NCBI GenBank assembly: GCA_020721225.1 | Contig: DYNE01000024.1 | Span: 1-35,503, forward strand | DNA from: Pelodictyon luteolum | GTDB lineage: Bacteria; Bacteroidota; Chlorobiia; Chlorobiales; Chlorobiaceae | Length of the DNA: 35,503 bases | Reading direction: 5' to 3' | Shown: piece by piece, positions 1-35,503 of the stretch | How the letters are laid out: each line of letters opens with the position of its first letter | Position numbering within the stretch: the stretch's first letter is position 1 | Program-made: the position numbers and the translations under genes | The notes under the pieces: generated by a model | The model's input: only the letters and a program-made list of their open reading frames with translations | The model's database searches: none | What the model was told of the DNA's origin: nothing

Positions 1-2
1 CC

Positions 3-62
3 GTGGGCAGTTGGCGGTGGGCGGGAAGATTGTGGGCTGTGGGCAGTTGGCGGTGAGCGGGA
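3..62. repeat. Direct repeat of a 24-bp G-rich unit
   Basis: A 24-bp unit at 3-26 recurs at 39-62 with one mismatch, a period of 36 bp. Its core GGCAGTTGGCGGTGG differs at one base from a core at 12309-12323, so this is a dispersed repeat family within the window. My recollection is that G-rich repeats of this style are common between genes in Chlorobi; I did not check this. Confidence 0.8.
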
Positions 63-203
63 TGTCAGTAGTCAGTAGCCGGTAGCCGGGAGATGAGGAG
101 TATCGTTCGCGGGGCGAACGGGAGTATGCTCGCTGTCGCATCGCGGAGTATAGCTCGCTTCGCATTGCTGGAGTATCGCTTCGCGGTAGAAGATGGGACG
201 GGC

Positions 204-245
204 TGAGTACTGAGTGCTGGGTACTGAGTACTGAGTACTGAGTGG
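204..245. repeat. Six-copy 7-bp tandem repeat (TGAGTAC)
   Basis: Six consecutive 7-bp units run 204-210, 211-217, 218-224, 225-231, 232-238 and 239-245. Three match TGAGTAC exactly and the others differ at one or two positions. Just to the left (about 98-190) the word GGAGTAT recurs with GCTCGCTTCGCAT-like segments between copies. A 7-bp period can change copy number by slippage. Confidence 0.85.
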
Positions 246-265
246 AGATCGGAAGAACGTGCTGA

Positions 266-385
266 GTGTTACGGGTCAGGTTGAAGAGGCTGGATGGCTT
301 GTCAGCTGATCAGCAGGAAAAGATTTTGGCTGTTTTGTTGTCTCGCCATGCAGCTATCCAGTCCGTAGTTGAAAAAAGAAAATAA
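266..385 (+). pseudogene. Possible remnant of a gene 3' end (39 codons)
   Basis: An open frame runs from GTG at 266 to TAA at 383-385. It would encode 39 residues rich in Leu, Lys, Arg and Gln, including the stretch GLSADQQEKILAVLLSRHAA, which reads like a helical protein rather than random translation. A TGA lies in frame immediately upstream (263-265), and repeat DNA precedes it, so it could be the tail of a gene truncated by repeat expansion. It could also be chance. No family was recognised and no ribosome binding site is seen. Confidence 0.2.
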
Positions 386-423
386 TCCGATGCAGCGCGA
401 CGCGCGACTCTCCTTTTTCTGCC

Positions 424-451
424 CACGAATTTTCACTGATTTACACGAATT
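424..451. repeat. Spaced CACGAATT repeat
   Basis: CACGAATT occurs at 424-431 and again at 444-451, separated by TTTCACTGATTTA-like sequence. This resembles the ACACGAATT-type intergenic repeats found in many environmental bacteria. Only two copies are seen, so calling it part of a dispersed family is inference. Confidence 0.4.
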
Positions 452-679
452 GGCGCCTGTTTGTTAATGGGAAGGAATTTCAGGATTGTCGCGGGCAATA
501 TAGCAGCATATCTGTATTGGAAATGTTTCCCCGGGAACAAGTCTTGTCTGATAGAGGTAGAGAGCTTGAGCACGTAATGAGGCTTCCTGCTTGAAGGATA
601 ACAGGCTGTCTGCGATAGAGGGTTACAGGTTGTGACCAGAGTTGATACAGCAGGATAGAGCAGACAGATTATTCCGGCG

Positions 680-3346
680 TTACTTTTCCTTCTGTAACGC
701 TTTTTCTGTAATGATCTGTTCGACGTTTGAAGATATGGAAAGGCTTCGCATCAGATCGAGAAGGTTCTGATCGATATTCAGATTGAGTTCCACTGGACGT
801 CCGGCCTGAAAATCGGGGTTGTTTCCTTTGAGCTGAACCCTGATCGTCGATTTTCCGTCTGCAGCCATAGAGAGTGAAGAGGTCAGCTGAACATACAGAA
901 AATTCGACAGGGCTTCATAGGTGGTTCGGAGTCCCTGATTGGCGGCAGCCCGTTCTTCGGGAGTTGTGGCATAAATGATCTGGCCCGATGATTCTGCATT
1001 CATTGCTCCGTCTGTGATTTCAATCGTTTGGCCCGACATTTTTACCGGGATGGAACCTTTCACCGTACCGGTCGCATAGATTTTTTTCGTGCCCTGCAGG
1101 TCGAGCAGTTTCTGCAGCGGAATATCGTTCAGCTGCAGAATGGTTTCGGTTTCTTTTTTTGCCATGTCGTAATCAACATTATCGATCCCGACAGTTCCGT
1201 CAAAAAATCCTGCACTGAAATCTGAAAGCGTTACCCTGTCAGGATTGTTTTTATGCTGCCATATCGCCAGTTTTCCTTTCGGCGACGTAAGCAGGAGCTC
1301 TCCGCCCCCTGTTTTTCGTTTCAGCTCCTTCAGCGTGAAATCCATCACGGTTTTTCCGTCGTAATGACGGGTAATCAGAATATCAGGACTTTTGAAACTG
1401 TAGTCTGCATCCTGATCCGGCGCTCCGAAAATGCGCTCGGTTGCGCTTCTTTTCGGCATTGGAGGTGCAATGGTAATGGTTCCTCCTCCGCTTGAACGCA
1501 GTCTGGCCTTGTTGATCATAAATCCTTTTTTTCCAAGAACCAGTGGGAGCGTTCCGCTTATCGCTCCGCTGAGCGACCCTTTAAAGTCGCCATGCAGTCT
1601 GACCCGGTCGAGCGCATCGATATTGTTCAGTTGAATGGTCAGCGGGATCTCTTTATTGGTGCTGCCGAAGACAACAGGAGTTGCCAGAAGGGTGCCTCCA
1701 AGCGCTTCTGCCGAAAGCTTTCCAAGGGCGTAGTGCTTTGCTTTGCCGCCGGCGGCATCGAGTTTCAGGGAAGTTTTTATGTTGCGGAGCAATGCACGGC
1801 TTCCGGTATTCGAGGAGAGATCGAAAGAGAGCCACTGGCGGTTCTCTTTGTCGTAAAAGATAATTCTTGTGCCCTTTGATCCGGAAATCGTACCGTTGTT
1901 AACCGTCAGGATGTTTTTGCGGTATTCGAGAGGCAGCGTGCCGTTGAAGCTTCCGGCGGCAAGCGGTTTGTTCTGGTTGCCGTTGCCCTTCAGTCCCGGA
2001 AGGTCGCGAAGCGCAATGTTGCTGAACGTAACGGTTGAGGACAGATCGATCTCTACGAAAGTGAGGCCTTTTTTCCCGAAAGCAAGGGGAACGCTTCCTG
2101 TAAGAGCCCCTTTGAACGAGCCCTTGACTTCGCCGTGATAGTTCAGGCGGTCGAGGAGATGGATATCGTCCAAAGTCAGGGTCAGCATGACTTCGTTTTT
2201 CACTGGATCGAAAAGGAAGGGAGAAGCCCGCAGTTTTCCCTCAAAGAGGTCGACCGAGAGATCACGAACGGCCAGGCCGGCGAGGTTTTGATTCCGGCTG
2301 TTGAGCGTGATCGTTGCATTGAGGTTTTTCAGCAGTTCGGCAGAAGCCGGTTTTGCGCCGATATCGAGAGAAAACCCGCGAGTGTTTTCGTTTGCCGGAT
2401 AGAAAACGGCGGATCCGGCTTCGCCGATGACAACAGCGTTACGGACGAGAACGGTTGAATCCCTGAACTCGATGGGAATGGAACCCCTCACCTTTCCTCT
2501 GCCTCTGAGCTGTTGTTTATCGGATGGTTTGAACCAGGGAAGTTCGTTCAGTGGAATTTCAGCGAGTTTGAGCGTAAAGCTGGTCTCCTGCTTCCTGATA
2601 TCGTACTCGATCCGTTCTGCCGATCCGTTCCATTCGAAAAGATTGATGGAGCAGTTGCTGAGAATAAGGGCGCACGGTTTTAGCGGATCCCGCTTCGAAC
2701 CGAACAGCGCCCTGAAATTGCCTGCCGGAGAAGGGTTTCCGTCACTGTAGAGTTTTGATACGAACAGGGTATCCGGCGGTTGATGCCATTTGCCATCACG
2801 GGAGAGCGATACACGGTAATCGATGCCCGCCAGTCGGAGTTTTTCCCTGATGACTGACGCTTTACGGATCGTATAGGATACACGTTCGGGCTGAATGACC
2901 ATCGGGGCTTTCTGACGGCGCACTATGGTTAGTTTCATATCGATGCGGGGATGCTCGTCCTCAAACACGAAACTCTCGGGATCGGGCAGAATATGGAGAG
3001 AATCGGCATCCAGAGCGATATCGGTCTGATGGCTACCGGAGAAGAGAAGGCCGTCAAGATCGCCGATATTCCAGGAAATACGTCCGTTGACGACGGATAT
3101 TCTGTAGGTTGCAGGTTTGCTGCTGCACTGGTCAGGCGGGGAGGTGTATGATGCCGTCAGTTTCCTGAAGCCGACCCCGCCTAACCCGGGTATTCCGATA
3201 CCCGACAACTGAACGTGAACGGGTTTCCCTTTCAGTGCGCGGTCAACGAGCAGCTGGGCATACCACGGAAATGCCAGCCATCCCGTTGCAGGCACAAGCA
3301 AAGCTGCAATCAGCAGCGCTACGACGATTCGTTTTGTCCATTTCAC
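680..3346 (-). CDS. ydbH: YdbH-like AsmA-family intermembrane lipid-transport protein
   Basis: The product is 888 residues. It starts with a single hydrophobic anchor (residues about 6-28), followed by a very long periplasmic part made of repeated beta-rich segments, with recurring motifs such as GKGLTF/GKKGF followed by a short strand and a glycine turn. The C-terminal segment matches the YdbH ('dicarboxylate transport', PF11739) domain as I know it. In E. coli YdbH is one of three AsmA-like proteins (with TamB and YhdP) thought to carry phospholipid to the outer membrane. It is the last gene of a minus-strand operon, 25 bases after the YdbL-like gene and preceded by the YnbE-like lipoprotein gene. 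That context is the strongest argument for the call over a generic AsmA-like protein. Confidence 0.8.
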   Translation of the reverse strand: MKWTKRIVVALLIAALLVPATGWLAFPWYAQLLVDRALKGKPVHVQLSGIGIPGLGGVGFRKLTASYTSPPDQCSSKPATYRISVVNGRISWNIGDLDGLLFSGSHQTDIALDADSLHILPDPESFVFEDEHPRIDMKLTIVRRQKAPMVIQPERVSYTIRKASVIREKLRLAGIDYRVSLSRDGKWHQPPDTLFVSKLYSDGNPSPAGNFRALFGSKRDPLKPCALILSNCSINLFEWNGSAERIEYDIRKQETSFTLKLAEIPLNELPWFKPSDKQQLRGRGKVRGSIPIEFRDSTVLVRNAVVIGEAGSAVFYPANENTRGFSLDIGAKPASAELLKNLNATITLNSRNQNLAGLAVRDLSVDLFEGKLRASPFLFDPVKNEVMLTLTLDDIHLLDRLNYHGEVKGSFKGALTGSVPLAFGKKGLTFVEIDLSSTVTFSNIALRDLPGLKGNGNQNKPLAAGSFNGTLPLEYRKNILTVNNGTISGSKGTRIIFYDKENRQWLSFDLSSNTGSRALLRNIKTSLKLDAAGGKAKHYALGKLSAEALGGTLLATPVVFGSTNKEIPLTIQLNNIDALDRVRLHGDFKGSLSGAISGTLPLVLGKKGFMINKARLRSSGGGTITIAPPMPKRSATERIFGAPDQDADYSFKSPDILITRHYDGKTVMDFTLKELKRKTGGGELLLTSPKGKLAIWQHKNNPDRVTLSDFSAGFFDGTVGIDNVDYDMAKKETETILQLNDIPLQKLLDLQGTKKIYATGTVKGSIPVKMSGQTIEITDGAMNAESSGQIIYATTPEERAAANQGLRTTYEALSNFLYVQLTSSLSMAADGKSTIRVQLKGNNPDFQAGRPVELNLNIDQNLLDLMRSLSISSNVEQIITEKALQKEK

Positions 3347-3371
3347 GTTCAGGTCCGGTTGACTTTTCAGC

Positions 3372-3725
3372 CTATCCTGCTTTTTTCTTCCATTGACCCT
3401 TTACCTGTACCCATGTTCCTGCAGGAAGGCGGGTATAAATTTTCTCGAACATCATTGTCCCGACAACATCGAGCGAAAGGTTGTTCTGGGCGGCAATTTT
3501 AGCATATTCGGCGCGACGCTGGTTGTTGATGGTTGCAATGAGCCCCTGGGCGTCGCTGGCGGCTCCTGGCGGAACGGCAAGCAGCCCGTTGTCCACCTCC
3601 CCGGCAAGCCCCTGGGAGCGCGCGGTTTCAAGATCGATCGCAAATGCCGGCGCGGCAAAACCGGCAAACAGCATCAATGCGAGCAGGGCTTTCAAAGCCG
3701 TTGATTTTATCATGGTTCCAGTCAT
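3372..3725 (-). CDS. ydbL: YdbL-like periplasmic protein (DUF1318)
   Basis: The chosen start at 3725 gives 117 residues and has a strong ribosome site: GGAGGG seven bases upstream on the minus strand. A longer reading from 3785 would overlap the upstream lipoprotein gene and lacks that support. Residues 1-29 form a cleavable signal peptide ending near AFA. The mature part matches DUF1318/YdbL: an ArgSerGlnGlyLeuAlaGlyGluValAsp-like helix, an 'INNQRRAEYAKIAA' segment and a C-terminal Lys-rich tail. In E. coli YdbL acts with YdbH and YnbE, apparently as a chaperone for YnbE. Its position between the YnbE-like and YdbH-like genes supports the same role here. Confidence 0.85.
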   Translation of the reverse strand: MTGTMIKSTALKALLALMLFAGFAAPAFAIDLETARSQGLAGEVDNGLLAVPPGAASDAQGLIATINNQRRAEYAKIAAQNNLSLDVVGTMMFEKIYTRLPAGTWVQVKGQWKKKAG

Positions 3726-3741
3726 GTTTTTTCCCTCCTGT

Positions 3742-3948
3742 TTAGAATAACCCTTTTTTCGTATCGAGCAGCGAATCAAGTTCACGGTCGACCTTTACCC
3801 TGATTTCGTGATCGATCTTGATGTTCATGTTGATGACGATAGGTTTGTCCGGTGCTTCAACCTTCACCGTCGGGCTGCATCCGGCCGCAAGTGAAACGGC
3901 GGTGATGGACGGGAGCAGCATTGCTCTGAGAGCGGTTCGTTTGTTCAT
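3742..3948 (-). CDS. ynbE: YnbE-like outer-membrane lipoprotein
   Basis: This is a 68-residue protein with a lipoprotein signal: basic start, hydrophobic stretch and lipobox LAAG followed by Cys24. The remainder has the YnbE pattern CSPTVKVEAPDKPIVINMNIKIDHEI, which is a strand-forming segment. In E. coli YnbE multimerises by adding strands to the C-terminal end of YdbH, completing a bridge across the periplasm. The stop at 3742-3744 is 16 bases before the ydbL start, and the DUF2141 gene ends 32 bases upstream, so all four are probably one transcript. The small size makes similarity weak on its own; the neighbours make the call. Confidence 0.8.
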   Translation of the reverse strand: MNKRTALRAMLLPSITAVSLAAGCSPTVKVEAPDKPIVINMNIKIDHEIRVKVDRELDSLLDTKKGLF

Positions 3949-3980
3949 TGAAATGATTCTTGTTTATGAATGAGTCGTGC

Positions 3981-4454
3981 TTAGAAATATTTCATGGTTA
4001 CAGTCACTTCCGTCTGTTTCTGATCGAGGGAAAACAGGGCTTCGCTGAAGCTTGGTGGTCCGGTTTTGATTTTCGGATTGTTTGATACCCCGAATCCTTC
4101 CCTGGGGATGCCGATAAAGGTTTTATCCATTTTTCCGTTGCTGTTTTCATCGTGCAGAACACTTATGGCATAGGTGCCGTAAGGCACGTTTTCAAAGGTC
4201 ACTTCATGGGCAGTGCTGCTTATTTTTCTGACACGTCTGGCAAGCGCGCGGTCGGGTTTGTCGGGAAAGCCCTGTTTTGAGGAGTAGAGCAATACGCCAA
4301 GCATGCCTTCCGGTTTTTTCAGTTCCCTGATGTTTACCGTAATACATCCCGACTGAGCGGTCGGGTATGCCGCAGGCGTCGTTTCGGCATAAGCCGCAGG
4401 TAAAATCGTCAGACAGAAGAAGAGAGAGGAAATGCCGGCAAGGAGCTTTTTCAT
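3981..4454 (-). CDS. DUF2141 exported protein
   Basis: The product is 157 residues with a signal peptide (MKKLLAGISSLFFCL..., cleavage near AYA, residue about 23). The body matches DUF2141: an Ig-like fold with the conserved stretch 'YGTYAISVLHDENSNGKMD' followed by 'GIPREGFGVSNN'. The acidic DENSNGKMD loop may bind calcium, which is inference. The family has no firm function. It is the first gene of the minus-strand ynbE-ydbL-ydbH operon and is divergent from the SMR gene across a 183-bp region with a palindrome. The start ATG at 4454 begins a standard signal sequence, and no better start is seen. Confidence 0.8.
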   Translation of the reverse strand: MKKLLAGISSLFFCLTILPAAYAETTPAAYPTAQSGCITVNIRELKKPEGMLGVLLYSSKQGFPDKPDRALARRVRKISSTAHEVTFENVPYGTYAISVLHDENSNGKMDKTFIGIPREGFGVSNNPKIKTGPPSFSEALFSLDQKQTEVTVTMKYF

Positions 4455-4493
4455 GGTTCAGGGATTGCTGTTTCATAATGTATGCGTCACATC

Positions 4494-4509
4494 GCAATAT
4501 CGATATTGC
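4494..4509. promoter_or_regulatory. 16-bp perfect palindrome, candidate operator
   Basis: GCAATATCGATATTGC at 4494-4509 is identical to its reverse complement. It lies between the divergent DUF2141 gene (start 4454) and the SMR pump gene (start 4638). A dimeric repressor could bind such a site, and small efflux pumps are often repressor-controlled. No regulator gene is adjacent, so the role is inference. Confidence 0.45.
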
Positions 4510-4528
4510 AACCTCTTGATGCAAGTTC

Positions 4529-4549
4529 CCGCAGGATTTCATCCTGCGG
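4529..4549. other. Perfect 9-bp hairpin in the intergenic region
   Basis: CCGCAGGAT at 4529-4537, loop TTC, and ATCCTGCGG at 4541-4549 form a perfect stem-loop. No T-run follows on either strand, so it is not a typical terminator. It lies 89 bases before the SMR start and could be in that gene's 5' leader. Confidence 0.5.
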
Positions 4550-4637
4550 ATTTGCTCCACGGTCTCATTGCATTGCAGAGGGGATTTTTTCATCTTGTCG
4601 TGTACAACGGTCTCAGTAACCCGTCACTCCCTTTATT

Positions 4638-4967
4638 ATGCACTGGTTCTATCTCATTACGGCAATAATCTCCGAAGTTGTTGCCACTACGGCACTCAAG
4701 GCGACCGACAGCTTTACTCGATTTTGGCCGTCGCTGCTCGTGGTTGCCGGTTATTCCTTTTCGTTTTATTTCCTTTCTCTCACCTTGAGATATTTCCCTG
4801 TCGGGATCGTGTATGCTATCTGGTCGGGGGTTGGTGTTGCGCTCGTCACGCTTGCCGGCTGGTTTTTTTATCATCAGCGACTCGATGCCGGAGCTATAGC
4901 CGGGATAGTCCTGATCGTTATCGGCGTGATTGTACTCAACCTGTTTTCAAAGACGGTTTTTCACTGA
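4638..4967 (+). CDS. SMR-family multidrug efflux pump (EmrE/Qac type)
   Basis: The product is 109 residues with four membrane segments (about 4-21, 32-50, 57-75, 86-105). It has the key family residues: the membrane-embedded Glu13 in AIISEVVATT, Phe/Trp-rich 'FTRFWPS', and 'YAIWSGVGVALV' with Trp62. It reads very close to E. coli EmrE along its length. EmrE-type dimers exchange protons for cationic drugs, quaternary ammonium compounds or osmolytes. It stands alone: it is divergent from the DUF2141 gene and followed by the leader ORF/lipoprotein unit. The absence of a paired second SMR gene favours a homodimer. Confidence 0.9.
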   Translation: MHWFYLITAIISEVVATTALKATDSFTRFWPSLLVVAGYSFSFYFLSLTLRYFPVGIVYAIWSGVGVALVTLAGWFFYHQRLDAGAIAGIVLIVIGVIVLNLFSKTVFH

Positions 4968-5007
4968 ATCCCTTCCATAAGTAGTATTTTGTTTTGTGTC
5001 TTAAACG

Positions 5008-5031
5008 TATAATGTCATTGAGAGCTCAATG
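5008..5031 (+). promoter_or_regulatory. Candidate -10 box with overlapping inverted repeat
   Basis: TATAAT at 5008-5013 matches a consensus -10 element, but no good -35 hexamer at 16-18 bp was found. Immediately downstream, over the expected transcription start, is an inverted repeat with perfect 7-bp arms: CATTGAG at 5016-5022 and CTCAATG at 5025-5031. This would place an operator-like site on the promoter of the leader ORF/lipoprotein unit. It is a candidate only. Confidence 0.4.
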
Positions 5032-5069
5032 GAAGCAGCTGTTTTGGCACATCTTTTTCGGAGGTGTCC

Positions 5070-5120
5070 GTGAAAAGCAATCGTTTAGATAATTCGCAAA
5101 CAGGAGATTGTGTGCAATGA
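5070..5120 (+). CDS. 16-codon leader ORF coupled to the lipoprotein gene
   Basis: A very strong ribosome site, GGAGGTG at 5060-5066, precedes a GTG at 5070. The frame encodes 16 residues (MKSNRLDNSQTGDCVQ) and ends at TGA 5118-5120. That stop overlaps the ATG (5117-5119) of the lipoprotein gene as ATGA, the usual arrangement for translational coupling. The lipoprotein has its own AGGAG at 5102-5106. The leader has no run of one amino acid that would suggest attenuation. Whether it is translated is inferred from the ribosome site and the overlap. Confidence 0.4.
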   Translation: MKSNRLDNSQTGDCVQ

Positions 5121-5305
5121 GAAAACTGCTCGTGCTTTGCCTTATGTTTGGCGTGCTTGGAGGGTGCAGGGTATACCGTCCGAATGATGACCATCACAGG
5201 CCCAACAAGCCACATCCCGATAAACCCCACAAACCAGGCTTTGGCGGTTCCGGTGGCTCCGGTGGCTCCGGTGGCTCCGGCGGTTCTTCCGATCTCAAGC
5301 GATAA
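5117..5305 (+). CDS. Small lipoprotein with His/Pro-rich segment and Gly-Gly-Ser repeats
   Basis: The product is 62 residues from ATG 5117, which has AGGAG ten bases upstream. A TTG at 5108 sits too close to that site to be used. Residues 1-17 are a lipoprotein signal with lipobox LGG then Cys17. Residues about 23-40 are rich in His, Pro, Lys and Asp (DDHHRPNKPHPDKPHKPG) and could bind metal. Then come five Gly-Gly-Ser units and a short end, SDLKR. No family was recognised. Another reading is a flexible tether that displays a metal-binding stretch on a membrane. It follows the leader ORF with an ATGA overlap and ends 52 bases before a strong hairpin. Confidence 0.65.
   Translation: MRKLLVLCLMFGVLGGCRVYRPNDDHHRPNKPHPDKPHKPGFGGSGGSGGSGGSGGSSDLKR
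5243..5287 (+). repeat. Five-copy 9-bp tandem repeat inside the lipoprotein gene
   Basis: Units of GGTGGCTCC or a near variant occupy 5243-5251, 5252-5260, 5261-5269, 5270-5278 and 5279-5287, each encoding Gly-Gly-Ser. The three middle copies are identical. Because the unit is nine bases, changes in copy number keep the reading frame. Confidence 0.9.
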
Positions 5306-5356
5306 TTCCATGAGCGTCAACTCCGGAGAGACGCAGCCGTAACGTTTCCGCTTTGC

Positions 5357-5397
5357 CATCGTGAGGGGAGTGTTTCAGAACACCTTCCCTCACGATG
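5357..5397. terminator. Hairpin between convergent genes, probable terminator
   Basis: CATCGTGAGGG at 5357-5367 pairs perfectly with CCCTCACGATG at 5387-5397, with a few more pairs inside. It lies between the lipoprotein stop (5305) and the end of the minus-strand gene at 5407. The T-tract is weak (CTTGTTTGATT on the plus strand), so it may serve both directions with modest strength. Confidence 0.6.
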
Positions 5398-5406
5398 CTT
5401 GTTTGA

Positions 5407-5826
5407 TTATTGAGCAGGAGTTGTTTTTTTTACCCGACAGATAAAACAGTGGCGCCCCGATCCATGATACCACTTGAGATCGTTTCCTGTATCCGACGTT
5501 CGCGAAAATTCTGCGCAGAGCCTGTACGAATCGTTGCCGGCAGGTTCATAGAAATAGGGACGGCCCGTTTCAGGATCGGTAACCGGCAGTTGCGGCTGCA
5601 GTTCATGTCGAAGCAGAGCCAGATTTTTCGGCAGCTTTCCCCGTTGTGAATGGTAGTGATCGATTGCCTGTTCTATATGGACAAGGTCGTTAACCCGTTT
5701 TCTGTCAAGCATAAGTTTTCGCTGTTCCGATGGCGGTCCGGCAAGAAACAGCCCATATGCGATCGCTGCCGCAACCAGCAGGGGAACCGTCAGAGCTATC
5801 AATCGGCGATACCGTGCGTAATTCAT
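5407..5826 (-). CDS. Single-span membrane protein with pseudopilin-like tail
   Basis: The start chosen is ATG 5826, which overlaps the stop of the DUF5671 gene as ATGA; the longer frame to 6015 would bury half of that gene. The 139-residue product has a basic start, one membrane span (residues about 11-31) and a soluble part. The soluble part has helix 'VNDLVHIEQAIDHYHSQRGKLP' and then 'LPVTDPETGRPYFYEP...YRLCAEF', which resembles the C-terminal half of GspG-type pseudopilins (an 'xDPxGxPYxY' loop). Two cysteines near the end (RHCFICR) could form a disulfide. The true family is not certain. The overlap suggests it is made together with the DUF5671 protein. Confidence 0.65.
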   Translation of the reverse strand: MNYARYRRLIALTVPLLVAAAIAYGLFLAGPPSEQRKLMLDRKRVNDLVHIEQAIDHYHSQRGKLPKNLALLRHELQPQLPVTDPETGRPYFYEPAGNDSYRLCAEFSRTSDTGNDLKWYHGSGRHCFICRVKKTTPAQ

Positions 5827-6467
5827 GGCTGACGTTCCTCCTGTCGCAATCCACCGAGATAATAGACGAAGAGTGCTCCTGCAATCGTTGCCGCCACAAG
5901 CGATTTCAGGATGAATCGAAGGGTCAGTTCTCCTCCCAGAAAACGATACAGAAGCGAAATGAGGTCGCCGATGATGATGCCCGCTGCGATGAACAGGGTG
6001 ATATAGGTAAGCCATCGCCGGATTCCCGACGCCCTGCCTGACGGAGTGCTGAGCAGTTCCCGGCTGATTTTCATCGTCAGAAAAAGAAAAACCGGGAATG
6101 CAACGATCAAAGAAGAGACGGAGCTTCTTATCCTTTCGTTGTTCCAGATTCCTGAAATTTCGTTGTAAGCGGGATCGGGAAGAGCTTTCTCGATAAATGC
6201 GAAGAGCAGATTACCTAAATTGAATGCAGAGATATAGAGGGTTGCGAAAAGCAGAAGATAGAAAAACGCTTCACGGGCTGAAAGATACGGCTTCGGTCTT
6301 GGAACCGGAATCGGGAAATCCAGTTCTGCATAGTCCGCCAGTGCCCGCTCTATATGGTCGTTCTGCCAACCGGCCTGTATCAGGGCATTCCTGATTGCGG
6401 TTCGCGATATACCGGAGGCAAGGGCCTTGCCTACAAATGCGTAAAGTTCGCTGTTTGTTTTTTCCAT
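5823..6467 (-). CDS. DUF5671-type multi-span membrane protein
   Basis: The product is 214 residues. Residues about 5-45 form a small helical domain (LYAFVGKALASGISRTAIRN...AGWQNDHIERALADY) that looks like a UBA-type three-helix fold. The remainder has four likely membrane spans (about 65-90, 112-130, 150-170, 182-205), as in DUF5671 proteins. The function is unknown. Its stop overlaps the next gene's start by ATGA. It is divergent from the beta-propeller-like lipoprotein gene across 124 AT-rich bases that probably hold both promoters. Confidence 0.7.
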   Translation of the reverse strand: MEKTNSELYAFVGKALASGISRTAIRNALIQAGWQNDHIERALADYAELDFPIPVPRPKPYLSAREAFFYLLLFATLYISAFNLGNLLFAFIEKALPDPAYNEISGIWNNERIRSSVSSLIVAFPVFLFLTMKISRELLSTPSGRASGIRRWLTYITLFIAAGIIIGDLISLLYRFLGGELTLRFILKSLVAATIAGALFVYYLGGLRQEERQP

Positions 6468-6591
6468 GAATGCAGGGGGCTTCTGCCCGAATTTGGTATT
6501 GCTGCTCTGAAATCGAGGAGCTGTTTTTTTCAGGTATCTTCCCGGATATGTTTTTATTTAAATTTTTTTTCAAAACTAAACGTTTTCGGCG

Positions 6592-7560
6592 GTGATAAAA
6601 TTTATCGTTTCCCTGTTATGTTTCTCACTGTTCATTTTATCGGGAGGTTGCACAGGAATTCGGCATGCTCAGCAGGCCGGGCAGTCGATCCATGATTCCG
6701 GAACAGGTATCAGCGGGCTCGCTCCTGCGGGAACGAATCTCTATCTTGCCGTTCACGATGCGCTTGGGTTCGAAGATGGCCCGCGTTTATCGCTTGTCAG
6801 AACCTATCCCGACAGACCTCCGGCCTTTACGGTTCTGACTGTTGATGATTGGCTTGATTCCGGAGGGAGAAGCAGCGATCTTGAATCGGTTTGTGTGCTG
6901 CCATCCCGGCCAGATGAGTTTATTGCGGCCGAATCGGGTTACTGGAAGGGATCCCAGGGCAGGTTGTTTCATTTCAGGATCGATTATAATGCCGGAAAAG
7001 CCGTTGTTCTCGGTGTTTCCCGTCTTCCATTTCTGGTCGATAACGATCCTGATCATGTTGGCGATCAGTTTGAAGGGTTGATTTGTCTTGAGAACAGCCT
7101 CGATCAGGTTATTCTTCTTCTCGGAGAACGTGGCGGCTCAGTGATTTATCCATCAGGAGTTATCCGCTGGGGCGTATTGGATCTGCGCAGCCACAGTCTG
7201 AGCTTTTCGGAACAGGGGCTGCATGGCATTGTCGTTCATGCTCCGGGAACGTGGAAAAACCGGGACAGCAAACGCGATATTTCAGATATGTATCTGCATC
7301 CGGACGGATCGCTCTGGGCTTCGGCATGTGAAGATCCTGGAGATGCCGGTCCCTTTCGCTCGCTCGTGTACAGGCTCGGATCTGTGCGGAAGGATTCTGA
7401 ACAGCCGGTTTTACTTGCAAAAAAACCGGAGATATTGCTGGATGTATCCGGTTTCAAAATCGAAGCGCTTTCGTCTCCGTCAGTTTCTGCTCCTCTGAGC
7501 ACTATGAGTATCGGTACCGATGATGAAATTTATGGAGGCGTCTGGAGATCCGTTCATTGA
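6592..7560 (+). CDS. Lipoprotein, probable beta-propeller (phytase-like/DUF3616-like)
   Basis: The GTG at 6592 gives 322 residues beginning with a clear lipoprotein signal: hydrophobic residues 4-17 and lipobox LSGG then Cys20. The rest has repeated strand-turn motifs. 'SSDLESVCVLPSRPDEFIAAESG' and 'QFEGLICLENSLDQVILLLGERGG' look like blades of the esterase-like/phytase-like propellers, and 'DISDMYLHPDGSLWASACEDPGD' looks like a later blade. Acidic loops between strands could bind calcium. The substrate is not evident. No strong ribosome site precedes the GTG, but the signal peptide requires a start here. It is a stand-alone gene followed by 225 non-coding bases. Confidence 0.6.
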   Translation: MIKFIVSLLCFSLFILSGGCTGIRHAQQAGQSIHDSGTGISGLAPAGTNLYLAVHDALGFEDGPRLSLVRTYPDRPPAFTVLTVDDWLDSGGRSSDLESVCVLPSRPDEFIAAESGYWKGSQGRLFHFRIDYNAGKAVVLGVSRLPFLVDNDPDHVGDQFEGLICLENSLDQVILLLGERGGSVIYPSGVIRWGVLDLRSHSLSFSEQGLHGIVVHAPGTWKNRDSKRDISDMYLHPDGSLWASACEDPGDAGPFRSLVYRLGSVRKDSEQPVLLAKKPEILLDVSGFKIEALSSPSVSAPLSTMSIGTDDEIYGGVWRSVH

Positions 7561-7785
7561 CGATGGTTTCAGGAGAAATTTCGAGATTCCGTCAAGGGAG
7601 ACTCGTCGAAGCATGCCGCAGGCAGGTCGTTGGCGGCTTTTTCGGTATCCTGTTCTTGCTCTTGATGAATTATTCTTTTACACTAAGAGGTACCACGCCG
7701 GCATTTGTCTGCATCTCGTCATGAAGCATGCTGTTTCCGTGAATTCCTGAATCGTTATTAATTTAATTATTTATTTCTGGCAGCT

Positions 7786-8592
<807 letters not shown>

Positions 8593-8680
8593 GGGGGATG
8601 ATATTTTGTTTTCCTGGCTTGAGCCGAACTCATTTTTGCCAGGTAACAGCAGGGATAGCTGAAAACGCGTAAAAAGACAG

Positions 8681-9274
8681 ATGCGGGAAAAGCATAAAAT
8701 TGTCATCGGCGTCGATCTTGACGGTGTATGTGCCGATTTTTATGGGCGTATGCGCGAGATCGCGGCCGAATGGTTTGAAAAGTCGGTCGAAGAACTGCCG
8801 CTTGACGTATCCTACGGTCTCAGTGAGTGGGGCGTGCTCGACAAAAGTCAATATGAAAGTCTTCACCGGTTTGCCGTAACACAGAGAGAGCTTTTCAGCA
8901 GTATGGATATGATTGCCGGCGCAAGGAAGTACCTTCGCAAACTCTCGGACGAAGGATATCGGATACGGATTATTACCCACCGGTTGTTCATTCATTATTT
9001 TCATGCTTCCGCGGTGCAGCAGACAGTCGAATGGCTCGACAGCCACGCTATTCCCTACTGGGATCTCTGTTTCATGAAAGAGAAAGAGCAGGTCGGTGCC
9101 GATATTTATATAGAGGACACTCCCGACAACATACTGCTGCTTCGGGAGCGCGGTCTGCATACCATCTGTTTCGCCAACAGCACCAATACGCATATCGCTG
9201 CCCCAAGGGCATTGTCGTGGGAGGAGACTTACTTTATGGTAGGAGATCACACTGCACGATACCTCAAGCGTTGA
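8681..9274 (+). CDS. 5'-nucleotidase-like HAD hydrolase (NT5C type)
   Basis: The product is 197 residues. HAD motif I is '[10 protein letters not shown]' with nucleophile Asp12 and acid/base Asp14. Motif II is in 'RIRIITHRL'. Motif IV is probably '[11 protein letters not shown]', with the Asp pair that holds Mg. The size, motif spacing and '[10 protein letters not shown]' opening fit the NT5C-type 5'(3')-deoxyribonucleotidases (PF06941), which remove phosphate from nucleotides. The substrate cannot be read from sequence. It stands alone, 88 bases after cnoX, and ends facing a minus-strand gene with a hairpin between. Confidence 0.75.
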
Positions 9275-9303
9275 GGCGCGCATGAGGTATCGCGATATCG
9301 GAC

Positions 9304-9343
9304 AATGCCCCCTCCATCACCGTTATAAGGCAACAGGGGCATT
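9304..9343. terminator. Hairpin between convergent genes
   Basis: AATGCCCC at 9304-9311 pairs with GGGGCATT at 9336-9343 around a 24-base loop, followed on the plus strand by TCATTCAATT. Outer bases GACAAT (9301-9306) and ATTGTC (9351-9356) are also complementary. It lies between the nucleotidase stop (9274) and the end of the minus-strand gene (9355). Confidence 0.45.
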
Positions 9344-9354
9344 TCATTCAATTG

Positions 9355-9876
9355 TCAGCGGTCACGCCTCCATTCATGGTCATAGCGCTCTCTGCGGTCA
9401 TTGCGCTCCCTGTGGTCCCAGTCACGGTCTCTGCGGTCATCGCGATCTCTGCGGTCATCGCGGTCTCTGCGGTCCCAGTCACGGTCGCGGTGATCCCTGA
9501 ACTTGTTCGGGTGGATTTTTCTGTAATGAACGTCCCTGTATCTCCTGATGTCATTCCAATGATGCCTTCTGATTTTATAGGGGATTCTGTTATGATCGAT
9601 GATCACCCATCTTCCATGGCGATAGTGGTTCGACCGATACCATCTTCCGCTGTGATACAGGTAGTAGTATCCGCCATAGCTGATAATGTCGTATGGGCCT
9701 CCATACGATATGGAGTAACCAAGATCGGGTACGTAAAAGAAATCAGGATTGTATCCGACGACAAAACCCGGTGCACCTATGTTGATGTTTACGTCAACCT
9801 CGGCACGAACCTGGCCGGAAGGCTGAAAGATCAGTAATCCTGCTGCCAGCGTTGCAAGTAAAACGTGTTTTTTCAT
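9355..9876 (-). CDS. Exported Tyr-rich protein with Arg/Asp-repeat tail
   Basis: The start at 9876 gives 173 residues and a clean signal peptide (MKKHVLLATLAAGLL..., cleavage near VRA, residue about 24); the longer frame to 9948 adds an unlikely basic lead. The middle (about 30-80) is rich in Tyr, Gly and Trp ('YYYLYHSGRWYRSNHYRHGRW'), resembling small exported proteins with WxxGxW-like repeats. The last 55 residues alternate Arg and Asp (RDRD, RRDRDD), encoded by 18-bp DNA repeats. Dense mixed charge suggests a disordered tail binding polyanions or self-associating. The function is unknown. Related proteins in other bacteria are annotated only as hypothetical, as far as I recall. Confidence 0.7.
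   Translation of the reverse strand: MKKHVLLATLAAGLLIFQPSGQVRAEVDVNINIGAPGFVVGYNPDFFYVPDLGYSISYGGPYDIISYGGYYYLYHSGRWYRSNHYRHGRWVIIDHNRIPYKIRRHHWNDIRRYRDVHYRKIHPNKFRDHRDRDWDRRDRDDRRDRDDRRDRDWDHRERNDRRERYDHEWRRDR
9425..9478. repeat. Three-copy 18-bp tandem repeat coding for Arg/Asp tail
   Basis: Units at 9425-9442, 9443-9460 and 9461-9478 follow CGGTCTCTGCGGTCATCG with one to four differences, and shorter derivatives extend on both sides (about 9390-9495). The unit is a multiple of three, so copy-number change lengthens the Arg/Asp tail without frameshift. Confidence 0.85.
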
Positions 9877-10028
9877 AGTCTTTTTCTTTTTGATACGTTG
9901 TTTAACTGAAGCAAAAAGCATATGTCTGACAATGGTACGAAACAACAACAGAGGTGATGAGATAACGATATGACAAGCTTTGAATAAAATATATTACAAC
10001 GTTAAGTTCCCTGTATTCACATTTTCTC

Positions 10029-11210
10029 TCAGTCGGTCACATAGAAACAGGCAAATTTAAGATAACCGGTTTCAGGCATCGAGAGCAGTACCGGATGATC
10101 GGGTGGCTGGGCGTTTTTATAAATCATCCGCAGCTGTTTTCCCGCGGCAAGTGCGGCCTGATGAATTGTAGCAAGAAAATCCTCTTCAAATACATGGTGC
10201 GAACATGAGGCTGTGGCCAGAAACCCGCCGGATTTTATCAGCTGCAGCCCAAGCTTGTTGAGTCTTTTATAGGCCTTAAGCGCTGTCGGCAGGTTTTTAC
10301 GGCTTTTGGTGAAGCTTGGCGGATCGAGCACCACAACATCGAAAAGCTCTTTTGCCTCCACCATTTTGCCCAGCATATCAAATGCATCCGAGGAAATAAG
10401 GCTGAAGTTCTCAAATCCGTTCAATACGGCATTTTTTTCTGCCCGTTTCAGGGTCTCTTCCGAAATATCGACCATAATGGCTGATTGTGCTCCTCCGCGC
10501 AGGGCATTGAGAGCAAATCCGCCGTCGTTGGTAAATACGTCGAGTACTTCGCCTCCTTCAGAAAAAGATCTGATGATCCTGCGATTTTCACGCTGATCGA
10601 GAAAAAATCCGGTTTTTTGTCCTTCGTAAAGATCCACTTCATAACTGATTCCTGCATCATGAATGGTCTGCATGGTCGCAGAACGTTCGCCCTTGATAAT
10701 TTCCTTATAGAGCGGCAGTCCTTCAAGTTCCCGCAGTACCGATTCGTTACGCAGAATGATCGCTTCAGGCTGCAGCAATTCGTCGATTACTTCGCTGACA
10801 AGAGGAAGATGCCGATCCATTCCGGCTGAAAACGCCTGCAGCACAACCGCCCGGTTGAAGCGGTCGATAACGAGTCCGGGAAGGCCGTCCGATTCGCCAT
10901 GCACAAGACGCCAGGCGTTGGTGTCGTCCAACCTGTAGATCTTTTCGCGAAGCGCGAGCGCTTCAACTATTTTTTTTTTGAAAAACTCTCTGTCAGGAAC
11001 CTCTCCGCTGCGGGAAAGGAGACGGAAAGAGATGAGCGAGTGCGGATTATAGAATCCTGTACCGATAAGCCGGTCGTCATGGGTGACGAGACGGACGGTT
11101 TCGCCTGCGGCAATATCGCCGGGAACGGTCTGAAGTTCATTGCTGAACACCCAAAGGTGTCCTTTGAGCAGTCGCCGTTGTTCTTTGGGTTTGAGATGGA
11201 TGGTTTGCAT
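10029..11210 (-). CDS. rlmI: RlmI-type class I SAM-dependent rRNA methyltransferase
   Basis: The product is 393 residues. An N-terminal PUA domain (about 1-75, '[14 protein letters not shown]...[21 protein letters not shown]') is followed by an RlmI linker domain and a Rossmann methyltransferase domain. SAM motif I is '[19 protein letters not shown]' (about 220-238). The cytosine-methylation motifs are '[12 protein letters not shown]' and 'TASCSHHV'. RlmI makes m5C1962 in 23S rRNA in E. coli; specificity here is inferred from layout. It is the only gene on its transcript in view, divergent from the DUF4292 lipoprotein across 220 bases. Confidence 0.85.
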
Positions 11211-11362
11211 GGGCGAAAGCTTAAGGTTTTGATGACACTGCTTGTTACATTTAAATCAAAAATTTACGGTATTGTACAATCTGCGAACGCTCTGATTTCT
11301 CCATACGTTCCGTTGTTGCAGATATACCGGAGGGTAATGTGGTATAAAACACCTGAATCTCA

Positions 11363-11380
11363 AAACCGGAAATCCGGTTT
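11363..11380. promoter_or_regulatory. Inverted repeat upstream of the DUF4292 gene
   Basis: AAACCGGA at 11363-11370 and TCCGGTTT at 11373-11380 are perfect 8-bp arms with a 2-bp spacer. The repeat sits 50 bp before the DUF4292 start and 15 bp after a TATAAA word at 11343-11348, so it could overlap the transcript start and act as an operator. No matching regulator is known. Confidence 0.35.
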
Positions 11381-11430
11381 ACTGCAGAGTGAGTTTTACG
11401 GATCGGGTCGTATTCAATAAATGAATTATC

Positions 11431-12291
11431 ATGATGAACAGAATTGTAACGCTTTTTCTTGTTGTATTTATTTTCTCTATGCAGTATGGATGTGCTGATT
11501 TTGAGACGGTTGTTCGTGACGAAGTACCTGACAAGCCGGCAGTTCTTACCCGTGAACTTGCCGATCTGTACCGCGAGGTTGCCGAGGCATCGCCACTGGT
11601 CCGTTCTCTTGACGGTTATGCTGATGTAACGATAAAAACGCCCAGGAAAAAAGAGAGGGTTTACTGTAACATTCAACTGAAGCGCTTCAGGGAGTCAAGA
11701 ATGATTGTTTCGGCTGGTCTGCTTGGCTGGCCGGTTGCCGATCTGTATTTCGGAAAGGATTCTCTGTATGTTCACGATATGCTCAGTAACCGGCTTCTGG
11801 CTGGCAGGAACAGTGAGGCAAATCTCGAAAAAATTTTTGGCGTGCCTTCCGGTTATCGGCTTCTTTCTGAAACACTGCTCGGTCTGGTTAATCTTGAAGA
11901 GCCGGTTGAAGATGTCAGCAGTCTGAAAAAAGGAGAGGATCGGGTGCTCTACGTCTTTGAAAAAAATCGGGTCAGAAAAGAGATGGTGATCGACTCTGAA
12001 AATCGGACATTGACCTCGCTTGTTATCCGGAATGGGCCAGGAGAGCTTACGACAACCCTCTATTTCAGGAATTTTCAGCCCTACAGGCTTGAAAAAAAGA
12101 TGACGCTGATCCCTCAGCAGATCGAAATGGTGTTTTTACGCACTGGTGATCTTCAGGAGAACGCCTATCGCCTCCTGATCGATTATGATAAGCGTATTAT
12201 CAATCCCGAAGCACTCACTATTAAATTTGTAAAACCCGGAAATGCACGCGTGGTAAGTTTTGACGATATCAGTGTTCTTCCCTGGATGTGA
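11431..12291 (+). CDS. DUF4292 lipoprotein (LolB-like fold suspected)
   Basis: The product is 286 residues. Residues 1-21 are a lipoprotein signal ending in MQYG-Cys21. The mature protein has the pattern 'LDGYADVTIKTPRKKERVYCNIQLKRFRESRMIVSAGLLGWPVADLYF', typical of DUF4292, a group structurally related to LolA/LolB-like half-barrels that hold lipid. Two adjacent Met codons could each start translation. No strong ribosome site is seen. It is monocistronic, as the following gene is convergent beyond a repeat and terminator. A role in lipoprotein or lipid handling at the outer membrane is inference. Confidence 0.7.
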   Translation: MMNRIVTLFLVVFIFSMQYGCADFETVVRDEVPDKPAVLTRELADLYREVAEASPLVRSLDGYADVTIKTPRKKERVYCNIQLKRFRESRMIVSAGLLGWPVADLYFGKDSLYVHDMLSNRLLAGRNSEANLEKIFGVPSGYRLLSETLLGLVNLEEPVEDVSSLKKGEDRVLYVFEKNRVRKEMVIDSENRTLTSLVIRNGPGELTTTLYFRNFQPYRLEKKMTLIPQQIEMVFLRTGDLQENAYRLLIDYDKRIINPEALTIKFVKPGNARVVSFDDISVLPWM

Positions 12292-12296
12292 GGGGG

Positions 12297-12340
12297 GAGT
12301 AGATAGTAGGCAGTAGGCGGTGGAGAGTGGAGAGTGGGGG
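12297..12340. repeat. G-rich dispersed repeat
   Basis: This purine- and G-rich stretch directly follows the DUF4292 stop. It holds GGCAGTAGGCGGTGG at 12309-12323, differing at one base from the cores at 6-20 and (two differences) 42-56, and then a doubled GGAGAGT. It is the second site of the repeat family seen at the left end of the window. Confidence 0.7.
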
Positions 12341-12351
12341 GAACTGATAAA

Positions 12352-12385
12352 AAGCGAAAGGCCTGTCTTTGTGGGCCTTTCGCTT
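12352..12385 (-). terminator. Rho-independent terminator of sodB
   Basis: A perfect 12-bp stem is formed by AAGCGAAAGGCC (12352-12363) and GGCCTTTCGCTT (12374-12385) with a 10-base loop. Read on the minus strand, it follows the sodB stop (12402) by 16 bases and is followed by TTTTTATC, a T-run that fits an intrinsic terminator in that direction. Confidence 0.85.
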
Positions 12386-12401
12386 GAAATAGTGGAGCAG
12401 G

Positions 12402-13004
12402 TTATTTTGCGGACTGGTAGTTTTCTTCGGCGAACGTCCAGTTCAGCAGGTTTTCGATGGTTGCGGCAACATAGTCCGGTCTCCTGTTCTGGTAATCGAG
12501 GTAATAGGCGTGTTCCCACACATCTACACAGAGTAAAGGTGTCTGCCCGGAGGTAAGAGGGGTTTGCGCATTCCCTGTTTTAACCACTTTCAGCGTTCCG
12601 TTATCGAGCACCAGCCAAGCCCATCCGCTGCCGAACTGGGTTGTGGCGGCGGCTTTCAGCTCCTCGACAAACTTGTCGAAGCTGCCGAAATCTCCGTCGA
12701 TCCTTGCTGCCAGTTCGCCGGAGGGTTTTCCTCCCCCGTTCGCAGAGAGGCAGTTCCAGTAGAAGGAGTGGTTCCAGGCCTGCGCGCCGTTATTGAATAC
12801 GCCGATCTTCTGCGCATCGCCGGCTGTTGTGCAGATAACTTCCTCGATGCTCATGGAGTCGAACGGGGCTCCGGCTACAAGGTTATTGTAATTGTTCACA
12901 TATGCCGCATGGTGTTTGCCGTAATGAAATCCGATGGTTTTTGCTGAGATATGCGGTTCGAGCGCATTATCCGCGTAAGGGAGCGCTGGTTGCTGATATG
13001 CCAT
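12402..13004 (-). CDS. sodB: Superoxide dismutase, Fe/Mn family
   Basis: The product is 200 residues, full length for the family. Metal ligands are His27 (in FHYGKHH), His79 (in AWNHSFYW), Asp161 and His165 (in DVWEHAYY). The sequence 'NNGAQAWNHSFYWNCLS' is closer to the iron type than the manganese type, but metal choice cannot be settled from this. It converts superoxide to hydrogen peroxide and oxygen, which matters for an anaerobe that meets oxygen. No strong ribosome site precedes the ATG. It has its own terminator and is divergent from the small lipoprotein gene. Confidence 0.95.
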   Translation of the reverse strand: MAYQQPALPYADNALEPHISAKTIGFHYGKHHAAYVNNYNNLVAGAPFDSMSIEEVICTTAGDAQKIGVFNNGAQAWNHSFYWNCLSANGGGKPSGELAARIDGDFGSFDKFVEELKAAATTQFGSGWAWLVLDNGTLKVVKTGNAQTPLTSGQTPLLCVDVWEHAYYLDYQNRRPDYVAATIENLLNWTFAEENYQSAK

Positions 13005-13137
13005 AAAAAAGAGCGTTTAAAGGTTGTGTGTGTTTTGAGAAAGATATGAAGGAGTGAATGAAAATGGTTAAACTTAATATAGGGGGTTTTAGTTTCTTGT
13101 TGACCGAAAAAACAGAAAAGCAAATTTTCAAGTGCTG

Positions 13138-13500
13138 ATGGATGTTCACGGAATATTGCGGAGCGTGAGATTCCGCTTTTTTATTACGGTTGTCGTTGTA
13201 TTGCTGGCGGGCGCTCTTTCTGTCGGTTGCGGGGTTGGTGAAAAAATCTCTCCCGACATGATCGATCAGCGTTTCGCATCATTCTACAGCGATTATCTCA
13301 TAAGTTCAGGAGTGACTTCCGAAGATGAGCCTGTTGTGCTGTTGCGGCCCGATTCTGATGCGTTTGTTCGTATGCTGGGTCGCCATTCGCTTACTCCGTA
13401 TGAGTTCAACTGCAGGATGATACGATATCGGCAGCAACCGGAACGATGGAAAGAGGTGCTTCTTCTTGTCAGGATGAACCTGCAGAAGGAAAAACCATGA
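13138..13500 (+). CDS. Small lipoprotein preceding coaE
   Basis: The product is 120 residues from ATG 13138 (a GTG at 13132 would add two). A basic start and long hydrophobic stretch lead to lipobox LSVG-Cys31. The mature part has no recognised domain; it is mostly helical with 'IDQRFASFYSDYLISSGV' and a charged end. Its stop overlaps the coaE start as ATGA, so the two are co-translated. The last 50 bases include the coaE ribosome site. It may be lineage-specific. Confidence 0.65.
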   Translation: MDVHGILRSVRFRFFITVVVVLLAGALSVGCGVGEKISPDMIDQRFASFYSDYLISSGVTSEDEPVVLLRPDSDAFVRMLGRHSLTPYEFNCRMIRYRQQPERWKEVLLLVRMNLQKEKP

Positions 13501-14150
13501 TGCCAGTCAGGAACACTCTTTTTATCGTAGGCGTAACCGGCGGCATAGGCAGCGGGAAATCAACCGTCTGCAGATTTCTGGCTGAAATGGGATGTGCGCT
13601 TTTTGAAGCCGATCGGGTCGCAAAAGAACTTCAGTGTTCCGATCCGGAAATCATTGCCGGCATTCGCACTCTTTTTGGAGGTGATGTCTATTCTGTCGGT
13701 GCCGGAGGAGTGTTGCTGCTCGATCGGCGTCGCATTGCCGGCGAAGTGTTTTTTGATTCCGAAAAGCTTCTTGCTTTGAATCGCCTTGTTCATCCCAAAG
13801 TCTATGAGGCTTTTCATGTAGCGGCAGACAGGGCGGTGCGGCAGGGAAATGCCGTGCTTGTAAAAGAAGCGGCAATTCTTTTCGAGACAGGTAAAACCGC
13901 TGAACTTGATCTGGTGGTTGTGGTCGCTGCAGGCAGGGAGCTTCGGGTGCAGAGGGCCATAGACAAGGGGATGGGTTCAAGAGAGGAGATTCTCGGAAGG
14001 ATAGCTGCACAATGGCCGCAGGAGAAACTGATAGAAAATGCCGGATATGTCATTTATAATGAAGGGACGCTCGATGAGTTGCATAAGGAGACTGAAAAAC
14101 TTTACGCATTCATTCTGCAGCGGGCTTCATCATGCCGAAATAACGTTTGA
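13497..14150 (+). CDS. coaE: Dephospho-CoA kinase
   Basis: The start is ATG 13497 (GAAGGA six bases upstream, ATGA overlap with the preceding stop), giving 217 residues; the frame open to 13446 is not needed. P-loop 'GVTGGIGSGKST' covers residues 12-23. 'FEADRVAKEL' supplies the conserved Asp, and 'LNRLVHPKVYEAF' and 'KEAAILFETG' match the CoA-binding and LID regions. The enzyme phosphorylates dephospho-CoA in the last step of CoA synthesis, in the cytoplasm. Its 3' end overlaps the convergent esterase gene by 21 bases. Confidence 0.93.
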   Translation: MMPVRNTLFIVGVTGGIGSGKSTVCRFLAEMGCALFEADRVAKELQCSDPEIIAGIRTLFGGDVYSVGAGGVLLLDRRRIAGEVFFDSEKLLALNRLVHPKVYEAFHVAADRAVRQGNAVLVKEAAILFETGKTAELDLVVVVAAGRELRVQRAIDKGMGSREEILGRIAAQWPQEKLIENAGYVIYNEGTLDELHKETEKLYAFILQRASSCRNNV

Positions 14151-15155
14151 GAGCTCCGGCAGGGATACGCCGTAACGGTAGGATGTATCCGTATGGGAAT
14201 CGGGGAACTCCTCATAACGGTGTGCTATACCGTACTTTTTCGCTTTGGCGGAAAATATCCGGTGACCATACTGCAGATTGTATTCATCGAAACTTCCGCA
14301 GTCGAGGTAGAGCAGGCTGAGCGAGCGCAGAGCGTCTCTGTACTTTTTATGTTCGATCATGCTGAGCGGATCGAAAGTCAGCCACTCTTTCCAGACCGGT
14401 TCGATAATTTCACAGGTATAGGTATCGAACGGCAGGCGCATGTTTTCCGGAGCCGGTTTGTTCCTGTCGGGAGAATATGCTGCCGACATGGCAATGATAT
14501 CGAGTAGCGGGAATTCATTTCCCGGTTTTTTCAGTGCCGATTCATAGGTTTCAAGGAATGCGGAGACGCTTCCCCTGTACCGTTCAAGAATGCGAGCGGC
14601 GGCGGGGAAGTTGGGTCTGTAGCAGAGTTCGAAGTACATGTCGCCATTGTGGCATGCGGCAGCGGAAAAACAGTCGGGATGTTTCATGGCAAGACGGAGG
14701 GCTCCGAACCCGCCTGATGATTTTCCCGCTATGGCACGGCCTTCTCTCCGGGGCAGCGTCGCAAACGAATGGTCGATGAACGGAATCAGTTCTTCTACAA
14801 GATAGCTCTCATAACGTCCTGTAGCATCGGAATCGACATATTGAGATCCGCCATACCGCGTCATACAGTCCGGCATGACAATAAGACACTCCTGCATAGC
14901 GCCCTCGGTTATGAGCTTTTCGACCATTTCCGGGACAGTTGGCCTCCCGAAACTGTAGTTCATGAAACTTCTGCCCGTAGAAGCAAAACCCGAAAGCAGA
15001 TAGATCACCGGAAATCTCCGCTCGCCGTCGTAGGAAGGGGGGAGATAGACCTGCACGTACCGTTCATGCGGATCATCCAGAGGGTTTCCTGCAAGTGTTA
15101 TGCCGGGCGCCATTATCGTTGCGATCGATGGCTTTGCTGTGAAGCGCAGATTCAT
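14130..15155 (-). CDS. Esterase D-type alpha/beta hydrolase
   Basis: The product is 341 residues of the putative esterase family (PF00756). The nucleophile elbow is 'AGKSSGGFGAL' with Ser146; the oxyanion region is near 'VIYLLSGF' (about 50-57); likely acid and His are in 'LDCGSFDEYNLQ' and 'DSHTDTSYRY'. Related enzymes hydrolyse S-formylglutathione, acyl-trehalose, siderophore or feruloyl esters; the substrate cannot be told. No signal peptide is seen, so it is probably cytoplasmic. The start overlaps the tatC stop as ATGA (15152-15155), indicating co-translation with tatC, and the end overlaps coaE. Confidence 0.8.
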   Translation of the reverse strand: MNLRFTAKPSIATIMAPGITLAGNPLDDPHERYVQVYLPPSYDGERRFPVIYLLSGFASTGRSFMNYSFGRPTVPEMVEKLITEGAMQECLIVMPDCMTRYGGSQYVDSDATGRYESYLVEELIPFIDHSFATLPRREGRAIAGKSSGGFGALRLAMKHPDCFSAAACHNGDMYFELCYRPNFPAAARILERYRGSVSAFLETYESALKKPGNEFPLLDIIAMSAAYSPDRNKPAPENMRLPFDTYTCEIIEPVWKEWLTFDPLSMIEHKKYRDALRSLSLLYLDCGSFDEYNLQYGHRIFSAKAKKYGIAHRYEEFPDSHTDTSYRYGVSLPELSNVISA

Positions 15156-16063
15156 TTGTATTGCAGTGCGTTATTTTTTCGGTTTACGTAGGTAGATATC
15201 CAGATACTGATTTCATAAAGCAATATCATGGGTACGCCGATCACAAGCTGGGTCACGAGATCTGTCGAAGGGGTGACGATAGCCGCGACAATCATGAGCG
15301 TTACAATGGCATGTTTACGGTAGAAACGCATGAATGCCGGAGTGAGCAGTCCTATTTTAGAAAGGATGTAAGAGATGAATGGGAGCTCGAACACGAGGCC
15401 TGTGGTCAGGAGGGTTCCCATTACAAAACTGATGTAGTCCTGGACGGCGATATTGTTCTTGATCAGCGAACTTCCGAATCCTGCAAAAAAAGTCAGGGAT
15501 ATAGGCAGAAAGACAAAGTACCCGAACGCGATCCCGGCAAAAAAACAGAGCGAGATGAAAAGGATGATGAACCGTGAGGCACTCCGCTCCTTTTCATGCA
15601 GACCGGGTTCGACGAATTTCCAGATCTGATAGGCTATAATGGGGAACGAAAGCACAAATCCCGAAAAAAACACAACCTGCAGATAGAGCGAGACCTGACC
15701 GTAGGGAACGAGGTTCTGTAACGTTATAGCTTCGCTGCTCCTTTTGAGAGGCCCGATCAGCACTTCGTTGACCAGTGTGTCGGCATAGATTCCCGCAAGA
15801 GCCGTTATCACCAAAAACGCTATACCGGCCTTGATCAGTCGGGCGCGGATCTCATCAAGATGCTCGATAAAATTCATCTCATCGGATTTCTCCTCTGGTT
15901 CCGATGATTCATCAGGCTCCGGAGCGGTCGTTTCAGGAGGTATGTTTTCCTGTGGGTTTTCTTCCGAAGCGTTCGCGTTTTCAAGAGATTCCGTGTCGCT
16001 TTCATTCCGGATAGGCAGAGGATCCGGAATTGATTGTTTTGTCGATTCGATTTCCTGACTCAT
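15152..16063 (-). CDS. tatC: Sec-independent protein translocase subunit TatC with acidic N-terminal extension
   Basis: The product is 303 residues. Residues 1-62 are an extra Glu/Pro/Ser-rich acidic segment not present in E. coli TatC. The core begins at 'MNFIEHLDEIRARL' (usual form HLxELRxRL) and has six membrane spans and the typical 'YQIWKFVEPGLHEKER' loop. TatC recognises twin-arginine signal peptides on folded cofactor proteins. No tatA/tatB genes are in the window. An internal Met at 63 could be a second start, making a normal-sized TatC. The downstream esterase gene overlaps by four bases. Confidence 0.93.
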   Translation of the reverse strand: MSQEIESTKQSIPDPLPIRNESDTESLENANASEENPQENIPPETTAPEPDESSEPEEKSDEMNFIEHLDEIRARLIKAGIAFLVITALAGIYADTLVNEVLIGPLKRSSEAITLQNLVPYGQVSLYLQVVFFSGFVLSFPIIAYQIWKFVEPGLHEKERSASRFIILFISLCFFAGIAFGYFVFLPISLTFFAGFGSSLIKNNIAVQDYISFVMGTLLTTGLVFELPFISYILSKIGLLTPAFMRFYRKHAIVTLMIVAAIVTPSTDLVTQLVIGVPMILLYEISIWISTYVNRKNNALQYK

Positions 16064-16372
16064 GGTTCAACTGATAGGTTATCCCCCTGTCGATGCGCTG
16101 CAAACCCAAAACATAGCAACAAAGATGCAACCAGCCAAGAAAATGTTCAGTTCTTCGTACCACAAATCCATGTAAACAGCAGAATTGAAGAGTACCTCCG
16201 GTTATTGAACAAAAGTTTTTAGAGCTTCTATGATTGGTTATTTTGCCTCTTACGGTTATACTTAATACGGTTGAAATCATTATCGTTCAAGAATCAGAAG
16301 TAGAGAAGTGTATTTGCGGTATTTGTGATGTGTGAGCGAGTTTTCATTTATCAAGAAATTTATTTGTACTGA
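16064..16372. other. Divergent intergenic region, no gene seen
   Basis: These 309 bases separate tatC (minus) from the polyprenyl synthase gene (plus). They should hold both promoters. I found no convincing -35/-10 pair, hairpin, RNA gene or coding frame. The frame entering it from tatC on the minus strand encodes unlikely, Cys- and His-rich text. Confidence 0.6.
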
Positions 16373-17347
16373 GTGAATATCAAGGATGTTACTGCATCGG
16401 TAGCCGACGAGATCGAAATTTTTCAGCAGAAATACAAAACTGTTCTGCATTCGAGCAATACGCTTGTCGACAAGGTTACCCGGTATGTGCTTCGCCAGCA
16501 GGGCAAACAGATTCGTCCGGCGCTCGTGTTGCTTTCAGCAAAAATATGCGGAGGCGTAACCGAGGTCACCTACCGTGCGGCCATTATGGTCGAGTTACTT
16601 CATTCTGCTACACTGATTCATGACGATGTCGTTGACGGCGCAGAAATGCGCCGGGGTCTGGCATCCATCAATGCATTGTGGAAAAACAAGATATCGGTGC
16701 TGATCGGCGACTATCTGCTCTCTAAAGGCCTGCTCTACTCACTCGATCACAAAGATTACGCATCGCTGCACACCGTTTCGGATGCAGTGCGGAGAATGAG
16801 TGAGGGAGAGATTCTGCAGATACAGAAAACTCGAAGCCTCGATATTTCCGAAGAGGATTATATAAGCGTCATTTCGGACAAGACCGCATCGCTGATCGCC
16901 TCGTCATGCGCCATGGGAGCTGCCAGCGCAACAGACAACGACGCCTGGATAGCCGGGATGAAGCGGTATGGCGAATATCTCGGGCTTGCTTTTCAGATAC
17001 GCGACGATCTGCTCGATTACACCGGTGACTCGAAAAAAACCGGCAAGCAGATGGGTATCGATATCAAGGATAAAAAAATAACCCTTCCTCTCATTTATGC
17101 CCTTCGTCATGCCCCGGCTTCCGAGCAGAAAATGATCCGTTCCATTCTCAAAAGCTCGAAGAAAAGAGCCGTAAAAAGCGATGAAGTTATCGATTTTGTC
17201 ACCAGAAAAGGCGGTCTGGAATACGCAGCGGAAATTGCCGAAGGATTTGCCGCTCAAGCGGTTGCTTCAATTACCCCGTTTCCGGAGGGCGGAGCAAAGA
17301 CGTCGCTGTTGCATCTTGTCGATTTCGTCATGAAACGGCAGCATTAA
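16373..17347 (+). CDS. Long-chain polyprenyl diphosphate synthase
   Basis: The GTG start gives 324 residues. The first Asp-rich motif is DDVVD (84-88) followed by 'GAEMRRG', the second is DDLLD (211-215), then 'KQMGIDIKDKKITLPLIYAL'. 'GKQIRPALVLLSA' binds substrate. Small residues before the first motif ('HSATLIHDD', with Ala79) favour long chains, as in octaprenyl/heptaprenyl synthases. The product is probably the quinone side chain (menaquinone or chlorobiumquinone in green sulfur bacteria), though exact length cannot be read. The following PASTA gene starts 50 bases later. Confidence 0.88.
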   Translation: MNIKDVTASVADEIEIFQQKYKTVLHSSNTLVDKVTRYVLRQQGKQIRPALVLLSAKICGGVTEVTYRAAIMVELLHSATLIHDDVVDGAEMRRGLASINALWKNKISVLIGDYLLSKGLLYSLDHKDYASLHTVSDAVRRMSEGEILQIQKTRSLDISEEDYISVISDKTASLIASSCAMGAASATDNDAWIAGMKRYGEYLGLAFQIRDDLLDYTGDSKKTGKQMGIDIKDKKITLPLIYALRHAPASEQKMIRSILKSSKKRAVKSDEVIDFVTRKGGLEYAAEIAEGFAAQAVASITPFPEGGAKTSLLHLVDFVMKRQH

Positions 17348-17397
17348 TATTGATTCCCTTTGTAACCCGAAACTAACCTTATACTCTTTACCGTACG

Positions 17398-18132
17398 ATG
17401 AAGAAAGCCGGATTGATGGTTCTTGCCGTTTTTGCTTTGCTTGTTGTTTTCGACAGGATTCTCATGCCTCTCTATATTGCGCAGGGACAGCAGAAAATCG
17501 TTCCCGAGGTTAGCGGCATGGCTTATGAAGATGCAGAAAGAGCGCTCAGGAATGCAGGGCTCGATGCCAGGAAAAGTTATCATGTGAAGTATCTCAGCAG
17601 GATAGATTCCAATATCGTAATATCGCAGACTCCGATAGCCGGATCTCTGGTAAAACCGGGCAGAACTGTTTATCTCGTAGTAAACCGTCAGGAAAAACCA
17701 AGTTTTCAGATGCCGGATCTTTACGGCCGTCCGGAGTTCGATGTTCGCCAGACTCTTGCCCGTCTTGATCTGAGTATCGATAATGTGCAGATAAGTACCG
17801 TTACCACACCGGAGGAGGACGGCAGGGTTATCAGTCAATCCATTCCGGCCCAAACGATGGTAAAATCGGGAGCGTCTGTTTCGATTATTGTCGGGAAACT
17901 CGAGATAGAAGCAGAAGGGCTTCGCAAAATCGCTGTACCCGATGTGCTCGGCATGTCGCTTTCGGAAGCTCGAGAAACCATGTCAGGCAATGGTCTCTCG
18001 ACAGGCAGGATCACGTATGAATATTCAGCGATACTGGTACCGAACACGGTTATCAGCCAGAAGCCAGGTGCCAATGCGTTTGTTTCTCCCGGTATGCCGG
18101 TGGATTTCACGGTTGTAACGGCTGCGGAGTAG
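17398..18132 (+). CDS. Membrane-anchored protein with three PASTA domains
   Basis: The product is 244 residues: an N-terminal membrane anchor (about 4-20) and three PASTA domains at about 33-97, 103-168 and 176-241. Each has the pattern 'VPDVLGMSLSEARETMSGNGL ... VISQKPGANAFVSPG' or a variant. PASTA domains bind peptidoglycan fragments. Here there is no kinase or penicillin-binding domain attached, so this is a stand-alone PASTA protein, probably facing the periplasm and sensing or binding the cell wall. It follows the polyprenyl synthase and is convergent with a 56-residue gene 16 bases away. Confidence 0.85.
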   Translation: MKKAGLMVLAVFALLVVFDRILMPLYIAQGQQKIVPEVSGMAYEDAERALRNAGLDARKSYHVKYLSRIDSNIVISQTPIAGSLVKPGRTVYLVVNRQEKPSFQMPDLYGRPEFDVRQTLARLDLSIDNVQISTVTTPEEDGRVISQSIPAQTMVKSGASVSIIVGKLEIEAEGLRKIAVPDVLGMSLSEARETMSGNGLSTGRITYEYSAILVPNTVISQKPGANAFVSPGMPVDFTVVTAAE

Positions 18133-18148
18133 GTTGTGGGGGAGCCGC

Positions 18149-18319
18149 TTACCGGTAATTTGCCTTCTTGTACTCCTCCCGAAGATCCTTGATGCCGGTC
18201 GTTCTGTCGTTTCCGTCACTGATAAAGCCGAAATATTCGAGGATAATACGAATGACCAGCCAGATGCCGGCAAAAAATATTCTGACCGAACCGGTCAGGT
18301 TACTGATAATGTTTTTCAT
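18149..18319 (-). CDS. Small single-span membrane protein
   Basis: The product is 56 residues from ATG 18319. One hydrophobic stretch (about 12-32, VRIFFAGIWLVIRIILEYFGF) is flanked by polar ends, the last of which is basic and charged ('IKDLREEYKKANYR'). The longer reading from 18346 runs into the hairpin at 18338-18363. The composition is protein-like, but the family is unknown. It lies downstream of the DUF2934 gene on the same strand and beyond a hairpin, so it may be partly read through. Confidence 0.55.
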   Translation of the reverse strand: MKNIISNLTGSVRIFFAGIWLVIRIILEYFGFISDGNDRTTGIKDLREEYKKANYR

Positions 18320-18337
18320 GATAATCCGGATACTGAA

Positions 18338-18363
18338 ACAGGCCACTCTTTTGAATGGCCTGT
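18338..18363 (-). terminator. Hairpin downstream of the DUF2934 gene
   Basis: ACAGGCCA (18338-18345) and TGGCCTGT (18356-18363) form an 8-bp perfect stem with a 10-base loop. On the minus strand it follows the DUF2934 stop by 30 bases and is followed by TTCAGT, a weak T-tract, so termination would be partial. Confidence 0.5.
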
Positions 18364-18393
18364 ACTTGCGATAAAAGGTTCTGTTTTTTTTGT

Positions 18394-18702
18394 TCAGTCG
18401 GTAAGAGAGTCTTCCGCTTCGAGCCAGTCCTCGACATCAGAACCGTGAGGACGCCCTTTCTGTTCCCATTTAAAATACGCAGCAATTCTAATCTCATCTT
18501 CGCTCATAACGGTTACTGTCGGAGCATTTTCCGGTAGGTCGGGTTCAGGAGTTTTTTTCTTTCTGACAGGAGCTTTTTTTGAGTCAGTTTCCGATTTGGC
18601 TGGTTTTACTGCTTTATTCTCGTTAATTTTTTCGGCTTTTCCGGTGGTTTTCCTGACTGTTGTTTTATCGGGGGTTTCTTTTTCAGCCGTTTTTTTTGCC
18701 AT
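18394..18702 (-). CDS. Lys-rich DUF2934 protein
   Basis: The start at 18702 has AGGAAA nine bases upstream on the minus strand and gives 102 residues; the frame to 18786 adds nothing recognisable. Residues 1-60 are a Lys/Thr/Pro-rich, probably disordered tail ('MAKKTAEKETPDKTT...VRKKKTPEPD'). Residues about 67-98 match DUF2934: 'EDEIRIAAYFKWEQKGRPHG...EDWLEAE'. DUF2934 function is unknown; the basic tail suggests nucleic acid binding, which is inference. It is divergent from the ClC gene. Confidence 0.75.
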   Translation of the reverse strand: MAKKTAEKETPDKTTVRKTTGKAEKINENKAVKPAKSETDSKKAPVRKKKTPEPDLPENAPTVTVMSEDEIRIAAYFKWEQKGRPHGSDVEDWLEAEDSLTD

Positions 18703-18851
18703 AATGACGTTTCCTGATGACAATTGATTAAATAATGAAAGGTTATCTGTAAAAGAGACATTTAAAAAAGATACGAAATTATTCAAATAAGGATGGCGAA
18801 CAGCTTTTCTTTTTCACTCCAGTAACAGAATCATTTTCAAGGCTTTCAGTA

Positions 18852-20735
18852 ATGAACCGATCTCGCAAGGAACATGGAAGAGTACATCGCAAAGCAAAGG
18901 TTCTTCTCTATCTGCTGTTGAGGAAAACCCGCTTTTTCAAGGGAAGTCCCAGGGAGTTTTTCAGAATGACCCTCGACTCCTTTCTTGCCCAACTGAATCT
19001 GAATCAGGACTTTCCTTTTCTTTTGGTTGCCGTATTCGTCGGTCTGGTTACCGGGTATGTCGCCGTGGTGTTTCATGAAGCGATTCTGATCATCAGTGAG
19101 CTTCTCTTTGCCGGCCGATCCATGACGGCCAATCCCGATTTCACCAGCCTGAACGATATGGTGTTTCTTCCTCTGATTCCCGCTGCAGGAGGATTGTTCG
19201 TCGGGTTGTACAATGCTTTTGTCGTCAAGGAAAGGCCGGGACATGGCCTTGCATCGGTAATCAAGGCCGTTGCACAGAAAAACGGCAACCTTGCGCGTCA
19301 TCTCTGGGTTCATAAAACCATCACGTCGGTTGTCAGTATCGCTACCGGAGGCGGCGGAGGAAGGGAGGCGCCGATTGCCCAGGTTGGAGCCGCGCTCGGC
19401 TCTTCGCTTGCCCAGAAGCTGAAGTTTACTGCCGGGCGGACACGTTCGCTTCTGGGATGCGGTGCCGCTGCCGGACTTGCCTCGGTATTCAATGCTCCTC
19501 TCGGAGGGGTCATGTTTGCCGTCGAGGTTATTCTCGGCGACTTCAGCGTGCATACCTTCAGTCCTATTGTCGTTGCCGCCGTTGTCGGCACCGTGCTTTC
19601 CAGAAGTTATCTCGGTGCTTCGCCGACCTTTCAGGTAACAGAATACAGTCTGATTTCCAATTCGGAACTCATTCTCTATTTTGTGCTCGGTGTGCTCGCC
19701 GGACTGTCGGCAGTGCTTTTTATCAAGGTTTTCTATGCCATCGAGGAGTGGTTCCACCGAATTGAAAAGCGCTTCAAGATACCTGTCTGGGCTATGCCCG
19801 CCATAGGCGGTTTGCTTTGCGGTCTGGTCTGTATGTGGATTCCTGCCCTTTACGGATTCAGTTACGAGGTTATCGAGCGAGCACTGAACGGCTCCGTTTC
19901 CTGGCCGACCATGGCCGCAGTCTATCTGCTCAAGCCTGTTGTAGCCGCCTTTACAGTCGGTTCCGGGGGTTCCGGCGGGATGTTTGCTCCTGCCATGAAG
20001 ATGGGAGCCATGCTCGGCGGAATGTTCGGAGAGACGGTGAACGCTCTTTTTCCCGGTATGACGGCAGCCTCGGGAGCTTATGCGCTCGTAGGCATGGGAG
20101 CTCTTACAGCGGGCATCATGCGCGCTCCTCTGACCGTTATTCTTATTCTGTTTGAAATTACCGGGCAGTACGAAATCGTGCTTCCCATAATGTTTGCCGC
20201 GGTAACCTCTTCTCTTGTTGCACGTCTTGCCTACCGGCACACCATGGAGAGCTATGTGCTTGAAAAGGAGGGTGTCAAGGTAGGTTTTGGCATTGCGCTT
20301 TCGATAGCCGGCAATATCAGCGTACGGGATGTCATGCGGAAAAACTTTATACGGTTCAGTGACGTCACCAGAGTCGAGCGGATTCTTGACGTTTTTTATA
20401 ATACCCCGGAATCCAATTTTTTCGTCATCACCGAAGATGGACGATTTGTCGGGATGATCAGACTTGAGGAGATGAGCATACTGCTCGGTGACGATCCGGT
20501 TACCGGATTGATCGCCGATGACGTCGTTAAAAAGGACGTTCCTCTTCTTTCCGATACTGCCAGGCTCGATGAGGCGCTCAAGCTGTTCGAGCTTTCCGAT
20601 TACACGGTTCTTCCGGTTGTTGATCTCAACAGCGGTCGTCTTGTCGGTATCGTAAAGCAGGATGATGCGTTTTCATACTATCGCAAGCAGATGAACATCT
20701 ACGGAGCGGATCGCACCGAATCAACTGCCGGGTAA
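18852..20735 (+). CDS. ClC chloride channel/antiporter with CBS pair
   Basis: The product is 627 residues. The ClC core (about 50-470) has the three anion-path motifs: 'RPGHGLASV' (128-136; GSGIP in E. coli), 'GGREAPIAQVG' (169-179; usual GREGP, with gating Glu172 kept) and 'GSGGSGGMFAPAMKMG' (370-385). Two CBS domains follow (about 490-545 and 553-610), suggesting control by adenine nucleotides. The kept gating Glu points to an H+-coupled antiporter. An internal ATG at 18966 with AGGGAG upstream would give 589 residues and is a possible start. The stop lies 3 bases from the convergent permease stop. Confidence 0.87.
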   Translation: MNRSRKEHGRVHRKAKVLLYLLLRKTRFFKGSPREFFRMTLDSFLAQLNLNQDFPFLLVAVFVGLVTGYVAVVFHEAILIISELLFAGRSMTANPDFTSLNDMVFLPLIPAAGGLFVGLYNAFVVKERPGHGLASVIKAVAQKNGNLARHLWVHKTITSVVSIATGGGGGREAPIAQVGAALGSSLAQKLKFTAGRTRSLLGCGAAAGLASVFNAPLGGVMFAVEVILGDFSVHTFSPIVVAAVVGTVLSRSYLGASPTFQVTEYSLISNSELILYFVLGVLAGLSAVLFIKVFYAIEEWFHRIEKRFKIPVWAMPAIGGLLCGLVCMWIPALYGFSYEVIERALNGSVSWPTMAAVYLLKPVVAAFTVGSGGSGGMFAPAMKMGAMLGGMFGETVNALFPGMTAASGAYALVGMGALTAGIMRAPLTVILILFEITGQYEIVLPIMFAAVTSSLVARLAYRHTMESYVLEKEGVKVGFGIALSIAGNISVRDVMRKNFIRFSDVTRVERILDVFYNTPESNFFVITEDGRFVGMIRLEEMSILLGDDPVTGLIADDVVKKDVPLLSDTARLDEALKLFELSDYTVLPVVDLNSGRLVGIVKQDDAFSYYRKQMNIYGADRTESTAG

Positions 20736-20738
20736 GGG

Positions 20739-21755
20739 TTACCTTTTTTGCGCGTTCAGGACGATGACGATCAGGATGGTCAGGGCCTGGATGATCATGA
20801 AAATATCCCTGGGTACATAGGCACCGACTGCCAGCCCGCCATACTCGATCAGACCGAAAAACAGCGCTGCCGGTACAATCCAGAGCGGATGTGCGCCTGC
20901 AAGCAGCGCAACGGCAATGCCGCTGAAACCGAACCCGCCGGTCAATCCCGATTCATAGTAATGTTTGTATCCCGAAACAAGATTGAGGGCCGCAACCCCT
21001 GCGAGGGCACCGGCTATGCTCATGACGGTGATGACATGACGCCCGCTCCGGATCCCCGCATAATCGGCCGCCTCGGGCTGGAGACCGACTGCCCGCAGTT
21101 CATAGCCCGCTCGCGAGCGAAAGAGATACCAGGCAGCGTAAAGTGCGGAGGCAAGCGCAAGGAGTATGGTGATGTTGGCCGGCGATCCGGTAAAAATGCC
21201 GAAGAGATCGTCAAGACCGGGCAGCATCGAAGAGTTTCCTATTTCGGGAGTGTGTTCGGTTGATGGCACGGCGAACCGGCAGGTCAGCAGATAACCGGTT
21301 GCTGCCTGTGCGATAAAGTTCAGCATGATCGTGGAGATCACCTCGTTTACCCCGAACTTGACCTTCAGGATACCTGAGGCACCGCCCCATATTCCTCCGG
21401 CTGCCATAGCAGCAATAGCCGTAATCGGAACGGCCGCCGCAGGAGGAAAAGAAAGTGGCAGAAGCGTACCGGTAATAGCTGCGGCCAGCGCGCCCAGCTG
21501 GAGTTGCCCTTCTCCGCCGATATTGAAAAGTTTTGCCCTGAAAGGGAGGGCAACTGCAAGACCGGTGAAGATGAGAGTAGTCGTTTTGAAGAGCACCTGC
21601 CCGCTACCGTAACCCGACAGGAGAGTCGCCCTGAAGAGCTTTTCATAGATCATGAACGGGTCGCGTCCGGTCAAGGCGATAATAACCACGCTGCATAATC
21701 CGGCAGCGGTAACGGCAAGGACAGGGATAAAAAAGCGGAAGGATCTGAATGTCAT
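20739..21755 (-). CDS. Nucleoside-type ABC transporter permease (YufP-like)
   Basis: The start at 21755 gives 338 residues, 16 bases after the ATPase stop; a longer reading would overlap the ATPase gene. It has about eight to ten membrane spans and the family's cytoplasmic loop 'KLFNIGGEGQLQLGALAAAI' (about 88-107), plus 'VNEVISTIMLNFIA'. It is the YufP type, one of two permeases in nucleoside importers of the BmpA class. The partner permease (YufQ type) and the substrate-binding lipoprotein are not in this window, and the operon ends here against the ClC gene. Confidence 0.83.
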   Translation of the reverse strand: MTFRSFRFFIPVLAVTAAGLCSVVIIALTGRDPFMIYEKLFRATLLSGYGSGQVLFKTTTLIFTGLAVALPFRAKLFNIGGEGQLQLGALAAAITGTLLPLSFPPAAAVPITAIAAMAAGGIWGGASGILKVKFGVNEVISTIMLNFIAQAATGYLLTCRFAVPSTEHTPEIGNSSMLPGLDDLFGIFTGSPANITILLALASALYAAWYLFRSRAGYELRAVGLQPEAADYAGIRSGRHVITVMSIAGALAGVAALNLVSGYKHYYESGLTGGFGFSGIAVALLAGAHPLWIVPAALFFGLIEYGGLAVGAYVPRDIFMIIQALTILIVIVLNAQKR

Positions 21756-21771
21756 TCTCTGGGTATTGGTT

Positions 21772-23313
21772 TCAGGTGATATTGAGCCCGATTTCCTGTT
21801 CAAATGAATGTTCTTTCTCCCGTCCCTCGGAAAGTTCCGTTTCTGTAAAGATTCGACGGATAGAGCCCTTGTAGATACATCCAATTCTGGTAGAAAGGGC
21901 TATCAGCTCATCGAGTTCCGAAGAGATAAGCAGAATTGCCGCTCCCTTGTCTCTGGCCCCGATGATGCTCCTGTGAATCATTTCGATGGCACCGATATCA
22001 ACACCCCGTGTCGGCTGGGCAAGGATCAGCAGTTTAAGGCCTGGCCGCTCGAGCTCCCTGGCAACCACAACCTTCTGCTGATTACCTCCCGAAAGGGAAG
22101 CGAGCGGCTGGTTATCAAGATCCCGGCATCGTACATCATAGGTTTCTCCCAGTTTTCGGGCAAAGTCGTTTACGGTTTTCCGGTTAAATCCCGATCGATT
22201 GTGGAACAGAGTTTCCCGATGACGGCCGAACAGCATGTTTTCCGTAACGCTGTAAGCAGTTATAACGGCATGTTTCAGGCGATCTTCTGGGACGAGCGAG
22301 ACGCCGAGTGCCGCAATTTCCGCAGGGTTTTTACCGGTTATATCGGTTCCATCGATCATGATTTTTCCTGAAACCGCTCCGCTTTTCCGGCTCACTCCCC
22401 AAAGCAGTGAAAGCAGCTCGCTCTGCCCGTTTCCCTCGACGCCCGCAATTCCGAAAATCTCTCCGGCACGGATTGAAAAGTTCAGCTTCTGCAGTTTATA
22501 ACGTCCGTCATCCGCCCTGTAACCGAGGTTTTCCACCGACAGCATGGTTTTTCCGGGAGAAGGTACAGGATTTTCAACCCTGAGCAGTATGCTGCGACCA
22601 ACCATCATCCGGGCCAGCTCCTCTTTGGTGGTCGTTCTGCAGGGATGAGTTCCCGTTATCTCTCCCTGCTTCATGACACTGACCGTGTCGGCAACGGCAA
22701 GTACCTCGTCAAGCTTGTGGGTAATGATCAGAATGGTTTTTCCCGCTCTGCAGAGAGATCGCAGAACCGCGAAAAGGGTATCGGTCTCCTGGGGGGTGAG
22801 TACTGCTGTCGGTTCGTCAAGAATGAGAATACCGGCGTCCCGGTAGAGCACCTTGATAATTTCCACTCGCTGCTCCTCTCCGACTGAAAGCGCAGAGACC
22901 AGGGCGTCCGGATCGACAGTAAAATCATACTGTCGGGAGAGCTCCCGGATGATATCTCCGCTATTTTTCAGTGCGAGCGGCGAAAACAGTCGTTTTTTTT
23001 CAAGCCCGAGTATGACGTTTTCTGCTACTGTGAGCGTCGGAACAAGCATGAAATGCTGATGCACCATACCGATTCCCGCAGCTATTGCATCTCTGGACGA
23101 GGCAAATGCTACGGTTTTTCCGTTAATCTCCATGGTACCGCAGTCGGGCCGGTACATGCCGTAGATGAGTTTGGCAAGCGTGCTTTTGCCTGCGCCGTTC
23201 TCGCCCACAATGGCATGAATGGTGCCTTGCATGATCGAGAGCGATACATTTCTGTTCGCTTTGGCAGAACCGAATTTTTTTGTGATTCCGGTTAACCGTA
23301 CAGCAGGTTCCAT
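21772..23313 (-). CDS. Nucleoside/sugar-type ABC transporter ATPase (two cassettes)
   Basis: The product is 513 residues with two ABC cassettes. The first has Walker A 'GENGAGKST' (37-45), signature-type 'LSVGEEQRVEIIKVL' and Walker B 'ILILDEPTAVLTP'. The second has a relaxed Walker A 'GVEGNGQSE', signature 'LSGGNQQKVVVARE' and Walker B 'LLILAQPTRGVD'. This asymmetric pair is typical of YufO/RbsA-like importers, and 'MVHQHFMLVPTLTVAENVILG' fits the nucleoside branch. It starts 6 bases after bchC ends and is followed by the permease, so the three are probably one operon. Confidence 0.88.
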   Translation of the reverse strand: MEPAVRLTGITKKFGSAKANRNVSLSIMQGTIHAIVGENGAGKSTLAKLIYGMYRPDCGTMEINGKTVAFASSRDAIAAGIGMVHQHFMLVPTLTVAENVILGLEKKRLFSPLALKNSGDIIRELSRQYDFTVDPDALVSALSVGEEQRVEIIKVLYRDAGILILDEPTAVLTPQETDTLFAVLRSLCRAGKTILIITHKLDEVLAVADTVSVMKQGEITGTHPCRTTTKEELARMMVGRSILLRVENPVPSPGKTMLSVENLGYRADDGRYKLQKLNFSIRAGEIFGIAGVEGNGQSELLSLLWGVSRKSGAVSGKIMIDGTDITGKNPAEIAALGVSLVPEDRLKHAVITAYSVTENMLFGRHRETLFHNRSGFNRKTVNDFARKLGETYDVRCRDLDNQPLASLSGGNQQKVVVARELERPGLKLLILAQPTRGVDIGAIEMIHRSIIGARDKGAAILLISSELDELIALSTRIGCIYKGSIRRIFTETELSEGREKEHSFEQEIGLNIT

Positions 23314-23319
23314 ACTTTT

Positions 23320-24276
23320 TTATACCCAGCTTATTACGGTCTTTATAGCCTCCTTGCTGTCAAGAGCTATACGGTATGCGAATTCAAACTGGCTGACCGG
23401 AAAAACGTTGGTGAAAAACTTTTCGGTGTCGAGTTCTCCGGTATCGAGTATCGCTGAGGCTTCCTGTATATGCCGGAAGGTTGTGATATTGGAACAGATA
23501 ATCGCGGGTTCCTTGTGCTGAATCAACCGGTAATCGTAGGCCATCACCTCATAATTGCCCATGAGGATCACCTTTGCCTGATGCTTCATCAGGCGTATCG
23601 CCTTCTCGATCATGAGAATGCGGCCGGTGGTTTCGATTACAAGGTCGTATCGGTTGTTGAATGCAGCGGTAAAGTCGCCTATTTCCAGCGCAATATTCTC
23701 TGCCCGGGAGAGCTGTCCCCTGATGCCGAAAGTTTCGACCGCATCGACATGCAAACACCCTTTCTTGTAAAGGTATTCGGAAATCATCAGTCCAACCGAA
23801 CCAAGTCCGAGTATGAGCACCCGCATCGACGGATCGATAGAGACTTTGTCGAGCGCACTGATAACGTAGGCCAGAAGTCCAGTCAGAAGATCCCGGTGAA
23901 TGGGGGGACGGCCCAGAGGCAGCACATTTTCTGAAGAGGTCGGTATAAGTTCCGCATGGCATCCGTAGTAGCTCTCTACGCCGCTCCACCTGTCTCCCTT
24001 GAAGACATAGACGAAATCGCCTGTTTCCACCTCTCGGGCATCAGGGCCTGCTTCCACGACCTGGCCGATGGATTCGCTTCCGGGAATTATCGGATATTCG
24101 AGCACCTTGTGCGATACCGGTTTATTGGTCAGGAGCAGCCTGTCAAGGCCGGGAGTGATGGTGCTTGCAATGGTTTTTATCAGCAGATCGCCGGGATTGC
24201 CGATATGGTATGGGGTGTTCTGCAGTCTCAGTTTACTGGCTTTTGGCAGAACGATGGCTTTTGCTTCGCCCTTCAT
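23320..24276 (-). CDS. bchC: BchC-type bacteriochlorophyllide dehydrogenase
   Basis: The product is 318 residues of the medium-chain dehydrogenase fold. It matches the layout I know for BchC: 'STITPGLDRLLLTNKPV...EYPIIPGSESIGQVVEAGPD', then 'GDFVYVFKGDRWSGVESYYGCHAEL', a Rossmann motif GLGSVG (157-162), and the ending 'RIALDSKEAIKTVISWV'. It lacks the four structural Zn cysteines of ordinary alcohol dehydrogenases, as expected for BchC. BchC oxidises the 3-hydroxyethyl group of bacteriochlorophyllide a to acetyl. The gene ends 6 bases before the ABC ATPase start and lies 34 bases after the PF04020 gene. Confidence 0.72.
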   Translation of the reverse strand: MKGEAKAIVLPKASKLRLQNTPYHIGNPGDLLIKTIASTITPGLDRLLLTNKPVSHKVLEYPIIPGSESIGQVVEAGPDAREVETGDFVYVFKGDRWSGVESYYGCHAELIPTSSENVLPLGRPPIHRDLLTGLLAYVISALDKVSIDPSMRVLILGLGSVGLMISEYLYKKGCLHVDAVETFGIRGQLSRAENIALEIGDFTAAFNNRYDLVIETTGRILMIEKAIRLMKHQAKVILMGNYEVMAYDYRLIQHKEPAIICSNITTFRHIQEASAILDTGELDTEKFFTNVFPVSQFEFAYRIALDSKEAIKTVISWV

Positions 24277-24310
24277 GGAGTCGAGTGGTTACTTCTGGGA
24301 AATCAGGAAT

Positions 24311-24652
24311 TCAGAGTGTCAAAAGGGAACTGAGAAACCAGGAAATTATGCTGATAACGAGAGATCCGGCAACCGCCCACCAGAACCCGTCAACGGAAAA
24401 TCCGTCTACGAGAGCTGCGGAAAGTTGCAGCATCAGTGCATTGATGACCAGCAGAAAGAGGCCCAGTGTGACAATGATGAACGGAATGGAAAGAAATACC
24501 ATAACCGGCCTCAACACGGCATTGACAAAGCCGAGCACCAGAGCCACCACGACGGCTGCGCCGAAATTTCTGACGTTAATTCCGCTGAGAAGGTGTGCCG
24601 TAGCATAAACGGCCAGTGCGTTGATGAGCCAAAGAATTGCAATCCTGATCAT
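24311..24652 (-). CDS. Small four-span membrane protein (PF04020, phage-holin-like family)
   Basis: The product is 113 residues with four hydrophobic segments (about 3-22, 28-47, 52-75, 88-110). The pattern 'GFVNAVLRPVMVFLSIPFIIVTLGLFLLVINALMLQL' is the hallmark of PF04020, a family named for holin resemblance but found as an ordinary chromosomal gene; its job is not established. It stands first in a minus-strand run leading into bchC, so it may share that transcript. The radA end lies 76 bases upstream, with no clear terminator between. Confidence 0.85.
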   Translation of the reverse strand: MIRIAILWLINALAVYATAHLLSGINVRNFGAAVVVALVLGFVNAVLRPVMVFLSIPFIIVTLGLFLLVINALMLQLSAALVDGFSVDGFWWAVAGSLVISIISWFLSSLLTL

Positions 24653-24728
24653 ACTCTTTCCCGTTTAAGATTTTCATGTACAGTAATTTAAGAAAGAAGC
24701 CGTCGAAAACGAAAACCGGCAGGTATGG

Positions 24729-26102
24729 TCAGGCTATGCCGAGATGAGAGAGCGCCTCCTGCAGGGTTTTGCTTCCTGCAATGGTGATCGGGAGTTTTGT
24801 AAGCGAGGGTTTCAGTTCGCGGGTGTTGGCTTCAGGCAGCACGATACGTCGGAACCCGAGATGCGCGGCTTCCCGGATGCGGCGTTCGCTGTCGCTGATT
24901 GCTCGGAGTTCACCGGAAAGGCCTATTTCGCCGCAGCAGACCGTCGAAGAGTCGACCGGCAGGTTGGCAAGTCCGGAGGCGACTGCAGCGGCTACGGCCA
25001 GGTCGGCAGCAGGTTCAACGAGTTTGAGCCCTCCCGTGATTTTAACGAATACATCCTGTCCCCAGGTTTGCATGCCGAGCCGTTTTTCCAGTACGGCAAG
25101 GATGATCGACATGCGTTTCAGATCGAAGCCGGTACTGATCCGTTGCGGCATGGCGTAACCTGTTTTCGATACGAGCGCCTGTACCTCTACAAGCAGCGCC
25201 CTCGATCCCTCTATTCCGGCAAGAATGGAGTTGCCGGGAATGCCGCTTATTCGACCTGAAATAAAAAACTCCGACGGGTTACCCACCTCTTCGAGCCCGT
25301 TTTCCTCCATACGGAACACTCCGATTTCATTGGTAGAGCCGAACCGGTTCTTTACCGAACGGATAATGCGGTATCGCTGGTACCCTTCGCCTTCGAACTG
25401 CAGCACCGTATCGACCATATGTTCGAGCGCCTTCGGTCCGGCAAGCGCTCCCTCTTTGGTGATGTGGCCGATAATCATGAGTATTACATTGAGCTGCTTG
25501 GCCTTTCGAATCAGCATAGCCGCACACTCCCTGATCTGGGTGATGGTGCCTGCGGAACTCTGGTACTCCTCGGAATAAACAGTCTGGATGGAATCGACGA
25601 TCACCAGACCCGGTTTCTCCTGCTCGATTGCCTCAATAATGCGCTCAAGGTTCACTTCGGGAAGCAGCAGGAGGTTTTCCGACGTGATGGAAAGCCTCCT
25701 TGCCCGCTCACGTATCTGGTTGGGCGACTCCTCACCGGAAATGTAGAGTACCTTTGCAGGAGCCATGCGGGGAGCGAGCTGCAGCATCAGGGTGGATTTA
25801 CCGATGCCCGGCTCGCCGCCGACAAGCACCGCCGAAGCCTGCATGATTCCGCCGCCAAGTACCCGGTCAAGTTCTCCTATGCCGGTCATATGCCTTCGGA
25901 ACTCCGAGGGTTTGACATCGAGCAGTTTCTGCATCCGGAGAGGGGCGGTTCCTGATGTGCGTTGTTTGCCGCTTTTTTCTTCCGGTTCGACATGCGTTTC
26001 CTGCAGGGTCCCCCAGCTCTGGCACTCGAAGCACTTGCCCTGGTATTTCAGCGAAACCGCACCGCAGTTGGTGCAGATATATCGGACAGCGCTTTTAGCC
26101 AT
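24729..26102 (-). CDS. radA: DNA repair protein RadA
   Basis: The start at 26102 gives 457 residues, the usual length; the frame open to 26597 would run into folD. An N-terminal zinc finger has Cys10, Cys13, Cys24 and Cys27. A RecA-like ATPase has Walker A 'GGEPGIGKST' (95-104) and the RadA-specific KNRFG motif (252-256). A Lon-like domain completes it (from about 275). RadA helps branch migration in recombination. The gene starts 11 bases after folD ends, so the two are probably co-transcribed. Confidence 0.95.
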   Translation of the reverse strand: MAKSAVRYICTNCGAVSLKYQGKCFECQSWGTLQETHVEPEEKSGKQRTSGTAPLRMQKLLDVKPSEFRRHMTGIGELDRVLGGGIMQASAVLVGGEPGIGKSTLMLQLAPRMAPAKVLYISGEESPNQIRERARRLSITSENLLLLPEVNLERIIEAIEQEKPGLVIVDSIQTVYSEEYQSSAGTITQIRECAAMLIRKAKQLNVILMIIGHITKEGALAGPKALEHMVDTVLQFEGEGYQRYRIIRSVKNRFGSTNEIGVFRMEENGLEEVGNPSEFFISGRISGIPGNSILAGIEGSRALLVEVQALVSKTGYAMPQRISTGFDLKRMSIILAVLEKRLGMQTWGQDVFVKITGGLKLVEPAADLAVAAAVASGLANLPVDSSTVCCGEIGLSGELRAISDSERRIREAAHLGFRRIVLPEANTRELKPSLTKLPITIAGSKTLQEALSHLGIA

Positions 26103-26113
26103 TGTGGTATTTC

Positions 26114-27004
26114 CTACTGCAGGTTGTTGGCCCGCTCGAACGACTGCAGGGTGTTTTTCAGCAGCATGGCTATGGTCATGGGTCCAACGCCTCCCGGCAC
26201 GGGAGTCATGGCCGAAGCGAGTGCCGACACGCCTTCGTAATCGACATCGCCTGCCAGACGGCTGCCGCTCTTTGTCGAGGGGTCGTCGATCCGGTTGATT
26301 CCGACGTCGATAACGACAGCGCCGGGCTTGACCATATCGGCTGTAATGAAACCGGCTTTGCCGATGGCGGCGATGAGAATGTCGGCCTGACGGGTGTAGG
26401 ACGGAATGTCCTTTGTAGCCGAATGGCAGATGGTCACGGTGCAGTTTGTCGCGTCGAGTTTCTGCAGCATCAGGTTGGCCATCGGTTTTCCGACGATATT
26501 GCTGCGGCCGACCACAACGCAGTGTTTGCCTTTTGTTTCTATGTTGTAGCGCCCGAGCAGTTCGAGGATGCCGTAAGGGGTGCAGCTTACGAAACACTTG
26601 TCGAGATGGCCCATTACCAGTCGGCCCAGATTTTCCGGGTGGAATCCGTCCACATCCTTTGCCGGGTCGATGGCAAGCGTAACGGCGAACTCATCGATCT
26701 GTTTCGGCAGCGGTTGCTGTACCAGAATGCCGTGCACGTCGGGATCGTCGTTCAGTTCCCGGATTCTGGAGAGCAGCGCCTCCTCGGAGGTCGAGGCCTC
26801 CATTTCGATTACGCTCGAATGCATGCCTGTCTCTTTGCAGGATTTTGCCTTGTTGCGCACATAAACCTGCGATGCCGGATCCTCTCCAACAATGATAACG
26901 GTCAGTCCCGGAACTTTTCCGGTTGCCGTCCTGTGCTCGTCCACCCGGACTTTCAGTTCGCTTTTCAGGTCGATGGAGACCTTTTTTCCGTCAATAATCA
27001 GCAT
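26114..27004 (-). CDS. folD: Methylenetetrahydrofolate dehydrogenase/cyclohydrolase
   Basis: The product is 296 residues, full length. The catalytic pair is Tyr48 and Lys52 in 'SQVYVRNKAKSC'. 'GILVQQPLP' (substrate loop, 91-99), the NADP-binding 'VVVGRSNIVGKPMA' and the C-terminal 'TPVPGGVGPMTIAML' are all present. It interconverts 5,10-methylene- and 10-formyl-THF in one-carbon metabolism. It is the first gene of the folD-radA pair and is divergent from the Zn-dehydrogenase gene across 188 bases. Confidence 0.96.
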   Translation of the reverse strand: MLIIDGKKVSIDLKSELKVRVDEHRTATGKVPGLTVIIVGEDPASQVYVRNKAKSCKETGMHSSVIEMEASTSEEALLSRIRELNDDPDVHGILVQQPLPKQIDEFAVTLAIDPAKDVDGFHPENLGRLVMGHLDKCFVSCTPYGILELLGRYNIETKGKHCVVVGRSNIVGKPMANLMLQKLDATNCTVTICHSATKDIPSYTRQADILIAAIGKAGFITADMVKPGAVVIDVGINRIDDPSTKSGSRLAGDVDYEGVSALASAMTPVPGGVGPMTIAMLLKNTLQSFERANNLQ

Positions 27005-27192
27005 GATGCTCTGGCTTGGTAAGATAGGTTTGAAAAAACGGTTCTCGTGCGCAAAGAAGTATAAGATATGCTTTCTTCGGCTTATGCTGAAACCTGTTTT
27101 TCAGTGGCCGGTAGTTTGCAGAACAGGCCTGATCTATGTATTTATAGAGCCTTTACAGTTCATTAATGCATGGAATCAACGCTTAAACGCGC

Positions 27193-28155
27193 ATGAAAGC
27201 TCTTGTGCTCAAAGAGCCCCGTATCCTCGAGTTGTGTGTGCGGAACTATCCCGAGCCGGGCGAGGGCGAGTCGCTGGTGCGCGTTGCCTGCTGCTCGGTC
27301 TGCCGAACCGACGCAAAAATGTGGCAGAGCGGACACCGCGATCTCGTTATGCCGCGTGTACTTGGCCATGAAATTTCGGGCTACCGGGATAAGGAGAGGG
27401 TTGTGGTATGGCCGGGTCTTTCATGCGGAAGCTGCGCCTTCTGTCTCGCCGGTCGGGAGAACCTCTGTGCCTCCATGCGGATTCTCGGATTTCATCATGA
27501 CGGCGGATTTGCCGAGTATGTGGCCGTGCCTCGTACGAGTCTGCTTACCGTCCCCGTAACGCTGCCGATGGAGCTTGCTGCGCTTGCCGAACCGCTCGGC
27601 TGTGCGCTGCACGGGCTCGACCGTGCCGGGGTTCGGTCCGGTGAACGGGTGCTGATCTACGGCGCGGGTTCGCTCGGTCTATTTCTTGCTCTCGGTGCTG
27701 CAGAGCGGGCCGCTTATCCGGTCGTTATCGAGCCCGACGGGGAAAAGCTTCGGAAGAGCCGTACCTTCAGGGATCGCTTTGGCGTCGGAAGCGCTGAAAA
27801 CCCTTCGGCCGTATCCGGCTTATTCGATGCGGCATTCAATGCCGCATCGGTACCCTCAACGCTCGATGGGCTCAGTAAACTCCGGCCTGGCGGACGATAC
27901 TGCCTTTTCAGCGGACTTCAGGAGCTTCCCGAATCCGCCGCGTCGCTCGTTGCCGGGCTGCACTACAGGGAACTGCAGCTTTTGGGTTCCTATGGATGCA
28001 CCCGCGCATCGATGGCATCCGCTCTTGCCATGCTTGAGCGTTTCAGCGGCGATCTTGCCTTTATGGTCGAGCGTAAGCTCAGGCTGGAGCAGCTTGAGGC
28101 TATCATGCCGGATGTGATGGGAGGAAAGCATTATAAAATGGTTGTTCAATTCTGA
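27193..28155 (+). CDS. Zinc-dependent medium-chain dehydrogenase
   Basis: The product is 320 residues, slightly short for the family. Catalytic Zn ligands are Cys37 (SVCRTD), His59-Glu60 (GHE) and probably the EPLGC region (133-137). Structural Zn cysteines are 78, 81, 84 and 92 (CGSCAFC...C). The Rossmann motif GAGSLG is at 157-162. The closest relatives I would expect are threonine/sorbitol-type dehydrogenases, so the substrate is probably a polyol or amino alcohol. The next gene, the TrpD-like enzyme, starts 10 bases after the stop, which suggests a shared pathway. Confidence 0.8.
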   Translation: MKALVLKEPRILELCVRNYPEPGEGESLVRVACCSVCRTDAKMWQSGHRDLVMPRVLGHEISGYRDKERVVVWPGLSCGSCAFCLAGRENLCASMRILGFHHDGGFAEYVAVPRTSLLTVPVTLPMELAALAEPLGCALHGLDRAGVRSGERVLIYGAGSLGLFLALGAAERAAYPVVIEPDGEKLRKSRTFRDRFGVGSAENPSAVSGLFDAAFNAASVPSTLDGLSKLRPGGRYCLFSGLQELPESAASLVAGLHYRELQLLGSYGCTRASMASALAMLERFSGDLAFMVERKLRLEQLEAIMPDVMGGKHYKMVVQF

Positions 28156-28165
28156 TTGTAAACTT

Positions 28166-29248
28166 ATGTCACACGAAACAGAACTTCGCCGATTCGGGAA
28201 ATTGATCTCCTCGATCGCTTCAGGCTATGTCATGAGCCGGGAGGAGTCGTGCGAAACATACCGGCAGGTTATTCTTAATCTCCAGCCCGAACTGCAGCAG
28301 GGGGCATTTCTTCTGGCACATTTCATGAGGAATCCCACAGTCGAAGAACTCTCGGGGGCGTGGGATGCGCTTGACCGGTATGATACGGCGAAAATCGCCG
28401 TTGAGGGTGACGGTCCGGTCTGCGATATCGTCGGTACCGGTTCGGATCCCATGAAAACCCTTAATTGCTCGACTCCCGCTTCGTTGATCGCCGCGGCCTG
28501 CGGACTCAGTATGGCCAAAAAAGGCGCCCGACTGGTGACAGGAGTTTCGGGTGCGTCCGATGTTTTCGAATGCCTCGGTCTCGACCTCGATTTGCCTCTC
28601 GAACGAGCCGGGCAGGCTCTCAGGGAGAGTGGAATCTGCTATCTTCCGGGGGAGGCTTTTCTGAAATCCGGTTGGTCCCGCCTGATTCGGAGCATGCGGT
28701 TCACCTCAGTCTTCAACATACTCGGCCCGCTTACCAGACCCTGCCCTGAAAACAATTGTGCGGTTATCGGTGCCTACGCTCCGGAGATTTGCGACCGGAT
28801 GATTGCCATACAGAAGGAGATCGGCATGGAGGCGGTTGTCGCCCCTTATGGCATGGTAGAGGGCATGGGGCCCGAAAACGGCATTGACGAATATTCGCTT
28901 TCAGGTACAACCAGGGTGGTCGAACTGCGCAGGGGGAGTGTTTCTGTTCATGAGGTGACACCGGAAGATTTCGGCATGAAAAAGGTGCCTTTCAGCCACA
29001 TAGCAAGCCGGGCGAGTGCCGGAGAGAATGCTGCTGTCGTGCTCGATGTGCTTCAGGGAAAGAGCGACGGAGCGGCTGCCGACTTTTTCTGTATGAACGC
29101 TGCCGCTGCGCTCTACATTGCAGGCATGGCTCCCGACTACAGGAAAGCAGCAGATATGGCCCGTGAAGCGCTTGCGTCGGGAGCGGCATTCCGGAAACTC
29201 GAAGATTTAAGAGCTTTTCAGGGAAAAGACCAGCTTTGTCCTGTCTGA
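28166..29248 (+). CDS. Divergent TrpD-family phosphoribosyltransferase
   Basis: The ATG at 28166 gives 360 residues; a TTG at 28142 would overlap the dehydrogenase gene. The fold matches anthranilate phosphoribosyltransferase: GTGSD (90-94; usual GTGGD), NCST (100-103), 'VSGASDVFECLG', 'FNILGPLTRP' (183-192) and the metal-binding Asp-Glu pair in 'NGIDEYSLSG' (241-242). However, 'KKGAR' (118-122) replaces KHGNR, and the segment holding the usual Arg that contacts anthranilate reads 'IRSMRFTSVFN'. These changes argue against anthranilate as substrate. It is probably co-transcribed with the dehydrogenase upstream. A normal trpD elsewhere in the genome would support a separate role. Confidence 0.75.
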   Translation: MSHETELRRFGKLISSIASGYVMSREESCETYRQVILNLQPELQQGAFLLAHFMRNPTVEELSGAWDALDRYDTAKIAVEGDGPVCDIVGTGSDPMKTLNCSTPASLIAAACGLSMAKKGARLVTGVSGASDVFECLGLDLDLPLERAGQALRESGICYLPGEAFLKSGWSRLIRSMRFTSVFNILGPLTRPCPENNCAVIGAYAPEICDRMIAIQKEIGMEAVVAPYGMVEGMGPENGIDEYSLSGTTRVVELRRGSVSVHEVTPEDFGMKKVPFSHIASRASAGENAAVVLDVLQGKSDGAAADFFCMNAAAALYIAGMAPDYRKAADMAREALASGAAFRKLEDLRAFQGKDQLCPV

Positions 29249-29369
29249 GAGTTGCAGCCGTGGATTGCGGGTTTTAGAAGTCACGTAAAGTTTCTTAGAT
29301 TTGTTTCCCCTGACATTCAATCGTTTGAAAGCAGGCGGTTATGTTCCCTTTTTTAACTTTTGTTCAGGT

Positions 29370-29942
29370 ATGTCGCTTGTTTCCATTGGAAATGTGCTTG
29401 TCGACCGCGCGATACTGCAAGCCGAGTTTTTCTGTGATCTCCAGCAGTGCAGAGGAGCCTGCTGTGTGGAGGGAGAGCTTGGTGCGCCGCTTTCCCCGGA
29501 TGAAGCCCTCAAGCTTGAAACGGCGCCGGATGAGCTGATAAGGATGTTGCCCGACAGGAATATCCGATATCTTCACCGATATGGTGCCGTAGAGGTCTAT
29601 CAGGGCACGCAGTACACCCGAACCATCGAGGGTCGGGAGTGCGTGTATGCCGTCATTAAAAACGGGATTACGCTTTGTGCGGTTGAGATTGCCTGCCGTG
29701 AAGGCGTTCTTCTTTTTGATAAACCGCTTTCATGCAGACTTTTTCCGGTTAGAGTACGCAGAAAATTTGGCCTCGATCATCTGGTTTACGAGCAGCACCA
29801 TATGTGCCGTTCGGCAAGAAAAATCGGAGGGGAACGTCGGACAAGACTTGTTGATTATATCTACCGTGCACTTGAAGCCGCTTACGGCGTGGAGTGGGCG
29901 AAAAGCCTGAAAGCATTTGTTGATTCATCCCCTGAAACCTGA
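29370..29942 (+). CDS. DUF3109 cysteine-rich protein
   Basis: The start at 29370 begins at the family-typical 'MSLVSIGNVLVDRAIL' and gives 190 residues; the frame open to 29301 adds an unlikely lead. Cysteines 22, 27, 31 and 32 ('FFCDLQQCRGACCVEGELGAPL') and further ones in 'CAVEIAC', 'LSCRLFPVR' and 'HMCRSARK' fit DUF3109, related to the YkgJ zinc/iron cluster family. The function is unknown; a metal cluster is inference. The stop TGA overlaps the rpoN ATG by one base (TGATG), so the pair is translationally coupled. Confidence 0.8.
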   Translation: MSLVSIGNVLVDRAILQAEFFCDLQQCRGACCVEGELGAPLSPDEALKLETAPDELIRMLPDRNIRYLHRYGAVEVYQGTQYTRTIEGRECVYAVIKNGITLCAVEIACREGVLLFDKPLSCRLFPVRVRRKFGLDHLVYEQHHMCRSARKIGGERRTRLVDYIYRALEAAYGVEWAKSLKAFVDSSPET

Positions 29943-31396
29943 TGGCAGAGATAAAGCTTCAACAGAAACAGAAAGCGATTCTGTCTGCACAGCAGATACT
30001 CAGCAGTCAGCTTCTCCAGCTTCCGCTTCTCAACCTCGAACAGAGGATATATGACGAGTTGCAGGAAAATCCCATGCTTGAGCTTACCTCCGAAAGCAAG
30101 GATACCGCCGGGGATATCTCTTCAGACGACGACAGCTCTGCGGGTGACGATATGTTCGGCTCGCTGGAACGATTCAGCAAAAGTTCGATAAAGGAGCCTC
30201 TTCAGGTTAACACGCCCAGGGACGATGCCGAAGGGCGGCTGACCTTTACCCATGAAAGCGCGCCGCAGGAACGTTTTTTTCAGGCGGTGCAGCATGACAG
30301 TTTCGACGAGCAGCTTCTCCGGCAGCTTGTCCTGCAGGAGGGTATCGGTGAACGGGAGGTCTTGATTGCTATAGAGATTCTCGGTAATCTCGATCATGAC
30401 GGCTATCTTGCCGAGGAGAGCGATGTGATTCTTGCCGGACTGCACGGCAACGGCCTGGACACCGATGAATATGAGATAGAAAAAATCCTGCATAAAATTC
30501 ACTATCTCGATCCTCCTGGTATTGCCGTACGGGATCTGAGAGAACGTCTCCTGGTACAACTGAAACTGAGGGAAGCGTCCAGTGAAGAGGAGGTATACCT
30601 TACTGCTGTCCGTATTCTTGAACAATTTTACGAGGATTTTTTACATAGGCGATATGACCGGATTCTGAAAAAACTCGATCTCTCCAAAGATCAGGTCGAA
30701 GAGGCTCTTGGGATCATTACTTCACTTGATCCGCATCCTGTGGAGGTTTTTCACGATGAAGGGGGGCATTACATTACCCCTGATTTTATCGTGACCTACG
30801 AAAACGGAGAGCTTACCGCCATGCTTAACGACCGGAGTTCGCTTTCAGTCAAGGTGTCGGAGCTGTATCAGGGGATACTGAAAAACCGCAAGGCGCCAAA
30901 GGATGAAAAGCGGTTTATCCGCTACAATCTCACGAGAGCCAACGATTTTGCCGCAGCCATCGCTATCAGGCGCCAGACACTTCTGAAAGTGATCGAATCG
31001 CTTATGAAAGCGCAATACGCTTTTTTCGTTTCAGGTCCGGAACATCTCGTTCCTCTTGGAATGAAAGCCATCGCCGGCGATACCGGTCTTGACATTTCCA
31101 CCATCAGCCGGGCGGTGAACGGCAAGTATGTGCAGACCCGTTTCGGAGTTTTTGAACTTAAATATTTCTTCAGCAGTTCGCTTGCCACCGACGATGGCGA
31201 CGATATGTCGAGTAAAATCATCCGGCAGTATATCGGTGAAATGGTGAAATCCGAGAATTCCGACAAGCCGCTCAGCGACGATCTGATAACCGGCATGCTC
31301 AAGGATAAGGGAATCAACATAGCCCGCAGAACGGTTGCAAAATACCGTGAACAAATGCAAATTCCAGTTGCAAGGCTAAGGAAAAAAATATTTTAA
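29942..31396 (+). CDS. rpoN: RNA polymerase sigma-54 factor
   Basis: The product is 484 residues. Region I is the Gln/Leu-rich start ('LQQKQKAILSAQQILSSQLLQLP'), followed by the acidic region II (about 48-120) and the core-binding domain. The HTH and the RpoN box 'ARRTVAKYRE' (about 461-470) complete it. It directs RNA polymerase to -24/-12 promoters and needs bacterial enhancer-binding proteins. Its place between DUF3109 and hslV is unusual compared with the proteobacterial location next to lptB and hpf. The hslV start lies 15 bases after its stop. Confidence 0.95.
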   Translation: MAEIKLQQKQKAILSAQQILSSQLLQLPLLNLEQRIYDELQENPMLELTSESKDTAGDISSDDDSSAGDDMFGSLERFSKSSIKEPLQVNTPRDDAEGRLTFTHESAPQERFFQAVQHDSFDEQLLRQLVLQEGIGEREVLIAIEILGNLDHDGYLAEESDVILAGLHGNGLDTDEYEIEKILHKIHYLDPPGIAVRDLRERLLVQLKLREASSEEEVYLTAVRILEQFYEDFLHRRYDRILKKLDLSKDQVEEALGIITSLDPHPVEVFHDEGGHYITPDFIVTYENGELTAMLNDRSSLSVKVSELYQGILKNRKAPKDEKRFIRYNLTRANDFAAAIAIRRQTLLKVIESLMKAQYAFFVSGPEHLVPLGMKAIAGDTGLDISTISRAVNGKYVQTRFGVFELKYFFSSSLATDDGDDMSSKIIRQYIGEMVKSENSDKPLSDDLITGMLKDKGINIARRTVAKYREQMQIPVARLRKKIF

Positions 31397-31411
31397 CAGG
31401 TGTTTTCAATT

Positions 31412-31960
31412 ATGGGTCAGGAATCAAAGCCGTTGATACGTTCAACGACGGTACTGGGTGTTATCAGGGACGGCAAGGCAGCTCTCGGCAGCGACGGCCA
31501 GATGACGCTCGGCAACACCGTGCTCAAGCACTCCACACGTAAAATAAGGAGCCTTTACCACGGCCGCATCATAACCGGCTTTGCAGGCGCCACGGCAGAT
31601 GCCGTCACGCTGCTCGACCGGTTCGAGGAAAAGCTCGACGCATACGGCGGCAAGCTTGAACGGGCGGCCGTCGAGCTTGCCCGCGACTGGAGAACCGACA
31701 AGTATCTCAGGCGGCTTGAAGCGATGCTTGCCGTGGTCAGTCAGGACAAGGCGCTCATCATTTCCGGTACGGGAGACGTCATCGAACCTGAAGACAGTAT
31801 CGTTGCCATCGGGAGCGGCAGTATGTACGCTCTTGCTGCGGCTCGTTCGCTTCTAAAGCATACTCCGCTTTCAGCGCGTGAGATCGTCTCGGAAAGTTTG
31901 AAGATTGCCGCCGATATCTGTATCTATACTAACGATCATATTGTTATTGAAGAACTCTGA
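31412..31960 (+). CDS. hslV: ATP-dependent protease subunit HslV
   Basis: The ATG at 31412 gives 182 residues; a GTG at 31400 is closer to the ACAGG site but adds four unneeded residues. An 11-residue propeptide ('[11 protein letters not shown]') precedes the catalytic Thr12, which becomes Thr1 of the mature subunit. Mature Asp17 and Lys33 are at the expected positions. It forms the double hexameric proteolytic chamber with HslU caps. The gene follows rpoN by 15 bases and precedes hslU by 60. Confidence 0.95.
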
Positions 31961-32020
31961 ACAGCAGCTCTGCCGTCGAATGAATTCTTTACTGTTTCTC
32001 TGAAATTTCAATTATCCGCA

Positions 32021-33493
32021 ATGACCATTACCAGCGACACTGAAGCTGCTGCCAGGACAGAAGGAAAAAGTGCTATTGCCGCACATAATCTTACACCGAA
32101 CCAGATTGTCGGACTTCTCGATAAATATATAATCGGGCAGAAAGACGCCAAGAAATCGGTAGCTATCGCCCTGCGCAACCGGTTGCGTCGTCAGCATGTA
32201 GACGACGATCTTCGTGAGGAGATCATGCCGAACAACATCATCATGATCGGGCCAACCGGCGTGGGTAAAACCGAAATCGCCCGGAGGCTCGCCAAGCTTG
32301 CCAAAGCCCCGTTCGTGAAGGTAGAGGCATCAAAATTCACCGAAGTCGGCTATGTGGGGCGCGATGTCGAATCAATGATCCGCGACCTGGTCGATCAGTC
32401 GGTCGCCATGGTGCGCAGCGAGAAATCCGAAGAGGTAAAAGAAAAAGCAGCTCTTCTTGTCGAGGAGCGACTTCTCGATATTCTTCTTCCTCCGGCTCCG
32501 CAGTCACGATCGCATGATGACCAGGACGACGAACAGGACGAAAACCGTAATCCCATGGCTCCGGCGGACGAGAACGATATTTCCCAGGAGGTTAACCGCC
32601 GCAGCCGGGAAAAGATGCTTGAACGGCTTCGCAAGGGCAAGCTTGAGGAACGTCAGATTGAAATGGATACGGCAAGCGAGAACCCCGGAGGAATGATGCA
32701 GATTTTCGGCCCGCTCGGCCAGATGGAGGAGATCGGCAGCATCATGCAGGATCTCATGAGCGGCCTGCCGCGCAAGCGCAAGAAACGCCGGGTAACGATA
32801 GCCGAAGCCCGCAGGATACTCGAACAGGAGGAGGTACAGAAGCTTATCGATATGGACGCAGTGGTCAAGGATGCCATCAACAAGGTCGAGCAGTCCGGTA
32901 TCGTATTCATCGACGAGATCGACAAGATAGCTGCTCCATCGACCGGTTCGGGCGGCGGCAAAGGCCCTGACGTCAGTCGTGAAGGGGTACAGCGCGATCT
33001 TCTGCCAATCGTCGAAGGTTCCAATGTCGCAACCAAATATGGCATCGTCAAAACCGACCATGTGCTTTTCATCGCATCGGGCGCTTTTCACGTCTCCAAG
33101 CCCTCCGACCTCATTCCCGAGCTGCAGGGCCGTTTTCCAATCAGGGTCGAGCTCAAAAGCCTTACCGAGGAGGATTTCTACAAGATTCTCACCCAGCCCA
33201 AGAACGCGCTCATCAAGCAGTACAAGGCGCTGATCAGTACGGAAGGAGTTGATCTCGATTTTACCGACGGTGCGATTCTTGAGATAGCCAGAATTGCAGC
33301 CAAGGTCAACGAAAGCGTTGAAAATATAGGCGCACGCCGGCTGCATACCATCATGACCAACCTGCTCGAAGAGCTGATGTTCAACATTCCCGAAAGCGTG
33401 ACGGACGAAAAGGTGGTGATTGATGAAGCCATGGTGCAGGATAAGCTTTCCGCGGTGTCATCGGATCGTGATCTGAGCCAGTATATTCTCTAA
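32021..33493 (+). CDS. hslU: ATP-dependent protease ATPase subunit HslU
   Basis: The product is 490 residues. The AAA+ N-domain has Walker A 'GPTGVGKTE' (77-85), Walker B '[11 protein letters not shown]' (about 293-303) and sensor '[15 protein letters not shown]'. Between these is the I-domain insertion (about 110-260), here with a Gln/Asp/Glu-rich stretch. The C-terminal 'DLSQYIL' is the tail that docks into HslV. It unfolds and threads substrates into the HslV chamber. It is followed after 11 bases by aroQ. Confidence 0.96.
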
Positions 33494-33504
33494 AAAAGGG
33501 ACAC

Positions 33505-33945
33505 ATGGGTACTCATTCGATTCTTGTACTGAACGGGCCGAACCTCTCAAGGCTCGGCAAGCGCGAACCGGAAATATACGGCAAGCTCACGCTTGACGAT
33601 ATCAATCGCGAGCTTGTCGAAAGTTTTTCTGAAGTGGCTTTCGAGTTTTATCAGTCGGAAGGCGAGGGCGCTTTGATCGAAAAGCTTTTTCAGGCGGAGG
33701 ACAACGGAAGCTGCTGCGGAGTTGTCCTCAATGCCGGGGCGCTCACGCACTACTCCATAGCCCTTCGCGACGCCATCAGCGCCATAAGGTTGCCTGTCGT
33801 GGAAGTGCACCTCTCCAATATCTATGCCCGCGAGGCCTTCCGCCGTACTTCAGTGATTTCAGAAGTCTGCAAGGGAGTCATCAGCGGATTTGGCGCAAAT
33901 AGCTACAGTCTCGGAGTCAGGGCGATTCTTGAAATCAGGAGTTGA
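33505..33945 (+). CDS. aroQ: Type II 3-dehydroquinate dehydratase
   Basis: The product is 146 residues; ATG 33505 has GGGA six bases upstream. '[18 protein letters not shown]' carries the catalytic Tyr25 and Arg20. '[15 protein letters not shown]' (75-89) replaces the usual 'NPGAYTHTS' at three positions. '[15 protein letters not shown]' contains the catalytic His102. The enzyme makes 3-dehydroshikimate for aromatic amino acids, and also supplies chorismate for menaquinone. It is the last gene of the DUF3109-rpoN-hslVU run and marks the start of the decayed zone on its right. Confidence 0.9.
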
Positions 33946-34016
33946 TCGGGAGTAAGAAAGGCCTTTTTTTTCTTCTGATTTTGTTCAGAGTCCCATCAAC
34001 TCAAAGCATATCCCCT

Positions 34017-34354
34017 ATGAAAACGAAGCTGATTTTTACAGGCACCATTTTGCTTGCAGGCATCACTTCAAGCCCTGCACTTGCCGCTGATTCATTGTAC
34101 ATCAGCGGCAATATCGGCATCTCCCAGTTCAGTGACATTGGCCAGACCCCGCAACACAGATCCAGCATGGCAGTATCTCTACCGAATCAGGTCTGTATGT
34201 TACGGGTGCGTTCGGCAAGCATTTCGACAGTTTCAGGATCGATGAGGAATTCGGTTATCAGAGAAACGATGCGTACAAGATATCCATGCATGGAATGGAG
34301 CCCTTCCGTCATTCAGAACGTCTAACTCCTCTCCTCCCCAAACTTGGCACGTAG
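34017..34354 (+). pseudogene. Frameshifted, truncated outer-membrane beta-barrel gene
   Basis: From ATG 34017 the frame gives a signal peptide and barrel start: 'MKTKLIFTGTILLAGITSSP' then 'ALAADSLYISGNIGISQFSDIGQTP'. The barrel text then continues in another frame from about 34151: 'ATQIQHGSISTESGLYVTGA' and 'FGKHFDSFRIDEEFGYQRND', ending at TAG 34352-34354. One base missing in the CCCCG run at 34147-34151 explains the switch. The sum is about 110 residues, roughly half a usual porin-like small barrel (about 190-220), so the 3' half is also lost. It could be a sequencing error plus a truncated gene. Confidence 0.75.
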
Positions 34355-34370
34355 CACAATCTTCTCCAGA

Positions 34371-34541
34371 TCACGACCCACCGATCAGGGATATCTCCCT
34401 GTCTATTGCGTCAATCTTGTTACTTAAAGCCTGAAAAATAGGATTATCTTTTTTTTGCTTAAATTGTGATTGAAATTCTATCGTTGGCTCCTTTCTATAC
34501 CCCTGTAATACTTTGTTGCCTTGCCCGGAAACAGACGACAT
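34371..34541 (-). CDS. Doubtful small ORF, 56 residues
   Basis: An open frame from ATG 34541 encodes 56 residues with a helical, charged C-terminal half ('NPIFQALSNKIDAIDREISL'). No ribosome site is visible. It lies between the outer-membrane pseudogene and the CqsS-like gene, and a longer reading to 34673 overlaps the latter. It may be a fragment or chance. No family was recognised. Confidence 0.22.
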   Translation of the reverse strand: MSSVSGQGNKVLQGYRKEPTIEFQSQFKQKKDNPIFQALSNKIDAIDREISLIGGS

Positions 34542-34618
34542 AACTGTCGGCAGTGTTTTTTCGTGTTCTGCTTCAACCTTACGGTGTTGTATCACTCTAT
34601 GGTTCAAGGGAAGTGAAA

Positions 34619-35452
34619 ATGAGGCTTTCGGATTACATAAAGAAATGCATTCGGGAGGGAACCCAGATTTCACGGTTCAACGTGACCTGGGGGGTATTGC
34701 TTGCCGCGCCTGGACATATTTTCTTTTATCTGCTTCTCAAGTATGGTTTTAAGATGCCGTACGAAAATTTTCCATTGCGCTTTTCTGCCACTCTTATTGC
34801 ATTGTTCTCCTTTGTTCTTGTCAGGATGGAATCACCCCTTGCAAGGAAGTATTTTCCGTTTTATTGGCATTTTTCGCTTATCTACATTCTTCCTTTCCTG
34901 TTCACCCTGTTTCTGCTGAAGAACGATTTCCATGAACTCTGGCTCTACTGGGAGATTTTCATGGTCTTTATTCTGATTGCTTTTGTGCCCAACTGGCTGA
35001 TGCTGCTTTTTGATCTGTTTGTTGGAGTGATTGCAGGAATTGCATTCTACGTTCTGACTACTCCGGAGATCAGCCTGAATCCTGACTTTGATATTCCCGC
35101 CTATCTGACCGTTCTGATCTTTTCAGTTATTGCAGGTTATCTTTTCAGTTACAGCAACAGACGGGGACAGGTGGCCATGGAAAAAAATTCCGCATTTCAG
35201 GCTCTGGCCGGCAGTATAGCACATGAAATGCGCAATCCGCTGAATCAGGTCAGCCTCAACCTCGATATCATAGAAAGGAAGCTCCCGATATTCAAGCATC
35301 AGGACTCGCCATCAGCCGATATACAGGCATTGGATACTCTCTATCAGCATGTTGCATGGTGCCGGATTGCGATAAAACGGGGCACACAGATCATCGCCAT
35401 GATTCTCGATGAGGTCAGGGAAAAGCCTATCGATAAGAGCAGTTTTACTTAG
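34619..35452 (+). pseudogene. Truncated CqsS/LqsS-type sensor histidine kinase
   Basis: The start at ATG 34619 has AAGGGAAG seven bases upstream. The 277-residue product has six membrane spans (about 22-42, 52-70, 85-100, 108-123, 125-146, 161-178). It then has a dimerisation helix with phosphoacceptor His202 in 'GSIAHEMRNPLNQVSLNLDI'. The order and text, for example 'SFVLVRMESPLARKYFPFYW', match Vibrio CqsS along its sensor half as I remember it. Such kinases detect alpha-hydroxyketone autoinducers. The protein stops at TAG 35450-35452 right after 'REKPIDKSSFT', before any ATP-binding (N, G1, G2) boxes, so it cannot autophosphorylate. The gene is cut where the putative IS end begins. Confidence 0.8.
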
Positions 35453-35503
35453 GGCTTGCTGAATAATAGATAAGTATTACTAATATAAGGATATAACAGG
35501 AAT
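35451..35503. mobile_element. Putative insertion-sequence end
   Basis: The kinase reading frame is interrupted at AGGGCTTGCTGAATAATAG, which resembles the GGCTTGCTGAATAA-type terminal repeats of some insertion sequences. The following 50 bases are very AT-rich, have no continuation of the kinase in any frame, and run to the window edge. The far end, transposase and target duplication cannot be seen. Confidence 0.45.

Follow-up and report, generated by a model that had tools for sequence, protein, structure and literature searches.

The 35,503-nucleotide stretch analyzed here (the window) is the entire contig C76 of a draft assembly of 144 contigs, and it ends inside a histidine kinase gene. 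This gene very likely encodes an orphan paralogue of CqsS, the receptor for alpha-hydroxyketones, and was split by a recent insertion. The broken gene as such is ordinary; the orphan class to which it belongs is the interesting part. The features at the right end of the window are as follows.

34619..35452, + strand: 5′ half of the putative orphan CqsS-like hybrid histidine kinase, sensor and DHp domain (translation; ATG start, 277 codons and stop)
34673..35158, + strand: six-transmembrane sensor, residues 19-180 (AlphaFold helices; profile alignment to Vibrionaceae CqsS sensors)
34940..34942, + strand: Trp108, at the place of W104 in V. cholerae CqsS (kept in all 82 sensors of the first alignment)
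34949..34951, + strand: Trp111, at position 107 of V. cholerae CqsS (Trp throughout the class of this kinase, whereas all 75 cqsA-linked receptors have Ser)
35120..35122, + strand: Phe168, equivalent to V. cholerae CqsS F162, a head-group contact (conserved in 81/82; role from PMC3376566)
35159..35419, + strand: signalling helix and DHp domain, residues 181-267 (HisKA match, AlphaFold)
35222-35224, + strand: phosphoacceptor His202 in the HEMRNP box (HisKA match, AlphaFold)
35446..35451, + strand: 6-bp target-site duplication TACTTA, left copy (the right one occupies bases 54-59 of contig C73)
35450..35452, + strand: TAG stop made by the insertion (T and A from the target duplication; the element begins with the G at 35452)
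35452..35503, unstranded: 52 bases from the left end of a mobile element present in several copies, GGGCTTGCTGAATAATAG..., continuing into the contig end

Just upstream of the kinase, a short frame (34019-34325) has a signal-peptide-like start (MKTKLIFTGTILLAGITSSPALAA...) and resembles a broken gene for a secreted or outer-membrane protein.

The window frame carries the DHp box IAHEMRNP and gave a HisKA domain match (8e-6). In the AlphaFold model (77 sequences; pLDDT 85.6), six membrane-length helices (residues 19-43, 51-69, 73-101, 106-122, 126-147, and 159 onward) and a two-helix DHp domain were predicted. An HMM was trained only on Vibrionaceae CqsS sensors encoded beside cqsA, the cqsA loci being taken from one scan of named genomes. 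It matched the window sensor with E = 8e-16 for 1e5 sequences, and the sole listed decoy among shuffled and reversed sequences had E = 560. The hhalign comparison with the Vibrionaceae CqsS sensors gave a probability of 99.6 over 190 columns. LuxN, the best NCBIfam match, was set aside because it covers the DHp domain only. No relative of the sensor was found in the PDB, where profile matches fell only in the DHp domain, and Foldseek with the sensor returned no significant matches. A preliminary description of this DNA had proposed a CqsS/LqsS-type six-span sensor and a HEMRNP box; the HMM match and the six predicted helices bear out the sensor, and the box is present with its His at residue 202.

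By itself, the window frame has neither a HATPase nor a receiver domain. Since the window stops at a contig end, the far side had to be sought on another contig. A search with part of a paralogue placed the rest of the kinase at the beginning of contig C73, where it is still open and in frame. Joined at the protein level, the C76 and C73 parts form a stop-free frame of 699 aa containing HisKA, HATPase_c and two Response_reg domains; the HEMRNP-type DHp domain, the HATPase and a receiver are thus united in one protein. The nearest relative of both parts is the same kinase of a Chlorobium MAG (G015), which they match over adjoining stretches (75% and 67%; a separate search gave 77% identity between the window frame and G015:C7). 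The joined protein is 70% identical to it, unbroken across the junction. An intact form of the split kinase, of 707 aa, exists in this other Chlorobium. Two other contigs were ruled out as parts of the window gene: C103 falls among the cqsA-type receptors (66% to the linked CqsS of G015), and C52 has a sensor of its own that is 95% identical to an intact G035 kinase.

The left end of the element in the window also starts contigs C74 and C82 in reverse reading. Its right end, C73 bases 1-53, was found again on C90, C49, C140, C56 and C13. The assembly holds three left and six right ends, with the inverted-repeat termini GGGCTTGCTGAA and GGTTTTGCTGAA. At three left/right flank pairs, identical 6-bp duplications were found (C76/C73, TACTTA; C74/C56, TATTTC; C82/C13, TAATTA). 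Multiple copies with fixed ends, inverted-repeat termini and a target duplication are features that this element shares with insertion sequences. The junction, read from contig ends of the draft assembly, is a mobile-element insertion between the DHp and ATP-binding domains, with 6 bp duplicated. The IS-like junction, the stop codon supplied by it (TA of the target and G of the element), a short target duplication and a kinase completed beyond the element had all been anticipated in the preliminary description, and each was found as described above.

The break could instead be an assembly artefact, with the gene intact and the break reflecting a graph end at a repeat, or an insertion in part of a mixed population. 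The assembly is a draft, and both gene halves lie at contig ends. However, an artefact would not create duplications, and these match at the flank-element junctions of three separate sites. We regard this explanation as barely credible.

A search of this assembly with the transposase of G021, whose element has about 20 terminal bases in common with this one, did not find the transposase expected beyond the junction. The interior of the element is missing from the assembly, and thus the transposase is likewise missing. The element end gave no match to plasmids. Elements sharing the terminal GGGCTTGCTGAATAATAG were observed in G021 (L258, 158-1794) and G017 (L259). The G021 element encodes a DDE_Tnp_1_2 transposase and is inserted after the same flank as the G017 element.

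As it stands, the gene encodes a sensor-DHp stub, which should not autophosphorylate because it has no ATP-binding domain. The 277-aa stub might have been selected as a functional truncated receptor, either a decoy or ligand sink or a dominant-negative dimer partner of intact paralogues. The entire sensor and DHp domain are kept in frame, CqsS anchors dimerise (PMC4821796), and two uncut paralogues (on C67 and C116) are present. In contrast, the stop arose by chance where gene and element meet, and the remainder of the kinase beyond the element has stayed open and in frame; the insertion therefore looks recent and unselected. A selected stub is highly unlikely, and the decoy receptor raised in the preliminary description found no evidence in its favour. 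Loss of the whole system, another outcome raised there, does not follow from the break alone, since two uncut members of the receptor family are kept.

The same genome has a synthase gene. An intact cqsA was found at C11:424-1659 (NF005526, 628 bits against a cut-off of 428), and its product matched the solved V. cholerae CqsA with E = 1e-119. Among the 61 family genomes sampled, 22 including this one carry cqsA. Alpha-hydroxyketone systems in Chlorobiaceae, as implied by the preliminary description, were not new. Homologues of cqsA/cqsS in this family are reported in PMC5289986, with reference to earlier work, and in PMC10158934; for the Prosthecochloris locus, the latter paper describes mobile elements and loss of cqsA as well. 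Moreover, the window kinase is not the cqsA-linked CqsS. The cqsA gene on C11 does not adjoin C76 or C73, and in G015 the orthologue and cqsA are on different contigs. The window kinase is an orphan paralogue, with Trp in place of Ser at selector position 107, and not the partner of cqsA.

Upstream of cqsA, the C11 DNA matches that of the nearest named relative, whose CqsA is 90% identical, no further than about C11 base 131, and the match ends about 110 bases before the relative's divergent cqsS frame. No close counterpart of the receptor encoded by that cqsS was found in the assembly. From these alignments, the receptor neighbouring cqsA (C11:1-423 side) seems to have been lost or displaced.

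Other CqsS-like receptor genes of this genome are also cut. C103 encodes a cqsA-type kinase without its sensor and begins at a different element-like end (C103:1-65, TGTACACTATACTCCGAAAT...). On C52, the sensor is cut at a third element-like end (C52:42430-42471, AGGGCACCTCTATTTATTATGG...), with uncut relatives 82-95% identical; the AGGGCACCTCTATTTATTATGG sequence also ends contig C74. The C116 type and C103 additionally have an Hpt domain. Three of the five receptor genes are cut against 0.63 expected (p = 0.026, post hoc), which is weakly above the expectation for this many contigs, and we do not claim clustering of insertions. Since three receptor genes are cut and cqsA is intact, receptor genes are being broken while the synthase remains.

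Four Rickettsiales/Alphaproteobacteria MAG contigs (L160-L163) encode a CqsA that shares 55-57% identity with the Chlorobium protein; on three of them, a 700-aa CqsS-like kinase of the Ser107 type lies next to it. One of these contigs is titled Rickettsia typhi although it is a MAG, and it may be mislabelled.

To place the residues that select the ligand, we positioned the six residues of the V. cholerae mutant work via V. mimicus, and all six letters matched the published numbering (PMC3376566). In the window sensor, W104 and F162 are kept, and S107 is replaced by Trp. W104 and S107 govern the head-group choice at ligand C3 (PMC3376566).

CqsS-like receptors (E <= 1e-20) occur in 36 of the 61 family genomes, often several per genome. 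The sensor survey contained 139 distinct sensors, and the selector positions were readable in 135. Position 107, the head-group selector in V. cholerae numbering, is Ser in all 75 receptors whose genes adjoin cqsA. Among the 60 unlinked receptors it is Trp in 37, Ser in 12, Cys in six and Ala in five (Trp, Ala or Cys in 48/60), these counts being phylogenetically non-independent through descent. In this genome, the window kinase and the C67 and C52 receptors have Trp, and the C116 receptor has Ala. In a sensor tree without an established root, the Trp receptors fall in one well-supported clade, with Ser lineages nested within it. One nested Ser lineage consists of Chlorobaculum receptors beside cqsA, and these four are the only members of the clade beside cqsA. 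Among 200 sensor columns, 107 is the sole one that is fixed in all linked receptors, including the nested four, and absent from all Trp-type receptors; the next-best separating column is G23 (94% vs 14%). The Trp-type orphan class was not described in the partial coverage of our literature search, and it is apparently undescribed.

These patterns lead us to infer a different ligand for the Trp class, or another way of sensing the same one. Because Trp stands at the selector where every cqsA-linked receptor has Ser, the class is probably specific for another head group or for a foreign signal, and not for the CqsA product of its own cell. In its fullest form, the proposal is that the Trp107 class is tuned to a signal other than the own CqsA product, such as a foreign or undescribed lipophilic molecule, that the residue reverted to Ser when one of these receptors was paired with cqsA in Chlorobaculum, and that position 107 is a single-residue switch between own and other signals. 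We put this forward tentatively, as having somewhat less than an even chance of being correct.

The pattern at position 107 might also be a matter of inheritance only, Trp marking one paralogue clade with no bearing on the ligand. The Trp sequences are mostly in one clade, and the counts are not independent. However, Ser occurs inside the Trp clade, including its only four members beside cqsA, and 107 alone among the 200 columns separates completely. Thus, we consider inheritance alone improbable.

A further explanation concerns the genomes in which the receptors occur. All 13 Chlorobium genomes with a Trp-type receptor have cqsA (p = 2e-7, descent ignored); this speaks for a connection with the self-made signal and against a changed ligand. 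The Trp107 class would then respond to the same CqsA product in an accessory role, like LqsT, which responds to the self-made signal LAI-1 in Legionella (PMC5289986). The residue would tune affinity only, and the insertion would have removed one of several redundant inputs. Conservation of W104 and F162 is also consistent with this. On the other side stand Ser107 in 75/75 cqsA-linked receptors, Ser again where a Trp-clade receptor adjoins cqsA, and 14 Chlorobaculum genomes that have a Trp-type receptor and in which cqsA was not found. An accessory role is quite conceivable, although we lean against it.

In Chlorobaculum, genes for CqsS-like receptor kinases were observed in tandem, two or three to an array (G030:C24, L213; G004:C6, L217; G006:C82, L218). 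The arrays mix Trp107 and Ser107 types, and cqsA was not detected in these genomes.

Under the preferred reading of an orphan receptor class with a changed ligand, intact members would act like CqsS: a lipophilic ligand in the six-helix bundle would shift the kinase/phosphatase output, and the altered autophosphorylation would be relayed through the receiver. The Trp107 class would recognise a head group other than that of the CqsA product. In the window gene, a multicopy element landed between the DHp and ATP-binding domains, duplicating TACTTA. One membrane-embedded residue tracks receptor-synthase pairing in Vibrionaceae as well as in green sulfur bacteria and has apparently reversed in Chlorobaculum, and the truncated gene may serve as a natural test of receptor specificity. 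It thereby becomes possible to ask by direct experiment which signals are heard by orphan receptors of the alpha-hydroxyketone type, in phototrophs with little-studied signalling.

Compared with Vibrio CqsS, the CAI-1 receptor kinase, this kinase shares the six-span sensor, N98, W104, F162, the IAHEMRNP box, the HATPase, a C-terminal receiver and a size of about 690-700 aa. It differs in that it is not beside cqsA, has Trp for Ser at 107 and Leu/Ala for Phe at 160/166, has two receivers whereas V. mimicus CqsS has one, and in this copy is split by an insertion. Legionella LqsT is likewise an orphan paralogue without a linked synthase. The gatekeepers of Legionella LqsS (I/F/A) resemble those of the Trp class (L/F/A here), but LqsS has Ser at the 107-equivalent (S114) and no W104 (PMC3376566). 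Prosthecochloris and Chlorobium have a cqsA/cqsS pair (PMC10158934, PMC5289986) of the same family and in the same bacterial group, for which mobile elements at the locus and loss of cqsA have been reported. In that pair the receptor is linked to its synthase, whereas the window kinase belongs to a separate, unlinked paralogue class.
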